NCBI GenBank assembly: GCA_026706485.1
Contig: JAPOYR010000003.1
Location: 62,001 to 126,000, forward strand
Source: Chloroflexota bacterium
GTDB taxonomy: Bacteria > Chloroflexota > UBA11872
DNA length: 64,000 bases
Direction: 5' to 3'
Shown here: positions 1 through 64,000 of the stretch, in pieces
Layout: each line of letters starts with the position of its first letter
How positions within the stretch are numbered: the stretch's first letter is position 1
Position numbers and translations under genes: made by a program
Notes under the pieces: generated by a model
Databases searched by the model: none
Told to the model about the DNA's origin: nothing
The model's input: only the letters and a program-made list of their open reading frames with translations

Positions 1-297
1 GAACACTGCGTCCGGATGGGCCTTGGTGAGCGTTCGCAGGGTGTCAATGGTGTAGGAAGGAGCGGGTCGCGACAGCTCCAGGTCCCGAGCCTCCAGCCAT
101 GAGCAATCCCGCACCGCCAGGCGGCACATGGCGAGGCGATGGTCGGCGGACGCGTGCGGCGCGCCGCGAAACGGGGAACGGGCGGCGGGGATGAGCCAGA
201 CGCGGTCGAGCGCCCAGGCGTCCTTGACCTGCCGCGCCACGGCCAGGTGCCCGCAGTGCACGGGGTCGAAGGTGCCGCCGAAGAGTCCGATGCGCAT
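1..297 (-). CDS. nadD: Nicotinate-nucleotide adenylyltransferase (C-terminus cut by window edge)
   Basis: Transfers AMP from ATP to nicotinate mononucleotide in NAD synthesis; cytoplasmic. The visible 99 codons start at an ATG and read MRIGLFGGTFDPVHCGHLAV, the nucleotidyltransferase signature GGTFDPVHxGHL that binds ATP. This is followed by a typical NadD stretch ending in SYTIDTLRTL. The family is about 190-210 residues, so roughly half is visible; the rest lies beyond the left edge. The gene starts 6 bp after the stop of the oxidoreductase-like gene upstream on the same strand, so the two are probably co-transcribed. The identification rests on the signature and the early-position motifs and is firm. 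Confidence 0.9.
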   Translation of the reverse strand, partial: MRIGLFGGTFDPVHCGHLAVARQVKDAWALDRVWLIPAARSPFRGAPHASADHRLAMCRLAVRDCSWLEARDLELSRPAPSYTIDTLRTLTKAHPDAVF

Positions 298-303
298 AGT
301 CCG

Positions 304-1203
304 CTACCGCACGACCAGCTGGCGCGGCCGGCCGCTGCCCACCGTCGCAAGCGCGGCGCGCACGAGCGCCGCCGTGCGCAGCGCGCCGGAAAGGTTGGGC
401 GTCTCCGGGGTCGCCTGGCCGGTGCGGACCGTCTGCACCAGGTCGCGCACCGCGTCGGAACGGCCGTCGGAAGGACGCCAATCCGCCGTCACCACTTGCG
501 AATTCCCCACCGCCCGGAATGCGTGCTTCGTGTCCGCCGCGTCGATCTCGGCGTCGTTGAAGCCGTCGAGCGCGGCCGTGGTGAAGCCCTCCGTCAGCAT
601 CACCATTCGCCGGCCGTCGGTGAGCTGCACGACGGCCGCGAGCCCCTCGTCAGGCCCATCCAGTCGGCTGACCGCGAATGCGGCGCTGCCATTCGGACCA
701 AACTCCAGCGTGCCGGCCACGGTCGATGGCACGCCGGGATCGGTTGACGTCCCAGGCCCGGATTCGGCGTACACGCGATTCGGCGGCCGACCCATCAGGT
801 GCGTCAGGATATCGAGCGTGTGGAAGGCCGCCGCGGGCAGAGAGTCGACGCCCGGCATCGTGACGTGCGCATGCATGAACTTGGGCGTTGGGAGCAGCCG
901 TCGCGCCAGGCGCACGACGGGAGCGCTTCGCCAGGACAACGCGGCCAGTGCCGGCGTCGGCATCGCGCGCAGCGCCGCCCGCGACGCGGGGGTGGCGCCG
1001 AGCGACACCAGCGCACTGGGATCGATGAGCATGGGGAGGCCGGTTGACGCCGGCTCCGGCAGAGCTGCGGCCTCGGCAACGACGAGCGCTTGGGCCTTCG
1101 AGGGCTGGACGAGCTCCGCGTCCGCCACGGTCGCCGCGGCAACGGCGTAGCGCCCCGCCACGGGGCCTTCGCCCACCACAGCGACGCGCACGGGGCGATC
1201 CAT
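304..1203 (-). CDS. Gfo/Idh/MocA-like oxidoreductase-family protein
   Basis: A 299-residue protein opening with a beta strand and a modified glycine loop (VAVVGEGPVAGRYA), as in Rossmann-fold Gfo/Idh/MocA proteins. A later segment (AAFHTLDILTHLMG, near residues 140-153) resembles the helix before the substrate domain in that family, and the C-terminal part fits the beta-sheet domain with an ALRTAALVRAAL helix. The nucleotide-binding loop departs from GxGxxG and the usual EKP motif is absent, so catalytic activity is doubtful. It may be a divergent or non-catalytic member. It lies directly upstream of nadD and diverges from the enoyl reductase gene across an 84-bp gap. The substrate cannot be inferred. 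Confidence 0.55.
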   Translation of the reverse strand: MDRPVRVAVVGEGPVAGRYAVAAATVADAELVQPSKAQALVVAEAAALPEPASTGLPMLIDPSALVSLGATPASRAALRAMPTPALAALSWRSAPVVRLARRLLPTPKFMHAHVTMPGVDSLPAAAFHTLDILTHLMGRPPNRVYAESGPGTSTDPGVPSTVAGTLEFGPNGSAAFAVSRLDGPDEGLAAVVQLTDGRRMVMLTEGFTTAALDGFNDAEIDAADTKHAFRAVGNSQVVTADWRPSDGRSDAVRDLVQTVRTGQATPETPNLSGALRTAALVRAALATVGSGRPRQLVVR

Positions 1204-1246
1204 AGCTATCGAATCTGCGTCCAGACCGGCGTCGCGTCAACCGCGC

Positions 1247-1252
1247 TACGAT
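1247..1252 (+). promoter_or_regulatory. Possible -10 box of the enoyl reductase gene
   Basis: TACGAT lies 35 bp before the ATG at 1288 in the divergent gap between the two genes. No convincing -35 was found. The call is weak and rests on similarity to the TACAAT/TAGAAT/TACACT hexamers before other genes in the window. Confidence 0.25.
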
Positions 1253-1287
1253 GCGGCGGGCAGCACAGCGAGACTCGCGGAGCGCAC

Positions 1288-2094
1288 ATGGCCACCGAAG
1301 CCCTGCGGCTGGAGGGTTGGGCTCTCATCCTGGGAGCGTCCAGCGGATTCGGCGCCACCACGGCGCGACACCTGGCGCGCTGCGGCATGAACGTGGTGGG
1401 CGTGCATCTCGACCGCCGCAACACCCAGCACCTCGCCGATGCCGTGCGCGACGACATCGAGGCCGCCGGAGGCCAGGCCAGGTTCTTCAACGTGAACGCC
1501 GCCGACGCCGATGCGCGCGCGCGGGTGCTGGACGAGGTCGCGCCCGAGCTGACGGCGCATCAGCCGCCGGTGCGCGTGGTGCTGCACTCGCTGGCCTTCG
1601 GCACGCTGCGGCCCTTCGTCGGCGAGGACGGCGAGCCCGGGATATCGTCGCGGCAGCTGGAAATGACCCTGGACGTGATGGCGAACTCCCTGGTGTATTG
1701 GACCCAGGACCTGGCGGCGCGGGACTTGCTGGGCGACGGCTCCCGCATTCTGGCGATGACCAGCGCCGGCTCCGACCGCATCTGGCCGGGATACGGCGCC
1801 GTGGGCGCGGCCAAGGCCGTCCTTGAAGCGCACGTGCGCCGGCTGGCCGTGGAATTGGCCCCGCGGCAGGTGACGGTGAACGCGCTGCGCGCCGGCGTGA
1901 CGGACACTCCCGCGCTGCGCAAGATCCCGGGGCACGAGGAGCTGGTGGCCAACGCCCAACGGGCCAATCCCGGTGGAAGGTTGACCCGAACCGAGGACGT
2001 CGCGCAGGCCATCGCGGCTCTGGCGCTGCGCGAAACGAGCTGGATTTCGGGCAACGTCATCGGTGTCGACGGCGGCGAAAACCTCGCCGGCTAG
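1288..2094 (+). CDS. SDR-family enoyl-[acyl-carrier-protein] reductase, FabL/FabI-like
   Basis: A 268-residue short-chain dehydrogenase/reductase. The N-terminus carries the NAD(P)-binding loop GASSGFGA. The catalytic motif is Y-G-A-V-G-A-A-K, that is Y-x6-K rather than the usual SDR Y-x3-K. That spacing is characteristic of enoyl-ACP reductases FabI and FabL, which reduce the last double bond in each round of fatty acid elongation. The C-terminal stretch ISGNVIGVDGGENL is the standard SDR ending. The start was placed at the ATG at 1288, a few residues before the first beta strand; the frame is open upstream to 1090 but that part has no SDR similarity. The FabL assignment is inferred from the spacing; a generic SDR with another substrate is possible. 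Confidence 0.75.
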   Translation: MATEALRLEGWALILGASSGFGATTARHLARCGMNVVGVHLDRRNTQHLADAVRDDIEAAGGQARFFNVNAADADARARVLDEVAPELTAHQPPVRVVLHSLAFGTLRPFVGEDGEPGISSRQLEMTLDVMANSLVYWTQDLAARDLLGDGSRILAMTSAGSDRIWPGYGAVGAAKAVLEAHVRRLAVELAPRQVTVNALRAGVTDTPALRKIPGHEELVANAQRANPGGRLTRTEDVAQAIAALALRETSWISGNVIGVDGGENLAG

Positions 2095-2357
2095 CCCCGA
2101 CCGGGCCGGCGCCGCACGCCGTCCGCCAAGTGGTTATGCTATGCCCCGAAATCGACGCCGGCCGCTTCCCGGCCGGTCGGGGGGCTTGACCATGTGACGA
2201 TGCCGCGGGGCCGACGACGATTCCCCCGCGAACCTGTGGGAGCCCCCATGAGCAGCCGCGGCTGGTGCTCCCCCATTGTCTGCGCGGCAATGGCCTGTGA
2301 CCCGAGCATCGGCGCTGGGTCGGAAGCGTCGTTTACTTTCACAGGAGCGTTTGCCCT
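2095..2357 (+). promoter_or_regulatory. Structured leader region of the ammonium transporter gene
   Basis: 263 bp without a large gene. A possible -10 (TATGCT) sits at 2135-2140. Downstream are a GC hairpin with CCGGCC arms near 2160-2180 and a second inverted repeat with GGGAGC/GCTCCC arms around an internal AGCCGCGGCT palindrome (about 2238-2272). A small reading frame overlaps the second structure. A ribosome-binding site (AGGAG) precedes the amt ATG at 2358. I do not recognise a known riboswitch here. Confidence 0.3.
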
Positions 2358-2361
2358 ATGA
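2248..2361 (+). CDS. Possible 37-residue leader ORF overlapping the amt start
   Basis: A short frame begins at ATG 2248, preceded at normal spacing by GGGAG, and ends in a TGA that overlaps the amt start codon (ATGA). Such overlap often marks translational coupling. Its G/C preference at third positions is weaker than in neighbouring genes and no homology is recognised, so it may be only a chance frame in a structured leader. amt also has its own AGGAG inside this frame. Confidence 0.22.
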   Translation: MSSRGWCSPIVCAAMACDPSIGAGSEASFTFTGAFAL

Positions 2362-3809
2362 CATTGCTCTGGTCGCGCGGCCAGCCCCGCTGGGTCGCGA
2401 CCTTCCGTATCCTCGCCGCCCTTGCCATGGCGCTGGCGGCGTTTCTCATTGTTCGCGGCGTCGTCCTGGCCGCCGGCGATCCCGCCGGGGACGCCACCCT
2501 TGCGGCCGACCACGACGCAGGCGTCAACTTCGTCTGGACGCTGACCTCCGGCGCGTTGGTGTTCTTCATGCAGGCCGGGTTTGCGCTGCTCGGCGCCGGC
2601 CTCATCCGCGCGAAGAACACCGTCAACTACCTGACGAAGAACATCCTGGACTTCGCCGCGGCCGGACTCTCGTTCTGGGCCTTCGGCTACGCCTTCATGT
2701 TCGGCGGCTCGGGTCTGCCGGGAATGGCCGAAGGCAACGCCTTCATCGGCTTTTCCGGGTTCTTTCTGGTACGTGACGCCTATGACGTGCAGACGACCAG
2801 CTTCTGGTTCTTCCAGATGGTCTTCGCCGCCACCACGGCCACGATCGTGGCCGGTGCGGTGGCCGAGCGCACCAAGGTGACGGCCTACCTGGCCTACGGC
2901 TTCCTCGTCACGGCCCTGGTCTACCCCATCTACGGTCACTGGATGTGGGGCGGCGGCTGGCTCGGCGGCGAGCAGCTCGAATCGTGGGTCGGCGCCGCCG
3001 CGGTGGACTTCGCCGGATCGGGCGTGGTGCACACCATCGGCGGGGTTCTGGCCCTGGCCGGCGCGGCCACCGTGGGCGCGCGGCTGGGCAAATACGGGCC
3101 CAACGGCGAAGTGCGCAGCATTCCGGGCCACAACATGGTCTATGTGGTGATTGGGATGTTCGTGCTGTTCTTCGGCTGGTTCGGCTTCAACGGCGGGAGC
3201 ACGGTGGCGGGGAATGACCTGCGCATCGCGGTCATCATCACCAACACCTTCCTGGCCGGAGCCACCGGCGCGGTTACGGCTGCCTACCTCGGTCTAGTGC
3301 GCACGGGTCGCATCAGCGCGGCCAGCACCAGCAACGGCGCCCTGGCCGGGCTGGTGGGCATCACGGCGCCCTGCGCCTTCGTGGCGCCCTGGGCCGCGGT
3401 GATCATCGGCGCCGTCGCGGCGGTGCTGATGCTGGTGAGCGTCCACGTCGTCGAGCACCGGCTGAAGATCGACGACCCGGTGGGCGCATCCTCGGTGCAC
3501 GGCACCGCGGGCGTCTGGGGCCTGCTGGCCGTGGGCGTCTTCGCCGATGGGACCTACGGCGGCGTGAGCGGGTTCATCGCCGGCAACGGCTCGCAGTTCG
3601 TGGCCCAACTCATTGCGGCCGTCGTGGCCGTCGCCTGGGCGCTGACGACCGGTCTGCTGCTGTTCAACGTTCTCAAGCGGACGGTTGGCCTGCGCGCCTC
3701 ACGCGAGGAGGAGCTGAGCGGCCTGGACCTGCCGGAGCACGGCGAGTCGACGTATACGCACGACGACGCCGAGCCCGAGGCGGAACCGGCGCCAGAGCCA
3801 GCGACCTAG
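2358..3809 (+). CDS. amt: Ammonium transporter, Amt/MEP/Rh family
   Basis: A 483-residue membrane protein with about eleven to twelve hydrophobic segments. It conducts ammonium or ammonia across the cytoplasmic membrane for nitrogen assimilation. An N-terminal hydrophobic segment (about residues 14-36) may be a signal sequence, as in many AmtB proteins. Family blocks include NFVWTLTSGALVFFMQAGFA, FWFFQMVFAATTATIVAGAV, HWMWGGGWL, DFAGSGVVHTIGG, GWFGFNGGS and DPVGASSVHGTAGVWG, with both pore-lining histidines apparent. The acidic tail (DAEPEAEPAPEPAT) is cytoplasmic. AGGAG precedes the ATG, and a strong hairpin follows the stop. There is no glnK beside it, although PII often accompanies amt, so its regulator must lie elsewhere. 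Confidence 0.95.
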   Translation: MTLLWSRGQPRWVATFRILAALAMALAAFLIVRGVVLAAGDPAGDATLAADHDAGVNFVWTLTSGALVFFMQAGFALLGAGLIRAKNTVNYLTKNILDFAAAGLSFWAFGYAFMFGGSGLPGMAEGNAFIGFSGFFLVRDAYDVQTTSFWFFQMVFAATTATIVAGAVAERTKVTAYLAYGFLVTALVYPIYGHWMWGGGWLGGEQLESWVGAAAVDFAGSGVVHTIGGVLALAGAATVGARLGKYGPNGEVRSIPGHNMVYVVIGMFVLFFGWFGFNGGSTVAGNDLRIAVIITNTFLAGATGAVTAAYLGLVRTGRISAASTSNGALAGLVGITAPCAFVAPWAAVIIGAVAAVLMLVSVHVVEHRLKIDDPVGASSVHGTAGVWGLLAVGVFADGTYGGVSGFIAGNGSQFVAQLIAAVVAVAWALTTGLLLFNVLKRTVGLRASREEELSGLDLPEHGESTYTHDDAEPEAEPAPEPAT

Positions 3810-3834
3810 TCGCGGATCGTCAGTCGACGGGAAA

Positions 3835-3862
3835 GGGGCGGGCCCTCCGGGGTCCGCCCCTT
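3835..3862 (+). terminator. Hairpin terminator after amt
   Basis: A ten-base-pair stem (GGGGCGGGCC against GGTCCGCCCC, one G-T pair) with a short loop begins 25 bp after the amt stop, followed only by TT. It lies between convergent genes, so it may act in both directions. Confidence 0.5.
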
Positions 3863-3946
3863 CGCGTCGGGAGAAATGCGCGGTATCCGGCCAGGCTGAA
3901 TCGCGCCAAGACGCCCGCCTCTGGAGACCTTTGCGTACCCTTCGTC

Positions 3947-3966
3947 AATCCCGCGAAGGCGGGAAT
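3947..3966 (-). repeat. dRS3-like intergenic palindrome, copy 1
   Basis: Twenty-base palindrome of the form ATTCCC-N8-GGGAAT with one mismatch (AATCCC), flanked by GTC and CCA. In reverse orientation it matches the consensus TGGATTCCC...GGGAATGAC of the other copies. It lies in the convergent gap between amt and the FAD oxidase gene. Confidence 0.75.
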
Positions 3967-4080
3967 CCACCCTTCATTGAACCTGGGGGCGGACAGGATG
4001 CGCCCGGTCATCCCCAAGCCCGGCCGGATGTTGCCGAGGTCTCTCTTTGCGGGGATGGCGACCGGTGACGCGACCGACGG

Positions 4081-5469
4081 CTATTCCGCCGGCCACATGG
4101 CGCCGGGATTGAGACGCTGATCGGGATCGAATGCCCGCTTGAGCGCGCGCATGGCATCAAGCGTGGGCGGGGTCATGGCCTGGGCCGTGAACCCACGCTT
4201 GACCCGGCCGAGCCCGTGCTCGCCCGACAGCACGCCGCCGGCGGCCAGCCCCACGTCGGCAATGACCCCAAGCATGGCGGCGGCGGCCTCGCGCTCGGCA
4301 GGGTTTTTTGGGTCGTACAGCATGTTGGGATGAAGCGTGCCGTCGGCGGCGTGGCCAAAGATGGCAACGGGGACGCCACGGCGGTCGGCTTCGCCGCGGA
4401 TGCGCGCGTAGGTGTCGGCCAACGCGCGACGGGGCACGCAGATGTCCTCGCCGATCTTGGCGGGCCGGATGCGGCTCAGCGAGGCCGTGAGTCCGCGCCG
4501 CGCCGCCCACCAGCGCTCGGCGACGGCGGCGCCGACCACGTCCACCTCCGCGCCCTGCCGGGCCAAGACCTCGAGAAGCAGTCGCTCGTCCGCCCGCACC
4601 GCCTCGGGCTCGCCGTCCAGCTCAACCAGCAGCACGGCGCCCGCGTCTTCGGGAAGACCGCGGGGTCGCGCCCGCTCGATGGCCTGAATCGTCCGTGCGT
4701 CCAGAAACTCGAGCTTGGCCGGCACGAGGCCGGATTCCAGCAATGCCGGCACGACGGCCAGCGCGTCCGTGGGCGACTCGAAGGCCGCCGCGCGCACCGC
4801 CCGTGCCGCCGGCGGCTCGATGAGGCGCACCTCGATCTGGGTCACGATGCCGAGCGTGCCTTCCGAGCCGATCAGCGCGTCGACCACCGGGCCATCGGCC
4901 GGGCGGGCGGCCTCGATCACCTCGCCTTGGGCCGTGACGGCGCGCAGGCGCGTGACGAAGTCCCGCGTGACCCCGTATTTGAACGCGCTGGCGCCGCCGG
5001 CGTTGGTGGCCACGTTGCCGCCGAGCGTGGACCCGGCCTCGGAGGATGGGTCGGGTGGATAGCAGAGGCCGTGCGCCGCCACGAAATCGCGAAAGGCATG
5101 AGTGACCACGCCGGGCTGAACCACTGCCAAGCGACCATTCGCATCGAATCGTTCGATGTCCTGCATGCGATTGGTGTCAATGACCAGGGATTGCGGCGGC
5201 GGCACGGCGGAGGCGGCGAGGCTGGTGGCGCCGCCGCGCGCCAGGCAAGGAACGTCGGCGGCAGCCGCCGCGCGAACGAGCTGCCGGATCTCCGCCTCGC
5301 TGTTGGGGAACGCGACCACGGCCGGCTCTCCGCGATAGCCCATCGTGGCGTCGTAGGCATAGGTCCACAGGGCATCGGGGTCGTCAACGACATTGGCGGC
5401 GCCAACGACGGCGCGGGCGCGGTCGGCCAGGGTCACGGGCTGCCGCCGCGATCGGAGTCCTGACAGCAA
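4081..5469 (-). CDS. FAD-linked oxidase, glycolate oxidase GlcD / D-lactate dehydrogenase type
   Basis: A 462-residue flavoprotein that oxidises a 2-hydroxy acid; the exact substrate is not determined by sequence. The N-terminal FAD_binding_4 domain (about residues 45-185) includes PCLARGGATSL and PPDPSSEAGSTLGGNVATNAGG, the FAD pyrophosphate-binding region. The C-terminal FAD-oxidase_C domain (about 205-460) contains FGHAADGTLHPNM and SGEHGLGRVKRG, both typical of GlcD and D-lactate dehydrogenase. The length fits the family. The frame opens with TTG at 5469; an in-frame GTG at 5436 immediately before TLADRARAVVG is an alternative start. No glcE or glcF partner is adjacent. It is convergent with amt and transcribed alone. 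Confidence 0.85.
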   Translation of the reverse strand: MLSGLRSRRQPVTLADRARAVVGAANVVDDPDALWTYAYDATMGYRGEPAVVAFPNSEAEIRQLVRAAAAADVPCLARGGATSLAASAVPPPQSLVIDTNRMQDIERFDANGRLAVVQPGVVTHAFRDFVAAHGLCYPPDPSSEAGSTLGGNVATNAGGASAFKYGVTRDFVTRLRAVTAQGEVIEAARPADGPVVDALIGSEGTLGIVTQIEVRLIEPPAARAVRAAAFESPTDALAVVPALLESGLVPAKLEFLDARTIQAIERARPRGLPEDAGAVLLVELDGEPEAVRADERLLLEVLARQGAEVDVVGAAVAERWWAARRGLTASLSRIRPAKIGEDICVPRRALADTYARIRGEADRRGVPVAIFGHAADGTLHPNMLYDPKNPAEREAAAAMLGVIADVGLAAGGVLSGEHGLGRVKRGFTAQAMTPPTLDAMRALKRAFDPDQRLNPGAMWPAE

Positions 5470-5495
5470 GCTATCCGTCCCGCCGCCACCTCCGT

Positions 5496-5578
5496 GTCAC
5501 TCCGAACGAACGTGAGGAATCTCAGGACGTTGGTGCAGGCTCCGCGCCCCTTGGATTCCTCGCTGCGCTCGGAATGAC
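5496..5578. repeat. MITE-like long inverted repeat containing a GGATTCC...GGAATGAC core
   Basis: An 83-bp segment whose ends GTCACTCCGA (5496-5505) and TCGGAATGAC (5569-5578) are inverted repeats with one mismatch. A nested palindrome ATTCC...GGAAT occupies 5555-5575. Repeats of this general shape are dispersed in intergenic DNA of several bacterial phyla. It lies in the divergent gap between the FAD oxidase gene and the ImmA-like gene, and its right edge creates the ATG at 5574. Confidence 0.7.
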
Positions 5579-5726
5579 AGCTAGCGGTGCTCAAATGACA
5601 TCGGTGAGTCGGAATCCACGGGACTCGAACGCGCGACCGAGCATCCGGCTGGTAGACGACAATGTTCGTCTTTTGTACGGTATTGCCGTGCACACCCATG
5701 GGATTTCCCGCCGGCGAATCAGCCAG

Positions 5727-6188
5727 ATGGCCGCGCGGCTCCGCTTCATGCCCGGCGGGTCGGGCTGGGCCCCAATCGTGGACGTGGCAGACTACGCCGC
5801 CCAGCGTCAACTGGTGCGGCCGATCACGCTGCCGCTGCCCGCCGGACTCGAGGCCGCCCTGGTGCCGCGGCGCGCGCGTTTGCCGCTGTTGCTCTTGGGC
5901 GCGCACGTCCTTCCCGCCTGGAGAAACGTCAGCGTGGCGCACGAACTCGGCCACCTGACCCTGCACCAGGGACCGGCCGGCGTTCCTCATCCTCGGTCCG
6001 CCAGCCGGCGGACGGAGTGGGAAGCCGACCGATTCGCCATGGAACTGCTGTTGCCGGACGTCCTCGTCACGCGCTACGCGCTGAGTGCGCGCGGAGGCAT
6101 CGACGACGTGGCGGCTCGGCTGGTCGTGCCTCCGGCCGTCCTGCGGCGGCGTCTCCGTGAACTCGGTGCGGCTAGGACGCCTTCTTGA
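5727..6188 (+). CDS. ImmA/IrrE-family metallopeptidase (M78-like)
   Basis: A protein of about 153 residues with the zinc-protease motif HELGH, preceded by RNVSVA and followed after some 25 residues by EWEADRFAMELLLP, which supplies the third zinc ligand. This is the ImmA/IrrE (DUF955) pattern. Family members cleave regulators, such as phage repressors or DdrO, in the cytoplasm. The frame is open back to ATG 5574, but that ATG lies inside an intergenic repeat and codons before 5727 lack the strong G/C third-position bias seen afterwards, so ATG 5727 is preferred (5595 is another option). No Xre-type repressor gene is adjacent, although these proteases usually pair with one. The gene overlaps the convergent small gene by 17 bp. 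Confidence 0.7.
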   Translation: MAARLRFMPGGSGWAPIVDVADYAAQRQLVRPITLPLPAGLEAALVPRRARLPLLLLGAHVLPAWRNVSVAHELGHLTLHQGPAGVPHPRSASRRTEWEADRFAMELLLPDVLVTRYALSARGGIDDVAARLVVPPAVLRRRLRELGAARTPS

Positions 6189-6375
6189 GCAGCGGCAGGC
6201 CGGTGCGCGGATTCTCCGAGACTTCGTAGCCCGCGGGCAGCGCGTCCAACACGCCGTCCTTTTCGGTCTGCGCGAAGAAATAGATGGTCTGCTCGCGACC
6301 GCCCCGCAGCGTTACGTTCCGCGAGTGTAGGTAGTACGTCTTGCCCGATTTCTGGCTCACTACGCTGTACGCCAC
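6172..6375 (-). CDS. Small conserved-looking protein of unknown function
   Basis: A 67-residue protein, basic and rich in aromatic residues, with blocks SQKSGKTYYLHSR, TIYFFAQTEK and LDALPAGYEV. I recall similar short proteins of this pattern in bacteria and archaea but know no function. The GTG at 6375 is chosen because GGGGGG lies just upstream at ribosome-binding distance; the frame continues to ATG 6480, but that would overlap the birA start and lacks the conserved character. The 3' end overlaps the ImmA-like gene in convergent orientation by 17 bp. Confidence 0.6.
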   Translation of the reverse strand: MAYSVVSQKSGKTYYLHSRNVTLRGGREQTIYFFAQTEKDGVLDALPAGYEVSENPRTGLPLLKKAS

Positions 6376-6465
6376 TGGCGTTCCCCCCAAATCTTTGTCG
6401 GCTTCAAGGATTCTACAAATCGGACCGGAGCATACTTTGTAACGCTCTTTGCAGAAAGTCCGCCA

Positions 6466-7281
6466 GTGCCCCAAGACCATGCATCCGACTCCTCAACCGG
6501 GCCGGACGACCGGTCTGTCCTGAATGCGGCGCACGTTTCCGCCGAGCTCCGGCGGCGCGGCCACGATGTCGATGTGCGGTGTCATGAGGTGGTGGACTCC
6601 ACGCAGGACGTAGCGCGGGAGGCCGTGCGTGAAGGGCCCGGTGGGCCGGTGCTGGTCGTCACCCGCCGCCAGTCCAGCGGCCGCGGTCGCCGCGGCCGAC
6701 GCTGGCTGCTCGCGCCGGGCGGGCTGGCGTTCACGCTGGCCATTCAGGCTCCGCCCGACGCTCCGGCCGCCTGGCCCACCATGGCCGCGGCCCTTGGGGC
6801 AGCGCGTGCGATCGAGGCCCACGCGGGCATCGCGCTCGGCATCAAGTGGCCCAATGACCTGGTGCATGGCGGACGCAAAGTCGGCGGCGTGCTGGCCGAG
6901 GCCCATGGACCGTGGTCGCTCGTGGGCGTGGGACTCAACGTCAACAGCTCTCCGGGAGTGGCGAACGATACTCCAACGGCCTGCCTGGCGGAGATCCGCG
7001 GCGGCGCGCTGGACCTGTCGGCGCTGCTGATCGAGCTGGCGGCGGCAATCGTGGGCGCGTTGGTGGCCGACGCGACCTCGCGACAGGCGCTGCAGCAGCC
7101 CTGGAATGAGCTGTCGGTCGTCCTGGGCGAGCGGGTATTCGTGAGCGGGCCGGACGGCCACGTCTATGGCCGCGTCGAGGCGCTGCCGGCCGACGGCAGT
7201 CTGCATCTGGCGCTGGGCGACGGATCGCGCCGCGTGATCACGACCGGAGACGTGTCCCTGCGCCTGGATCGGACCGGATGA
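6466..7281 (+). CDS. birA: Biotin-[acetyl-CoA-carboxylase] ligase
   Basis: A 271-residue biotin protein ligase that activates biotin as biotinyl-AMP and attaches it to carboxylase carrier proteins. Visible motifs are VDSTQDVA near residue 43, the biotin/AMP loop SSGRGRRGRRW (canonical GRGRRGR, about 74-82), KWPNDL and the following KVGGVLAE, and the C-terminal SH3-like domain. There is no N-terminal DNA-binding winged helix, so this is a monofunctional (class I) enzyme. It starts at GTG 6466; its stop overlaps the next gene's start by 4 bp (ATGA), indicating translational coupling to the large membrane protein. Confidence 0.9.
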   Translation: MPQDHASDSSTGPDDRSVLNAAHVSAELRRRGHDVDVRCHEVVDSTQDVAREAVREGPGGPVLVVTRRQSSGRGRRGRRWLLAPGGLAFTLAIQAPPDAPAAWPTMAAALGAARAIEAHAGIALGIKWPNDLVHGGRKVGGVLAEAHGPWSLVGVGLNVNSSPGVANDTPTACLAEIRGGALDLSALLIELAAAIVGALVADATSRQALQQPWNELSVVLGERVFVSGPDGHVYGRVEALPADGSLHLALGDGSRRVITTGDVSLRLDRTG

Positions 7282-10200
7282 ACCACGTGCGCGCGCTGCA
7301 TTGGCTCGCGCTGGCGGCGGTGACCGGCCTGGCGCTCGGCCTGCGGCTGTTTGGCCTGGACTGGGATCAGGGTCACCACCTGCACCCCGACGAGCGCTTT
7401 CTGAGCATTGTGCTCACCCAGATCCACCCGCCGACCGACCTGGCGATGTATTTCGACCCCGCCGCATCGCCCTACAGCCCGTTCAATCAAGGGATCGGCT
7501 TTTTCGTCTACGGCACGCTGCCCGTCTTCCTGGTCGACTGGCTGAGCCGGCTGCTGGGCATGCAGGGTTACGACCAGGCCTACCTGGTGGGACGCGCGGC
7601 GTCGGCCATTGTGGACACCGGCACGGTGGTGTTGGTCTATCTGCTGGGACGGCGCCTGCTGGGGGCCTGGCCGGGGCTGCTGGCAGCCCTGCTGATGGCA
7701 CTGGCGGTGCATGCCATCCAGCTCTCGCACTTCTTCACAGTCGACACGTTTGCGACCTTCTTCAGCACCGCTGCGCTGTGGCTGCTCGTGCGCGCGGCCG
7801 ACAAGCCGCGCTGGCTGGATCTCGGCTTGCTTGGGCTGGCCATCGGGCTGGCCCTGGCGAGCAAGCTGAGCGCCGGGCTGCTGCTGGTCCTGGTAGCGGC
7901 ATGGTGGGGGGTGCGGGGCTGGCGGGGCCGGCACTTGCGGTCGGGTCGGACCGCCGCGGCGGCCTGGATCGGCCGAGGCGTCCTGGTCGCCGTCGCGGCG
8001 GCGCTCGCGTTTCGGGTCGCCCAGCCCTACGCCTTCGCGTCCGCGTCGCCGCTGGACTGGCGGCTGGGCGAGCCGTTCCTCGACGCCGTGTCCCAGCAGC
8101 AGGCGATTCAAACCGGGACCTACGACTGGCCGCCCGGCGTGCAATGGGCCGGCACCGCTCCCTACCTGTACCCGCTGAAGCAAATCGTGCGCTGGGGCGT
8201 GGGGCCGGCGTTCGGCGTCGCCGCCCTCATCGGCATCGGCGCGTCCGCGGTGATGCTGTGGCGCGGCCGCCGTCACCCCCTGGCCCTGCCCCTGGCCTGG
8301 GCGGCGCTGACGTTTGGCTACGGCGGGGCCCTGGTGCTCAAGACCATGCGCTATTTCCACCCGCTCTACCCCGTGCTCGCCCTGGTGGCGGCGTGGGTGC
8401 TGGCCGAGCTGTGGCGCCGTCGCGACCGCATCCCACACATTCCCACCAGATTCGCGTCCCCCGCCATCGTGGTCGGCGGAGGTCTCATGGTTGCCGCCAC
8501 GGCCGCGTGGGCGGCCGCCTTCATGCAGGTCTACGCGCGCGAGCATCCGCGCGTGGAAGCGTCCGCCTGGATCCACGCCAACGTGCCCCCCGGCGCCCAC
8601 GTGCTCACCGAGCACTGGGACGATCAGCTCCCGCTGGGGCTCCCCGGGCTGCCCCACGACCGCTACGCCTTCAGCCAGCTGCGCGTCTTTGACCGAGAGA
8701 ACGTCGACAAGCGGGGCCACCTGATTCGAGCGCTCGACGCCTCCGACGTGGTGGTGCTCTCCAGCGACCGCGGGGCGGCCACGATTCCCCGCATGCCGCA
8801 GCGATATCCGCTGGCAGGCCGCTACTACGACGCTCTCTGGGACGGGACGCTGGGGTTCCGGCTGGCCGCGCAGTTCGAGTCGCGGCCATCGCTCGGTCCG
8901 TGGCCGATCGACGATGCGAGCGCCGAAGAGGCGTTCACGGTCTACGACCACCCGCGCGTCTCGGTGTTCCTCCGCGACGCGCCCAACGTCGCCGCACGGG
9001 TGGCGGCGAGCCTGGCGGAGGTCGACGAGCGCGGGGCCGTTGCGGTGCTGCCCAAGGATTCGCAGTCGGCCCCAATCCTTTTCACTCCGGAGGCCGCCGC
9101 TGCGGTGCAGCGCGACGCCGGTTGGCCCGACGTCTATCGCACACGTCCGCTCGAGGGCTGGGCCGCGGTGCTGGCCTGGTACGGCGCGGGCCTGGCACTC
9201 ACGCTGGCGCTTTGGCCGCTGCTGGCGCGGGCGCTGGGGATGCTGCCCGATGCCGGCTACGCCGCCGCGCGCGTGCTGGCGCCGGCCCTGGCGGTGCTGC
9301 CCGCCTGGTGGCTGGCCAGCGTGGGGCTGGCGCGCTTCGACGCGCCGAGCATCGTCGGCGGCGCCGGGGCGCTGGTGCTGGTCTCCGCCGCGGCGTGGTC
9401 TCGCGGCGGAAGGCCGTGGTCGGCGCTGCTTCCGCGTCTACGCACCGCGCTCATCGTCGAAGGCGTCTTCCTCGTCGCGTGGGCCGGATTTCTGGCGCTG
9501 CGCGCGGCTAATCCCGATCTGTGGCACCCCGTGTTCGGCGGCGAGAAACCCATGGACTACGCCCATCTCAACGCCATCATCCGGACACCGACGTTCCCGC
9601 CGCACGACCCGTGGTACGCCGGGGGCCATCTGAACTACTACTACTTCGGCCACGTGCCGACGGCCGCGCTGAGCAAGGTCCTGGGCGTGCCGCCGGGTAC
9701 GGCCTACAACCTGGCGCTGGCCGGCTATGCGGCGGCCATGGTTGCCGGAGTGTTTGCCGTGGGTCACGGCGTGTGGACCTTGCTGCGGCGACCGGGCTGG
9801 CGGGCCGTGGCCGTAGGCGTCGCGGCGGCGCTGTTGGTGGTCGTGGCCGGCAACTTGCAGTCGGCCGTGCAGCTCGTGGAAGTCGCACGCAACCACGCCG
9901 CCGACCCGACGTCCGGGTGGAGCGTTCTGGCGCAGATTCCGGCCGCCATCGGCGGCGATCTGGCGGCCGACTACGACCTCTGGGCGCCCACGCGGGTTAT
10001 TCCGGACACCGTCAACGAGTTTCCGTGGTTCACGTTTACCTACGGCGATCTTCACCCGCATCTGATGAACCTGGCGGCAACGGCCACGGCGCTCTTGGGC
10101 GCGCTGGCCCTGGTGGCGCTGGGCGAGCACCGGCGGACGGGCGGGACCGTTCGCTGGTCCTCATGGGCAGCCGTTCTGGCGTTTCAGGCGCTCGTGCTGG

Positions 10201-11525
10201 GGCTGCACCGGGTCACCAACCCGTGGGACTTTCCGACCTATCTGGTCGTGACGCTGGCCACGCTGGCCTACGGACTCTGGCGCGCGGGCGAATTGGGCGG
10301 GCGAACCGTCATCGCGCTGACGGCGGGGGCCGGTGCGGGACTCGTGGCCGCGAGCCAGCTGCTGTTCCTGCCGTTCCACCGGCACTACGTCGAGTTCTAC
10401 GGGGGCGTGATTCCCACCCCGCAAACCACGTCGGCGGTTCAGTGGCTGCTCATCTTTGGGCTGCCGACCGCCGTCGTGCTCACCCTGGCGGCGCGGACGG
10501 TCACGCCGGCGTTGGCCGGTCGTCGTCGCAGGAGTGGTCGCGGCGTTCCCACCGTGGCCGCCGCCGTCCCGGCCCTGCTGGCGGTTGGCGCGTTGGCGGC
10601 TGCGCTGGTCTGGGGGGCGGAACCATGGTCCGCGCGTCTGTTGCTCGCGGGTCTCGTGGGAACGGTCGGCTTGGCGGCCTGGCGCGTGCGCGACCGGCCG
10701 CACGTCCTCGTTCCATTGGCCCTGTTCGGCGCGGCGGTGCTACTGACGGCGATTCCGGAAGTGGTGGCCGTGCGGGACGACATCGGCCGGCTCAACACGG
10801 TCTTCAAGTCGCACCTGCAAGCCTGGGTGCTGGCCGGGCTTGGAGCGGCGATCGCGCTGCCGCAGGTTGCGGAGGCGCTTTGGCGGGGGCAATCGCCATT
10901 GACCCTGCCGTTTCGCGCGGGCTGGGCCGTCGTGCTCGCCGGCCTCCTTGCGGTGGCCCTGATCTACCCGGCGGCCGCGACCCCGCACAAGCTGAATCTC
11001 CGCATCCAGCCGCTGCCCGCCACGCTGGACGGCGAGGCCTTCATGGACGGCGGCGAGATCCTGGACGAGGGCAAGCCCGTGAGCCTGACGCCCGACTCTC
11101 GTGCACTGACGTGGCTGCGAGAAAACGTAACGGGCGCGCCGACCATCGTGGAAGCCCCAACCACGATCTATCGCTGGGGCGGTCGCGCGTCCGTCTACAC
11201 CGGCCTTCCCACGGTTGTCGGGTGGGATTGGCATGCGCGGCAGCAGCACTGGGGCTACGTGCACGCGGTGGACGCGCGCATCGACGACGTGCAGGAGCTG
11301 TTCGAGACGCACAGTCCGTTCCGCGCGCGCGCGCTGCTGGATCGGTATGGCGTGGACCTGATCTACGTCGGGCCGCTGGAGCGCGCGCATCACGACGGTC
11401 CGGCTCTGAGCAAATTCGACGCCATGGGCGACCTGGGCGTGACGCCGATCTATGCCGACGACGGCGTCACGATCTATCGCGTGAGGCCGGTGCCCGAGCG
11501 CCCCGTGACCGGACCGCGGGGATAG
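7278..11525 (+). CDS. Large membrane protein, GT-C glycosyltransferase-like plus YYY (DUF2298) domain
   Basis: A 1,415-residue polytopic membrane protein made of two halves. The N-terminal half resembles GT-C (GT39/PMT-like) lipid-linked sugar transferases: a first helix, then HLHPDERFLS with the acidic residue expected in the first outer loop, then many helices and a soluble region (about residues 420-620). The C-terminal half is the Chlor_Arch_YYY domain, with HLNYYYFGH near residue 785 and FTYGDLHPHLMN near 915. This family is known mainly from Chloroflexota and archaea and its function is unproven. Role in envelope glycan synthesis is inferred. The start overlaps the birA stop (ATGA). Both halves contain a putative catalytic D/H region, suggesting a fusion of two related modules. 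Confidence 0.85.
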   Translation: MNHVRALHWLALAAVTGLALGLRLFGLDWDQGHHLHPDERFLSIVLTQIHPPTDLAMYFDPAASPYSPFNQGIGFFVYGTLPVFLVDWLSRLLGMQGYDQAYLVGRAASAIVDTGTVVLVYLLGRRLLGAWPGLLAALLMALAVHAIQLSHFFTVDTFATFFSTAALWLLVRAADKPRWLDLGLLGLAIGLALASKLSAGLLLVLVAAWWGVRGWRGRHLRSGRTAAAAWIGRGVLVAVAAALAFRVAQPYAFASASPLDWRLGEPFLDAVSQQQAIQTGTYDWPPGVQWAGTAPYLYPLKQIVRWGVGPAFGVAALIGIGASAVMLWRGRRHPLALPLAWAALTFGYGGALVLKTMRYFHPLYPVLALVAAWVLAELWRRRDRIPHIPTRFASPAIVVGGGLMVAATAAWAAAFMQVYAREHPRVEASAWIHANVPPGAHVLTEHWDDQLPLGLPGLPHDRYAFSQLRVFDRENVDKRGHLIRALDASDVVVLSSDRGAATIPRMPQRYPLAGRYYDALWDGTLGFRLAAQFESRPSLGPWPIDDASAEEAFTVYDHPRVSVFLRDAPNVAARVAASLAEVDERGAVAVLPKDSQSAPILFTPEAAAAVQRDAGWPDVYRTRPLEGWAAVLAWYGAGLALTLALWPLLARALGMLPDAGYAAARVLAPALAVLPAWWLASVGLARFDAPSIVGGAGALVLVSAAAWSRGGRPWSALLPRLRTALIVEGVFLVAWAGFLALRAANPDLWHPVFGGEKPMDYAHLNAIIRTPTFPPHDPWYAGGHLNYYYFGHVPTAALSKVLGVPPGTAYNLALAGYAAAMVAGVFAVGHGVWTLLRRPGWRAVAVGVAAALLVVVAGNLQSAVQLVEVARNHAADPTSGWSVLAQIPAAIGGDLAADYDLWAPTRVIPDTVNEFPWFTFTYGDLHPHLMNLAATATALLGALALVALGEHRRTGGTVRWSSWAAVLAFQALVLGLHRVTNPWDFPTYLVVTLATLAYGLWRAGELGGRTVIALTAGAGAGLVAASQLLFLPFHRHYVEFYGGVIPTPQTTSAVQWLLIFGLPTAVVLTLAARTVTPALAGRRRRSGRGVPTVAAAVPALLAVGALAAALVWGAEPWSARLLLAGLVGTVGLAAWRVRDRPHVLVPLALFGAAVLLTAIPEVVAVRDDIGRLNTVFKSHLQAWVLAGLGAAIALPQVAEALWRGQSPLTLPFRAGWAVVLAGLLAVALIYPAAATPHKLNLRIQPLPATLDGEAFMDGGEILDEGKPVSLTPDSRALTWLRENVTGAPTIVEAPTTIYRWGGRASVYTGLPTVVGWDWHARQQHWGYVHAVDARIDDVQELFETHSPFRARALLDRYGVDLIYVGPLERAHHDGPALSKFDAMGDLGVTPIYADDGVTIYRVRPVPERPVTGPRG

Positions 11526-11570
11526 GTGCTCCGCAGCGGCTAGAATTCGACCCGACGCCAAGGAGACCTC

Positions 11571-11921
11571 ATGGCCGCATCGTTTCTAACCCGCGCCGTG
11601 CTGCAGCAGATCACGCAGCGGGTGCTGGCCAACGTCATCGAGCAGCTGCCCCAGCGCATGGCGTCCGGGACCGAGCCGGGGACCGCCGGTGACCGGGAGG
11701 CCGCGGAGCTGCCGCGGCTCAACGCGATGGCCCTCTCGCAGCTGCAAACGCGTCTGGCGGAGTACGAGGCGCACTTCGAGGCCATGAGCACGCGCATGGC
11801 CCGCATCGAGCGCGAGGTGGGATGGCGAACGACCGTGCGCATCGCGGGCGTCGGCGTGCTCGGCTTGGGATTGGGCTTCTTGATCGCCGTTGCGGTCGGT
11901 GCCCTGGGGTGGATCGGCTAG
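11571..11921 (+). CDS. Small membrane-anchored coiled-coil protein, unknown
   Basis: A 116-residue protein preceded by AAGGAGA at good spacing. The middle (about residues 45-80) is a heptad-like helix, LSQLQTRLAEYEAHFEAMST. The C-terminus (about 88-113) is one hydrophobic membrane segment rich in Gly, Val and Leu. A possible -10 (TAGAAT) lies at 11541-11546. I do not recognise the family. It follows the YYY gene by 45 bp and may be co-transcribed with it. Confidence 0.65.
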   Translation: MAASFLTRAVLQQITQRVLANVIEQLPQRMASGTEPGTAGDREAAELPRLNAMALSQLQTRLAEYEAHFEAMSTRMARIEREVGWRTTVRIAGVGVLGLGLGFLIAVAVGALGWIG

Positions 11922-11941
11922 GCCGGCTGCGCCGCCCGTGA

Positions 11942-12271
11942 TCAGCCCTCGAGCGGCTCCCGCAGCCACGCCGGAACGTCGCGCGCCGCGTGCAGGACCC
12001 TCCAAACGTCGATGTCCGCCTCTCGCTCAACGTAGAAGACGAGAAAGGGAAGTCCACCCACGACCCACGAACGCAGGCCGGGGATATCCAACTCACGTGC
12101 ATCGCGGGGCGAACCGGTTGCCGGAAACTCCCCCATGCGGCGGAAGGCTTCCTCCAGCGCGTCGATGAAGGCCAGCGCGACTTCCGACCGCGCCTCGGCC
12201 AGGAAATGCTCGACAGCCTCGTCCACATCGCGTCGCGCCCGCTCACGAAGGACAACGGGCTTGTTGGTCAC
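11942..12271 (-). CDS. RelE/ParE-superfamily toxin
   Basis: A 109-residue toxin of the ParE type. It shows the N-terminal helices RARRDVDEAVEHFLAEARSE and ALEEAFRRMGEFPATGSPR, then the strand segment GLPFLVFYVE followed by DIDVWRVLHAARD. ParE proteins inhibit gyrase, whereas RelE proteins cut mRNA on ribosomes; the pattern favours ParE. The start is GTG 12271, which overlaps the antitoxin stop (GTGA, 4 bp), the usual tight coupling. The frame runs further upstream, but that portion only shadows the antitoxin gene. Confidence 0.8.
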   Translation of the reverse strand: MTNKPVVLRERARRDVDEAVEHFLAEARSEVALAFIDALEEAFRRMGEFPATGSPRDARELDIPGLRSWVVGGLPFLVFYVEREADIDVWRVLHAARDVPAWLREPLEG

Positions 12272-12507
12272 CCCTCGCCGGCGTCGCGCACCCGATCGCG
12301 CAGCCGGCCGAAGTAGTCCGAATCGGCGGTGACCGCCGGCGGCGACGCCGCGCCTTCGAGTAGCAGGTCGTGCAGGCGCTGGAGATCGTGGTCTTTGCGG
12401 ATCAATTCGCGGACGTATTCGCTCGACGAGCTGTAGCCGCGCGACCTGACCTGCCGGTCCACGAAGGACTTGAGGGCCTGGGGAAGCGAGATATTCATCG
12501 TGCTCAC
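12268..12507 (-). CDS. ParD-type ribbon-helix-helix antitoxin
   Basis: A 79-residue protein whose N-terminus MNISLPQALKSFVDRQV and the following RGYSSSSEYVRELIRK match the ParD/CopG ribbon-helix-helix fold: a short DNA-contacting strand and two helices. The acidic C-terminal part (about 45-79) would wrap the toxin. GTG 12507 and ATG 12498 are both possible starts; the latter begins exactly at MNISLP. The pair would repress its own promoter through the repeats upstream. It lies alone between the small membrane protein and the DUF5667-like gene. Confidence 0.8.
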   Translation of the reverse strand: MSTMNISLPQALKSFVDRQVRSRGYSSSSEYVRELIRKDHDLQRLHDLLLEGAASPPAVTADSDYFGRLRDRVRDAGEG

Positions 12508-12524
12508 AAGGCAACACTATGGCC

Positions 12525-12542
12525 ATTGGCAAAAATTGGCAA
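12525..12542. promoter_or_regulatory. Direct repeats upstream of the antitoxin gene, probable operator
   Basis: Two copies of ATTGGCAA at 12525-12532 and 12535-12542, 10 bp (one helical turn) apart, in an unusually A/T-rich patch before the antitoxin start. This is what a ribbon-helix-helix repressor would be expected to bind; function is inferred. Confidence 0.45.
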
Positions 12543-12605
12543 GATTCAGCCGACGGCAGCCGGCGAGCCTCCGGCCTTGAAGCCACGTCCGGGGCGGGTG
12601 GACCC

Positions 12606-14606
12606 CTAGCCGGCCGGCGGAGGCAGCGAGACGCTGCCCGCCTCGGCCGCGTCCTCCGTCGCCGGCGCGATGAGTTCGACCGTCACCACCAGCAGCAACG
12701 GATCGTCGGGATCGGTCGCGTCGACGCGATAGGCAATCCGCACGACCGCGCCCGGCTCGACGCCGTCCGGCACCAGATCCGCCGCGTCGTCCGGAATCCA
12801 GAACTCCACGCCGCCAACCCGGAGGACATTCTCCGCAACGCTCTGGACGATGCCGCGGAGCGTTGCCAGGCGTTCCACCTCGACCTCTGATCCGTCGTCG
12901 TCGTCCGGGGTCGGCTCGGGTGAGACGGTTGGTTCGGGCGTGGGGGTGGGTTCCGGCGTTGGCGTCTCGCTGGGGGCCGGAGTCTCCGTCGGCTCTGGTG
13001 TGGCCTCGGGTGTCGGAGACACGGTTGGTTCTGGCGTCGCCGTGGCTTCCGGTGTGGGCGTCTCCGTCGGAGCCGGGGTCTCGGTCGGTTCCGGCGAAGG
13101 CGTGGCCTCCGGGGTCGGTGACTCGGTCGGTGCCGGGGTTTCCGTTGGCTCCGGTGACGGCGTAGCTTCCAGCGTCGGGGTAGTCTCCGGCGTCGGCGTC
13201 TCGGTCGGCTCCGGCGTAGGCGTGGTCTCCGGCGTCGGTGACGCGGTGGGCGCCGGGGTCTCCGTGGGCTCCGGCGTGGCGGTCGCCTCCGGCGTCGCCG
13301 TCTCCGTGGGTTCAGGCGTGGCGGTCGCCTCCGGCGTCGGCGCGGCTTCCGGCGTCGGCGCGTGACCCAAGTTCACCAATCGCAACTGGCCGTCGCTGTC
13401 GAGGACGGCCACGACCTGGACCCAGTCGCCAATCGCGATGGCCAGGTCAACCTGGGCGGCCGGCTCGTCGGCGCCGGGGAGGCGCACCGCGATCCCCGAA
13501 ACCAAGAGCCGGGCGTCGTCTTGCGCGTCAAGTCGCCCAACCAGCACCGCCTGCTGCTCGGCCACGGCGACCTGATCCGACGACGGCGGCGACGATTCGG
13601 TCGGCGCGGGCGACGGCGTCTCCGCGTCTGGAGTAGCCGTAGGCGCCGGCGGCGTTGCGGTTGCCTCAGGCGGCGTGGTAGGCGCCGGCGACGGCGAGGG
13701 CGCGGCCGTTGGGGGCGGCGGAGCCGGAGCGGCCGTCGTCGCCGGTGCCGGGGACGGCGTCGGCAGCTCGGCGGACTCAGCCACCACCCCCGGAGTCGCG
13801 GTGGGCAGCAGCGCCAGGTTGGGTCCCCGGCGTGCGTCCAGGAGTCCCTCGTCAGCCGACTGGCTGGCCACGGCAATCGGCTCGCGGACATCGGGCGCCA
13901 AGGCCTCGGTCAGGCCCTGGAGCCGCGATTGATGGTCGCGCAGCCGGCTCCTGAAGTCAGCCACGACCGCCGCAGCGTCCTCCCGGTCGGCGGGACCGGC
14001 AGCCGCGCTGGCGATGCTCAACGCGCTCACGCCCTTGCGCAGCGAGTCCCGATAGGCATCAATGGCGTGCTGGACGGCGGTTCGGTCACCGGCGGGCGCC
14101 GTCTGCTCGATTTCGCGCAGCCGCGCCTCGGCGTGCTCGAGGTAGAGAGTTGCGCGCTCATCCTCGGACACGAAAGCGACGCGCAGCTCCTCGAGGGATA
14201 GGCGATATCCATAGAGCGCGCTGCCCGGACCGCTGTTGACGGCGGCAAGCGTGACCCCGCCATAGGCCACGAGAGCCACCGCCACCGCGGCCACCACGCC
14301 GGCCAGGCGCACCGGCGCGAGGGGCGGTAGGCGCGGGATCAGGCGATCCCACAGTGAGGCGATGGGCCGAGGCGGTGCGGCGGCGCGCCGCTGCAGCTCT
14401 TGATCGATCAGAGCGAGTCCACGGGCCATCTCGGCCGGCGTCATCGGCGGCGGCGTCATGGCCTGCAGGTCCAGCGCGACCACCAGAAGCTCGCGCAGGT
14501 CCGCGGCCATTTCGGGGTAGTCGCGGAGCACCTGGTCGAGGGAAGCCTCGCCACGCTGCACGCGGTCCAGGCTCTCTTCGAAAGCAGCCTGGAGTTCCTG
14601 GCTCAT
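12606..14606 (-). CDS. DUF5667-like membrane protein with Pro/Thr/Glu repeats and two OB-like domains
   Basis: A 666-residue protein. Residues 1-75 form a cytoplasmic helical segment (DQVLRDYPEMAADLRELL) as in zinc-less anti-sigma-like proteins. One membrane helix follows near 100-125, then a DUF5667-type helical domain (about 130-240: LYGYRLSLEELRVAFVSEDE). After a Pro/Ala/Thr linker comes an OB-like DUF5666-type domain (about 345-415). A long TPEPTETPTPE-type repeat covers about 415-570, and a second OB-like domain (VERLATLRGIVQSVAENVLR) precedes the C-terminus. The start overlaps the stop of the ECF sigma factor (ATGA). The gene order suggests that it modulates that sigma factor across the membrane, which is inference. 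Confidence 0.75.
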   Translation of the reverse strand: MSQELQAAFEESLDRVQRGEASLDQVLRDYPEMAADLRELLVVALDLQAMTPPPMTPAEMARGLALIDQELQRRAAAPPRPIASLWDRLIPRLPPLAPVRLAGVVAAVAVALVAYGGVTLAAVNSGPGSALYGYRLSLEELRVAFVSEDERATLYLEHAEARLREIEQTAPAGDRTAVQHAIDAYRDSLRKGVSALSIASAAAGPADREDAAAVVADFRSRLRDHQSRLQGLTEALAPDVREPIAVASQSADEGLLDARRGPNLALLPTATPGVVAESAELPTPSPAPATTAAPAPPPPTAAPSPSPAPTTPPEATATPPAPTATPDAETPSPAPTESSPPSSDQVAVAEQQAVLVGRLDAQDDARLLVSGIAVRLPGADEPAAQVDLAIAIGDWVQVVAVLDSDGQLRLVNLGHAPTPEAAPTPEATATPEPTETATPEATATPEPTETPAPTASPTPETTPTPEPTETPTPETTPTLEATPSPEPTETPAPTESPTPEATPSPEPTETPAPTETPTPEATATPEPTVSPTPEATPEPTETPAPSETPTPEPTPTPEPTVSPEPTPDDDDGSEVEVERLATLRGIVQSVAENVLRVGGVEFWIPDDAADLVPDGVEPGAVVRIAYRVDATDPDDPLLLVVTVELIAPATEDAAEAGSVSLPPPAG
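12906..13365 (-). repeat. In-frame low-complexity repeat encoding TPEPTE/TPEAT units
   Basis: About 460 bp of imperfect 6- and 12-codon units encoding Pro, Thr, Glu and Ala, inside the DUF5667-like gene. It is typical of an extended cell-wall-spanning stalk. The opposite strand is also open here and would read as Gly/Ser/Val repeats, which is a by-product of the repeat. Confidence 0.85.
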
Positions 14607-15160
14607 GCCGAGTCCCCTTGCAAAACGTTGCGCAGCGTGGCTATCGCCCGAAATTGCAACGCGCGCACGGCGGGCTCGTTACGGCCCATCAGCCGGCCGA
14701 TTTCGGCGTGGCTCAGACCTAGGGCAAATCGATAGGTGATGACCTCGCGTTGATCGTCGGTGAGGTGGCGCATGGCTTTGCGCAGCTCTTCCCGCCGCGA
14801 GATGGCGTCGAACTGCGAGTCCAACGTGTCGGACGGGTTGGCCAGCAGGCCCTCTTCGAGGGGCACCGTGTCGCGCGCGGCGCGCCAGTGGTCGACCACC
14901 ACGTTTTTCGCAATGCGATAGAGCCAAGCCGTGAACTCGCCGGTCGAGCGGTGTTCGTAGCGCGCGATCGCGTCCATGGCTCGGATGAACGTCTGGTTGG
15001 TGAGGTCCTCGGCCAACACGCGGTCATGGGTCTGATAGGCGATGAATCGCTGGATCTTGGGCGCGAAGAGGCGGTACAGCTCACCAAACGCCTCACGGTC
15101 GAGACGCATGGAGGCCTCAATGAGCGCTTCGAGGTGCTCTTCCGGCGATGCGGTATCCAC
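14603..15160 (-). CDS. ECF-type RNA polymerase sigma-70 factor
   Basis: A 185-residue sigma factor. Region 2 is visible at about residues 25-90 (AEDLTNQTFIRAMDAIARY, then EFTAWLYRIAKNVVVDHWR), and region 4 at about 125-180 (LTDDQREVITYRFALGLSHA, EIGRLMGRNEPAVRALQFRA). It directs RNA polymerase to a stress- or envelope-related set of promoters not identified here. The start is GTG. Its stop overlaps the start of the DUF5667-like membrane protein, as in sigma/anti-sigma operons. Length and the absence of regions 1 and 3 fit the ECF group. Confidence 0.9.
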   Translation of the reverse strand: MDTASPEEHLEALIEASMRLDREAFGELYRLFAPKIQRFIAYQTHDRVLAEDLTNQTFIRAMDAIARYEHRSTGEFTAWLYRIAKNVVVDHWRAARDTVPLEEGLLANPSDTLDSQFDAISRREELRKAMRHLTDDQREVITYRFALGLSHAEIGRLMGRNEPAVRALQFRAIATLRNVLQGDSA

Positions 15161-15265
15161 GTCCAGGGCGGCGGTCCTGCCAGCGTCGTAACGCGTGGCT
15201 CGATGGAGCGTTATGCGGGGCGGCGAGGCCGCCTATTCCATCATAGGGCCGGACTCGGCCGCACT

Positions 15266-16192
15266 TCAGGCACGGTCGGCGAACCAGGCGCGCGTCCGCG
15301 CCAGCCCCGCGGCCAGATCGACGCGCGGCGTCCAGCCAAGCGCCTGACGGGCCAGCGCCGCGTCGCCGATGTAGCGGGCGACCTCGGCCTCGGGATGCGG
15401 GTGCGGCACGTGGCGGACCCGCCTGGGATCGCCGGCGATCAGGGCCGCAAGCTCCGCGATCGACGTTTCGGCGCCGGAGGCAAGATTCAGCGTGCGGCCG
15501 ACCGCGGACTCCGTCGCCGCGTCGACGATGCCACGCGCGCAGTCGTTCACGTAGACGAAGTCGCGCGTCTGCGCCCCGTCGCCGTGCACCTCGAGCGACG
15601 CTCCGGCCAGGTTGCGGCTCAGGAAGCGCGCGACCACGCCGCCCTCCGCGTCGTCGCGCTGCCAGGGTCCGTAGACGTTGAACGGGCGCACGGTGGTCAG
15701 CCGCAGGTCATAGGTCCGCGCGTAGCTCTGCGCGATGACTTCGGCGGCCAGCTTGGAGGCGGCGTAGGGAGAGGCGGGGATCGCCGCGGCGTCTTCCACG
15801 AGCGGTTCGTTGGCCGCGGCGTAAACGTGACAGGTGCTCACCAGGACGAGGCGCAGGTCCCGGCGGCGGGCGGCCTCGGCCACGACCAACGTGCCCAGCA
15901 CGTTGGTCCGCATGGCGCCGGTCGGATCGCGCACGCTCGCGCCGACCGCGACGTCGGCGGCCAGGTGATAGATCACGTCCACGTCTGCTGCCGCGGTGTT
16001 CACGGCGTCGGCGTCGGTGACGTCCGCCTGGACCAGCCCGCAATAGGCCGGATCGCCTCCAAAGTCATCCAAGCTCGCGTCGCGGCTGCGCGACAGGTTG
16101 TCGAGCACACGCACCGGCTCCCCGCGCCGTAGCAACTCGGCCACCACGTGCCGCCCGATGAAGCCGGCGCCGCCGGTGACGAGCGCGCTCAG
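15266..16192 (-). CDS. NAD-dependent nucleotide-sugar epimerase/dehydratase, probable CTG start
   Basis: A 308-residue extended SDR. The NAD loop TGGAGFIG lies at the extreme N-terminus, SPYAASKLAAE carries the catalytic Tyr and Lys, and RPFNVYGPWQ is typical of UDP-glucose 4-epimerases and related enzymes. The natural start position has no ATG, GTG or TTG: CTG at 16192 is preceded by GGGAGG at good spacing and overlaps the stop of the upstream epimerase (CTGA). The only in-frame alternative, ATG 16297, adds 35 Arg/Ala/Gly-rich residues without similarity. Substrate unknown; likely part of surface polysaccharide synthesis with its neighbour. Confidence 0.85.
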   Translation of the reverse strand: MSALVTGGAGFIGRHVVAELLRRGEPVRVLDNLSRSRDASLDDFGGDPAYCGLVQADVTDADAVNTAAADVDVIYHLAADVAVGASVRDPTGAMRTNVLGTLVVAEAARRRDLRLVLVSTCHVYAAANEPLVEDAAAIPASPYAASKLAAEVIAQSYARTYDLRLTTVRPFNVYGPWQRDDAEGGVVARFLSRNLAGASLEVHGDGAQTRDFVYVNDCARGIVDAATESAVGRTLNLASGAETSIAELAALIAGDPRRVRHVPHPHPEAEVARYIGDAALARQALGWTPRVDLAAGLARTRAWFADRA

Positions 16193-17148
16193 GCGTCGAC
16201 CTCCCGCAGCCAGTCCGCCATGCGCGCGATGCCCGTGGCCAGCGGCGTCTCGGCGCGCCAGCCCAGCTCGCGCTCGATGCGGCCGGTGTCGGCGCACAGC
16301 GCCGGCAGGTCGCTGCGCCGCCCCGGCATCACCTGCACGGCGCTCGTCGAGCCGGTCGCGCTCACGATCAACTCGGCGAGGTCGCGAATCGAGGTTTCCT
16401 GTCCGGTGCCGATGTTGAACACCGAGCCCGCCAGGCGCGGACCGGCGGCAAGCACGCGCGCATATGCGTCGACCGCGTCGTCGATGTACATGAAGTCGCG
16501 CGTCTGGGTTCCGCCGCCCTCCACCCGCAGCGGCTCACCGCGCAACGCGCGCACGATGAAGGCGGGGATGACGGCCGGATAGCCGACGAGGTTCTGATGC
16601 GGGCCAAAGGTGTTGAAGTTGCGAATCACCACCACCGGATGCCCCCACCAGCGGTGGATCGCCAGGCAGTGCATCTCGCCGGCCACCTTGCTCGCGGCGT
16701 AAACCGACCGCGGCTGGAGCGGATGCCACTCGTCCATCGGCACCCGCACCGGCGCGCCGTAGACCTCGGGCGATGAGGCGTAAACCAGCAGCGGCGGCCG
16801 CCGCATGCCGGCAATGGCGTGGGCGAAGCGAAAGGTCCCCTGCTCGTTGGCGGCGAAGTAGCCGGCCGGGTCGTCCATGGACTCCGGCACCGAGATTCGG
16901 GCCGCGTAGTGCACCACGGCGTCGGGCGCCAGGTCCTCCAGGCGCTCGGTGGATAGGTCCGCGAAGTCGCCCGCCACGACCGTCAGCCGATCGCAACCCG
17001 CCGCCTCGACCGTGAGCGGGTCCGGGCCGGGATATTGGCGCGAGAAATCGTCGACGCCGATCACATCGGCGTGCGGATCGTCGGCCAGCAGGCGGCGCGT
17101 GAGGGTGATGCCGTACATGCCGGCCGCGCCCGTGATGAGCACCCTCAT
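16189..17148 (-). CDS. NAD-dependent nucleotide-sugar epimerase/dehydratase
   Basis: A 319-residue extended SDR beginning MRVLITGAAGMYGITLTRRL, with the NAD-binding TGAAGMYG. The substrate-side signatures are YASSPEVYG, YAASKVAGE (Tyr and Lys) and RNFNTFGPHQN. The C-terminal TGQETSIRDLAELI is shared by UDP-glucose/GDP-mannose-modifying enzymes. ATG 17148 is chosen because it sits directly before the first beta strand; the open frame to 17280 is not conserved in character. It is translationally coupled to the second epimerase downstream by a 4-bp overlap. The two probably act on related sugars. Confidence 0.88.
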   Translation of the reverse strand: MRVLITGAAGMYGITLTRRLLADDPHADVIGVDDFSRQYPGPDPLTVEAAGCDRLTVVAGDFADLSTERLEDLAPDAVVHYAARISVPESMDDPAGYFAANEQGTFRFAHAIAGMRRPPLLVYASSPEVYGAPVRVPMDEWHPLQPRSVYAASKVAGEMHCLAIHRWWGHPVVVIRNFNTFGPHQNLVGYPAVIPAFIVRALRGEPLRVEGGGTQTRDFMYIDDAVDAYARVLAAGPRLAGSVFNIGTGQETSIRDLAELIVSATGSTSAVQVMPGRRSDLPALCADTGRIERELGWRAETPLATGIARMADWLREVDA

Positions 17149-17727
17149 GCGAGCGTCAGGCCCAGCGACGCACGGCAGGCAGTGGCGAGTGCGTTCACGG
17201 AAGCCAGAGTATATGGCGCGCCGGAGCCGTAAATTGCGCCGACCGCAGGCCAGTCTTGTTCCGTCATTCCGGCAGAGCATGTCCCAGCGCAGGCGGGGAG
17301 CCGGAATCCAGCCCTATCCCACCTGCGGCCGAATCAAGGGCGCTGGCGGGCTATCCCGGACGACGGGTCGCCATGCCGACACCCGATTGCAAGACGACCC
17401 ACCAACAGTCAACAGTTTTGGGTTGCAAGAAAAGAAACGCGGCGCACCGTGCACGGCGCGCCGCACCTAGCCAGCTAACCGACTAGGGTGGTCAAATACA
17501 TCTTCTGAACACACCCTGTTCCTGTCAATGCTAGTTGCCGAGTTGTCGGAGATCCGGCCGTTCCTCGTTAGGCGTCCGACTCTGTGCCCGCAATGACGAT
17601 CAAGCGATCTTGTGCGGACCAGCGTGCCGGATGATCCGAGCGGCCGATCTCTTGCCGTGCCAAGCCAGGCTTCGCCCGCGTGACACACTAGGCGCCGGCA
17701 TCCGGCACGAGACTCGCACCTGAGCCC
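17149..17727. other. 579-bp gene-free stretch at the left edge of an accessory island
   Basis: It holds a long-loop copy of the GGATTCC/GGAAT palindrome at 17266-17307 and an 11-bp GC stem with one mismatch and loop TGCA (17439-17464). On the minus strand that stem is followed by a T-rich tract. The remainder is less G/C-rich than the surrounding genes. It contains the promoter of the restriction-modification gene, but I cannot place that confidently. No tRNA or small gene was found. Confidence 0.5.
17266..17307. repeat. Intergenic palindrome with long loop, same family core
   Basis: ATTCCGGC ... GCCGGAAT with a 26-base loop, flanked by CGTC and CCAG as in the short copies. Confidence 0.6.
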
Positions 17728-20700
17728 ATGGCCTCGCTGAAGCTCGCACTGGTGACCGACCAGCAGGCCGATCATGTGCATCGCGCCCTCCAAGACCTGG
17801 CCCGCGGACTCACCGACGCCTTTGCCAGTCCAATTCCCGGTGATGCGGAAGACCAGCTCAAGTCCCACCTGCGACCATTCGTCGAGGCTGCGGCCACGGC
17901 TCTCGGGAGTCGCGACGTCGTTGTGAAGACTGAGTCCCGCGTCGCCGCCGTTCGCGGCCGGCCCGACTTCGGCGTTGGTCGGGTCAGCGGTCTCACCGGA
18001 CACATCGAGTTGAAAGCCCCCGGCCGCGGGGCCAATCCAAACCGATATACCGGTCGAGACGGCCGGCAGTGGGACAAATTCAAGAGCCTCCCCAACCTCA
18101 TCTATACCGACGGCCACGAGTGGACGTTGTTCCACAGCGGCAAGCGCATCGACGGCGCACGGCTCAGCGGGGACCTGACGACCGATGGTCCGAGCACAGT
18201 CGCACTGTCTGACGCCCGGCAGCTCGGCGACCTGCTGCAGACCTTCTTCAGCTGGCAGCCAATCGCCCCCGCCACGCCTAAGCGTTTGGCCGAAACCCTG
18301 GCCCCGCTAGCCCGCCTGCTGCGGCGCGACGTGCTGGAGGCGCTAAGGGACTCGAACTCAGCCATCTCTCAGTTGCGGAGGGACTGGCGATCGGTCCTTT
18401 TCGCCAACGCCGACTCGAACCAGTTCGCCGACGCATATGCCCAAACGCTGACCTATGCCCTGCTGCTTGCCCGGCTCGGCGGCCTCGACACCGCGGGCGC
18501 CAATATCGCGCAGGACACGCTCCGCGAGCGCGGCCATACCCTGCTGGCAGACGTGCTGCGTACATTGGCCCATCCTCAGGCACAAGACGAGACCGAGACC
18601 TCCGTCAAGCTGCTGGAGCGCGTCATCGGCGCGGTCGACGTCGACCGGCTGCGCCGCGGCGGAGCCGATCCCTGGCTCTACTTCTACGAAGACTTCCTGG
18701 CCGAGTACGACCCCAAGCTGCGAAATGACCGCGGCGTCTACTACACCCCGGTCCAGGTCGTCCGGGCGCAGGTTCGCTTGGTGGGCGAACTGCTGAGGCG
18801 GCGCTTCGGCAAGGAGTTGACGTACGCCGACGACGGCGTGGTCACGCTGGACCCTGCCGCCGGAACCGGCAGTTATCCCCTGGCAGTGATTGAGCATGCC
18901 CTGACCGCCGTCGCTGACCGAATGGGCAATGGCGCGGTCCCCGGCCATGCCTCGGCGATGGCCCGCAACGTCCACGCCTTCGAGCTGTTGGTCGGGCCAT
19001 ACTCTGTGGCCCATCTGCACGTGTCGGAGCGCATCGAGGCCCATGGCGGCGCGCTGCCCAACGACGGCGCCCATGTGTATCTCACCGATACCCTCGAATC
19101 GCCCCACGCCGCGACGCCCGGCCTGATGCCGCTTTCGCTGCGCACGTTGGGTGACGAGCACGAGCGTGCCAGGCGGATCAAGGCCGAGACTCCCATTCTG
19201 GTCTGCCTGGGCAATCCACCCTACGACCGGCAGCAGATTGACCTCGGCGACGAGGAAACGCAGCAAAAGGGTGGCTGGGTGCGCTTTCGTCTAGCCGACG
19301 CCGAGGAAGCGGCGCGCCCGCTGCTGGACGACTTTCTTGATCCGGCTCGGCACGCCGGCGCGAGCGTGCACCTCAAGAACCTCTACAACGACTATGTCTA
19401 CTTCTGGCGCTGGGCGCTGTGGAAAGTCTTCGATAGCACGCAAGGCCCCGGCATCGTCTCATTCATCACCGCCGCCTCCTACTTGCGTGGGCCGGGGTTC
19501 GTGGGGATGCGCGAAGTCATGCGGCGCACCTTCGACGAGCTCTGGATCCTCGACCTGGAAGGCGATTCGCTGGGCGCGCGCAAGACCGAAAACGTCTTCG
19601 CCATCCGCACCCCGGTGGCCATCGCCGTCGGGATACGACGCGGCATTCCAAAGCCCGACCAGCCGGCAGTGGTCCGATACGCACGCCTGAGCGGCTCCGC
19701 TGACCAGAAGCTAGCGCGGCTGGATCGGGTGCACGGTTTTGATGATCTCGAATGGCAGCCGTGCTTTGACGGTTGGCAACAGCCGCTGCTGCCCCAAGGC
19801 AGCGGGAACTACTTCGCTTGGCCGACGCTTTCCAACCTGTTTCCGTGGCAGCAGTCGGGCGTGCAGGCCAAGCGGACATGGCCCATCGCGCCGGATTCAG
19901 AGACCTTACAGCGACGCTGGAATGCGATTCTGGTCTCGTCGGATCAGCCTCACGCCTTTCGGGAGACTCGAGACCGGCGCATCGACAAGACCTACGCCGA
20001 CTTTCGTACGCGCAAGAGTCTCAAGGCGCTTGCAGACCTCGACTCCGATTCCCCATGTCCACCGGTGGAACCGTATGCCTACCGCTCGTTCGACCGGCAG
20101 TGGCTGATCGCGGACAGCCGCACGGCCGACTTCATCCGGCCAGTGCTCTGGTACGCGCAAAGCGACCGGCAGGTCTATCTCACCAGTCTGCTCACCGGAG
20201 TGCTCGGGCCAGGCCCGGCGGCGACCGTGTCCGCGCATGTCCCAGACTTGCATCACTTTCGTGGCTCGTACGGCGGCAAAGACGTAATTCCCTTCTGGCG
20301 CGATGCCGACGTCACCGAGCCGAATGTCACGGCGGGGCTGCTGGAAACGCTAGACCAGGCGCTGGGACGCACAGTCCCTGCCGCTGAGATATTCGCCTAC
20401 GCCTACGCGCTGCTGGCCTCGCCTGCCTACGTGGACCGCTTCAGCGAAGAGCTCACCGTCCCCGGCCCGCGATTGCCTCTCACCAAGGATCCCGAGCTAT
20501 TCCAGCGCGCCGCCACGCTGGGTGCCGAGCTCATCTGGCGGCACACCTATTGTCAACGATTCACTGGCCCTGGCCGAGGCTATGGAACAGTCCCTCAAGG
20601 AACCGCCCGCTGCGAGAATCCAGTCGGCGAGAGCCTGGATGACTACCCCAGAGGCTTCGAATACCACGCTACTACGCAAACCCTGATGGTCGGCCCCGGC

Positions 20701-21060
20701 CGCTTCGAGCCGGTCCACCCGCGGGTCTGGGAGTTCTCCGTCTCCGGCTTTAGGGTCGTTCGCTCCTGGCTCCGCTACCGCATGCGCCAAGGCGCCGGAC
20801 ACCAGTCCTCACCTCTCGACGCAATCCGCCCCACCCTCTGGACCGCCCAATTCACCGACGAGCTACTCGAGCTTCTCTGGACTCTCGAAGCTACCCTGGA
20901 CCACTACCCAGCCCTCGCGGACCTCCTCGACGCCATCACCGCCGGCCCCACCTTCACCGCCGACGAGCTTCCTCAACCATCCAACCAGCAACGCCAAGCG
21001 CCCAAGATCGACCGCGAATCATCACGCGGCAGCGAGTACGCCCAGTCGGGCATGGAGTAG
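17728..21060 (+). CDS. Single-chain restriction-modification enzyme (PD-(D/E)XK nuclease, N6-adenine methylase, type ISP-like C-terminal domain)
   Basis: A 1,110-residue enzyme. A nuclease-like domain comes first: GRPDFGV and GHIELKAPG (about residues 77-97) give the D...ExK triad. The helical region ends in VYYTPVQVVRAQV, typical before type I/IIG methylase domains. The methylase has motif I DPAAGTGSYP (near 374, AdoMet binding) and motif IV NPPY (near 495, catalytic for N6-adenine). The last 400 residues match the Type_ISP_C target-recognition pattern (YRSFDRQWLIAD, FRGSYGGKDVIP). No helicase motifs are present, so it resembles a type IIG enzyme rather than a true ISP enzyme. Codon use is less G/C-biased than in neighbours, and no separate specificity subunit is seen; horizontal transfer is likely. 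Confidence 0.85.
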   Translation: MASLKLALVTDQQADHVHRALQDLARGLTDAFASPIPGDAEDQLKSHLRPFVEAAATALGSRDVVVKTESRVAAVRGRPDFGVGRVSGLTGHIELKAPGRGANPNRYTGRDGRQWDKFKSLPNLIYTDGHEWTLFHSGKRIDGARLSGDLTTDGPSTVALSDARQLGDLLQTFFSWQPIAPATPKRLAETLAPLARLLRRDVLEALRDSNSAISQLRRDWRSVLFANADSNQFADAYAQTLTYALLLARLGGLDTAGANIAQDTLRERGHTLLADVLRTLAHPQAQDETETSVKLLERVIGAVDVDRLRRGGADPWLYFYEDFLAEYDPKLRNDRGVYYTPVQVVRAQVRLVGELLRRRFGKELTYADDGVVTLDPAAGTGSYPLAVIEHALTAVADRMGNGAVPGHASAMARNVHAFELLVGPYSVAHLHVSERIEAHGGALPNDGAHVYLTDTLESPHAATPGLMPLSLRTLGDEHERARRIKAETPILVCLGNPPYDRQQIDLGDEETQQKGGWVRFRLADAEEAARPLLDDFLDPARHAGASVHLKNLYNDYVYFWRWALWKVFDSTQGPGIVSFITAASYLRGPGFVGMREVMRRTFDELWILDLEGDSLGARKTENVFAIRTPVAIAVGIRRGIPKPDQPAVVRYARLSGSADQKLARLDRVHGFDDLEWQPCFDGWQQPLLPQGSGNYFAWPTLSNLFPWQQSGVQAKRTWPIAPDSETLQRRWNAILVSSDQPHAFRETRDRRIDKTYADFRTRKSLKALADLDSDSPCPPVEPYAYRSFDRQWLIADSRTADFIRPVLWYAQSDRQVYLTSLLTGVLGPGPAATVSAHVPDLHHFRGSYGGKDVIPFWRDADVTEPNVTAGLLETLDQALGRTVPAAEIFAYAYALLASPAYVDRFSEELTVPGPRLPLTKDPELFQRAATLGAELIWRHTYCQRFTGPGRGYGTVPQGTARCENPVGESLDDYPRGFEYHATTQTLMVGPGRFEPVHPRVWEFSVSGFRVVRSWLRYRMRQGAGHQSSPLDAIRPTLWTAQFTDELLELLWTLEATLDHYPALADLLDAITAGPTFTADELPQPSNQQRQAPKIDRESSRGSEYAQSGME

Positions 21061-21183
21061 GGCAGTGGCCGCGAACTCATGTCGCGACAAGAGTGCTCCC
21101 GGAACTGTCTAGTGCCGGGATGAGCCAATGCCAGTAGACTTAGGTGCCTGCACGAGAGCGACCCTCTCGCACGGGTAAGTTAG
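21061..21183. other. Short gap with hairpin between the RM gene and the tRNA-like element
   Basis: Contains an inverted repeat CGAGAG/CTCTCG around 21154-21171, just beyond the 3' end of the tRNA-like element on the minus strand. It could terminate a transcript from that side. Nothing else is recognised. Confidence 0.35.
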
Positions 21184-21251
21184 TGGAGGGCCGGGGTATC
21201 GAACCCCGCAAGCCTCGGTACCAACCCGCGCTCGGGACCACTCCGCCCCCC
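21184..21251 (-). tRNA. Degenerate tRNA-like element (acceptor stem plus T arm, no normal anticodon arm)
   Basis: Read on the minus strand, GGGGGGC pairs with GCCCTCC (one G-U pair) as a seven-base acceptor stem, with A in the discriminator position. Next to the 3' strand is a perfect T arm, CGGGG-TTCGATA-CCCCG. The D side contains GGAGTGGT as in class II tRNAs. Only 68 nt separate the ends, and no five-base anticodon stem with a seven-base loop can be drawn, so amino acid identity cannot be assigned. The 3' CCA is not encoded. Best read as a tRNA pseudogene or a tRNA-derived attachment-site remnant in the island. Confidence 0.4.
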
Positions 21252-21263
21252 ATGAAGCGATTT

Positions 21264-21295
21264 AGACCGGAGGTCGTTGCCGCGACCTCCGGTCT
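21264..21295. terminator. Perfect 13-bp hairpin, probably bidirectional terminator
   Basis: AGACCGGAGGTCG and its exact complement flank a six-base loop (TTGCCG). It lies directly after the stop of the minus-strand gene at 21299 and upstream of the tRNA-like element, so it most likely ends that gene's transcript. Confidence 0.65.
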
Positions 21296-21298
21296 TGC

Positions 21299-22078
21299 TT
21301 AGTGCCCTGCCTCCTTTTCCAGGAGCCGCTCAATGCGGTCCATAAGTGCATCCTGCTCATGATCGGGCGAGCCGACTTGGCCGATGAGCTTGCGAACGTA
21401 TTCCAACCGAACCTGCTCAACTGAACTCGGCGGCGACGGTGCCTCCGAGGTTGGCGGACTCTCACTCGCCTCATCAGCGTCCTCGTGGTTGTCTTGCCCT
21501 CCGATGTCTGGCGGATCTTCGTCGTCCTGAATCAACGGCCTGATGAGGTGCGAGCGACCGCCTCGGGCCTCGAAGAAGTGAGCCTGTTCGGCCGAATCCA
21601 TCAGGATTCGAAGAACCTTCTGCGTCTGTGCATCGGGAATGCCGTGCTCATTCCGTAGATGGTTCTGCATCCCAGAGTCGGGCGGTAGCTGCATGCCCTT
21701 GAATTGCTCGTAAACCTTGCGAAATATAGGAATGTTCAGGAATGCCTCAACGCGGGCAGCTTTCGCGTCTTGTGGGTACGTGGGAGCTACGACACGTTCG
21801 CCGAGCGGCGTTGTGGAGAGGTCATTGCCACGCCCCTCAATGACCCCAAAGAGACGCGCGGCCGCAAGACGCATATTGAACGTCCCGCTCTTACTCGACT
21901 TGTAGAGGAGGAACGACGCGAGGTGATCTCGGTTTGTCCGACCACCCCCCTCATTGCGAATGGCTTCTGCGACCCTGATTGACGAGTCGAGGTCGAAAGC
22001 CGGGAATTGGCCTCGCGGCGCCGCTGCCTGCCGCGCTCCGGCCCCCGTCTCTTTCTTGTCTACTGCCCTGTCGGCCAT
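21299..22078 (-). CDS. Unknown protein, probable winged-helix (DUF5343-like) domain
   Basis: A 259-residue protein. ATG 22078 is chosen because GGAGG lies 8 bp upstream; the open frame to 22147 lacks a ribosome-binding site. Residues about 25-85 (SSIRVAEAIRNEGGGRTNRD, HLASFLLYKSSKSGTFNMRL) followed by LFGVIEGRG and LSTTPLGERVV have the helix-turn-helix-wing look of DUF5343 proteins, a guess from pattern only. A second part (FRKVYEQFKGMQLP) ends before an acidic Ser/Pro linker (about 195-235) and a C-terminal helix (VRLEYVRKLIGQV). It sits between the RM enzyme and an unknown pair, and its codon use is island-like. Function not assigned. Confidence 0.6.
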   Translation of the reverse strand: MADRAVDKKETGAGARQAAAPRGQFPAFDLDSSIRVAEAIRNEGGGRTNRDHLASFLLYKSSKSGTFNMRLAAARLFGVIEGRGNDLSTTPLGERVVAPTYPQDAKAARVEAFLNIPIFRKVYEQFKGMQLPPDSGMQNHLRNEHGIPDAQTQKVLRILMDSAEQAHFFEARGGRSHLIRPLIQDDEDPPDIGGQDNHEDADEASESPPTSEAPSPPSSVEQVRLEYVRKLIGQVGSPDHEQDALMDRIERLLEKEAGH

Positions 22079-22280
22079 TTTACTGCCTCCGTACGGTATG
22101 GTGCCTGCGGCACCGGGAGTATATACGGTCGGGAAACGTAGTTGCAATTACCGGAGAATATTACCATACAAACTGCCGGCCGCGAGTAGAGCATAGCATC
22201 TTCCGTAGGTGGGTTGTGGCGCAAGCGATGCTGGCCGGTTCGAGGATTTCCGTACTTCGGTTGAATGGAGCGAGCCTCAA

Positions 22281-22886
22281 CTAGGGCATTCCCGCTAGTG
22301 AATCGAACGGCCGGTCGTACGGCCAGGTCCTATTTGACTGGAGGTCACGGAACCACCTCTCATTCCGCCACAGCACCTCGTGCCAGTCGGGTCGGCGGGG
22401 CTCAACGCCGTGCTCCTGGATCAAGTGCCAGACGACCTGTTCCAGCGTGATCCGCCGCGTCGGGAGATGCAGCCGCGGGAACGGCTTTCCGAGTGCGTAG
22501 CCCGCCGGTGCGGCGTGCACATGCAAGTGACAGCGTGGATAGCCCGACTGTGAGTTTCGCTCATAGTGGTATTCGAAGACCGGGCGCGGGTCGTCTAGGT
22601 CGGCGCCAGCTTGGTAGGTGAACGTGGCGGCCGTCGTTTCAAGTCGCGTGGGGTTTCGGGTCACTTGGAGCGCCATCTGCACGTTCAGATACATCCCGTT
22701 GCTGAGTGGCACTGGCCGGCCGAGATAGGGGGGCCGCGCCACTCGGTAGCCAACGACCAGCACCCCGGAGCCACCCGGCCACGCATGGCCGAGTTCAGCC
22801 GCTGCGACAAGCCTGTAGACCTCGCGGATGCGAAGCAGGAAGTCTCCGGCGGCCCGCTGGGTGCTAGGTCTCGCTCGGTTCGGCAA
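22281..22886 (-). CDS. Unknown protein with YPRCHLHVHA motif, second gene of a pair
   Basis: A 201-residue protein I do not recognise. Notable blocks are FEYHYERNSQSGYPRCHLHV (a histidine cluster HLHVHA near residue 124), LHLPTRRITLEQVVWHLI and a Trp-rich tail (WHEVLWRNERWF). The alternating histidines could bind metal. It opens at TTG 22886, which overlaps the upstream 78-residue gene by 23 bp. The start is uncertain, but the frame downstream of residue 40 looks coding. The close overlap suggests a functional pair, perhaps toxin-antitoxin-like; nothing in the sequence proves that. Confidence 0.55.
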   Translation of the reverse strand: MPNRARPSTQRAAGDFLLRIREVYRLVAAAELGHAWPGGSGVLVVGYRVARPPYLGRPVPLSNGMYLNVQMALQVTRNPTRLETTAATFTYQAGADLDDPRPVFEYHYERNSQSGYPRCHLHVHAAPAGYALGKPFPRLHLPTRRITLEQVVWHLIQEHGVEPRRPDWHEVLWRNERWFRDLQSNRTWPYDRPFDSLAGMP

Positions 22887-23100
22887 GGAGATATGCGAGA
22901 TAGGTCAGCGAGCGAAACACCGGATCGCCGTGGTATTGCTCCGGTGGATCCCGGTAGATCGCGAGAAACTCGTCGCCGGTCAGCTTCAAGAGGCGCTGGG
23001 CTTCTTTGTCCAACTCCTCCCGAATCTCCTCACGCGTCACTTGCACGTGCTCGTACTCATCCGGCAGCCAATCGGGCCGCCCATTGACGGATGTGGTCAT
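22864..23100 (-). CDS. Small acidic protein, first gene of the unknown pair
   Basis: A 78-residue protein: VTREEIREELDKEAQRLLKL, then GDEFLAIYRD, then LTYLAYLLAE. It is helical, charged and without membrane segments. Small proteins with this REEI...GDEFL layout occur beside partner genes in several GC-rich bacteria, and an antitoxin or regulatory role is plausible. ATG 23100 is preceded by GAGAGGG. Its 3' end overlaps the next gene by 23 bp. Confidence 0.55.
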   Translation of the reverse strand: MTTSVNGRPDWLPDEYEHVQVTREEIREELDKEAQRLLKLTGDEFLAIYRDPPEQYHGDPVFRSLTYLAYLLAEPSET

Positions 23101-23218
23101 GGCTCGGCGAACCCTCTCGAAAACACGCGCGCTGCGTGCACATTAGCAGGCTCGCATCTGCCCGGCGCAGGCGCCAAGCGCCGTGCGTTCGGTTCGTTCC
23201 TAGGCGAGTTGGGGGTGG

Positions 23219-23238
23219 ATTCCCGCCTCCGCGGGAAT
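23219..23238 (+). repeat. dRS3-like intergenic palindrome, perfect copy
   Basis: ATTCCC-GCCTCCGC-GGGAAT, flanked by TGG and GACC, in the divergent gap before the pterin dehydratase gene. Confidence 0.8.
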
Positions 23239-23371
23239 GACCGAGGGGGCGCGGAAATGGCACACGATGTGTCACGGACGCGGCCATCGTGACCCGCAAT
23301 CGGCCCTGCGGCTTGGCGGGGATTCCCAGGGCGGCGACACTGGGGAGCCGAGACTTGCCGGGAGAAGGCAC

Positions 23372-23656
23372 ATGGCGGTGATTGCCGACGCCGAGATTGC
23401 GCAGCGGCTCCTCGACCATCCGGGATGGGCGTATCGGGACGGCGCGCTGGTGAAGAAGTTCGAGTTGCCCGGGTTCATGGACGTGGTGCGGCTGGTCACC
23501 GACGTGGCCGGTCCGGCCGAGGCCGCCGACCATCATCCGGACATGTTCATCAACTATCGCCGGATTACCTTCACGCTGGTCACGCACGATGCGGGCGGGG
23601 TGACGGAGAAGGACTTTGCACTGCTGGAGGAGATCGAGCAGGCCGCAGCGGGATAG
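23372..23656 (+). CDS. Pterin-4a-carbinolamine dehydratase family protein
   Basis: A 94-residue protein. The family dehydrates 4a-hydroxytetrahydropterin, formed by aromatic amino acid hydroxylases, and may have other pterin-related roles in organisms without them. The motif is complete: EAADHHPDMFINYRRITFTL, then H, then EKDFALLEEIE, matching the E/D-x3-HHP-x5-Y/W-x9-H-x-D layout. ATG 23372 is preceded by GGAGAAGG and gives the usual length; the longer open frame to 23237 runs through an intergenic palindrome. The small lipoprotein gene follows after 19 bp. No aromatic amino acid hydroxylase is nearby. Confidence 0.88.
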   Translation: MAVIADAEIAQRLLDHPGWAYRDGALVKKFELPGFMDVVRLVTDVAGPAEAADHHPDMFINYRRITFTLVTHDAGGVTEKDFALLEEIEQAAAG

Positions 23657-23675
23657 GCCGGAGCCGGTCGTCTCG

Positions 23676-23843
23676 ATGCCGTGGCTCGTCGCCGCGTGTC
23701 TCGCCATCACGCTGGCGCTGACGCCGCTGGCCGCGTGCGGGATGTCCGTGGGCGATGAGCAATCCACCTGGGGCGGCCAGGGACCCGCGCCGCTCGTGGC
23801 GACGCCGACGGCGGAATCGTCCGGCGATGGGAAGGCCCCTTAG
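23676..23843 (+). CDS. Short lipoprotein
   Basis: A 55-residue protein with a signal sequence (hydrophobic residues 3-18) ending in the lipobox LAAC, with the modified cysteine at residue 21. The mature part is only about 35 residues, low in complexity and rich in Pro, Ala and Thr. It starts at ATG 23676, 19 bp after the pterin dehydratase stop. No function is recognised. Very short lipoproteins can be mispredictions, but the lipobox position is right. Confidence 0.5.
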   Translation: MPWLVAACLAITLALTPLAACGMSVGDEQSTWGGQGPAPLVATPTAESSGDGKAP

Positions 23844-23861
23844 GCAACGCCTGCGCGGCAC

Positions 23862-23881
23862 GGGCGGTTCGCGAACCGCCC
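23862..23881. repeat. Second-family palindrome GGGCGGTTCGCGAACCGCCC
   Basis: A perfect self-complementary 20-mer followed by CTAC. It is related to the copy at 29870-29890 (GGGCGGGTT ... AACCCGCCC then CTAC). Both lie at the convergent ends of genes. Confidence 0.6.
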
Positions 23882-24165
23882 CTACTCCAGGAGTACGGCG
23901 CGCCTTCTGGTTCGACCAGGCTGGACTCGCTCGATTTACAAACGAAGCGCAACACCTGCTAAGGGTCCGGTCTGGCGGCAGGTATACGGAGCGTCCCATT
24001 TCGTTCGGAGTCGAAGTTAAACGCCGAACGTGTATAAAAACCCCCGACTCCAAGGTGTAGCGACCGGGTGCGGCGCCTACGGCGCGTGCCCACATTGGTC
24101 GTTTTTCCGGCTCTGATACGGAGTCCAAGCAGCCTGAGGCGCCGTGCCTCTTCCCCGCCCCTTGG

Positions 24166-24188
24166 ATTCCTCGCCTGCGGCTCGGAAT
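24166..24188 (+). repeat. GGATTCC...GGAATGAC palindrome, long-core copy
   Basis: ATTCC-TCGCCTGCGGCTC-GGAAT with TGG before and GAC after, like the right end of the 5496-5578 element but without its left arm. Confidence 0.6.
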
Positions 24189-24221
24189 GACAGGAAGGGG
24201 GAGGGACCGAGACTAGGATTC

Positions 24222-24935
24222 CTAGCGCGCGCCTCCGGCCACGCGGCCGCGGGCCATGACGAAGTACTGGTCGGTGGTGGCGACCTCGACCCGGTCGCAG
24301 ACCAGGCCGAACAGAAACCGCAGGTCGATCGGCGACCAATAGATCTTCCAGATGTCGTAGGCGCTGCCGTCCTTGAGGTTGCGGCGCTGCTGCTGGACCC
24401 TCGGCCCCACCACTCGCTGGCCTTGATGGCCGCTGGTGCGGCTTTGGGCCGAATCGAGCAGCCAGAGCTCACCGCCCGGCCGCACCACGCGCCGCGCCTC
24501 GCGCATGAACTCGACGGCCCGGCTCACCGGCACGTGGCTGAGCCAGAAGCCGAAGAAGCAGGCATCGACGGCGCCCTCGGCGACCGGTAGGCGATAGGCG
24601 TCGGCCCGGCAGCGCTCGACGGCGTCCGAGGGACCGGCGAGGCGTCGCGCGCAGGCGATCATCTCGGGGGCGTAGTCGGTGGCGATCACGCGATTGCGGG
24701 GCGCCAGGCGCCGGGTCCACCAGCCGGTGCCCGCGGCCACTTCCAGGACCGAGGAGTTCTGGAGCGGCTCGATGAATCGCTCCATCTCGCCGACCTCGCG
24801 ATGCCACGCGGCGTCGGCCTCGGGGCTGTGCTGGTAGCTGCCGCGACGCCGATACCAGTCCTCGAACTCATCGGCGCGGGCGCGGTAGTAGTCGCGCGTC
24901 TCGGCCTCGACCTGCGCGACATCGCGGGAGGGCAT
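24222..24935 (-). CDS. Class I SAM-dependent methyltransferase
   Basis: A 237-residue methyltransferase of the Methyltransf_11/25 type. The AdoMet site is VLEVAAGTGWWTRRL (near residues 63-77), followed by the acidic end of the next strand in VIATDYAPEMI. Post-motifs are DACFFGFWLSHVP and RRVVRPGGELWLLDS. The C-terminal region (YDIWKIYWSPIDLRFLF) forms the substrate lid and does not identify the acceptor. Start ATG. The gene lies 6 bp after the threonine aldolase gene on the same strand, so it is probably its operon partner. Confidence 0.85.
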   Translation of the reverse strand: MPSRDVAQVEAETRDYYRARADEFEDWYRRRGSYQHSPEADAAWHREVGEMERFIEPLQNSSVLEVAAGTGWWTRRLAPRNRVIATDYAPEMIACARRLAGPSDAVERCRADAYRLPVAEGAVDACFFGFWLSHVPVSRAVEFMREARRVVRPGGELWLLDSAQSRTSGHQGQRVVGPRVQQQRRNLKDGSAYDIWKIYWSPIDLRFLFGLVCDRVEVATTDQYFVMARGRVAGGAR

Positions 24936-24941
24936 CTCGGA

Positions 24942-26000
24942 CTAGCGCCCAGTCGCCAGCTCAGCCGCCACGTCGCAGATTACGTCGGCTGCGTAGCGCA
25001 CGTCGGCCTCGCTGACCTGGTGATGCGTGACGGCGCGAACGCTCGGGGTGCCCTCGAAACCTATCAGGCGAACGCCGCGAGCCTCGGCGCGTTGGGCGAA
25101 CTCGACCGCCGTCGCCATGACCGGGTCCACGTCGAAGAAGACGATGTTGGTTTCGAGGTCGTCCAGCTCGACCGTGAGGCCGGGCGCATTGCTCACGATC
25201 TCGGCCAAGAGTCGCGCGTTGGCGTGGTCCTGCGGGAGCTTGGGCGGGGTCTCCTCGAGGGCGACGAGGCCCGCCGCCGCGATCACGCCCGCCTGCCGCA
25301 TGCCGCCGCCCAGCATCTTGCGGACGCGCCGAGCCTCATGGATGAAGGCCTCGGAGCCGACCAGGACGGATCCGACAGGCGCGCCGAGCCCCTTGGAAAG
25401 GCAGAACTGCACGCTGTCGGCCTCCCTGGTGAGGTCGCTGACCGGCGTGCCGAGCGCCGCCGCGGCATTGAAGATGCGCGCGCCGTCCACGTGGACCAGC
25501 AGGCCGTGCGCGCGAGCGGCGCGGCCGATCTCGGCCATGTTCTCGGGGGTGATGTAGACGCCCCCCGCGCCGTTGTGGGTGTTCTCGACGCAGACCAGGC
25601 GCGTCGTGGCCAGGTGCACGTCCCGCGGCTTGACGGCCGACTCGATGAGCTCGGCGGTGAGCACGCCGCGCGGGGCGTGCACGGTGGTCATGGTGACACC
25701 CGCCAACGAGGCCCAGCCGCCGACTTCCCACATCACCAGGTGGGCGCGTTCTTCGGCGATCACGTCGTCGCGTGGGCGGCAGTGGGTAATCAGGGCGCAG
25801 GCGTTGCCCTGGGTGCCGCTGGTGACGAAGAGCGCGGCCGGCTTGTCGAACAGCTCGGCGACGTATGCCTCGAGCCGGTTGACCGTGGGGTCCTCGCCGG
25901 ACACGTCGTCGCCCACCACGGCTTCGGCCATGGCCCGGCGCATGGAATCGGTGGGCAGCGTCATGGTGTCGCTGCGCAGCTCGACGGGTTTCCGGGTCAT
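24942..26000 (-). CDS. ltaE: Low-specificity L-threonine aldolase
   Basis: A 352-residue pyridoxal-phosphate enzyme (beta-eliminating lyase fold) that cleaves L-threonine and allo-threonine to glycine and acetaldehyde. Family blocks include ELRSDTMTLPTDSMRRAM, GDDVSGEDPTVNRLE, ENTHNGAGG, HVDGARIFNAA and FCLSKGLGAPVGS, with the PLP-binding lysine in SKG. It supplies glycine and one-carbon units. ATG start. It lies upstream of the methyltransferase with a 6-bp gap and 57 bp after the AIR-synthase-related gene. Confidence 0.92.
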   Translation of the reverse strand: MTRKPVELRSDTMTLPTDSMRRAMAEAVVGDDVSGEDPTVNRLEAYVAELFDKPAALFVTSGTQGNACALITHCRPRDDVIAEERAHLVMWEVGGWASLAGVTMTTVHAPRGVLTAELIESAVKPRDVHLATTRLVCVENTHNGAGGVYITPENMAEIGRAARAHGLLVHVDGARIFNAAAALGTPVSDLTREADSVQFCLSKGLGAPVGSVLVGSEAFIHEARRVRKMLGGGMRQAGVIAAAGLVALEETPPKLPQDHANARLLAEIVSNAPGLTVELDDLETNIVFFDVDPVMATAVEFAQRAEARGVRLIGFEGTPSVRAVTHHQVSEADVRYAADVICDVAAELATGR

Positions 26001-26057
26001 CGGTCCTCGCCTATGCGGCGCCGGGGCTCGGCGACGCTGATCGTAGCTCGCGGGGAG

Positions 26058-27077
26058 CTAGACCGATTCCAGGTAGCGCGCCAGCTCATCGCGGGCGAAC
26101 GTGGGCAGGGGATCAGCGGCATCGTCTGACGTGAATGTCGTTCCGGCGTCGCGGTCCACGATCCACCCGATCCGCGCCGCTTCGATGCCCGCGTTCTGGA
26201 GCCTGGCGAGTGCGTGACCGGCGGCGGCGGAATCGACCGCGGCCAGGAGGGCGCCGGACGCGATAAGTCCGAGCGGGTCAACGCCCAGAGCGTCGCAGAC
26301 GGCCCGGCACTCGGGGTAGATGGGAATGGCGTCAGGGTCGATTGACAGCCCCACCTGCGCGGCCTCCGCCAGCTCGTGCAACGCCATGACCACGCCGCCC
26401 TCCGTCGGGTCGTGCATGGCGTGCACGGCCGCACGCTCTTGGAGCAGCACTTCGGCCGCCCGGCGCACCGAGATACCCGGTTCGTCGCGCAAGCGGGCGG
26501 CAGCGGCGATCACATCCGGCGCCATACCACGCGCCCGGAGCGCCGGCGCGTGATCCTCGGCGAGGATGGCGGTGCCCTCGATGGCGATTCCGCCGGTGAG
26601 GATCACCACGTCGCCGACGCGCGCGCCCGAGGTCCGCACGACGCCGTCGCGTGGCACGGTGCCAAGCAGGCATCCAATGGCCAGGGGCCGGTCCAAGCCC
26701 ACCGTGATCTCCGTGTGCCCGCCGACCAGCGCCACGTCGTGCGCCCTGGCCGCCTGGGCCAGGTCGTCCAGAAGCCGGCGGGCGCCGTCCGCGTCAATGC
26801 CTTCCGGCAGCAGCAGCGTGGTCACCAGCCAGCGCGGACGCGCGCCCGTGGTGACGAGGTCGTTTTCGTTGACGGCGAGCAAATCGCGGGCGAGCTGGGC
26901 GCTGCCGAAGGTGATCGGGTCGGAGGCGGCGACCAGGAGCTCGTCGCCGCCCAGGTCGAGCACGGCGGCGTCTTCTCCAATGGCCGCGCCGAGGACCACG
27001 TCGGGCGGCGGGGCCGGTACCCCGCGCAGGAATTGCCGGAGCAGGTCGGGAGGGAGCTTGCCGGCGAGGAGGTTCAC
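26058..27077 (-). CDS. AIR synthase-related protein (HypE/ThiL-like fold)
   Basis: A 339-residue member of the AIR synthase-related superfamily, which binds ATP in a dimer interface. Motifs are GEDAAVLDLGGDELLVAASD, GARPRWLVTTLLLP, VGGHTEIT and HDPTEGGVVMALHELAEA, characteristic of HypE and its relatives. HypE proteins end in a conserved cysteine that carries the cyanide precursor; this one ends in RYLESV, so it cannot be a classic HypE, and no other hyp gene is nearby. A role in another ATP-dependent reaction is likely. GTG 27077 is chosen because the open frame upstream runs through an intergenic palindrome and is not conserved. Confidence 0.7.
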   Translation of the reverse strand: MNLLAGKLPPDLLRQFLRGVPAPPPDVVLGAAIGEDAAVLDLGGDELLVAASDPITFGSAQLARDLLAVNENDLVTTGARPRWLVTTLLLPEGIDADGARRLLDDLAQAARAHDVALVGGHTEITVGLDRPLAIGCLLGTVPRDGVVRTSGARVGDVVILTGGIAIEGTAILAEDHAPALRARGMAPDVIAAAARLRDEPGISVRRAAEVLLQERAAVHAMHDPTEGGVVMALHELAEAAQVGLSIDPDAIPIYPECRAVCDALGVDPLGLIASGALLAAVDSAAAGHALARLQNAGIEAARIGWIVDRDAGTTFTSDDAADPLPTFARDELARYLESV

Positions 27078-27161
27078 GGGTGACGGATCACTTCGCGGAA
27101 CCCGTTCGGTCGAAAGATGCCTGCGAGAACTCCGCGCACCCCGTGGTTGGCTGGAGGGTGG

Positions 27162-27181
27162 ATTCCCGCCTCCGCGGGAAT
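27162..27181 (+). repeat. dRS3-like intergenic palindrome, perfect copy
   Basis: ATTCCC-GCCTCCGC-GGGAAT, identical over 20 bases to the copy at 23219, flanked by TGG and GAC, in a divergent gap. Confidence 0.8.
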
Positions 27182-27291
27182 GACGGACCTTTACGCAAAG
27201 CTCTCGATTCGCGGGAGTGTCGGGCCCGCTGACATCCACTTCCGATTCCCGGCCGACCGGCGTGGGCGCTAGGATTCGACAGGGGGAGCCC

Positions 27292-28512
27292 ATGCGCGAT
27301 GCCCAACGAACCGGCGCGGGGGGCGCCATGGCGGAGGAGCCCGCGGCGCCGGCGCACGACACCCGCAAGAGCGCACGCCTTCGCGAGGCGCTGGTTCAGA
27401 AGCTGTCGCATGAGGCCACGTTACGCGATCCCCGCATCATCGCCGCGCTCCGAGCGGTGCCGCGGCACGTGTTCGTGCCGGAAGCCAGCCTGGAACATTC
27501 CTACCAGGACACGGTGGTGCCGGTGAAGTATGCGGACGACGAGTTGCTGAGCACCCTCTCCCAGCCTTCCGCGATCGTGGTGATGCTGGAGCAGTTGCAG
27601 GTCGGCGAGGGCATGCGCGTGCTGGAGATCGGCACCGGCACCGGCTACAACGCCGCGCTGCTGGCGGAGTTGGTCGGACCGAACGGCCAGGTGACCACCG
27701 TGGACATCGACGAGGACCTCACCCGGCGGGCCCACGAGGCGCTGCGAAGCGTCGGCTACGGGGCCGTGAACGTCCACACCGGCGACGGTTTCGACGGCGC
27801 CGCGGAAAGGGCCCCGTACGACCGGATCGAGCTGAGCGCGGCGACGCCGGTCATATCGCCCTCGTGGACCGAACAGCTGGTCGACGGCGGGTTGCTGGTG
27901 GGTCCCGTCGACGTCAAGGGGCTGTCATTCCTCACGCCGGCGTTCCGCAAGCACGGGACGCGCCTGGTTGCCGAATCGATGCGCGCGTGCAGCTTCCTGT
28001 CGCTGCGCGGGTCCGCCGCGGCCGCGAGCGCCGTTTTTCGATTGCCGGTGCGGCCCAAGCTGCGGTTCGTGTGGGAATCGCCGGACGAGTTTCCCGCCGG
28101 TGTGCTGACGCGGGTGTTTCGTCAGAAGCGCCAGGTGCGGGACGAGGTGCCCATTGCCTGGGGAGCGGCGGCCTACGTGCTGCTGACGAACGGCGATGCG
28201 TTTGTGACCGAAGCCGGCGACGGCCGGGTGCGCGGCATTGCGCTGCTGGACCGCCAATCCGAGTCGCTGGCGATCATCATGACCTCCAGCGACGGGTGGG
28301 GCACGGCGGGCGTGGTGGTTTACGGCGGCGACGGCGCCTACACGCGCCTGGCCGCGTCGATCGATGAATGGGCCAAACGCGGCCGGCCGCCCGTCGAGGC
28401 CCTGCAGCTGACCGCGGTGCCCTCCCCGGGGCCCGAGCGACTGGGACCCGGCGAATACCTGGTCCGCAAGCCCTACTACGACCTGATTGCTAGCTACGAC
28501 ACGCCGCGCTAG
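27292..28512 (+). CDS. Protein-L-isoaspartate O-methyltransferase family protein
   Basis: A 406-residue protein. The first 220 residues are a PCMT domain, which methylates isoaspartyl residues so that damaged proteins can be repaired: FVPEASLEHSYQDTVVPV, STLSQPSAIVVMLEQL and the AdoMet loop VLEIGTGTGYNAALL. The C-terminal 180 residues are an extra domain absent from E. coli Pcm (about 208 residues in total). ATG 27292 lies 3 bp after GGGGGAG; the later ATG 27328 and the upstream in-frame codon at 27217 are less likely. A TAGGAT hexamer at 27270-27275 could be the -10 box. It lies upstream of pabB with 25 bp between. Confidence 0.8.
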   Translation: MRDAQRTGAGGAMAEEPAAPAHDTRKSARLREALVQKLSHEATLRDPRIIAALRAVPRHVFVPEASLEHSYQDTVVPVKYADDELLSTLSQPSAIVVMLEQLQVGEGMRVLEIGTGTGYNAALLAELVGPNGQVTTVDIDEDLTRRAHEALRSVGYGAVNVHTGDGFDGAAERAPYDRIELSAATPVISPSWTEQLVDGGLLVGPVDVKGLSFLTPAFRKHGTRLVAESMRACSFLSLRGSAAAASAVFRLPVRPKLRFVWESPDEFPAGVLTRVFRQKRQVRDEVPIAWGAAAYVLLTNGDAFVTEAGDGRVRGIALLDRQSESLAIIMTSSDGWGTAGVVVYGGDGAYTRLAASIDEWAKRGRPPVEALQLTAVPSPGPERLGPGEYLVRKPYYDLIASYDTPR

Positions 28513-28537
28513 GGCGCCCGAAACCTCGACGTGGCGG

Positions 28538-29845
28538 ATGGCGGCCGTCGGCGCCGTCCCTCCGCTGCGGGACTGCGCGTCGAACTTCGCCGACTTGCCG
28601 CACCTGGCCGTGCTCGACGGTGGCCCGGGCGCCAACGGACGTTGGACCTATCTGGCGGCCGATCCGGCGCGATGCATCTGGTGGGATGCGGACGCCGGCG
28701 ACGGCTTCGCCGGGCTCACAGCCCTGCGTGGACCCGACGACCGTCACCCGGACTGGCCGGCGCCGTTCAGCGGCGGGGCCATCGGCTACCTGGCCTACGA
28801 CGCGGTATTCGCCCTGGAGACGCTGCGCGTGCTGCCCGCGCCGGCGCCCGCGGGCTATCTCTGGGCCGGAATCTACGACCGGGTGATCGCGCGGGACGAA
28901 GCCACCGGCGAGGGATGGGTGACGGCCACGAACCACGGCGGGCGAGATCCGCGGCAGCTCGTGGACGAGGCCCGCGCGCGGCTCGCGACGCCGCCCGCCA
29001 GACCGCGGGAGGTGCGCGCGTCCGGGGTCACCACGAATTTGGACCGCGCGGCCTACGGCCACCGCGTGCGACGAGTCCTGGACTACATCGCGGCGGGCGA
29101 TTGCTACCAGGTCAACCTGGCGCGCCGCCTGACGCTTCAGTGCCAGGCATCGAGCCTCGACGTGTATCGACAGCTCGTCGATCGGCACCCGGCGCCGTTC
29201 GGCGCGCTCATTCGAGCGGGGCCGGTCGACATCGTGAGCGCCTCGCCTGAGCTCTTCATCCGCAGCAACGGCCGGCGGGCGGTGGCGCGTCCCATCAAGG
29301 GAACCCGACCTCGGAGCCGGGATCCGGCGGAAGATCGGCGCCGGGCCCGTGCGTTGCGCGTCAGCGCCAAGGACCGCGCCGAGAACGTGATGATCGTGGA
29401 CGTGATGCGCAACGACTTCGGGCGCGTGTGCACGCCGGGAAGCGTGCGGGCGCCGATCCTGTGGTCGGTGGAGCCGCACCCGACGGTCTGGCAGCTGGTG
29501 TCGGTGATTCGAGGCGAGCTGGCCGACGGGACGACGTCGGTCGACCTGCTCCGCGCGTGCGCGCCGAGCGGCTCGGTAACCGGCGCACCGAAGCTGCGCG
29601 CCATCGAAATCATCGACGAGCTGGAACCGGAGCGTCGCGGGGTCTACTGCGGGAGCGTGTTCCGGCTCGGGTTCGACGGCGCACTGACCGCCAGCGTGGC
29701 CATTCGGACGCTGCAGCTGGCGGACGGGCGCGCCAGCCTGGACGTGGGCGCGGGGATCGTGGCGGATTCAGATCCGGATCTCGAGTTCGACGAGACGTCC
29801 GACAAGGCGCGCGGGATCCTGGCCGCGCTTGGGACTCAGGAGTAA
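28538..29845 (+). CDS. pabB: Aminodeoxychorismate synthase component I
   Basis: A 435-residue chorismate-binding enzyme. With a glutamine amidotransferase partner it makes 4-amino-4-deoxychorismate for folate. The decisive motif is RPIKGTRPR: lysine in PIKGT is the nucleophile of aminodeoxychorismate synthase, while TrpE has PIAGT. Other signatures are DYIAAGDCYQVNLARRLT, SASPELFIR, NVMIVDVMRNDFGRV and SGSVTGAPKLRAIEIIDELE. The start is probably ATG 28538; the upstream TTG at 28487 would overlap the PCMT gene. pabA and pabC are not adjacent. The convergent gap beyond the stop carries a hairpin palindrome. Confidence 0.88.
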   Translation: MAAVGAVPPLRDCASNFADLPHLAVLDGGPGANGRWTYLAADPARCIWWDADAGDGFAGLTALRGPDDRHPDWPAPFSGGAIGYLAYDAVFALETLRVLPAPAPAGYLWAGIYDRVIARDEATGEGWVTATNHGGRDPRQLVDEARARLATPPARPREVRASGVTTNLDRAAYGHRVRRVLDYIAAGDCYQVNLARRLTLQCQASSLDVYRQLVDRHPAPFGALIRAGPVDIVSASPELFIRSNGRRAVARPIKGTRPRSRDPAEDRRRARALRVSAKDRAENVMIVDVMRNDFGRVCTPGSVRAPILWSVEPHPTVWQLVSVIRGELADGTTSVDLLRACAPSGSVTGAPKLRAIEIIDELEPERRGVYCGSVFRLGFDGALTASVAIRTLQLADGRASLDVGAGIVADSDPDLEFDETSDKARGILAALGTQE

Positions 29846-29869
29846 GCGCCGCCGCCAGTTACGCATGAC

Positions 29870-29890
29870 GGGCGGGTTAGAAACCCGCCC
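29870..29890. repeat. Second-family palindrome, likely bidirectional terminator
   Basis: GGGCGGGTT-AGA-AACCCGCCC followed by CTAC, centrally placed between the convergent pabB and SH3-domain genes. Confidence 0.6.
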
Positions 29891-29934
29891 CTACGTCCGA
29901 TCGACTTCCTTCATCCTTCGGGAGCGAGTGCCCG

Positions 29935-30408
29935 TTAGGGGTCGAGATAGCGCGCCTGCACCCAGCCGTCGGGCTCCAACTCGACCCAGATGAGTCCATC
30001 CGAGGTTCGCTGTCGGCCGGTGAGCCGCACCTCGGTCTGGAAGAGCAGCACGCGAACGACCGCCTCCCGGACGGAAGGCTGGACCCGGACGTTGAGGCCG
30101 TCCTCGGCATTGACTCGACGGATGAGACTCGGCGTTGGGGTGGGCGTCACGGCGGGCGTCGGGGTTGGGGTGGGCGTGGGCGTGACCAGCGGCATCACGG
30201 TTGGCGCGCCTTCCGGAGGCGCGACGGCTGGCCGCGGCACGACCGGGGCGCTGACCGCGGGCGACACGGCTACCGCCGACAGGTCGATCGGCGGGCCGGC
30301 GAAGAGGAACCGCAGCACGATGATGCCCACCACCGGCACCGCCAGCGTGCCGACGACGCCCAGGGCCACTCCGAGATGGCCCCGCAGCCAGCCTGCCCAG
30401 CGCTCCAC
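29935..30408 (-). CDS. Membrane-anchored SH3-domain protein
   Basis: A 157-residue protein starting at GTG. One transmembrane segment near residues 10-37 (VALGVVGTLAVPVVGIIVLR) is followed by a Pro/Thr-rich linker (about 55-90, TPTPTPTPTPAV). A bacterial SH3 domain (about 95-155: GLNVRVQPSVREAVVRVL ... WVELEPDGWVQARYL) contains the usual LNVR and WVxxxYL pattern. Such domains bind cell-wall peptides. It is transcribed toward pabB. Confidence 0.75.
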   Translation of the reverse strand: MERWAGWLRGHLGVALGVVGTLAVPVVGIIVLRFLFAGPPIDLSAVAVSPAVSAPVVPRPAVAPPEGAPTVMPLVTPTPTPTPTPAVTPTPTPSLIRRVNAEDGLNVRVQPSVREAVVRVLLFQTEVRLTGRQRTSDGLIWVELEPDGWVQARYLDP

Positions 30409-30618
30409 GCCGCTTCGCCACCTCTCGGCCGAACGTGCCGGCTAACCCTAGCGCACGGCCGGCAGCGGGCCTGATTCGGTGGCCCAGGCGGCGGGCCGCC
30501 TGGGAGATTCAGCCGCGACCGGTCCCACGCTGCACGCAGCGCGGGCCACCGAGCCCCTAGACGGCCGGACGGTTCGATGTAGGGACAGCCTTTGTGTCTG
30601 CCCTAATCGGCGCCGGCC
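30409..30618. other. Gap with two hairpins between minus-strand genes
   Basis: Contains a perfect hairpin CCCAGGCGG-CGGG-CCGCCTGGG at 30483-30504 and an imperfect inverted repeat TAGGGACAG ... CTGCCCTA at 30580-30605, just beyond the stop of the gene at 30619. Both fit transcription stops for that gene; neither is followed by a T run. Confidence 0.4.
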
Positions 30619-31083
30619 TTAGTCGGTCTCGGCCTCGGCGCCCGGCCAGGGAGGCCAGTTGCCGAAGGCCTTGGCGGTTCGGCCTGAATAGGCGATGGCC
30701 AATGCGCCGCGCGCCTCGTCGCCGATGCCGATGAGCATGCCGTTGGCGCGTCCGCCGGCGCTGATGGCGATGACGCCCTGCGCGTCACCCCCGCTGATGG
30801 CGATGATGCCGCTGGCCGAACCCGCGCCGATGGCAACGACGCCGACGGCGTTGAAGAGGCTGACGGCGACCAGGCCGACCGCAACCAGCGGACTCATGGC
30901 GAAGGTTCCAACGCCCACCACGTAGGCGAGCGCCGTGCCCTCGACGACCACGCCTTCCATGTCGACGACGCCGAAGGCGCCGAGCAGCAGCACAACGACG
31001 GTGGCCACCAGCACGCCCACCGTGGCCAGCCCGGATACACCTCGCGCGACGTTGCCGACGGTTGCCTTGCCTGTTTCTGTCAT
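30619..31083 (-). CDS. Membrane protein with Gly/Ile-rich repeats, unknown
   Basis: A 154-residue protein preceded by AGGAGGT 7 bp before ATG 31083. Two hydrophobic segments lie near residues 17-40 and 48-80. Then come repeated units such as [40 protein letters not shown], in which a small hydrophobic-Gly motif recurs about every 8-9 residues, as in beta-roll or membrane-hairpin proteins. The family is not identified. It diverges from glnA. Confidence 0.6.
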
Positions 31084-31157
31084 ACGCGCCACCTCCTGCG
31101 CCCCAGCGTGCGTCGTGGCCCATCGTTGGTCAAAGGGACTGGTGGGCCGACGCGCCG

Positions 31158-31187
31158 TTGCAGAAGCGGCGCCCCGCCGCCTACAAT
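31158..31187 (+). promoter_or_regulatory. glnA promoter (-35 TTGCAG, -10 TACAAT)
   Basis: TTGCAG at 31158-31163 and TACAAT at 31182-31187 with an 18-bp spacer. This is the best sigma-70-type promoter in the window. Transcription would start near 31194, giving a leader of about 130 nt before glnA. Confidence 0.6.
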
Positions 31188-31249
31188 CCATGGCCGTCGA
31201 AGGACGGTGTCCGCACGGTGCCAAAGCTGGTGCCGCGGGCGGGATCGCG

Positions 31250-31286
31250 CCCATGCAGCGCTGCCGCTGCTGGGCGTTTTTTGTTT
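31250..31286 (+). terminator. Intrinsic terminator inside the glnA leader (attenuator candidate)
   Basis: A nine-pair GC stem with one bulge (CCCA-T-GCAGC against GCTGC-TGGG, 31250-31274) is followed after two bases by TTTTTTGTTT. It is the longest T-run after a stem that I saw. It lies between the glnA promoter and the start codon, so it would stop transcription before glnA unless disrupted. An upstream stem (31237-31241 with 31248-31252) shares the bases of the terminator's 5' arm. Confidence 0.6.
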
Positions 31287-31326
31287 GGTCGAGCGCGGGG
31301 CGCCCGGCCAGGGAGGACAAGTCGAA

Positions 31327-32769
31327 ATGGCAGACGCCTCACAAGCCGATCTGATCCAGGCGGCGCTTCGCAAAGCGCGGGACGCCGACTGCCGCATCGT
31401 GGACGTTCGCTTCACCGATATTCCGGGCACGTGGCAGCACTTCTCCATTCCGCTGGACAAGCTGGATGAGGACGTGTTCACCGAAGGGCTCGGATTCGAC
31501 GGATCGAGCGTGCGGGGATTCCAGCAGATCCATGAAAGCGACATGCTGGTGATGCCCGACCCCACGACGGCGTTCGTGGACCCCACGCTGGAAGTGCCCA
31601 CGCTGGTGCTCACGGGCAACATCCAGGACCCGGTGACCGGCGAGCCGTACTCGCGCGATCCCCGGCACGTGGCGCAGAAGGCCGAGCGGCACCTCATCGA
31701 CAGCGGCATCGCGGACGTGAGCTATTGGGGTCCGGAAGCCGAGTTCTTCATCCTCAACAGCGTCCGATTCGACCAAAGCGCCAACGCGGCCTTCTTCTTC
31801 ATCGACTCCGAGGAGGGCATTTGGAACTCGGGCGCGGACGACGTCCACGCGCCGAACCTGGGGCACCGCCCGCTGCACAAGCGGGGCTATTTCCCCGTCC
31901 CGCCCAACGACAAGCTGCAGGACCTGCGCTCGCGGATCACGCTGGAGCTGATGAACGTGGGCATCGATGTCGAGCTGCATCACCACGAGGTGGCCACCGC
32001 CGGCCAGGCCGAGATCGACATCCGCTACGGCCCGCTGACCAAGACGGCCGACCAGATGATGCTCTTCAAGTACATCATCAAGAACGTGGCGCGCCAGCAC
32101 GGCTATACCGTGACGTTCATGCCTAAGCCGATCTTCGGCGACAACGGCTCAGGGATGCACGTGCACCAGAGCCTGTGGAAGGGCGGAGCCAACCTGTTCT
32201 ATGACGCGGACGGCTACGCGCTGCTGAGCGAGACGGCCCGTCACTACATCGGCGGGCTGCTGCGGCACGCCCCGGCGCTGCTGGCCTTCTGCGCGCCAAC
32301 CACGAACTCCTACCGGCGGCTGGTGCCGGGGTTCGAGGCGCCGGTGAACCTGGTGTACTCCCAGCGCAATCGCAGCGCGTGCGTGCGCATCCCGGCCTAC
32401 TCACCGAGCCCGGCCGCGCGGCGCGTCGAGTTTCGCCCGCCGGACCCGAGCGCGAACCCGTACCTCGCCTTCGCAGCCATGCTGATGGCCGGCCTGGACG
32501 GCATTCGCAACCAGATCGAGCCGCCGGATCCGGTGGACCTCGACCTGTACGACCTGGAGCCCGAGGAGGCGGCGATGGTGCAGTCGGTGCCCGGGTCGCT
32601 CTACGAGGTGCTGGACGCGCTGGAAGCCGACAACGCGTTTCTGCGCGAAGGCGGCGTGTTCACGCAGGACCTGATCGACACCTGGCTGGACTACAAGCGC
32701 ACCGTCGAAGCGGACGAGGTGAACCTGCGGCCGCACCCGTACGAGTTCATGCTCTACTACGACGTGTAG
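31327..32769 (+). CDS. glnA: Glutamine synthetase, type I (adenylylatable subgroup likely)
   Basis: A 480-residue enzyme that makes glutamine from glutamate, ammonia and ATP; a dodecamer in the cytoplasm. N-terminal: [14 protein letters not shown] and [13 protein letters not shown]. The catalytic domain shows [57 protein letters not shown] and [30 protein letters not shown] keeps the tyrosine that is adenylylated in GSI-beta enzymes. ATG 31327 begins the conserved N-terminus; the frame is open to 31108 but runs through the promoter. Ammonia may be supplied by the amt in the same window, about 29 kb away. Confidence 0.93.
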
Positions 32770-32787
32770 GCGCTCGCAGTGGGCGGT

Positions 32788-33231
32788 TTAGCCGCCCGCT
32801 GAATCCTCCGCATCGTCGTCCGGGAACGCCTGGCCCAGATCGACCAGGGCCTGGGAGTCGTTGGCAGACTGTCGCCGCGCGGCAAGGAGCCGGTTGACGA
32901 GCCGCGCCATGCGCCTGGTGCTGACGGGCGGCGGCGCATGCCGCGGCGGCGGGTCGACCGCGTCCACGTGCGCGCCGGCGAGGTCGTCGGGTGCATTGGC
33001 GGCGGCTGCCGCGGGCCTGAGCACGCGAAGGGTCGAAATGGCGGCTCCCGGGGGAGCCGCCGTCGGTCCCACGGCGACGCGCACCGTGCGCTCACCGTCC
33101 TCGGCGGCAATCACGACCCGCTGCCCGGCCTCTGGCCGAAGGTCGCCGGGGTCGAGCCATAGCAGGGGGCCGTTGTGGCGCAGGCGGACTCCGATGACAT
33201 GGCGAATCGGCGGCGACGGACCGTCCGTCAC
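32788..33231 (-). CDS. Short PSP1/RicT-like protein
   Basis: A 147-residue protein whose first 60 residues (IGVRLRHNGPLLWLDPGDLR, then GQRVVIAAEDGERTVRVAVG) resemble the N-terminal beta domain of PSP1 proteins such as B. subtilis RicT (YaaT, about 275 residues). The rest is Ala/Pro-rich and helical and does not look like the C-terminal PSP1 domain, so it is a truncated or divergent member. The GTG start overlaps the holB stop (GTGA). holB followed by a PSP1 gene is a known neighbourhood in Firmicutes, which supports the assignment. RicT works with partners in RNA processing and development. Confidence 0.55.
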   Translation of the reverse strand: MTDGPSPPIRHVIGVRLRHNGPLLWLDPGDLRPEAGQRVVIAAEDGERTVRVAVGPTAAPPGAAISTLRVLRPAAAAANAPDDLAGAHVDAVDPPPRHAPPPVSTRRMARLVNRLLAARRQSANDSQALVDLGQAFPDDDAEDSAGG

Positions 33232-34310
33232 CGCGGCGGGCCGTCGGCGGCTGGTCGGAGCGCGAGGTCCTCGAACACCAGCTTGGGGGTGACGTTGTGC
33301 TGGATGTGGACCTGGGCGGCGCGGGCCCGCAGCATGCGCGCCACCACGGAGCGGAGCGCCGCTCGCGTCTCGGCCGGCGCGTCGCTTGCGGCGGCGCGCA
33401 AGGCGGCGCGGAGTTCCGACGCCTGCGCCCGGCCGATGTGCCCCAACCACCCGTAGGCGCGCTCCGCTTGCTCGAGGGGCCGACCGCGGCCCAGCAGGTC
33501 ATCCACCGCCATGAAACGCTCGGAGGGCGTCGCGCGCTCGAACGCTTCGGCCTTGGCCTGGCGCTCATCGAATTCCCGCCAGCGACTCGCGTCGCGCGCC
33601 ATGCCGATCGCCCAGCCGGCGCGTCCACGCGCCGCGGCGGCAATGGCCTCGGCGGTCTCGGCATCGAGCCCGCCTGCGCCAACCAGGTGCGCGGCGATCA
33701 GGGCCGCCGGCACGGGCCCCAGGGCGATGTGATGGCAGCGGGACCTCAGAGTTGGCAGCACGCCGGTGGCTTGCTGGGCGATCAGGATGATCACCGCATG
33801 CGGCGCCGGCTCTTCGAGCGTCTTCAGCAGGGCATTGGCCGCGGGAACGCTCATCTCTTCGGCAGCGTCGATGATGGCGACGCGCGCCGGGCCGTGCGCC
33901 GGCTTGAGGTGAGTCTCGGCGGCAAGCTCGCGCACGCCACGGATTGGGATGTCGCGAAACCCATCGCGACGGCGCAACACGTGCACGTCGAGGTAGGCAG
34001 TGTGGACGTAGCCGGCGTCTCGCCGGTCGCGCGGCGGACGGGGATCGTCCACTTCGTCGGGATGGTCCCGCCGAACCGCCGCGTGCCAGAAGGGAGCGTC
34101 GGGCCCCACGGCGCGACACAGGCGGCACGTCTGGCACGGCCGCTCGGGCTGCGCGCAGCGCAGCGCCTGCGCCATGCGCGCGGCGAAGGTCCGCCGGCCG
34201 CAGCCGGGCACGCCCGTGATGAGGTAGGCATGTCCCAGGCGGCCGGCACAGTGGGCGCCCTGAAACGCCCGCACGGCCCGCTCGTGGCCCAGGAGGCCCC
34301 AGGGGCTCAT
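33228..34310 (-). CDS. holB: DNA polymerase III, delta' subunit-like clamp-loader protein
   Basis: A 360-residue AAA+ clamp-loader subunit. Residues 33-41 (GVPGCGRRT) form a P-loop with arginine in place of the catalytic lysine, as expected for the non-ATPase delta' subunit. A Cys4 zinc module follows (C52, C59, C62, C65), then DAAEEMSVPAANALLKTLEE and LRSRCHHIAL. The C-terminal helical domain extends to about 330. ATG 34310 overlaps the stop of the beta-propeller protein gene (ATGA). The downstream PSP1-like gene is coupled to its stop. The loop insertion between residues 70 and 110 is unusually charged. Confidence 0.85.
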   Translation of the reverse strand: MSPWGLLGHERAVRAFQGAHCAGRLGHAYLITGVPGCGRRTFAARMAQALRCAQPERPCQTCRLCRAVGPDAPFWHAAVRRDHPDEVDDPRPPRDRRDAGYVHTAYLDVHVLRRRDGFRDIPIRGVRELAAETHLKPAHGPARVAIIDAAEEMSVPAANALLKTLEEPAPHAVIILIAQQATGVLPTLRSRCHHIALGPVPAALIAAHLVGAGGLDAETAEAIAAAARGRAGWAIGMARDASRWREFDERQAKAEAFERATPSERFMAVDDLLGRGRPLEQAERAYGWLGHIGRAQASELRAALRAAASDAPAETRAALRSVVARMLRARAAQVHIQHNVTPKLVFEDLALRPAADGPPR

Positions 34311-36349
34311 GCCGGAACGGGCACGGTGGCGATGTCCCGGATGCGAATGCCCAGCTCCACCTGCTGGGCGAGGTCAAAGGTGTCGGTATTAAAGATGCTC
34401 ACGGTGCCGCCGTCGCCGGTGCCGACGACCAGCGTGCGGCGGCCGACATCCACCGCCAGCGCGTGGGGGTTTCCCGCCACGGGCAACAGGAACGCAATGC
34501 CCAGGTCAGTTGGGTCCAACGCCGTGATGGTGTCGGCCCACATGTTGGCGACGAGCAGGGCCGATTCGTCCGGCAGCAGCGCCAGCCGATGTACGCCTTC
34601 CTCGAGGTCGCGCGCCGCCGAAATCTCCAAGGTGTCGGCGTCGAGCCGGGTCACGCTGCCGTCGCGAAGGCTGGCGACGAACACATTGCCGGCCCTGTCC
34701 ACGGTGATGGCCTCCGGCCACGACGGCACGTTGACGGACTCTCGCTCCTCGCCGGTGGCGACGTCCACCAGGGCCACGGTCGAGAATGCGCGATTGGCAA
34801 TGTAGACGGACTCTCCGTCGCCTCGCGGCACCACGTCGCCGACGCCGGCCCGCACCCGCCAGTCGTGCACGATGCGCCGCTCGTCGGGATCGATGACGAA
34901 GAGGTGCCCACGGTCGAGGTCGGACCCGGTCACGTAGAGCAGCCCGGAGACTGGGTCAACGGCCATGTCGGCCACGACAAGGCTGGTGGCCGGGGCCCGA
35001 TCGTTGCCCGCCAGCAACTGCGGCTCGCCGCCATAGAACATCTGCGCGAAGTCCGAATCGAGGGTGACGGTAGCGTGCGCGGTTTCGTGCGGTTCGATCG
35101 TGACGGGATTCGGCGACTGGTGGACCGTGATGGGCCCCGCGGCCTCCGCCGTGCGACCGAGGCTTTCGGCACTCGCCGTCATCGCGCTCACCACGTAGGA
35201 GCTGCCGGCGATCAGATCGTCGAACACCACGACGCCCGACGCGTCGGTTTCGCGCGCCCGCACCAGGACTTCGCTCCCGCGAACGCTCCACAGCAAGTGG
35301 ACCACGGCGCTGGCGGGAGGCCGGTCGTCCTCATCGCGCACCTCGACCCGGAGACTGAACGCCAGGGGAATCGGCGCGGCGATGCGACCGGTTCGCACAT
35401 TGAACACGCGAATCTCGGTGGCCAACTCGTCGGCGACATAGAGGCGGCCGCGCGCGGGATCGGCTGCCAGCGCCCACGCCGCGCCGGCGGCGTTGATTTC
35501 CGCGTCCCGCACGGGCGCCAGCGACGGGAGATCGATGACGGCCAGGTTCCCAGACTCCGCCTCGCCGCGTCTGGGGACGCCGCCGACGAACACGGAGCCC
35601 GGCGCGGCGGCCGGGAGCACAAACGTCACTTCGCCCGGCGTTTCTACGCCGGCCTCGACCAACGGCGCACGCAGCGTTTCGTAGCCGGCGGCGCGCGCCG
35701 TGACCTGATAGGCCACATCGGAGGCCAAGCCCACGAAGCGAGCAAAGCCGTCGGTGCCGGTATGGCCGGCGGCCACCAGCTGACCCTGCAGGCCGCGAAC
35801 CTCAACGAGGGTCCCCGGCAGCGGAGCGCGCGAGGCATCGGCCAGCACCTCAACATCGAGCTGGCCGGGAGCGGGCTCAACCAGGAAGGTCGTGCGGCCC
35901 TCGCCGGCCGGCTCGCCGCCGCGATAGGCCGCGGAGCCGAGGAACTCGATCTGCGTGCCCGGCAGCAGCGGCACGGTGGTCGGCAGCTGGGTCTCGATGG
36001 TGAAGGTCCCGGCGCGAGAGACGACGACCTCGCCCACATAGACGCCCGGCAACGGCTGCTCGACGGTCTCGATTTCCCCGCCAAAGGTGATCTGCGGCCG
36101 CGCGACCTGCACGACCATCTCCAGTCGCACCAGGGTGCCCTCCTCCCAGCGGCTGCCGCGGATGGTCAGCTCGCTGCCCGGAGGCCCGCTTTCCGGCTCG
36201 ACACGCATCGCCGGCCCACTCTGGTCGACGAGCGGGAAGTCGCCGGTAACCGCCGAGCCGTAGAGACCGAGCGCCAGAATGATGATGACCGGCAGCAGCG
36301 CGATGGACGCCAGAACGGCGGCGATGGTGACGGCGCGACCGGTGGGCAT
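34307..36349 (-). CDS. Membrane-anchored beta-propeller (YVTN-like) protein
   Basis: A 680-residue protein. A signal or anchor segment lies near residues 6-33 (TIAAVLASIALLPVIIILAL). An immunoglobulin-like region follows (PESGPPGSELTIRGSRW and a second segment about 155-255), then YVTN-type propeller repeats (LYVADELATEIRVFNVRTGR, GLLYVTGSDLDRGHLFVIDP, GESVYIANRAFSTVALVDVA, ALLVANMWADTITALDPTDL). A carboxypeptidase-like Ig insert sits near 340-410. Such proteins are exported and bind partners or surfaces. ATG 36349 follows GGAG at good spacing. It overlaps holB by 4 bp, an odd partner for a replication protein. Confidence 0.75.
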   Translation of the reverse strand: MPTGRAVTIAAVLASIALLPVIIILALGLYGSAVTGDFPLVDQSGPAMRVEPESGPPGSELTIRGSRWEEGTLVRLEMVVQVARPQITFGGEIETVEQPLPGVYVGEVVVSRAGTFTIETQLPTTVPLLPGTQIEFLGSAAYRGGEPAGEGRTTFLVEPAPGQLDVEVLADASRAPLPGTLVEVRGLQGQLVAAGHTGTDGFARFVGLASDVAYQVTARAAGYETLRAPLVEAGVETPGEVTFVLPAAAPGSVFVGGVPRRGEAESGNLAVIDLPSLAPVRDAEINAAGAAWALAADPARGRLYVADELATEIRVFNVRTGRIAAPIPLAFSLRVEVRDEDDRPPASAVVHLLWSVRGSEVLVRARETDASGVVVFDDLIAGSSYVVSAMTASAESLGRTAEAAGPITVHQSPNPVTIEPHETAHATVTLDSDFAQMFYGGEPQLLAGNDRAPATSLVVADMAVDPVSGLLYVTGSDLDRGHLFVIDPDERRIVHDWRVRAGVGDVVPRGDGESVYIANRAFSTVALVDVATGEERESVNVPSWPEAITVDRAGNVFVASLRDGSVTRLDADTLEISAARDLEEGVHRLALLPDESALLVANMWADTITALDPTDLGIAFLLPVAGNPHALAVDVGRRTLVVGTGDGGTVSIFNTDTFDLAQQVELGIRIRDIATVPVPA

Positions 36350-36502
36350 ACACGAACTCCGGGCCCGGCGGCCTACCTGACCGGGCGTCGCCATCCTCGC
36401 GGCCTCCGCCCAGATGCCTGACGTGCAGCGTCCGCGAGGATCCGGTAAGCCAACCGGGGATGCGCGGAATTGTAAGCCGCCGGCCGCCGGCCCACCCGGC
36501 GG

Positions 36503-37276
36503 CTAGCCGCGCGCGGTGAAGCAGCCGCTGCGGCGGGGTATGACGATTCGCCCGTGCGCATCCGCCGCGGCCGTGAGGCCGGCGCGCATGTGGGGCGCGA
36601 GGACGTCCGCCAGTCGTTCGCGATCGGCAGGCGGCATCCGATCCGGTGCGCCGCGCGCGAAGAGTCCGGCGCGGTAGACCGCAAGCGCCTGCGCCACGGA
36701 GTCGAACACCAGCGGGTCATCCCGCCAGCGCACCGACACATCGGCGAAGACGCGGCGCAGTTGGTCGGCGCCGTTCTCGAGCGTGAAGCGCTGGCGCGCG
36801 GTGGGGGCGAGGGCGCGCGCGGCCATGGCCTCCTGGCCGGCGCTGCGGCAGGCGTCCGCGTGCAGGTCCAGGAGGCGACGACCGGACCGGGCGCTGTTGG
36901 TGGCGGCGAGCAGCATGCCGCTCCGCGACAGCACGCGGCGGATCTCCCGCAGCCAGGGGGTGAGATCACTCGGGTAGTAGAGCACGTGACCCGCCACAAC
37001 CAGATCAAACGATCCGCCGGGGTGCGGCAGGCGCGAAATGTCGGCCCGGGCTGCATCGACTCCGGTAAACGACCCGGTGGCGCGTACGGCATCACGGTCG
37101 AGATCAACGGCGGTTACCAGCGCGTGGGGCGCCAGCCGCCGACGCAGCGCCGCGGTCCGCGTCCCGTTGCCGCAGCCGGCGTCGAGCGCCGCATAGACCG
37201 CGTGCGGATCGACGGGCGCCAGCATCCAGGCGGAGTAGTCGCCGTCGCCAGGGCTCGGGCCGCAGGAGGAACGCAT
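36503..37276 (-). CDS. SAM-dependent methyltransferase, Methyltransf_11/25 type
   Basis: A 257-residue methyltransferase-like protein. Motif I is DAGCGNGTRTAALRR (near residue 32); motif II is TAVDLDRDAVRA. The following SFDLVVAGHVLYYPSDLTPW and IRRVLSRSGMLLAATNS are the standard post-motifs. The C-terminal third (about 190-257) is not assigned. ATG 37276 is chosen because it directly precedes a helical lead-in; ATG 37225 would begin closer to the core. The substrate is unknown. It diverges from csrA. Confidence 0.7.
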   Translation of the reverse strand: MRSSCGPSPGDGDYSAWMLAPVDPHAVYAALDAGCGNGTRTAALRRRLAPHALVTAVDLDRDAVRATGSFTGVDAARADISRLPHPGGSFDLVVAGHVLYYPSDLTPWLREIRRVLSRSGMLLAATNSARSGRRLLDLHADACRSAGQEAMAARALAPTARQRFTLENGADQLRRVFADVSVRWRDDPLVFDSVAQALAVYRAGLFARGAPDRMPPADRERLADVLAPHMRAGLTAAADAHGRIVIPRRSGCFTARG

Positions 37277-37330
37277 GAGAGCGCCAGCTGCCGTGCTAGG
37301 CGGCAAAGCGTCCCTCGACCGGGCCGCTTG

Positions 37331-37339
37331 TGATAAAAT
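37331..37339 (+). promoter_or_regulatory. Extended -10 promoter before csrA
   Basis: TGATAAAAT, an extended -10 element (TGn-TAAAAT), in a G/C-rich setting 125 bp upstream of the csrA GTG. No good -35 is visible, as is common with extended -10 promoters. Confidence 0.45.
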
Positions 37340-37464
37340 GAACAAGCCGCACGACGCGTGCATTCCTCCCCAACGACGGCTGTCACGCAGTGTGGCAGTT
37401 CACCAGGGCGCGGCCAGGCGCGACGACTTCCGCTCGCAGCCGGCGCAGAAAGGCATGGAGGCCG

Positions 37465-37686
37465 GTGCTCGTTCTCTCCCGTAAAGCCACCGAGACGATC
37501 GTCGTGGACGACGCCATCGAGGTAACCGTGCTGGAAATTCTTGGCGACCGCGTGAAGATTGGCATCAACGCTCCCCGTGACGTGCCGATCGTGCGGCAGG
37601 AGTTGCTGCAGCAAGCCCGCGACAATCATCGTGCCGCCGTACCGCCGGCGGAGTCGCCGTCTGCGACGACCGAACGCGACGCTTGA
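37465..37686 (+). CDS. csrA: Carbon storage regulator CsrA
   Basis: A 73-residue RNA-binding protein that binds GGA motifs in leaders to block or favour translation. The sequence MLVLSRKATETIVVDDAIEV and GDRVKIGINAPRDVPIVRQE matches CsrA throughout: the first strand LVLSRK, the central GIxAP(R/K) and V-x-R/K. GTG 37465 is chosen because the family begins MLxLxRK exactly there and GGAGG precedes it. No flagellar or FliW gene, its frequent neighbours, is present; the tail after residue 57 is disordered. The leader itself contains GGA at the ribosome-binding site, allowing autoregulation. Confidence 0.88.
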   Translation: MLVLSRKATETIVVDDAIEVTVLEILGDRVKIGINAPRDVPIVRQELLQQARDNHRAAVPPAESPSATTERDA

Positions 37687-37788
37687 CGCAGATCCGCGCC
37701 CGTTGACTCGCTCTTCTTCCCTCCGGATCGTGTTCCGTCGCACCAGGCGTGCACCGCGCGTGCACCGCGAGCGCGCGGAGCGTTGCGC

Positions 37789-40700
37789 ATGAGCGACGCG
37801 CTCGACCAGCTGCGCGCGAGCTTCCAAACGCCGGCCATGGACGACCGGCCTCTGGCGCTATGGCTCTGGAATGGCGAGCTGCACGAGGCGCGAATCGGGC
37901 GGCAGATTCGCCAGTTGGCCGACAAGGGGATAGGCGGCGTGGTGATTCGCGCCAGCCGGGGGCTGCGCACGCCGTACCTCGGCGATCGCTGGTGGGACAC
38001 CATCGAGTACGCGGTGGGAGCCGCCGCCAAGGCCGGGTTGTCGGTCTGGATCGGCGACGACTACCGGTCGCCGAGCGGGGCGGCGGGCGATCCCGGCGAG
38101 GCCGACGGTCAGACGCCGTCTCAGGTGCTCGCGTCCGGCCCGGAGAACCAAGGCAAGGCCCTGGTCCGGAGCGTGCTTGCGGTCGCGGGCCCAGCCGAAG
38201 TGTCGCTCGAAGGCCGCTACCCCGAGGGCGAGCCACTGGTGCGCGTGGCGGGCCGGGTGGATGCCGCGCAGGGCCTAGACCCCGAGAGCCTCATCGAGAT
38301 TCCGGACGCCCCCACGTGGGAATGCCCGGACGGCGAGTGGCAGATCTTCAGCTTCGCCGTAGCTCCCGTCGACGATCGAATCGACTACCTGCGCCCCGCA
38401 ACAGTGGCGCGCTTCATCGAAGCCGCCTACGCGCCCTACGCCGAGCGATTGGGCGACGCGATCGCCGGATTCGCGTTCGATTCGCCGCAGCTGGCCAGCC
38501 GACCCATTCCATGGACCGATGACCTGCCCGAGCAATTCGCCGCGCGCAAGGGCTATGCCTTGCCGCCGCTGCTGCCGCAGTTGATCGTGCGCGCCGGTCC
38601 GGCGACCACCCGGCTGCGCTGCGACTTCTACGACGTGCTGGCCTCGCGCTACACGGAGTGCTGGTTCGAGCAGCTGGCGGCGTGGTGCCAGGCGCGCGGC
38701 TACTCATGGATGGGACACACGGAGGAGCACATCGCGGCGCATCCGGCGCGCCAGGGCGACTACTTTCGCACCATGCGCGCGGTGCCATTGCCGGCCAGTG
38801 ACATGCACGGCTTCCGCAACGCCCGCCCGCGCACGGTGCAACCGGCCGAGATCAAGCCTGCGGTATCGGTCGCCGCGCTGGCGGAGCGCCCGCGGGTTGC
38901 GGTCCGCGCGTTCGGCGGCGCCGGGTGGAGCGTGACCCTGGACGACGTGCGGCGGGGGCTGAGCCGCATGGCGGTGATCGGCGCCGACCTGCCGGTGATC
39001 CAAAGCTTCCACTACAGCATGGACCGCGCGGTCGCGGCCGACGATTGGCCCAACACGTTCTTCACCCAAAACCCGTATTGGCGCCAGTTCGGCGAGGTCA
39101 CGTCGTATGCTGCGCGTCTCAGCGCGTTGGTGCGCCAGAGTCACGCGGCCACGACCGTCGGCGTGCTGGCGCCCTTGACCAGCGTGTGGGCAAACACGGC
39201 CGATGGCCGGCCCAATGCGCGCGCGCGGGCAATCGGCGCGGCCTTTGAATCGCTGGTGGACGGGCTGTATACGCGCCGCGTCGACGTGAATGTCGTTGAC
39301 ACCGCGTTCGTCCTCGGCGGCGAGCTTGACGGTGGGTCGCTGCGCCAGGGCCGTGTGGCCGTGACGGCGTTGATCATTCCGCCCATGCCGGTGATGGAAC
39401 GTGCCGTGGCGGCGCGTCTAGCCGACTTTGTGAGGGCCGGCGGGCGGCTGATCTGGAGCGGCGAAGTTCCGAGCGCCAGCTCGGAGGCCGGCGCGAGCGA
39501 CGAGGAGCTGCTGCGCCTGGTGAAGCCGCTGACCCCGGCCGGAGCATCGACCAAGCGGGGCAGCCGCATGGGCAAAGGCCGCATATTCACGCTCAAGGAA
39601 GACGCGGCGGACTGGCTGGATCGCCTGACGGCGCGCCTGACGACCGCCACCAGCCTGGCCTCGGACACGGACGGCGTCGCGCTCGCGGCCCGCCGGCTCG
39701 ACGGCGGCGAGGTGGTGGTGGTCGTCAACGAAACGCCCGAGGAGCAGAAGGTCGCCGTAAAGAGTCGCGCCCGGGGCGCCGCCGAACTGTGGGACCCGGA
39801 AAGCGGCTCGCACCAGTCGCTCACCACCACCGGCGCGCGCACGCGGCGCACGGCGGAGTTCGTCATTCCGGGACACGCCGCGCGCGCCGTGGTCTTCGAC
39901 GCCGACACCAAGCCCGCCCGCGCGTCGTCGAGCCGCCGGGCGCCGCGCGCGAAGCCGAGGGATCTGGGCTGCGAGTGGCAGTTTGCGCTGGAGACCGGCG
40001 TGCCTACCGGCCAGGGCACGGTGCGCCGCACCGAGCTGCCCGTGATGCGGTTCCAGGACTTCGCGCTTGGCGCGGGTCGTCTCGAACGGCTGCGGGACCC
40101 GGCCTATGACGACTCGACGTGGCGCGAGCTGTGGCTCACCACAGCCGACGCCAATGCCGTGGGCAACTGGCGCGCCTCGTGGATCACCGGCGTGCGACAG
40201 CCGGAGGGCTGGGTGGTTCGGCCGGATAGCGAGGCCCACGACCGGCTGCGGTTCACCAAGTCGCTGACGATCACCGACCCGCCGATCAAGGCCTGGGCCA
40301 CGTTTGTGGGCGTCGAAAAAGCCACGGTCTACATGAACGGCACGGCGCTGGGCGAGTCCGACGACTGGTCCAACCCGGTGACCTACAACATCATGCCCTA
40401 CCTGCGGCTGGGCCAGAACACGATCGTGGCGGACATCGCCAGCACCTCCGGCACGCCGCTATCGCTGCTGTTCGAGGCGCAGATCGATCTGCGCTCCGGG
40501 GAGTCGCTGGTCGTGGTGTCCGACGCGTCGTGGGACGTGCAGGCACCGCGCTCGGAGATGTGGACCGGCACCGCATTCGCCCGCGACGTGCCGACCGTGA
40601 CGTGGGAGCGCGGGGGACCGCCCGTGCAGCCGTGGGGCCACATTGTGCTGCTGGGCGAGCCCGTGCAGTTCCCCCGCACGCTGATGTATCGCCAACGGCT

Positions 40701-41295
40701 GCCGACGGGCTGCGTGGGCATCGGCATTCCCTATATCAAGGGCGTGCACAAGGTCTACGTCGACGTGCGGGAACGGACGCCGGATATCAACGGCGTCTAC
40801 AACATCACGACCGGCGGCGTGCTGAGCGTGGAGGTCCACGCGACGGACTTTTCCAATGGGGTGCTGGCGCCGCTGGCGTTGTTCATGCGCCCAACCACGA
40901 TCAGCTTGGCGCCGTGGGGCGAGCTGGGCTATGGGTGGTACTCGGGCTCAGCGGTCTACGAGCAAAGCGTCGAACTCTCCAAGGCGGAGGCTGCGGGCAC
41001 GGTTGTGCTGGATCTTGGGGACGTGCGCCACCACGCCGAAGTGATCGTGAACAACCGATCGCTCGGGTCACGCGTGTGGCCGCCTTACCGCTTTGACCTC
41101 ACCGGCGCGGTGAACGCCGGATCGAACACGGTGCGGGTCCGCGTGAGCAATCTGGCCGCGAACGAGATGCGCTGGCGGCGCGACGAAACGCGCATGGGCG
41201 ATCCCTGGCACCGCTATTGGCACGAGGGCAACATTGAGCCGGAGCGGCTGGTGTCCGGCCTGTTGGGGCCGGTGCAGCTGGAGCTGTCGCCCTAG
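37789..41295 (+). CDS. Large glycoside hydrolase, GH106 (alpha-L-rhamnosidase)-like
   Basis: A 1,168-residue protein. The N-terminal region (ALWLWNGELHEARIGRQIRQ, LADKGIGGVVIRASRGLRTP, then WWDTIEYAVGAAAKAGLSVW) matches the opening TIM-barrel strand-helix pattern of GH106 rhamnosidase-like proteins. Further on, ARGYSWMGHTEEHI probably lies near the active site. The C-terminal 350 residues hold jelly-roll sugar-binding regions (KAWATFVGVEKATVYMNG; VRVSNLAANEMRWRRD). No signal peptide is evident, so it may act in the cytoplasm. The start is ATG 37789 after GGAG; an in-frame TTG lies 6 bp earlier. The substrate is inferred, not proved. Confidence 0.7.
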   Translation: MSDALDQLRASFQTPAMDDRPLALWLWNGELHEARIGRQIRQLADKGIGGVVIRASRGLRTPYLGDRWWDTIEYAVGAAAKAGLSVWIGDDYRSPSGAAGDPGEADGQTPSQVLASGPENQGKALVRSVLAVAGPAEVSLEGRYPEGEPLVRVAGRVDAAQGLDPESLIEIPDAPTWECPDGEWQIFSFAVAPVDDRIDYLRPATVARFIEAAYAPYAERLGDAIAGFAFDSPQLASRPIPWTDDLPEQFAARKGYALPPLLPQLIVRAGPATTRLRCDFYDVLASRYTECWFEQLAAWCQARGYSWMGHTEEHIAAHPARQGDYFRTMRAVPLPASDMHGFRNARPRTVQPAEIKPAVSVAALAERPRVAVRAFGGAGWSVTLDDVRRGLSRMAVIGADLPVIQSFHYSMDRAVAADDWPNTFFTQNPYWRQFGEVTSYAARLSALVRQSHAATTVGVLAPLTSVWANTADGRPNARARAIGAAFESLVDGLYTRRVDVNVVDTAFVLGGELDGGSLRQGRVAVTALIIPPMPVMERAVAARLADFVRAGGRLIWSGEVPSASSEAGASDEELLRLVKPLTPAGASTKRGSRMGKGRIFTLKEDAADWLDRLTARLTTATSLASDTDGVALAARRLDGGEVVVVVNETPEEQKVAVKSRARGAAELWDPESGSHQSLTTTGARTRRTAEFVIPGHAARAVVFDADTKPARASSSRRAPRAKPRDLGCEWQFALETGVPTGQGTVRRTELPVMRFQDFALGAGRLERLRDPAYDDSTWRELWLTTADANAVGNWRASWITGVRQPEGWVVRPDSEAHDRLRFTKSLTITDPPIKAWATFVGVEKATVYMNGTALGESDDWSNPVTYNIMPYLRLGQNTIVADIASTSGTPLSLLFEAQIDLRSGESLVVVSDASWDVQAPRSEMWTGTAFARDVPTVTWERGGPPVQPWGHIVLLGEPVQFPRTLMYRQRLPTGCVGIGIPYIKGVHKVYVDVRERTPDINGVYNITTGGVLSVEVHATDFSNGVLAPLALFMRPTTISLAPWGELGYGWYSGSAVYEQSVELSKAEAAGTVVLDLGDVRHHAEVIVNNRSLGSRVWPPYRFDLTGAVNAGSNTVRVRVSNLAANEMRWRRDETRMGDPWHRYWHEGNIEPERLVSGLLGPVQLELSP

Positions 41296-41301
41296 CCGCC
41301 G

Positions 41302-41991
41302 CTAGGCCCCGCCGCCTCCCGGACAGAGCTCGGGTGCGGGGCGGCTGCCGGAATACCCACGGACGAAGTTGTAGACCTCGGCCTTGTCGTAGGCGTCCAG
41401 CCGCTGCATGACCAAAAGGGCCGTGAGCACCACTTCGGAGTCGCCCAAGCCGGCGTCGGGGTGCACGATCACGTCGTAGCCTTCCAGCTCGCGCGCCACG
41501 CGGTTCATCTCGGCCTCCAGCGCGGCGCCCCCAGACGGGTTGAAGTGGACAATCACGTGGCCCGCGCACAGGTTGGCGACCTGGACCTCGTCGGCAATGG
41601 TCGAGGCGTGGAACCCAAAGGCGGCGGGCTGAAGCGCCCGCGCGCCGGAGGTCGGCGGATCGGTGGCGTAGGCCTCGCGAGGCCCGCCGCTGTCGACGAG
41701 CGGCGATTCCTGTATCTCCTGCACGTCACCCGGGCCTTGATCCAGATTGCTGAGGCAGAACAGGTTGAGCGGAATGAGCACGGCCATCATGAAGGCAAAG
41801 TAGAGCCAGAATCCGCGGCCCAAGCCGGAGCGCGGCTGTGAGCCCGACTGCTGGCCGCGGCGTTGCCGCTTGGGCTTTTCGTCGGATTTGGCGGGTGCGT
41901 CGTCGGCTGCCGGAGCATCGGCCGGCCTACCGCCACGGGCAAGTTCGTCAGCCCGTGAGTCCGATGCGCGGCGGCGCCTGCGTCTTGCCAT
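41302..41991 (-). CDS. Basic membrane-anchored protein, DUF3105-like
   Basis: A 229-residue protein. An N-terminal Arg/Lys/Ala-rich stretch (MARRRRRRASDSRADELARG, about 1-62) is followed by one transmembrane helix (about 68-88, GFWLYFAFMMAVLIPLNLFC). The exported part has YATDPPTSG, then VANLCAGHVIVHFNP, resembling DUF3105 (PPTSG and H-N-L-x-H-GxVVIHYxP) but with the central histidine pattern changed. Function unknown. The ATG choice rests on the basic N-terminus; the open frame extends upstream to 42210 without similarity. It is convergent with the GH106-like gene, 6 bp apart. Confidence 0.6.
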   Translation of the reverse strand: MARRRRRRASDSRADELARGGRPADAPAADDAPAKSDEKPKRQRRGQQSGSQPRSGLGRGFWLYFAFMMAVLIPLNLFCLSNLDQGPGDVQEIQESPLVDSGGPREAYATDPPTSGARALQPAAFGFHASTIADEVQVANLCAGHVIVHFNPSGGAALEAEMNRVARELEGYDVIVHPDAGLGDSEVVLTALLVMQRLDAYDKAEVYNFVRGYSGSRPAPELCPGGGGA

Positions 41992-42064
41992 GGGGGAAGT
42001 GTGCTGCTGCTTTATGCCGTCCGCGATACTCGCGTCCGCGGACCTCTTGTAGCATAACCAGGTT

Positions 42065-43972
42065 TTGAGCCCGACTCGATCGCCCCGCGTGACGCCCACC
42101 ACCCGCCCAGCAACGCGACGCCTGCCACGACGCCGCCTGCTGGCGGCAGGCGCGCTGGCGGCCGCCGGGCTGACGCTGGGCTGGCCGCGCGTCCGCGGCC
42201 TCGAACCCACCGGCGACGCGCGCGTCGTTTCCCTGCGGTACGAGCCGGAGCTGGGTCACAACATCGCGACGCTCACGGTGACGGCGGCAGGTGGGCATCA
42301 CCTGGTCGACTTCCTGGGTCACTACTTCCGCACGGGCGGGCTGCGGCGGGCGGGGCTGGCCATCAGCGAACCGATCGTCGAGAACGGCGTGCTGTGTCAG
42401 TACTTCCAGCGAGGCGTGTTGGAAAGCCGCCTGACCGGCGATGGAGTGGTGATGCAGTGGCGCGACCTGTGGACCGTGCTGGGTGACGGCGAGGGCGCGG
42501 CGGCGATTGCCGACATTCCCAGCGAGTCATCGCTCACGAACCCGCACGCCGGCCGTGCGGTCGGGCCCTATGGGCACGTGGTGTCGAACCAAGCGGTCGA
42601 CGGGACGCGCACGGGATTTCTGGAGCTCTACGACGCCGTTGGCGGCGAGCTGAGCCTCGGCGCGCCGCTGACGGCCGCGCGCCTGGAAACTGAGGATGAC
42701 CCCGCCCCGATCATTCCGGGGTTGGCGGCGGACTTCGTGCGGCAGTATTTCGAGGCCGGCGTGATGGAGGTTCACCCGCAGACGCCCGGCGCCGCGAGTC
42801 TTGCGTTGGTGGGCGATGTCGCGCGCGACACGGCCTACACGAACTACACCTGGACGCTGGTGCAGAGCTTCGACGCCAGGCCCCCGCTCGCACCGGGACG
42901 GCGCATGCGCCTGGAGCGCACCGAGCGGCCCGCGGGCCTGATTCAGAGTGGATCGCCCATCGCCCCGCCGGGCTTCGAGCTTTCAGAATTCGCTGACACG
43001 CGGCGCCTCGGTTTCCCGGCGGTGCTTCGCTTCGCGCCGGACGGCCGGCTCTTCGTCGCATTCTCGAATGACCAGATCGTGACCATGCGCGATTCAACCG
43101 GCAATGGGCGGGCCGACGCGATCCGCACCTTTGCCTCGGGTGACGGCGTCAAGGATCCGCGGGGGCTGGCGTTCGTGGGCGACCACGTCTATGTCTCCGT
43201 CGAGGAGAAGATCATTCGGCTGCGGGACGCTTCCGGCTCGGGGGCCGCCGACGAGTCGGCGGACGTGGTCACCGGCCTGGAACTGGATACGAAGGTGCCG
43301 TTCCATCGCAACAACGGCATCGCCATCGGGCCGGACGGTCTGCTGTACATGACGCTGGGGAGCACGACGAATTCGGGCGAGATTCGCGAGCGTCCGCTGT
43401 CGGCCTCGATCTTGCGGTCGCGGTTGGATGGGACGGGACTCGAGAAGTTCGCCACCGGGCTGCGGAACCCGTTTGGCTTGGCGTTCAGCCCGGACGGGGA
43501 GCTGTTTTGCACCGACAACGGGCCGGACACCCGGGTGCGACGCAACGACGACCCGCCCGACGAGCTCAACCACGTGATCGAAGGCGCGGACTATGGGCAC
43601 GCGCGATTCTGGGGCACGCCGCCGCCGGACTCGGGGACCCGCGGACCGGTGGCGAATCTGGCGGCCCACGGCGCGGCCGCGGGCTTGACCTTCTTCACCG
43701 GGCCGCAGGCGGGCGAGTTCGATGGAAACGTGTTGATCGCCATGTGGGGACCGGCGGGGGGGCGCAGCTCGTTTGCGCACAACATCCTGCGCGCGCGGCT
43801 GCGGCGACAGGGCGACACCTACACAGCGCAGGTGCGGCCGTTTGTCAGCTCGCTGACGCGGCCCACGGACGTGGTGGTGGGCCCCCACGGCGACCTCTAC
43901 ATCGCCGATCACGTGGGCCGCACGATCTATCGGCTGCGCCGCCGCGGCCTGGCGCCGTCGGTGTTGCGGTAG
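42065..43972 (+). CDS. Tat-exported PQQ-type sugar dehydrogenase-like protein
   Basis: A 635-residue protein. The N-terminus holds a twin-arginine signal (RRLPRRRLLAAGALAAAGLT, about 19-38). Residues about 60-280 form two modules with patterns HYFRTGGLRRAGLAISEPIV, then QYFQRGVLE, and LGAPLTAARLE then VRQYFEAGVMEVHP. From about 300 to the end is a glucose/sorbosone dehydrogenase-like beta-propeller (LGFPAVLRFAPDGRLFVAFS, NNGIAIGPDGLLYMTLGST, GLRNPFGLAFSPDGELFCTD, GPHGDLYIADHVGRTIYRLR). It would oxidise sugars outside the membrane, though cofactor use is inferred. TTG 42065 or GTG 42089 may be the start. Confidence 0.75.
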   Translation: MSPTRSPRVTPTTRPATRRLPRRRLLAAGALAAAGLTLGWPRVRGLEPTGDARVVSLRYEPELGHNIATLTVTAAGGHHLVDFLGHYFRTGGLRRAGLAISEPIVENGVLCQYFQRGVLESRLTGDGVVMQWRDLWTVLGDGEGAAAIADIPSESSLTNPHAGRAVGPYGHVVSNQAVDGTRTGFLELYDAVGGELSLGAPLTAARLETEDDPAPIIPGLAADFVRQYFEAGVMEVHPQTPGAASLALVGDVARDTAYTNYTWTLVQSFDARPPLAPGRRMRLERTERPAGLIQSGSPIAPPGFELSEFADTRRLGFPAVLRFAPDGRLFVAFSNDQIVTMRDSTGNGRADAIRTFASGDGVKDPRGLAFVGDHVYVSVEEKIIRLRDASGSGAADESADVVTGLELDTKVPFHRNNGIAIGPDGLLYMTLGSTTNSGEIRERPLSASILRSRLDGTGLEKFATGLRNPFGLAFSPDGELFCTDNGPDTRVRRNDDPPDELNHVIEGADYGHARFWGTPPPDSGTRGPVANLAAHGAAAGLTFFTGPQAGEFDGNVLIAMWGPAGGRSSFAHNILRARLRRQGDTYTAQVRPFVSSLTRPTDVVVGPHGDLYIADHVGRTIYRLRRRGLAPSVLR

Positions 43973-44087
43973 CACGGCGGGTCACCCGGCGGCCGGATCG
44001 CCGTCGGGCCGAGACCCGATGCCCTGACCGCGAGAGCGTGCATCGGCCCCTGGAGGACACGGGCTGCCGGTCGTGTCGGCGACGACC

Positions 44088-46958
44088 TCAGGCTCCGCGC
44101 GCGTCCCCATAGACCTCGAACGCCACCTCGCCGTCGTCGGCCACCTGAAGGCGCAGCACTGGGATGAAGGCAGCCTCCCGCCAAGATCCGGGCTCGTATT
44201 CATGCCGCAGGCGGATGACCAGCGCCCACGCGCCGGGCCCGAGGTCGCCGTCCGACGCCGGCAGCGGCACGAATGCTCCACTATCGCTACGCACGGCAAG
44301 GCTGGACGTCGCAACGTCGAGCTGGTAGCGGTGGGTGGTCGCTGCAGAGCCCGACGCCAGCAGCCCGTCAATCCACTTTGCGAACGCCGGTCCGCGCTCG
44401 TCGGGAAGAAACGCGACGGGGATGCCCAACGGCGATTCGAGAAGCCGAACCAGTATCCAGTCCTGGCTCGTCCAGCGTTCCGGCGCCCGCTCGCCGTAGC
44501 TGGCGGTGAAGGTTACGCGACTCTGGTCGAGGCGGGCATCGGTGACCTGGACGCTGACCGGAGGCGACTCATGGTCCGGCAGCGTCATGTTCGGCACCAC
44601 CGTCCTTTGTGGCGCATAGATTGCAGCATCGTCGTTTCGCCAGATTGGGCGCCACTCATCGGGGAACATCCAGGGATCGACATTCGCAGGCACTACCACA
44701 AGGTCTGGCAGTTGCTCACCCTCCGGCTCTATCGGCCATAGGGGCGTCCGCAGATGCAGGCGCCCAATGTCGAGCGATCCCACCAGCCGGGCATCGGGTA
44801 GCACCGCGGCAATACGGATCCTGGCGAACCATGAGGTTGACGGGTGCAGGTAGGCCGTCAGAAATGGCGGCAATGCTCGCAGCGCCTCGAACGACGCGGG
44901 GTTCGGCGCGGCGTCGATCGCCGGGAAGGCCGGGCGCACGCGGTACAGCGCTTCTTCCTCATCGCGCGCCAGAAGTTCGAACAAGCGTGGATCGTTGAGC
45001 CAACGCGCAGCCCGTTCGGGTAGGGCGGCCTGCCACGCGTCCGTCGCATGGATGTATTGGAGGCCAAGCCGACGGAACGCCTGCGGTTCCAGAAAGTGCA
45101 CGGCGTCGAGATACTCCGGGCCGAAGACGCGCTGCAGGTGGATTTGCCCCACAAATCCCGCCGCCTCGGGGCGTCCCGTGTTGAGGAAGACGCCGGCGCT
45201 GGAAGGCGGCGTGGCGAGCACGCGCGCGTTGACTGGCGTGTGGTCCTGAATATAGGTCGCCAAATGCTCCGAGATGGCGGGTAGTCGATAGCGCCGCGCG
45301 ATCTCTGGCCTGCCCGGTTGGCTGGACTCGTGGTGGAGAGCGGCAGCATTCGCCAGTTGAATGCCATTTCCCACCGCAAGGCCGAGATAACGCGCGGGCG
45401 CCACGAGCGTGGGCCAGGCGATCAGTCCCACGAGTAGGGCGCCGCCGGCGTAGCGCCAGCGGGGTCGCAATTGCGCCAGGCGGGTACTCAGCGCAAGCAG
45501 CAGCGCCATCATGGCTAGATTGCGGGCGTGCCCCGCCACACGGCCCAAGTCATGCGGCGCCGGCGCGTGATACAGCCCCAGATAGGCCAGCGCACACACG
45601 CCGGCGGCCACCGCAAGCGCCAGCACCAATCGGTCGCGCCTCGCCAATACCGTAGCGACACCTGCCACAACCACAGGGCCCACGCCCAGCAGAGCGACAC
45701 CGCCGGGCCGCTGGTCGAACGCGCCAAGCAAGGTCCAATGCTCCGCGCGGAGACTTGTGGCGATCGACAAGCCGGACGCCGGACCGCCTAGAAACCCCGT
45801 GAGCACGCCGCCACCGCCAAGGAGCAACAGCGCCGCGAGCGCCAGCCCGGCACCGCTTCTGACCACCTCTCCCGAGGTGAAACGTCGAGCCACCCAAATG
45901 AACCAGCCGTGTGCTGGACCGGGGCGCCGCGCGAGCGCTGATCCGTCGCGTCGAGATCGCGCCACGCGCACGGCTTCCAATCCAGTCCACAGGGCGAGTA
46001 CCGCCGGAGCTAGCGTCGTTGCCAGGAGGCCGATGAATCCGACCAATCCCGCGAGCGTCATGGCGGCCGACCACGACCGGCGTTCGGAGCGGACGGCGCG
46101 CTCCAGCACCACAAACGCCAGCGCGTATCCCAGTGTGAAGGCGGGCTTCCAGATGTCCGGCAAGACCCTCTCCCAGGGATGGACGCCTTGGGACAGCACA
46201 ACTGACGGCCAGTAGATATCGGCCATTGAGGCGCGCAACCCCGCCGCCGGCAATCCCGTCGGAACCGGGAATTCCAGAAGGCCATGGCCCACCCGGCCTT
46301 CCGTCCAGGCCCCATACGTGAGCAGCAAGGGCGCGACCAGGAGCATGGCAGGCCACGATCCGCGCCGCAGCACCGCCACTGCCATAACCAGCGTGAAGCT
46401 CGCCCAGGAGTAGACGTCGACCAACTCCGAAACGAAGGCCCGATCAGGGCCAATCGGCGGGGCCAGAAGTCCGACCAACAGCGCAGGCGCGTGGTGGTAG
46501 CGCACCGGCATGCCTGGATTCCAGGGCAATTCCGGTGGGAACGCGCCTGCCCGGATCGAAGCCGCCAATCCCAGATGGATGGACCAGTCCTGGATTGTCA
46601 AGAGCTGGCGGCTGGCCAGCGCTGCCCAGAGGGTCACCAGGAAGACGACGGCGAATCCGGCCACCAGGCGAGGCCGCGGACGGATTGGAAGGGGCTCACG
46701 CCAGACAAGTACCGCGCCCAGCGCAAGCATGACGCCCCAACCAATGGCCGCACCCGCCAATCCCGGAACGACGTTGAGCACGACATTGACGATCAGGCCC
46801 CACAGCGCGGGGCCGACGACCAAGCCCTGCGCCAGGGCCATGCGTTCGTCGTCCTGCCGCAGCACGGCGCGGACGATGACGTAGCCGACAGCGGCGAGCG
46901 CGGCGAGTTCGGCAACCAGCAGCAACAGGCCGGGAACTACCCCAGGGTCAATCGTCAA
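44088..46958 (-). CDS. Large integral membrane protein, GT-C-like
   Basis: A 956-residue protein with about 14 hydrophobic helices in the first 570 residues, then a soluble domain of about 380 residues. In the first large outer loop, IQDWSIHLGLAASIRAGAFP and PWNPGMPVRYHHAP give the D...H and PW-PG-xRYHxAP pattern of GT-C-type membrane transferases. The C-terminal domain (YQLDVATSSLAV) is beta-rich. It resembles the architecture of the YYY protein but lacks the NYYYFGH motif. Probably an envelope sugar transferase; no donor is inferable. A possible -10 (TAGTAT, minus strand 47029-47024) lies upstream. Confidence 0.65.
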   Translation of the reverse strand: MTIDPGVVPGLLLLVAELAALAAVGYVIVRAVLRQDDERMALAQGLVVGPALWGLIVNVVLNVVPGLAGAAIGWGVMLALGAVLVWREPLPIRPRPRLVAGFAVVFLVTLWAALASRQLLTIQDWSIHLGLAASIRAGAFPPELPWNPGMPVRYHHAPALLVGLLAPPIGPDRAFVSELVDVYSWASFTLVMAVAVLRRGSWPAMLLVAPLLLTYGAWTEGRVGHGLLEFPVPTGLPAAGLRASMADIYWPSVVLSQGVHPWERVLPDIWKPAFTLGYALAFVVLERAVRSERRSWSAAMTLAGLVGFIGLLATTLAPAVLALWTGLEAVRVARSRRDGSALARRPGPAHGWFIWVARRFTSGEVVRSGAGLALAALLLLGGGGVLTGFLGGPASGLSIATSLRAEHWTLLGAFDQRPGGVALLGVGPVVVAGVATVLARRDRLVLALAVAAGVCALAYLGLYHAPAPHDLGRVAGHARNLAMMALLLALSTRLAQLRPRWRYAGGALLVGLIAWPTLVAPARYLGLAVGNGIQLANAAALHHESSQPGRPEIARRYRLPAISEHLATYIQDHTPVNARVLATPPSSAGVFLNTGRPEAAGFVGQIHLQRVFGPEYLDAVHFLEPQAFRRLGLQYIHATDAWQAALPERAARWLNDPRLFELLARDEEEALYRVRPAFPAIDAAPNPASFEALRALPPFLTAYLHPSTSWFARIRIAAVLPDARLVGSLDIGRLHLRTPLWPIEPEGEQLPDLVVVPANVDPWMFPDEWRPIWRNDDAAIYAPQRTVVPNMTLPDHESPPVSVQVTDARLDQSRVTFTASYGERAPERWTSQDWILVRLLESPLGIPVAFLPDERGPAFAKWIDGLLASGSAATTHRYQLDVATSSLAVRSDSGAFVPLPASDGDLGPGAWALVIRLRHEYEPGSWREAAFIPVLRLQVADDGEVAFEVYGDARGA

Positions 46959-47180
46959 TGCAGCGTGCTCCGTGTCCTGCCTCGACGCCCGCCGCGCAAG
47001 GCGCCGAGCTCGGCATTCGCAACATACTAGGGGGGTGCGAGCAGCCAGGTATGCGGACTATCGGGTGCACAGGCTCGGCGCCGCAGGCCTTAGGTTGTGG
47101 TCGACCTTGACATCGGAGCGCCGTATGGTTGCCCGGCGGCAGCGGGTAACCTCGATTCGTCGCTTGACCTGCGGGGTTGG

Positions 47181-47199
47181 ATTCCGCCTTCGCGGGAAT
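47181..47199 (+). repeat. dRS3-like palindrome, one base shorter
   Basis: ATTCC-GCCTTCGC-GGGAAT: one C is missing from the left arm. TTGG precedes it and GGC follows. Confidence 0.65.
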
Positions 47200-47229
47200 G
47201 GCGGACTCGATGTCGCCCACCGCCGGATC

Positions 47230-47257
47230 TTTTCGGGCGCTGAACGTGCGGTACACT
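47230..47257 (+). promoter_or_regulatory. Possible rpsO promoter
   Basis: TTTTCG at 47230 and TACACT at 47252-47257 (16-bp spacer). The leader to the rpsO GTG would be about 80 nt, long enough for S15 autoregulation, which I cannot demonstrate. Confidence 0.35.
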
Positions 47258-47342
47258 CGGGCGAGTCATGAGCGGATCAGTTCCGCTCCGATCCTCGATG
47301 CGAGCGCCAGTGTTGAGCGCCCGTAATCCTCCTGGAGCCACC

Positions 47343-47615
47343 GTGGGTTTCGTTTCGCCCAAACGCGAGCAGGTCGCCGCGCTGCGTCTGCACAGCGACG
47401 ACACGGGCTCGGCGCCGGTGCAGATTGCCCTGCTGAGCGCGCGGATCGAAGAACTCACCGAGCACCTGAAGCAGCACCGCGGCGACAAGCACACACGCTA
47501 TGGGCTGCTGCGCATGGTGGGGCGGCGAGGCCGCTTGCTGAAATACCTGCGGCGCACCCAGCCCGAAACCTATCGCGAGGTGATCACCACCCTTGGTTTG
47601 CGAGTGCGCCAATAG
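47343..47615 (+). CDS. rpsO: 30S ribosomal protein S15
   Basis: A 90-residue ribosomal protein that binds 16S rRNA in the central domain of the small subunit. It is recognised by [40 protein letters not shown] and [23 protein letters not shown] 47343 is chosen because the family starts a few residues before this block and TGGAG precedes it; in-frame ATG 47268 would add 25 unrelated residues. It is followed by pnp, as in many bacteria. Confidence 0.95.
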
Positions 47616-47838
47616 TCGGCGGCTCTGGTTGCCCACGGCACACCGCGTCGGAAACCCTCTTCTCATGGTCCTTGGCCCCCGGTTCATCGCCGAAGCTGCA
47701 CCGACGGGCCGCATGTACTTCGCTTCGGCATAGTTCGGCGGGTCGAATTTCGCGGACGAGCTAAGAAACGAGCCGGCAACTCCGGTTGCCCCCTCCTTTC
47801 TTCGCTTGTTCCGCCGGCCCGCCCGGGAGACGTGCGAT
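47616..47838 (+). other. rpsO-pnp intergenic region with a hairpin
   Basis: A short hairpin GGCAAC-TCCG-GTTGCC at 47775-47790 is followed by CCCTCCTTTCTT. In other bacteria this gap holds an RNase III site and a partial terminator controlling pnp. That function here is inferred. Confidence 0.4.
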
Positions 47839-50061
47839 ATGCACAGAGTTGAAACCGAGCTGGGAGGGCGAACCTTCAGCCTGGAGACCGGCGAATTGGC
47901 CGGTCAGGCGGACGGCGCGGTCGTGGCGCGCTACGGCGACACGACCCTGCTGGCCACGGTGGTCGCGTCCAGCCCGCGTCAGGGGCTGGATTTCTTTCCG
48001 CTCCAAGTCGAGTTCGAGGAGCGGGCCTATTCGATCGGCCGCATTCCAGGCAGCGTGCTGCGCCGCGAGGGCCGTCCGCCGCTGTCGGGCATCCTGGCCG
48101 GTCGGCTGGCCGACCGCTGCATCCGGCCGCTGTTCCCCGACGGCATGCGCAATGACACGCAGATCGTCCTGACGCTGCTGACCCACGACGGGGAAAACGA
48201 GCCCGACGTGATGGGCATCGTGGCCGCCTCGGCCGCGTTGATGCTGACCGGGCTCCCCTTCGAGGGCCCCGTGGGCGCCCTGCGGGTGGGCCTGGACGGC
48301 GACGAGTTCGTGGCCAATGCGCCCGCCGACCCCGAGGGCGGAGAACCAACGCTCGATTTGGTCGTGGCCGGCACGCGCGAGGGCGTGGTGATGCTCGAGG
48401 CCGGCGCCCAGGTCGTGCCCGACGACACCGTCGTGCGCGCGATCAACTGGGGGCAAGAGCAGATCCAGGGTCTGATCGACATCCAGCGGCAACTACAGGA
48501 ACTGGCCGGCAAGCCGGCGCGTGAGGTGGACATCATCAAGCCCGCCGACGAGCTGGTCGACGCGGTCCGCGAGCGCTACGGGTCGAGGATTCAGGATGCG
48601 GCGCGGGTGATGGATCGGGCGGAGCGCAAGGCGCTGCTTGGAGCCGTCGCCGCTGACGCGGAGGCGGAGCTTGGGGACGAGCACGAGGCCGCGCGGATCG
48701 ACGATGCCTTGCACGACGTGGAGGCGGATGCCGTGCGCGCGCTGATTCTGAATGAGGGCATTCGCCCGGACGGACGCGATGAGTCCTCGCTGCGCAAGCT
48801 CTCGGCGCGCGTGGGCGTGCTGCCGCGCATCCACGGCACCGGCCTGTTTCAGCGCGGCGAGACGCAGGTGCTGGCGGTGACCACGCTGGGCACCCCGCGC
48901 GACGTGCAGCGCATCGGGCTGAGCGACCTGGAAGCCATGGTGCAGCCGAAGCGCTACATCCATCACTACAACATGCCGCCGTATGCCAGCGGCGAGACCG
49001 GCCGGCTGGGGTCGCCGAAGCGCCGCGAAGTCGGCCACGGCGCCCTCGCCGAGCGCGCCATTGCACCGGTGCTGCCGGACTTGAAGGACTTCCCCTACAC
49101 GATCCGCGTGGTGTCGGAGGTGCTGTCATCCAACGGGTCCACGTCGATGGCGTCGACCTGCGGCAGCACGCTGAGCCTGATGGACGCGGGAGTTCCGCTC
49201 AAGGCGCCCGTCGCCGGAATCTCCATCGGCCTGATCGCCGGGGACGACGGCAAGTTTGTGGCCCTCACCGACATCCAGGGCGCCGAGGATCACTTCGGCG
49301 ACATGGACTTCAAGGTGGCGGGCACGGCCGAGGGCGTCACCGCCGTCCAGGTCGACATCAAGATCAAGCATCTGACGCCCGAGATGATCGAGGCGGCGGT
49401 GCAGCGCGCCCGCGAAGCCCGGCTGCAAATCCTGGATGTGATGCGGGTGAGCATTGCCGAACCGCGCGACGACGTGGGCGAGTTCGCGCCCAAGATCACG
49501 CAGGTCTCGATCTCGCCTGACAGCATCGGCGCGGTGATCGGGCCGGGCGGCAAGATGATCCGCCGCCTGGAGGCCGAGACGGGCGCCAGCATCGACATCG
49601 AGGAGGACGGCACGGTGACCGTCGGCGGGGCCACCCGCGAGGGCACCGATCGCGCCGTCCAGATGATCAAGGACCTGACGGGCGAGGTCGAGATTGGCCG
49701 CACGGTTCTGGGCAAAGTGACGCGTATCATGAACTTTGGCGCGTTCGTCGAGATCGTGCCCGGCAAGGAAGGCCTCGTGCCCATCAATGAGCTGGCCGAA
49801 GAGCCGGTGGGTTCCGTCAATGACGTCGTGGCCGAAGGCGACGACATCATGGTGATGGTGGTGGAGGTCGATCACCTGGGCCGCATCAACCTGTCGCGGC
49901 GCGCCGTGCTGCAAGATCTGACACCCGCCGAGACCCTGGCCACGGCTCCGCCGCGGCCGGGGCGCGACGGTCCCCGTGGCGGCGGTCGCCGCAACGGGCC
50001 GGGAGGGCGCGGCGGCGGTCGTCGCGGACGCCCACCGCGCGGCGGTCGCAGGTTCGACTAG
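47839..50061 (+). CDS. pnp: Polynucleotide phosphorylase
   Basis: A 740-residue 3'-5' exoribonuclease that degrades RNA with phosphate. There are two RNase PH-like cores (first: ARYGDTTLLATVVAS; second: GTGLFQRGETQVLAVTTLGT, SSNGSTSMASTCGSTLSLMD). The KH domain is near residue 563 (IGAVIGPGGKMIRRLEAETG), the S1 domain near 620 (LGKVTRIMNFGAFVEIVPGK). The Arg/Gly-rich tail (RGGGRRNGPGGRGGG) resembles RNA-binding RGG tails. ATG 47839 is preceded by GGGAG. It forms the start of the pnp-dapB-asd-dapA-udg-rnj series. Confidence 0.96.
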   Translation: MHRVETELGGRTFSLETGELAGQADGAVVARYGDTTLLATVVASSPRQGLDFFPLQVEFEERAYSIGRIPGSVLRREGRPPLSGILAGRLADRCIRPLFPDGMRNDTQIVLTLLTHDGENEPDVMGIVAASAALMLTGLPFEGPVGALRVGLDGDEFVANAPADPEGGEPTLDLVVAGTREGVVMLEAGAQVVPDDTVVRAINWGQEQIQGLIDIQRQLQELAGKPAREVDIIKPADELVDAVRERYGSRIQDAARVMDRAERKALLGAVAADAEAELGDEHEAARIDDALHDVEADAVRALILNEGIRPDGRDESSLRKLSARVGVLPRIHGTGLFQRGETQVLAVTTLGTPRDVQRIGLSDLEAMVQPKRYIHHYNMPPYASGETGRLGSPKRREVGHGALAERAIAPVLPDLKDFPYTIRVVSEVLSSNGSTSMASTCGSTLSLMDAGVPLKAPVAGISIGLIAGDDGKFVALTDIQGAEDHFGDMDFKVAGTAEGVTAVQVDIKIKHLTPEMIEAAVQRAREARLQILDVMRVSIAEPRDDVGEFAPKITQVSISPDSIGAVIGPGGKMIRRLEAETGASIDIEEDGTVTVGGATREGTDRAVQMIKDLTGEVEIGRTVLGKVTRIMNFGAFVEIVPGKEGLVPINELAEEPVGSVNDVVAEGDDIMVMVVEVDHLGRINLSRRAVLQDLTPAETLATAPPRPGRDGPRGGGRRNGPGGRGGGRRGRPPRGGRRFD

Positions 50062-50070
50062 GACCGCACC

Positions 50071-50853
50071 ATGCTTCGAGTAGCCGTGCTCGGTTCCAGC
50101 GGCCAAATGGGCCAAGCGGTCGTGGCGGCCGTGGAGGGCGCCGACGACCTCGAGCTCGTCGCCCGGATCAACCGGGTGCCGTCACCCGGGAGCTCCCCGT
50201 TCTTCACGGAGTTCGGGGCGGCCGTTCAGGCGACCTCGCCCGAGGTCGTGGTGGACTTCTCGGTGGCGGACGCCGTGGCGGACCATGCGCTGGAGGCGCT
50301 GGACGCCGGCGTGTCGCCCGTCATCGGAACGACCGGCATGTCGGAGGAGCAGGTTGGAGCCATCCGCCAACGCGCGGACGCCACGGGCGTTGGGGCGTTC
50401 ATCGCGCCTAACTTCGCCATCGGCGCGGTGCTGATGATGCAGATGGCCGCCATGGCAGCCCCGCACCTCGACAGCGTCGAGGTGATCGAGCTGCACCACG
50501 ACCGCAAGCGCGACGCGCCCTCGGGAACGGCGGCGCGCACGGCGGAGCTGATCGTGCGCGCACGCGACGGACGGCCCGCCCAAGACGCCGCCACCGAGGC
50601 CTTCACGCTCGAGGGCGTGCGCGGGGGCGTGCGCGACGGCGTGCGGGTGCACAGCGTGCGGCTGCCGGGACTGGTAGCGCATCAGGAAGTGATTTTCGGC
50701 GGGGAAGGGCAAACGCTCACGATCCGCCACGACTCGACGAGCCGGGAGTCGTTCATGCCCGGCGTTTTGCTGGCCGTTCGGCGGGTGCGCGGACTACGCG
50801 GCCTGGTGATCGGCCTGGAGCACTTGCTCGCAAGCTCCGAGGGAGAAGCCTAA
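50071..50853 (+). CDS. dapB: 4-hydroxy-tetrahydrodipicolinate reductase
   Basis: A 260-residue enzyme of lysine and diaminopimelate biosynthesis, using NAD(P)H. Its nucleotide-binding loop is VLGSSGQMGQAV; the catalytic region reads ELHHDRKRDAPSGTAART, matching HHxxKxDAPSGTA. VIGTTGMSEEQ and NFAIGAVLMMQ are family blocks. It starts 9 bp after pnp and its TAA overlaps asd's start by one base (TAATG). Confidence 0.95.
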   Translation: MLRVAVLGSSGQMGQAVVAAVEGADDLELVARINRVPSPGSSPFFTEFGAAVQATSPEVVVDFSVADAVADHALEALDAGVSPVIGTTGMSEEQVGAIRQRADATGVGAFIAPNFAIGAVLMMQMAAMAAPHLDSVEVIELHHDRKRDAPSGTAARTAELIVRARDGRPAQDAATEAFTLEGVRGGVRDGVRVHSVRLPGLVAHQEVIFGGEGQTLTIRHDSTSRESFMPGVLLAVRRVRGLRGLVIGLEHLLASSEGEA

Positions 50854-51893
50854 TGTCAGCGGGATATGCGGTGGGAGTGATCGGCGCTACGGGCGCCGTG
50901 GGCCGCGAGTTCTTGCAGGTGATGGAGGAGCGCCAGTTCCCGGTGCGCGAGCTGCGGCTGTGGGCCAGCCCGCGCAGCCGCGGGCGGCAGATCGAGTTCA
51001 ACGGCAAGCCTCACACCGTCGAGGCGCTCGAGGACGCGGTGTACGAGGGCCTCGACTTCGTGCTCATCTCAGCATCGGGCGACATCAGCCGCGCCGAGGC
51101 CCCGCGCGTGGCGAAGTCCGGCGCGCTGGCCATCGACGACAGCTCGGCGTTTCGCTATGACGACGCGGTGCCGCTGGTGGTGCCCGAGGTCAACGCGGAG
51201 GACATCGCCTGGCACCAGGGCATCGTGGCCATTCCCAACTGCTCCACGACGCCGATCGTGCAGGTGCTGGCGCCGCTGCACGCGGTGAACCCGCTGCGGC
51301 GCATCATCGCCGACACCTATCAGTCGGTCTCCGGGGCCGGCGGGCGGGCCATGGAAGAGCTGGCCGAACAGACGGCCGCTCAGGCCCGCGGCGAGACGCC
51401 CGAGGTCGACCCGGATGTCTTCCCGCACGTGATCGCCTCCAACCTGATTCCGTCCATCGACTCGCCGCGCGACGATGGCTACTCGAAGGAGGAGTGGAAG
51501 GTCTGGGCGGAGTCGCGAAAGATCATGCACATTCCCGATCTGGCCGTTTCGGCCACCTGCGTGCGGGTTCCGGTGTTCCGGGCTCACGCCGCGGCCGTGC
51601 ACGCGGAGTTCAGCGAGCCCTTCGACGCCGCCGAGGCGCGCGCCATGCTGGAGGACGTGCCGGGAGTCCAGGTGGTCGACGATCTGGCGGGCGACCAGTA
51701 CCCCATGCCGTCGGACGCGGCGGGCAACGACACGACGTGGGTGGGCCGGATTCGCCAGGACATGTCCCACCCGAACGGCCTGGTGTTCTGGGTGGTGTCG
51801 GACAACCTGCGCAAGGGCGCGGCGACCAACTCGATTCAGATCGCGGAAGCGGCCATCGCGAATCACTGGCTGAAGCAGGCGCAGCCGGCGTAG
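50853..51893 (+). CDS. asd: Aspartate-semialdehyde dehydrogenase
   Basis: A 346-residue enzyme that converts aspartyl phosphate to aspartate semialdehyde with NADPH. It opens GVIGATGAVGREFLQVMEER. The catalytic cysteine is in VAIPNCSTTPIVQVLAPL, and YQSVSGAGGRAMEEL and SATCVRVPVFRAHA are family blocks. It is translationally coupled to dapB. This supplies threonine, methionine and lysine routes. Confidence 0.95.
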   Translation: MSAGYAVGVIGATGAVGREFLQVMEERQFPVRELRLWASPRSRGRQIEFNGKPHTVEALEDAVYEGLDFVLISASGDISRAEAPRVAKSGALAIDDSSAFRYDDAVPLVVPEVNAEDIAWHQGIVAIPNCSTTPIVQVLAPLHAVNPLRRIIADTYQSVSGAGGRAMEELAEQTAAQARGETPEVDPDVFPHVIASNLIPSIDSPRDDGYSKEEWKVWAESRKIMHIPDLAVSATCVRVPVFRAHAAAVHAEFSEPFDAAEARAMLEDVPGVQVVDDLAGDQYPMPSDAAGNDTTWVGRIRQDMSHPNGLVFWVVSDNLRKGAATNSIQIAEAAIANHWLKQAQPA

Positions 51894-51917
51894 CGGAGAC
51901 ACAGCCCACGTCGCGGG

Positions 51918-51923
51918 TACAAT
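51918..51923 (+). promoter_or_regulatory. Possible -10 before dapA
   Basis: TACAAT in the 102-bp gap between asd and dapA, with no clear -35. dapA may have its own promoter as well as readthrough. Confidence 0.3.
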
Positions 51924-51995
51924 TCCGGGCGGGGTCGTGGGCGTGGTGAGCGCACCGCGCCTGAGGCGTGAATCAGCCTCGCAGGGGGGAATGCC

Positions 51996-52913
51996 ATGCT
52001 GACCTTTGGTCGGCTCATCACTGCGGTGGTCACGCCGTTTCACGACGACGGGTCGGTCGACTACGACACCTTCGGTCGCATGGTCGACGGCCTGATCGAC
52101 GCCGGCAACGACGCCGTCGTGGTCACCGGCACCACCGGCGAGTCGCCGGTGCTGACCGAAATCGAGCGCATGTCGCTCTACCGAGAAGCCCTGAGCACCG
52201 CCGACGGGCGCGCCCGCGTGATCGCGGGCACGGGCGGCTACAACACCAGCGAGAGCATCCACCTGTCGCGCGCGGCGGCGGACGTGGGCGTCGACGGCCT
52301 GCTCCAGGTGACGCCCTACTACAACAAGCCACCGCAGCCGGGTCTGTTCCGCCACTTCGAGGCCATTGCGGCGTCCACGCCGCTGCCCAACATCCTCTAC
52401 AACGTCCCAGGGCGCACCTCGTGCAACCTCGAGGCGGCGACGGTGGCTGAGCTGAGCGCCATCGACAACATCATCGGAATCAAGGAAGCGAGCGCGGACT
52501 TCGAGCAGATCGGCCACATTGCGCGTTCGACGCCGGATGATTTCGCCATCTACAGCGGCAACGACGCGGACACCTATCTCATCATGGCGCTGGGCGGCGT
52601 GGGCGTGGTGAGCGTGGCCAGCCACGTGGTGAGCGGCGAAATCCGGGCGATGATCGATGCGTTCGTCGCGGGCGACCTCGACGGCGCGCGCACCCGGCAC
52701 CTGCACCTGCTGCCCATCTCGCAAATCCTGTTCCCGGCCGGCTGGCCCAATCCGGTGTCGGTGAAGGCCGCGCTGGGGTTGGGCGGCTTCGACGTCGGCG
52801 TTCCTCGACTCCCCCTGGTCGATCTGCCCGACGACATGAAAGCCACCCTGCGAGCGGTGATGGACGCCTACGAGCTGGACGCTTACCTCACGCGAACGCC
52901 TGTGGCCGTCTAG
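51996..52913 (+). CDS. dapA: 4-hydroxy-tetrahydrodipicolinate synthase
   Basis: A 305-residue class I aldolase condensing pyruvate with aspartate semialdehyde. Visible: VTPFHDDGSVDYDTF, GTTGESPVLTEIERM, VTPYYNKPPQPGLFRHF (tyrosine of the proton relay), YNVPGRTSCNL and the Schiff-base lysine in IGIKEASADFEQ. The start ATG follows a strong GGGGGGA. It lies after asd and is followed directly by the uracil-DNA glycosylase gene. Confidence 0.93.
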   Translation: MLTFGRLITAVVTPFHDDGSVDYDTFGRMVDGLIDAGNDAVVVTGTTGESPVLTEIERMSLYREALSTADGRARVIAGTGGYNTSESIHLSRAAADVGVDGLLQVTPYYNKPPQPGLFRHFEAIAASTPLPNILYNVPGRTSCNLEAATVAELSAIDNIIGIKEASADFEQIGHIARSTPDDFAIYSGNDADTYLIMALGGVGVVSVASHVVSGEIRAMIDAFVAGDLDGARTRHLHLLPISQILFPAGWPNPVSVKAALGLGGFDVGVPRLPLVDLPDDMKATLRAVMDAYELDAYLTRTPVAV

Positions 52914-53537
52914 GTGGCGGAGGCCCTCCCCACCTTCAGCGATCTGGCGGAGCTCGCCGACGCCGTCAAGGGCTGTACGCGCTGCCGCTTGGCGCGGGGT
53001 CGCACGAATGCCGTGCCCGGCGAGGGCGCGGCCGACGCGGCGGTGATGTTCATCGGCGAAGGCCCCGGCTATCACGAAGACCAGCAGGGGCGGCCCTTCG
53101 TGGGTGCCGCCGGGCAGTTGCTGGACGAGCTGATCGAGGGCATCGGCCTGCGGCGGCGCGAGGTCTTCATCGCCAACGTGCTCAAGTGCCGGCCCCCCGA
53201 GAACCGCGACCCGGCGCCGGACGAGGCGGAGGCCTGCCGGCCTTACCTGGACCGGCAAATCGAGCTGATCGACCCCAAGGTGATCGTGCTGCTGGGCCGG
53301 CACGCGCTGCAGGCGCACTTTTCCGACGCGCAGATCTCGCGGGCGCGCGGGGTGCCGCGCCGCCGCGACGGGCGCACGTTTCTGCCCGTCTATCACCCGG
53401 CGGCGGCGCTGCGGCAAATGCGGCTGCGCGACGTGCTGCGGGGCGACTTTGCGCTGATCCCGAAGCTGCTCGAAGGTCCGGCGCCCGCGGCCGAGCCGGC
53501 CGAGCCGGAGAGCCAGCAGCTGTCGATGTTCGGATGA
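52914..53537 (+). CDS. Family 4 uracil-DNA glycosylase with C-terminal clamp-binding-like motif
   Basis: A 207-residue enzyme that removes uracil from DNA. Iron-sulfur ligands fit C21, C24 (CTRC) and the later CRPPENRDPAPDEAEAC pair. Catalytic blocks are FIGEGPGYHEDQQGRPFVGA and FLPVYHPAAALR. The last residues QLSMF (202-206) match the beta-clamp-binding consensus QL[SD]LF, so the enzyme may ride on the replication clamp. GTG start immediately after the dapA stop with no spacing. Confidence 0.9.
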   Translation: MAEALPTFSDLAELADAVKGCTRCRLARGRTNAVPGEGAADAAVMFIGEGPGYHEDQQGRPFVGAAGQLLDELIEGIGLRRREVFIANVLKCRPPENRDPAPDEAEACRPYLDRQIELIDPKVIVLLGRHALQAHFSDAQISRARGVPRRRDGRTFLPVYHPAAALRQMRLRDVLRGDFALIPKLLEGPAPAAEPAEPESQQLSMFG

Positions 53538-53579
53538 TCGTGGCAAACCCTGAACCGCAGCTGGGTGGCTGGGGTCTGG

Positions 53580-53599
53580 ATTCCGGTTTTCGCCGGAAT
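53580..53599 (+). repeat. dRS3-like palindrome (CGG-arm copy)
   Basis: ATTCCG-GTTTTCGC-CGGAAT, with TGG before and GAC after, between udg and rnj in the same-direction gap. Confidence 0.75.
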
Positions 53600-53646
53600 G
53601 ACGGAATCGGCACCCTTCGCCGGGCGCCGCGAAGCTAGCGGGCGCG

Positions 53647-55317
53647 TTGCAGCAGGACTTGCGCCCCGACACCGTCCGCGTCGTGCCCATCGGCGGCGTG
53701 GGAGAGATCGGCAAGAACTGCACCGTCGTCGAGTTCGGCGACGACGCCGTCATCATCGACTGCGGGCTGACGTTTCCGGACGCCGAGCACCTGGGCGTGG
53801 ACCTGATCCTTCCCGACTTCGCCTATCTGCGCCAAATCCGACACAAGCTTCGCGCCGTGCTGCTGACCCATGGCCACGAGGACCACATCGGGGCGCTGCC
53901 CTTTGCGCTGCGGGACTTTCCGCTGCCGCTGTATGGCACGGCGCTCACCCTGGGCCTGGTGCAGGTGAAGCTGGACGAGGCGCGGCTGGTTGACGGCCAG
54001 GAGTTCCACGTGGTCGAAGCGGGCGACGTGGTCGAGATCGGGCCGTTTCGCTGCGAGTTCTTCCACATGTGCCACAGCATTCCCGACGCCACGGGCATTG
54101 CCGTGCATACGCCGATCGGCACGATCGTGCACACGGGCGATTTCAAGCTCGACTACACGCCGGTGGACGGACGCCCCCCGGACGTTCAGACCCTGGGCCG
54201 GCTGGGGCGCGACGGCGTGCTGCTGCTGATGGCCGACAGCACCTACGCGGATCGTCCCGGCTATACGCCGTCGGAGCAGGTGGTGGCGGAGACCTTCGAC
54301 CAGATCTTCGCCGAGGCGCCGGGGCGGATCATCGTGGCGACGTTTTCGTCGCTCGTCTCGCGCGCGCAGCAGGTGTTCGACGCGGCCATCGCCTACGGAC
54401 GCAAGGTGGCGCTGGTCGGACGGTCAATGGAGCGCGTGCACCGGGTGGCCGCCGACCTGGGATACGTGCGCGTGCCCGAGGGGCTGATCGTGGCCGCGGA
54501 GGACCTGGACGACTTCCGGGCCGAAGACATCGCCATCGTCTGCACCGGCTCGCAGGGCGAGCCGCGCTCGGCGCTGGTGCGCATGGCGAACCGGGACCAC
54601 CGGAACATCGACATCGCGCCCGACGACACGATCATCGTCTCGGCCGCCGCCATCCCCGGCAACGAGGCGAAGGTCAACCACACCATCGACCGGCTGGCGC
54701 ACCTCGGCGCCACCGTCTACTACGAGCAGCTGCGCCCGGTGCACGTCTCCGGCCACGCCAGCCAGGAGGAGCTCAAGCTGGTGCTCACGACGCTGCGGCC
54801 ACGCTTCTTCATGCCGGTGCACGGCGAATACCGGCACCTAGTGGAGCACCGGCGGCTGGCGGAGTCGGTGGGGGTGGGTCGGGACGACATCCTGATGGCC
54901 GAGAACGGCGCGGTGATCGAGGTGACGCGCGACCGCGCCGCGATCACCGACTACGTGGAGGCCGGCATGGTGTTCGTGGACGGCCTGGGCGTGGGCGACG
55001 TGGGCGAGACCGTGCTGCGCGACCGGCGGCACCTGGCCGAGGACGGCGTGGTGGTGGTCGTGGCGGCCGTGGACCACCACACCGGCAAGTCCGTGGGCAC
55101 GCCGGAGATCATCTCGCGCGGGTTCGTCTACGCGCCCGAGTCCGAAGACTTGCTGGAGCGGGCGCGGGAGCACGTGCGCCAGACGATCAATCGCGGCGAC
55201 CACCCGGATCCGGAAGTCGACTACCTGCAAGGCAAGATTCGCAGCTCACTCGGCCGACACCTCTACCAGAAAACCCGGCGGCGGCCGGTGATCCTGCCGA
55301 TCGTGACGGAGGTCTAG
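53647..55317 (+). CDS. rnj: Ribonuclease J
   Basis: A 556-residue metallo-beta-lactamase/beta-CASP RNase with endo- and 5'-3' exonuclease activity in mRNA decay. The metal site is LTHGHEDHIGALPFAL (near residue 75), and GDFKLDYTPVDGRP, STYADRPGYTPSEQ and HVSGHASQEELKLVLTTLRP are family blocks. The C-terminal dimerisation domain ends RRRPVILPIVTEV. It starts at TTG 53647 (MQQDLRPDTVRVVPIGG). A decayed copy of its C-terminus lies at 60613-60696. Confidence 0.94.
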   Translation: MQQDLRPDTVRVVPIGGVGEIGKNCTVVEFGDDAVIIDCGLTFPDAEHLGVDLILPDFAYLRQIRHKLRAVLLTHGHEDHIGALPFALRDFPLPLYGTALTLGLVQVKLDEARLVDGQEFHVVEAGDVVEIGPFRCEFFHMCHSIPDATGIAVHTPIGTIVHTGDFKLDYTPVDGRPPDVQTLGRLGRDGVLLLMADSTYADRPGYTPSEQVVAETFDQIFAEAPGRIIVATFSSLVSRAQQVFDAAIAYGRKVALVGRSMERVHRVAADLGYVRVPEGLIVAAEDLDDFRAEDIAIVCTGSQGEPRSALVRMANRDHRNIDIAPDDTIIVSAAAIPGNEAKVNHTIDRLAHLGATVYYEQLRPVHVSGHASQEELKLVLTTLRPRFFMPVHGEYRHLVEHRRLAESVGVGRDDILMAENGAVIEVTRDRAAITDYVEAGMVFVDGLGVGDVGETVLRDRRHLAEDGVVVVVAAVDHHTGKSVGTPEIISRGFVYAPESEDLLERAREHVRQTINRGDHPDPEVDYLQGKIRSSLGRHLYQKTRRRPVILPIVTEV

Positions 55318-55358
55318 CGCCGGGAATCGGCTCTGGGGCAGCCGGTCCGGAAGGGTCT

Positions 55359-57791
55359 CTACGGAATCCCTTGCGGCGGCGCCGGCTCGAAGTCGGGCAC
55401 AGCGAGGGGTTCGTGCAAGTACACCGCCGGGGCGCTAAAGGTGTTCTGCACCACCCGGCCGTCGGGGTAAATTTCGAGCCGCTGGACGCGATGGCCGTGC
55501 CCGAAGGTGATGGCAAGCTCGAGCTCCCGCCCATAGACGGTCTCGAACGCCGCGACCATGGCGGCCTCGGTGGGCCGGTAGACGTTGATCCAGTGGTCGT
55601 TGCCGGCCCGCACCACGAGCGGAAAGGACTCACCTTCGACGGCGAAAGCCAACGCGGTCTGCGCTCCGTCGGCAGGCGTCACCAGCCAGACGTCGCGGCC
55701 CACGGTGATCGTCTCGTCGGTCGCCTCGCCGTCGGCGTCGAGAAGGTGGAATTCGCCCGCGGGCCGCTCCGCATCCGCCGCCTGCGCGAAGCGCCGGGCC
55801 ATTTCCGTGCTCAGGTCATTGGCATTCCAGTACACGATCTGGACCGATTCGGGCAGCGCGGCCAGCACGGGATCAACCGCTCTATCGGTGGTCAGGCTCA
55901 CCACGAGGTCATAGCCGGCAAGCGCGTCCGCCGTGGCCTGATCGGGGGTCATGAAGTCGGCCTGGGGCACGTAGCGCCGCAGGTAGTGCCGCAGCAGCAG
56001 GCGCTGACTCTCGAACAGGTCGTTCGTGCCGGCCGGATACGCGTCGGCCGGATCCCCGAGGATGACCGCGCGCGGCAGATCGTCGGCTCGCGTCTCGGTC
56101 AGCTCGGCCAGCTGCGCCTGCGCCAGCTCGTAGCGCCGCCATTCATAGGTGTCGTCCGGGAAAAGGTGCGAGCCCTCCCAGAATTCGTTCCAGCTGTAGA
56201 TGAATATCAGGCCCGGGTTGCTGTGCGCGGCCAGCCAGGCGGTCTCCTGCAGATAGCGGTTGTCGTCGCGAATCACGCGCAGGGTCCCGTCGCGCTCGGC
56301 GACGCCGCGGTTGTCGAAGATGTAGTTCCAGGTCACCACGTGATGCCCGAATTGCCACTGGGGCACGTCCACCACGAAATTGAATGGCGCGTAGTCGTCC
56401 GGCCAGCGTTCGAACGCGAAGGCGTGGACCCTTGTCGAGGCCGACCAATCGAAGATCATGTCGACGTCCAAGGCCTTCTCGACGCGTCCGGCGATCTCGG
56501 CGAAGAACCAGGTCCACGCGTCCACGTCATCGAGCGCTTCGGGGAAGCCGTAGGCGTAAACGACCACGGGAAGCCGTCCGAACGCGTCGAATAGCCACAG
56601 GTCCGACGGTATTCCCTGGTAGAAGGCGATGACCTCGTCCGCGATCTTGCTGACGCTGGCCTCGTCGGCCGCGATATAGGCACGATCACTCAGAACTGCC
56701 CGCGCGCCGCTGAACAGCACCTCCCAGTCGTAGAACAGCCCGATCTTCAGGTCATGACGCCTGAGGGAATCGATCGCGACGGACGACGGTTCCAGGAGGT
56801 TGGCGCCCGTCAGATACCACTCCCAGACGATGCCATCGACGCCCAGATCGCGGATCAGCTCGAAGTTCACGTCGTAGTACGCCGCCGATCCCACCTCCTC
56901 CCGCGTCAATCCAACCCGCTCCCAGCTCAGCCCGTGGGTGAAGTACTCCGTCGGGAGGAAGCTCTGGTCCCACCAGTCGAAGAAGTGCACGGCGCTGACG
57001 GGGCGCGGCGGCTGGAGGTGCGGACGCTGGTCGGCGCGGTGGGGCACGGTGGCGTGGGCCGGGATCAGCTCCGCGGCCTGCAGCATCTCGAGCACGGAAA
57101 TCCGCCGCGGCGCGGCGTGCGCGGCGGGATCGTAGACCCACGCCCCCCGCTGGGTCCGCAACGCGTAGCCCGCGTGCGTTCGCGCCACCGCCATCGGCCA
57201 TCCGTACAGCGCGATGGCCGCGTCGTCACTCTCCAGGGTTTCCGCCGCCGTGTGGTAGGCCGCCCGCAGCGCCACGCGCCACGGTTCCGCCCCCTCCAGC
57301 AGCGCCAGATGCCGGTTCCGGACCTCGTCCCAGGTCAGTCCCTCGTCGGCCGACCAGTCGGCCGGCGCCGGGATCCCAAAGTCCTCCAGCAATTGGGCGT
57401 CATGCCCCCGCGCGGACAGGAAGTCCATCACATTAACGATCGATGCGCCCCGGGTGGGATCCGCGCGCAACAGGCCGCGCTCGAACACTTGCCGCACCCA
57501 GCCGTCGAGCAGGAAGCGGCGCGACACCGGCGCCCCGAGGGTGTCCTCCCCGCCGAGGTCCCGCCAGCCCGACCAGAGGCGCATGCCCCGGTCGTCGGTA
57601 ACGGAGAAGCCGAGAGCGGTCTCGTCCGCCGCGTCCGACGCGAAGAAGGCGCCGAATCCTCCTGGTACCGCCGTGCCCTGCGCCTGGGCGGCGCGTGGAA
57701 CGGCGACAAGCACGGCCAGGAGCACGACCAGGCACACGAAACGCGCGCCGGCGCGCCCGCCGCTCGGCAGGCGGGTCCTCGGAGCCGGCAT
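55359..57791 (-). CDS. Secreted GH99/WbsX-like protein, paralogue A
   Basis: An 810-residue exported protein. Signal segment: ARFVCLVVLLAVLVAVPRAA (about 14-33). The N-terminal module (ALGFSVTDDRGMRLWSGWRD, TLGAPVSRRFLLDGW, VRQVFERGLLRAD) precedes a helical region. A glycosidase-like barrel runs over about 285-590: VSAVHFFDWW, VDGIVWEWYLTG, LKIGLFYDWE and SWNEFWEGSHLFPDD. The last recalls the WNEWxEG...EPD of GH99-like proteins. A C-terminal flavodoxin-like region follows (VVSLTTDRAVDPVLAAL). ATG 57791 is preferred. It is nearly a duplicate of the next gene. Confidence 0.7.
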   Translation of the reverse strand: MPAPRTRLPSGGRAGARFVCLVVLLAVLVAVPRAAQAQGTAVPGGFGAFFASDAADETALGFSVTDDRGMRLWSGWRDLGGEDTLGAPVSRRFLLDGWVRQVFERGLLRADPTRGASIVNVMDFLSARGHDAQLLEDFGIPAPADWSADEGLTWDEVRNRHLALLEGAEPWRVALRAAYHTAAETLESDDAAIALYGWPMAVARTHAGYALRTQRGAWVYDPAAHAAPRRISVLEMLQAAELIPAHATVPHRADQRPHLQPPRPVSAVHFFDWWDQSFLPTEYFTHGLSWERVGLTREEVGSAAYYDVNFELIRDLGVDGIVWEWYLTGANLLEPSSVAIDSLRRHDLKIGLFYDWEVLFSGARAVLSDRAYIAADEASVSKIADEVIAFYQGIPSDLWLFDAFGRLPVVVYAYGFPEALDDVDAWTWFFAEIAGRVEKALDVDMIFDWSASTRVHAFAFERWPDDYAPFNFVVDVPQWQFGHHVVTWNYIFDNRGVAERDGTLRVIRDDNRYLQETAWLAAHSNPGLIFIYSWNEFWEGSHLFPDDTYEWRRYELAQAQLAELTETRADDLPRAVILGDPADAYPAGTNDLFESQRLLLRHYLRRYVPQADFMTPDQATADALAGYDLVVSLTTDRAVDPVLAALPESVQIVYWNANDLSTEMARRFAQAADAERPAGEFHLLDADGEATDETITVGRDVWLVTPADGAQTALAFAVEGESFPLVVRAGNDHWINVYRPTEAAMVAAFETVYGRELELAITFGHGHRVQRLEIYPDGRVVQNTFSAPAVYLHEPLAVPDFEPAPPQGIP

Positions 57792-57863
57792 TCGCCTAGG
57801 CAACGCTCGGCCGAGCGTTTCCCGGCGCGCCGCGTGTCGGCGCGGACGCTTCGCACGGCATCC

Positions 57864-60317
57864 TCACGCCGGAACCGCCACGTCGGCCGGGACGTCCCGC
57901 GGAGGAACCGGTTCGAAGTCCGGGATTGCGAGGGGTTCGTGCAGGAACACGGCCGGGGCGCTGAAGGTGTTCTGCACGACGCGGCCATCGGGATAGACCT
58001 CCAGCCGCTGGATGCGGTGACCGAGCGCGAAGGTGATGGCGAGCTCGAGCTCCCGCCCATAGACCGTCTCGAAAGCGGCGACCATGGCGGCCTCGGTGGG
58101 CCCGTAGACGTTGATCCAATGGTCGTTGTCCGCCCGCACCACGAGCGGATACGACTCACCCTCGAACTCGAATGCCAAGGCAACCTCAGCCCCGACCGCA
58201 GGCGTCGCCAGCCAGACGTCGCCACCCAGATTGATCGTCTCGTCGGTCGCCTGGCCGTCGTCATCGAGGAGCGGGAATTGGCCGTGGGGCCGGTCTTCCT
58301 CCGCCGACTGCGCGAAGCGTTGCGCCAGATCCGTGCTCAGGTCCGTGGCGTTCCAGTACACGATCTGGACCGATTCGGGAAGCTCGGCCAGCGCGGCATC
58401 AACCGCCCGATCGGTGGTCAGGCTCACGATTAAGTCATAGCCGGCCAATTCGTCCTCGGATACCTGCGCAGGCGTCATGAAGTCGGCCTGAGGCACGTAG
58501 CGCCGCAACAGGTGGCGCAGCAGCAGGCGCTGGCTCTCGAACAGGCCGTTGGTCCCCTGTGGGTAGGCATCCGCCGCGTCTCCAATGATGACGGCGCGCG
58601 GCAGATCGTCGGCCCGCGTCTCGGCCAGCTCTGCCAGCTGCGCCTGCGCCAGCTCGTAGCGCCGCCACTCGTAGGTATCGTCCGGGAAGAGGTGCGAGCC
58701 TTCCCAAAACTCGTTCCAGCTATAGATGAAGACCAGGCTTGGGTTCGTGTGCGCGGCCAGCCAGGCGGTCTCCTGGAGGTAGCGGTTGTCGTCGCGGATC
58801 ACGCGCAGCAGCCTGCCGCGCGCACCGCCGCGATTGTCGAAGATGTAGTTCCAGGTGACGACGTGATGCCCGAATTGCCACTGCGGCGCGTCGACCACGA
58901 AATTGAACGACGCGTAGTCGTCCGGCCAGCGTTCGAATGCCAAGGCCTGAACCCGCGACTCGGCCGTCCAATCGAAAATCACATCGACCTCCAGCGCGGT
59001 CTCGACCCTGCTCGCAAGCTCGGTGAAGAACCAGGTCCACGCGTCCACGTCGTCGAGCACTTCCGGAAAGCCGAAGGCGTAGACGATCACCGGGAGTCGC
59101 CCGTCCGCGTCGTAGAGCCACAGGTCCGGCGGAATGACCTGGTAGAAGGCGATCACCTCGTCCGCGATCTTGCTGACGCTGGCCTCGTCGGCCGCGATGT
59201 AGGCCTCTTCGCTGAGCACCGGCTGGCTGCCGGCATGCACAACCTCCCAGTCGTAGAACAGACCGATTTTCAAGTCGTGGCGTCGCAGGGAGTCGAGCAC
59301 GACGGGCTTCGGCGTCAGGCCCACGTTCTCGTACCACTCCCACATGACCCCGTCGACACCGAGGTCGCGGATCAGCCTGAAATTCACGTCGTAGTAGGCC
59401 GACGACCCGATCTCCTCGCGCGTGAGGCCAACCCGCTCCCAACTCAGCCCGTGGGTGAAGTAGTCCGTCGGCAGGTAGTCCGGTCTCCACCAGTCGAAGA
59501 AGTGCACCGCGCTGACCGGGCGCGGCGGCTGGAGGTGCGGCCGCTGATCGGCGCGATGCGGCACGGTGGCGTGGTCCGGGATCAGCTCCACGGCCCGCAG
59601 CATCTCGAGCACCGAAATCCGCCGAGGCGTGGCATCCGTGCCGGGGTCGTAGACCCACGCCGCCCGCTGGGTCCGCAGCGCGTAGCCCATCTCGGTCTGC
59701 GCCACCGCCAGCGGCAACCCGTACAGCGCAAGCGCGGCATCGTTGTTCGCCAGCGGCTCACGGGCCGTGCGAAATGCGGTCCGCAGCGCCACCCGCCACG
59801 GCTCCGGCCCATTCAGCAGCGCCAGGTGGCGCTCCCGAATGTCATCCCAGCTTTGCCCCTCGTCGGCCGACCAATCGGCCGACGCCGGGATGCCAAAGTC
59901 CTCCAGCAACTGGGCGTCGTGCCCGCGCGCGGACAGGAAGTCCAGCACGTTCACGATTGACGCGCCCCGCGCGTGATCCGCGCGCACGAGGCCCCGCTCG
60001 AACACCTGTCGCACCCAGCCGTCGAGCAGGAAGCGGCGCGAGACCGGCGCCCCAAGGGTGTGCTCCCCACCGAGGCCCTGCCACCCCGACCAGAGGCGCA
60101 TGCCCCGGTCGTCGGTGACCGAAAACCCGAGCGCGGACTCGTCTGCCGGGTCCGACGCGAAGAAGACGCCGGCGTTGATCGGGGTGGCCGGCCCGGCGGC
60201 GCCAGCTTCGGGCGCACCGACGCTCAACGCCGCCGCGAGCATCGCCGCGCCGGCCAGCCACCCGGCGGCGCGCCCGCGGCCCGCACCGCGACGGGTCCAG
60301 CAATGGATCCTGATCAC
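57864..60317 (-). CDS. Secreted GH99/WbsX-like protein, paralogue B
   Basis: An 817-residue paralogue sharing the whole domain order and most residues of paralogue A, including LGAPVSRRFLLDGWVRQVFE, SWNEFWEGSHLFPDD and the C-terminal AVFLHEPLAIPDFEPVP. GTG 60317 gives the same length as A and a signal segment AAGWLAGAAMLAAALSVGAP; the frame is open to 60491. Weakly supported start. Its stop lies 72 bp before paralogue A, so the two form an operon by tandem duplication. They interrupt the otherwise forward-running rnj-ftsK order. Confidence 0.7.
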   Translation of the reverse strand: MIRIHCWTRRGAGRGRAAGWLAGAAMLAAALSVGAPEAGAAGPATPINAGVFFASDPADESALGFSVTDDRGMRLWSGWQGLGGEHTLGAPVSRRFLLDGWVRQVFERGLVRADHARGASIVNVLDFLSARGHDAQLLEDFGIPASADWSADEGQSWDDIRERHLALLNGPEPWRVALRTAFRTAREPLANNDAALALYGLPLAVAQTEMGYALRTQRAAWVYDPGTDATPRRISVLEMLRAVELIPDHATVPHRADQRPHLQPPRPVSAVHFFDWWRPDYLPTDYFTHGLSWERVGLTREEIGSSAYYDVNFRLIRDLGVDGVMWEWYENVGLTPKPVVLDSLRRHDLKIGLFYDWEVVHAGSQPVLSEEAYIAADEASVSKIADEVIAFYQVIPPDLWLYDADGRLPVIVYAFGFPEVLDDVDAWTWFFTELASRVETALEVDVIFDWTAESRVQALAFERWPDDYASFNFVVDAPQWQFGHHVVTWNYIFDNRGGARGRLLRVIRDDNRYLQETAWLAAHTNPSLVFIYSWNEFWEGSHLFPDDTYEWRRYELAQAQLAELAETRADDLPRAVIIGDAADAYPQGTNGLFESQRLLLRHLLRRYVPQADFMTPAQVSEDELAGYDLIVSLTTDRAVDAALAELPESVQIVYWNATDLSTDLAQRFAQSAEEDRPHGQFPLLDDDGQATDETINLGGDVWLATPAVGAEVALAFEFEGESYPLVVRADNDHWINVYGPTEAAMVAAFETVYGRELELAITFALGHRIQRLEVYPDGRVVQNTFSAPAVFLHEPLAIPDFEPVPPRDVPADVAVPA

Positions 60318-60612
60318 CGGTCTGGGGCGCAAGGCGTCTACGATCGTCCTCGCGTTGATAGCGCTCCCCTGCTCTATTCGCAGATTGTTGGCCGAGCATA
60401 GGTACTTTTGACCCCTATGCACACAAATGAATGCTGTCACCCGGTCGCCGCGGGGAACGTGCCACGCAACAACGCCCCGGATCGCAAGCATCTTGGAATT
60501 GCCCCAGTCCCACTAGAAAATCCTCGGGCGGGCCAGATATCATCTGTGGAGGGTTGTCGACGCGCCGAAGCCGAGGCTTTTCCAGCCAGGGCGCGGAGCC
60601 GGCCCGCCAATT
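60318..60612. other. Gap upstream of paralogue B
   Basis: About 295 bp between the paralogue B start and the rnj remnant. It is less uniformly G/C-biased than coding regions and must hold paralogue B's promoter. I saw no convincing gene, repeat or RNA. Confidence 0.4.
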
Positions 60613-60696
60613 GAGATTCGGAACTCGCTCGGGAGGCACTAGTTCCACCAGACCCGGCGGCGGCCGGCGAGCGTGCCGATCGTCACTGAGGTCTAA
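60613..60696 (+). pseudogene. Decayed copy of the rnj 3' end
   Basis: Twenty-eight codons aligned without a gap to rnj 55234-55317: I count 64 of 84 bases identical. The translation EIRNSLGRH*FHQTRRRPAS then VPIVTEV* matches KIRSSLGRHLYQKTRRRPVI then LPIVTEV*. TAG at codon 10 breaks it. Many differences fall at third positions, so it may once have been a working gene. It is a relic of a second rnj or of a duplication linked to the insertion of the two glycosidase genes. Confidence 0.85.
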
Positions 60697-60735
60697 AGCC
60701 GGTGCGTGTCATGCCGCGCCGGCAAGGAGTGCCTC

Positions 60736-62910
60736 GTGGCCAAAACGCGCCGGGCAGCGACCCCAGCGCCGCAATCCCCCCGAATGGAACGCTGGGACCT
60801 GCTGGGGCTGGTCGGAATCGTTCTCAGCGCGCTTGGCCTGACCGCCTTCATCGGTCTCTTCAGCCGGGATGGGTTTGTCGTCGCGGCGAGCGGCGCCGCC
60901 TACATCGAGGTCTTCGGCCGCGCGGCGTCGATCGCCGCGATCGCATGCATCCTGGTTGGACCCGCGCTGCTGCTGAGCGGCGTGCGGAGGCGATCGATCG
61001 TCGGGCCGGGGCACGTGGCCGCGGCGGTGGCGTTCGTGCTGGGGCTGGCCGCCCTGGTCGGTCTGGCGGCCCCGGAAGACGCGCTGGCGGCTGACAGCGG
61101 CGGCTGGATTGGCCGGTTTATCGGCCACGGGCTCGCGGCGAGCGTGGGCGGGGCGCCGGCCTACGCGCTGCTGGCCCTTGCGACCGTGGCGGCGGTCGGC
61201 TACGCCCTGCTGGCCTCGGCGCGCGGCGCGGCGACGACGCGGCTAACGGGGCGGTTGCTCATCGACGGGGCCGTGTACCTGGCACGAATCGTTGCCGCGA
61301 CGGCATCCGCCGCCAAACGCCGCCTTGGTCCGATCTTCCGGCCGCAATCCGCGGATAAGTCGCGCCGGGCGTCGGAAGCGCCGGAACCGGCGGTCGACTC
61401 GCCCGAAGTGGTCAACGGCTCGTCGAAACCCGAAGATTGGGAGCAGGGCCCGCTGATCCGCACCGCGCCGACCGTGGCGACGGCCCCGGCCACCGAGGAC
61501 GACGACGAGGGCCCGTGGACGCTGCCGTCGATGGACCTGATGCAACCGACGCCGCCGGCGACCGACGTGCCCGACGCCGAGATCCGGTCGAAGGCCCAGG
61601 TGATCGTGGATACGTTGGCCTCCTTCAACATCGAGGCCAGCGTGCCGGAGGCGATTCCGGGTCCGGTGGTGACCCAATACCTGGTGCGGCCGGGCACGGG
61701 CGTCAAGGTGGCGCGCATCACCGCGCTGGCCAACGACCTGGCGCTGAAACTGGCCGCGCGCAGCCTGCGCATTGAGGCGCCGGTGCCGGGGCGGCCCTAT
61801 CTGGGCATCGAGCTGCCGAACGACGAGCCGTTGGTCGTCAGCGTGCGCGAGGTCATGGAGTCCGAGGCGTGGGTGGGGTCGCGCTCCAACCTCAAGCTGG
61901 CGCTGGGCAAGGACGTGGCCGGCATGGTGCAGGTAGTCGACCTGACGGCGATGCCGCACCTGCTGATTGCAGGGTCCACCGGCGCCGGGAAGTCCGTGTG
62001 CCTCACGTCGCTGATCACGGGCTTGCTGTGCCAGACCACGCCGGACGAGCTGCACCTGGTGCTGATCGACCCCAAGATGGTCGAGCTCGTGACCTTCGAC
62101 GGCGTGCCCCATCTGCGCATGCCCGTCGTGACGGACATCGACGACGCGGTGCCGGTGCTCACGTGGGTCAGCCGCGAGATGGCCCGGCGCTACCGCGTCT
62201 TCAACAAGGCCGGCGTGCGAAACATCAAGGGATATAACGCAAATCCGACCGAGGCCACCGACGGCAAGCCGCTGCCCTACCTCGTCACGGTCATCGACGA
62301 GCTGGCGGACCTGATGATGACCGCGCCGGGCGACGTCGAGCGCCTGTTGGCGCGACTGGCGCAGCTGGCGCGCGCCACGGGCATCCACCTGGTGGTCTCG
62401 ACGCAGCGGCCGTCGGTGGACGTGGTGACGGGCTTGATCAAGGCCAATTTCCCAACGCGCATCTCGTTCATGGTCAGCAGCCAGGCCGACTCGCGCACGA
62501 TCCTGGACGGGGCCGGCGCGGAGCGGTTGATCGGCCGCGGCGACATGCTGTTCGCGCCACCCGAAGGCGGCAAGCCGATCCGCGTGCAGGGGGTCTATAC
62601 CGACGACGCGGAGATTAATGCGGTGGTCGACCACTGGCGCGAGCAGGGCGAGCCGCAGACGCTGACGACCGAGGACCTGCGGGACGCCATCGAAGAGGGC
62701 GACTCGGAGGAAGACGAGCTGTACGTGTCCGCAACGGAACTCGTGATGCGGCACGAGAGCATCACGCCCGACCTGCTCAGCCGTGAGCTGCGGATCGGAC
62801 GGTCCAAGGCGCAGAAGCTGGCCATGCAGCTGGAGGCCGAGGGCTTCGTGGGGCCGCCGGAACCGCAATCGGCGCGGCGCCAGGTGCTGCAGCGCAGCGA
62901 GACGGTCTAG
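60736..62910 (+). CDS. ftsK: DNA translocase FtsK/SpoIIIE
   Basis: A 724-residue DNA pump that moves chromosomes through the septum. Four hydrophobic segments lie in the first 170 residues, then a linker, then the alpha/beta motor with Walker A GSTGAGKS near 413, LVLIDPKMVELVTFDGVPHL and TVIDELADLMM (Walker B). The gamma winged helix (YVSATELVMRHESITPDLLS, KAQKLAMQLEAEGFVGPP) recognises polar sequences. GTG 60736 is chosen because AAGGAG precedes it; GTG 60706 is the upstream option. The usual four-TM form of FtsK. It follows the rnj remnant by 39 bp. Confidence 0.93.
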   Translation: MAKTRRAATPAPQSPRMERWDLLGLVGIVLSALGLTAFIGLFSRDGFVVAASGAAYIEVFGRAASIAAIACILVGPALLLSGVRRRSIVGPGHVAAAVAFVLGLAALVGLAAPEDALAADSGGWIGRFIGHGLAASVGGAPAYALLALATVAAVGYALLASARGAATTRLTGRLLIDGAVYLARIVAATASAAKRRLGPIFRPQSADKSRRASEAPEPAVDSPEVVNGSSKPEDWEQGPLIRTAPTVATAPATEDDDEGPWTLPSMDLMQPTPPATDVPDAEIRSKAQVIVDTLASFNIEASVPEAIPGPVVTQYLVRPGTGVKVARITALANDLALKLAARSLRIEAPVPGRPYLGIELPNDEPLVVSVREVMESEAWVGSRSNLKLALGKDVAGMVQVVDLTAMPHLLIAGSTGAGKSVCLTSLITGLLCQTTPDELHLVLIDPKMVELVTFDGVPHLRMPVVTDIDDAVPVLTWVSREMARRYRVFNKAGVRNIKGYNANPTEATDGKPLPYLVTVIDELADLMMTAPGDVERLLARLAQLARATGIHLVVSTQRPSVDVVTGLIKANFPTRISFMVSSQADSRTILDGAGAERLIGRGDMLFAPPEGGKPIRVQGVYTDDAEINAVVDHWREQGEPQTLTTEDLRDAIEEGDSEEDELYVSATELVMRHESITPDLLSRELRIGRSKAQKLAMQLEAEGFVGPPEPQSARRQVLQRSETV

Positions 62911-63141
62911 CGCCCGCAGAGGCGTTTCGCCAACTGCCCATTCCAGGCACAGTGCACGCCTTCGGGTCCGAGCGGCCTGGATTCCGGCTTCCGCCGGAAT
63001 GACGGAGAAGCTGCGCAGAGGTTCCAGCCAGGAAATAAGGACCCGGCGCATTGACGCTGACGCCCGGCCCGGCTATAAGCGACGAAAGCGCCGGGCGCGG
63101 GCGACATACAGCGGCGCCGCAAGCGGGTGGAGGCTCTGCCG
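62911..63141. other. Gap after ftsK with one palindrome
   Basis: 231 bp; the only feature is the dRS3-like repeat at 62981-63000. A GGAGG lies before the next gene's ATG. Confidence 0.4.
62981..63000 (+). repeat. dRS3-like palindrome (CGG-arm copy)
   Basis: ATTCCG-GCTTCCGC-CGGAAT, with TGG before and GAC after, in the gap following ftsK. Confidence 0.75.
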
Positions 63142-64000
63142 ATGACGCGTGACGAACTTCGGGAACTGATCCAGGGGCCGATTGCGACGGTCCCCACGCC
63201 GTTCGACGATGACTTCGAGGTCGATCACGGCTGCATGCACGCGATCACCCAGTGGTGGGTGGAGCAGGGCCTTGTGAAGGGCGCTGCCGTGATCAAGGTG
63301 GCGGCGGCCATGGGCGAAGGCCCGATGCTGAGCGATGAGGAGTGGCCCGCGCTCTTGCGCACCGTGGTGCAGGCGGCCGATGACCGCGCGGCGATCGTGT
63401 GCGGGCTCCACTACAAGGACACCAAGCGCACGATCGAGGACGCGAAGCGCGCGCAGGACCTGGGGGCCATGGCGCTCCAAGTGTGTCCGCCGGTCTTCAA
63501 TCTGCCGAGCCAGGGCGACGCGATCGACTACTTCAGCGACCTGTCGGACGCCATCGACATCGGCATCATGGTCTATCACACCCACTGGCTGCCCGGCGGT
63601 CGGATGGAAGTGGACACGCTGGACACCATCGCGGACATCGACCAGGTGGTGAGCATCAAGTGGGCGGCCCCGGCGGATGTCGACTACGACGAGATGGCCC
63701 GCTTCACGGACCGGGTGAGCGTGATCGACAACGGCGGCGGGCCGATCCGCTGTCACCAGCTCGGCGGGCGGGGCTATATCAACCTCACGTCGGATATTCA
63801 CCCGGCGCACGACCTGCGCGTGTGGGAGCTCATGGAAGCGAAGCAGTACGACGAGGCGGAGACGCTGTTCGAGTCTGTGAACGAGCCGCTGCGCCTGTTC
63901 GCCGAGCGCATGGACCAGCGGTCGGGCGGGCAGGGACGGGTGAAGAAGGGGTTGACCGCGGTGATGGGCCGCCCGATGGGGGCCTCGCGGCCGCCGTCCA
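63142..64000 (+). CDS. DapA-family aldolase, C-terminus cut by window edge
   Basis: About 286 codons are visible. The opening MTRDELRELIQGPIATVPTP then FDDDFEVD follows the DHDPS/NAL start, and the Schiff-base lysine appears in VVSIKWAAPADVDYDEM. The DapA-type TTGE loop is replaced by AAMGEGPMLSDEEW, and the proton-relay region reads YHTHWLPGG, so this is not a second lysine-pathway DapA. It is probably a related aldolase for a sugar acid; the substrate is unknown. ATG 63142 is preceded by GGAGG. The family is about 300 residues, so little is missing. Confidence 0.8.
   Translation, partial: MTRDELRELIQGPIATVPTPFDDDFEVDHGCMHAITQWWVEQGLVKGAAVIKVAAAMGEGPMLSDEEWPALLRTVVQAADDRAAIVCGLHYKDTKRTIEDAKRAQDLGAMALQVCPPVFNLPSQGDAIDYFSDLSDAIDIGIMVYHTHWLPGGRMEVDTLDTIADIDQVVSIKWAAPADVDYDEMARFTDRVSVIDNGGGPIRCHQLGGRGYINLTSDIHPAHDLRVWELMEAKQYDEAETLFESVNEPLRLFAERMDQRSGGQGRVKKGLTAVMGRPMGASRPPS

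Follow-up and report, generated by a model that had tools for sequence, protein, structure and literature searches.

Promoters of the sigma70 type can lie inside genes: in bacterial operons the promoter of a downstream gene may be embedded in the coding sequence of its upstream neighbour. Following a partial gene duplication, two copies can also undergo subfunctionalisation, each losing functions that complement those lost by the other. Integrating islands duplicate gene ends, as e14 does at icd, and leave the 3' end of a gene repeated beyond the added genes. Finally, the structured 5' leaders collected in Rfam (cis-regulatory RNAs) carry conserved hairpins between promoter and Shine-Dalgarno sequence.

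Here we describe an rnj-ftsK locus from a Chloroflexota genome, within a stretch of 64,000 nucleotides (the window), that resembles each of these systems. It departs from other internal promoters in that the overlap appears to have been resolved later, by duplication of the end of the host gene. The proposed split separates protein code from the promoter and leader of a neighbouring gene, unlike a subfunctionalisation between two protein or expression functions. In contrast to an island, there is no integrase among the listed reading frames, and the genes of the intervening block are local neighbours in relatives. Unlike the known structured leaders, the putative leader of ftsK matches no Rfam family. 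A literature search for rnj-ftsK leaders or a resolved promoter overlap returned nothing relevant; each ingredient is known, and we have not found so clean a reciprocal split (protein code versus neighbour regulation) described for this locus.

Results

The end of rnj is repeated directly before ftsK

The initial annotation reported that the last 28 codons of rnj (55234-55317) recur at 60613-60696. The two segments align gap-free, with 64 of 84 bases identical and their stop codons aligned. When the rnj end is aligned to 60400-60740, the local score is 79, compared with a maximum of 35 among 2000 dinucleotide shuffles. A 144-base rnj end used as a query against its own genome matches only itself and the remnant (E 1.6e-12). 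The shuffle scores and the own-genome search thus rule out chance similarity, and the partial copy can be considered real. A pattern search allowing 0-2 mismatches found no further copies of the element in this genome. The features of the locus are collected in Table 1.

Table 1 Features of the rnj-ftsK locus, with positions counted in the window.
Feature	Position	Strand	Evidence or remark
Intact rnj (RNase J)	53647-55317	+	Pfam RNase_J_b_CASP and RNase_J_C; only one match in this genome
rnj codons 478-556, counterpart of the duplicated segment	55078-55317	+	Promoter and GGGAGGC lost
WbsX/GH99-like gene A	55359-57803	-	ORF; shares 81% identity with copy B; nothing in Pfam at 1e-3
WbsX/GH99-like gene B, mechanically called ORF	57864-60491	-	ORF; homologue of copy A; sub-threshold match to PF14307 (E 0.0095); true start probably around 60300
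Remnant block A, from rnj codons ~478-497	60510-60571	+	tblastn of rnj on congeners; sequences
Sigma70-like promoter candidate of ftsK	60514-60543	+	TAGAAA (60514-60519), 18 nt, TATCAT (60538-60543)
Remnant block B, last 28 rnj codons	60613-60696	+	Ungapped alignment; first 47 nt nearly invariant
Inverted repeat P0, GGAACT...AGTTCC	60620-60646	+	Surrounds GGGAGGC (60631-60637)
Predicted hairpin P2 of the ftsK leader	60651-60693	+	16/16 pairs in 19 promoter/leader-bearing copies
Predicted hairpin P3	60698-60723	+	Between former rnj stop and Shine-Dalgarno sequence
GTGCCTC, could pair with GAGGCAC 60633-60639 (P1)	60729-60735	+	Predicted folds; adjoins ftsK start codon
ftsK	60736-62910	+	Pfam FtsK_alpha, FtsK_SpoIIIE and FtsK_gamma; start likely GTG at 60736 (Shine-Dalgarno AAGGAG 60724-60729), not the mechanical 60706

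The copy reaches further upstream than 28 codons. A tblastn search of RNase J on the DNA before ftsK recovers approximately rnj codons 478-556, and in one congener (G003) all 79 codons are uninterrupted (E 5e-18). In the window and the other congeners the remnant has an internal deletion or lies in separate pieces. The deletion in the window breaks the reading frame, with 77 nt between blocks compared with 129 in rnj, and an in-frame TAG interrupts block B at 60640-60642. Before ftsK, none of the six genomes of this genus showed rnj homology upstream of codon ~472.

Gene order was compared across 41 searchable genomes of the class, of which six (the window's included) belong to the same genus and 13 to its sister genus. 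Every relative with a match carries one rnj. In all 13 sister-genus genomes, as well as in G020 and G022 of family f2, this single rnj ends 36-73 nt before ftsK with no insert. Within the window's genus the remnant directly precedes ftsK in six of six genomes (85-96% identity in the other five), and one to three minus-strand WbsX/GH99-like genes lie between it and rnj (in G002 across a contig break). Since rnj abuts ftsK in the sister genus and in G020/G022, direct adjacency is most likely the ancestral order. The expectation of a neighbouring rnj before ftsK is thereby borne out, and the relatives that had been suggested as a check, with one rnj and no glycosidase block, exist. The suggestion that a second rnj beside ftsK was lost is not supported, given one rnj in each matching relative and no homology upstream of codon ~472.

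The WbsX/GH99-like genes (55359-60491) have no PDB sequence match, and their only Pfam hit is the sub-threshold PF14307 (E 0.0095). A short, near-identical dispersed sequence of the CTGGATTCCGG...CGCCGGAATGACGG type occupies two intergenic gaps, at 53571-53607 and 62976-63006. Directly downstream of ftsK, two DHDPS-family genes stand in tandem in the genus (63127-63999 and L063 2827-4678); in the sister genus, no DHDPS-family match appeared immediately behind ftsK.

The remnant is conserved and the tail of intact rnj is variable

Although the reading frame is broken, the remnant does not evolve without constraint. When the six species are aligned, just one of the leading 47 columns of block B varies (binomial P 6e-10 to 9e-14), the TAG being unchanged, and 41% (rnj) and 51% (ftsK) of 4-fold sites vary nearby. 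The description of this copy as decayed consequently does not hold. Block B as a translated short ORF was rejected, as no start codon is conserved and the frame ends differently between species.

The intact genes display a reciprocal pattern. In the sister genus, synonymous divergence over the last 28 rnj codons is 0.148 against a mean of 0.319, the lowest of 532 windows, and the zone of low divergence covers the last ~84 codons, the stretch that the remnant also spans. For intact rnj of the window's genus, the last 28 codons have a value of 0.267 against a mean of 0.168 (rank 514 of 532). Comparison of the two genera hence indicates that the rnj tail carries a nucleotide-level function belonging to ftsK. 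In the sister genus and in G020/G022 the AGG codon in CTNGGGAGG is fixed; all six intact rnj genes of the window's genus have free CGN codons. Furthermore, most sister-genus rnj ends resemble the remnant more (79-84%) than the intact rnj of its own genome does (78%), as expected if ancestral regulatory bases were kept.

The 20 differences between the two copies fall 5/5/10 on first, second and third codon positions. The third-position bias cited in favour of an old functional duplicate is therefore present (10 of 20) but weak, and purifying selection acting on the coding copy, together with regulatory selection on the other, accounts for it better.

A putative promoter is retained before ftsK

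Within 60400-60760, the TAGAAA-18-TATCAT element of block A is the sole promoter-like site (shuffle mean 0.0); it matches the consensus at 9 of 12 positions. It is kept in all six remnants, with a spacer of 16 in one, and so displays the -35 and -10 hexamers, the 16-18 nt spacing and the conserved position of a sigma70 promoter. In 13 of 13 sister-genus genomes, the final 300 nt of rnj likewise contain a single sigma70-like site, TGGxxA-18-TATCAT. The site and GGGAGGC are both absent from intact rnj of the window's genus (0/6). Searches of ~24 kb of rnj body (18 genomes) and of the rnj ends of family f2 yielded no comparable site. No intrinsic terminator was found.

In family f4, from another order of the same class, a stronger promoter-like site (TTGAAA-17-TATAAT) occurs inside the rnj coding sequence upstream of ftsK, 164 nt before the rnj stop, in 5/5 genomes (L168, L170, L172, L174, L176); synonymous divergence is low around its -35. 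Because of this stronger site, ftsK promoters embedded in rnj may be widespread in the class.

The ftsK leader is predicted to fold

Leaders from three lineages are predicted to fold similarly: the old rnj end forms P2, P3 precedes the Shine-Dalgarno sequence, and GGGAGGC of the rnj tail pairs with bases beside the ftsK start codon to close the structure as helix P1. All 16 P2 pairs are present in the six remnants and the 13 sister-genus sequences, compared with 12-14 in the six intact rnj genes, P2 having been derived from the very sequences on which its pairs were counted. P0 shows the same trend, with 6-7 of 7 pairs in the 19 promoter/leader-bearing copies versus 2-5 in the six intact rnj. 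Covariation of P0 and P2 in 17 sequences exceeds all or nearly all of 500 shuffles, which do not remove relatedness; on the alignment of the six remnants alone it is not significant. In the non-coding copy, four of six apical-loop positions of P2 vary while its pairs are kept. In G020/G022, P2 and P0 are not kept in the same register. A hairpin in the putative ftsK leader is supported by the pair counts of P2.

Within the genus P1 does not vary, and in most genomes its duplex energy fails to exceed that of shuffles, the DNA being GC-rich; pairing at the ftsK start codon accordingly stands as a possibility suggested by the fold models. GGAGGC of the rnj tail is kept in G019 and G021 (L164, L165), two fast-evolving genomes of family f2, with no matching GCCTCC at the ftsK start.

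Discussion

We consider it very probable that ftsK uses the remnant as its promoter and 5' leader, a predicted function, and that a duplication set the remnant apart from rnj. The duplication, the ancestral order, the reciprocal loss, the constraint and the hairpin conservation can each be read from the sequences compared here. The ancestral state would have been as in the sister genus, with the ftsK promoter and leader contained in the last ~80 rnj codons and overlapping the protein code. In the ancestor of the genus the rnj 3' end would have been duplicated while WbsX-like genes came between rnj and ftsK. On the rnj side, the copy would then have gone on coding for protein without the promoter and leader motifs; on the ftsK side, the promoter and leader would have stayed and the reading frame been given up. 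The minus-strand genes presumably cut ftsK off from read-through of the rnj operon, and for this reason the remnant would have to supply the promoter. Transcription would start ~7 nt after TATCAT, near 60550, yielding a leader of ~190 nt that may tune ftsK translation.

How the duplication arose is suggested by the neighbourhood. In the sister genus the WbsX-like gene is single-copy; where the loci show it, it sits ~2.3 kb past ftsK and has the orientation seen in the window. The DNA upstream of it is partly alike between the two genera (E 5e-6), and a gene tree places the origin of copies A and B in a later duplication within the genus. A tandem duplication spanning the rnj end, ftsK and the WbsX-like gene, after which the first ftsK and the second WbsX-like gene disappeared, is a possible route at somewhat less than even odds, with the rnj end as its scar; local transposition is an alternative. 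The initial annotation had offered insertion of the glycosidase block as the cause of the duplicated end. That the rnj end was duplicated fits, and the reason for its retention, a promoter and leader, was not foreseen.

Were the remnant a neutrally decaying pseudogene fragment of a lost second rnj, its stop codon, its frame-breaking deletion and the half of the differences found at third positions would be natural. The almost complete conservation of 47 nt in six species, the promoter site kept in all six, the single rnj of every matching relative with no homology beyond codon ~472, the synonymous-divergence pattern and the P2/P0 pair counts make that origin very improbable. A mobile element integrating at the rnj 3' end, with the remnant as a displaced attachment site, would likewise explain a gene-end duplication flanking a block of added genes whose copy number varies from one to three. 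We nevertheless regard it as unlikely: the listed open reading frames of the block are only the two WbsX-like genes, a gene of this kind lies in the same orientation ~2.3 kb beyond ftsK in the sister genus, and the repeat spans at least 79 codons and is conserved as promoter and leader.

More difficult to set aside is an element acting as DNA only, either as a promoter with a protein-binding site or as an extracytoplasmic-sigma promoter (GGAAC-N17-GTT), with no functional RNA structure. GGAAC...GTTCC occurs in most sequences, a strong sigma70-like site lies upstream, and P1 is not significant. However, G006, G016 and f2 have not kept GGAAC/GTT but do retain GGGAGGC, and P2 retains its pairs despite its variable apical loop, so that we hold the DNA-only reading to be possible but the less likely one. 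Our preferred reading, a promoter with a transcribed leader, could extend to an undescribed regulatory RNA, which we put forward tentatively. In this RNA, GGGAGGC would pair beside the ftsK start and control ftsK translation. Should P1 form, the bases that separate the Shine-Dalgarno sequence from the start codon would be masked and ftsK translated less. Where the element overlaps rnj, as in the sister genus, ribosomes finishing rnj could melt P1, and here it would act as a stand-alone leader.

The locus cautions that stop codons in a gene fragment do not preclude its being an active promoter, and it points to an intragenic ftsK promoter and leader not described in Rfam. It may furthermore be regarded as a natural experiment in separating overlapping information, with bases that do double duty in one genus and a single duty per copy in the next. 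Comparing the two copies would thus show which rnj bases serve the protein and which serve ftsK.
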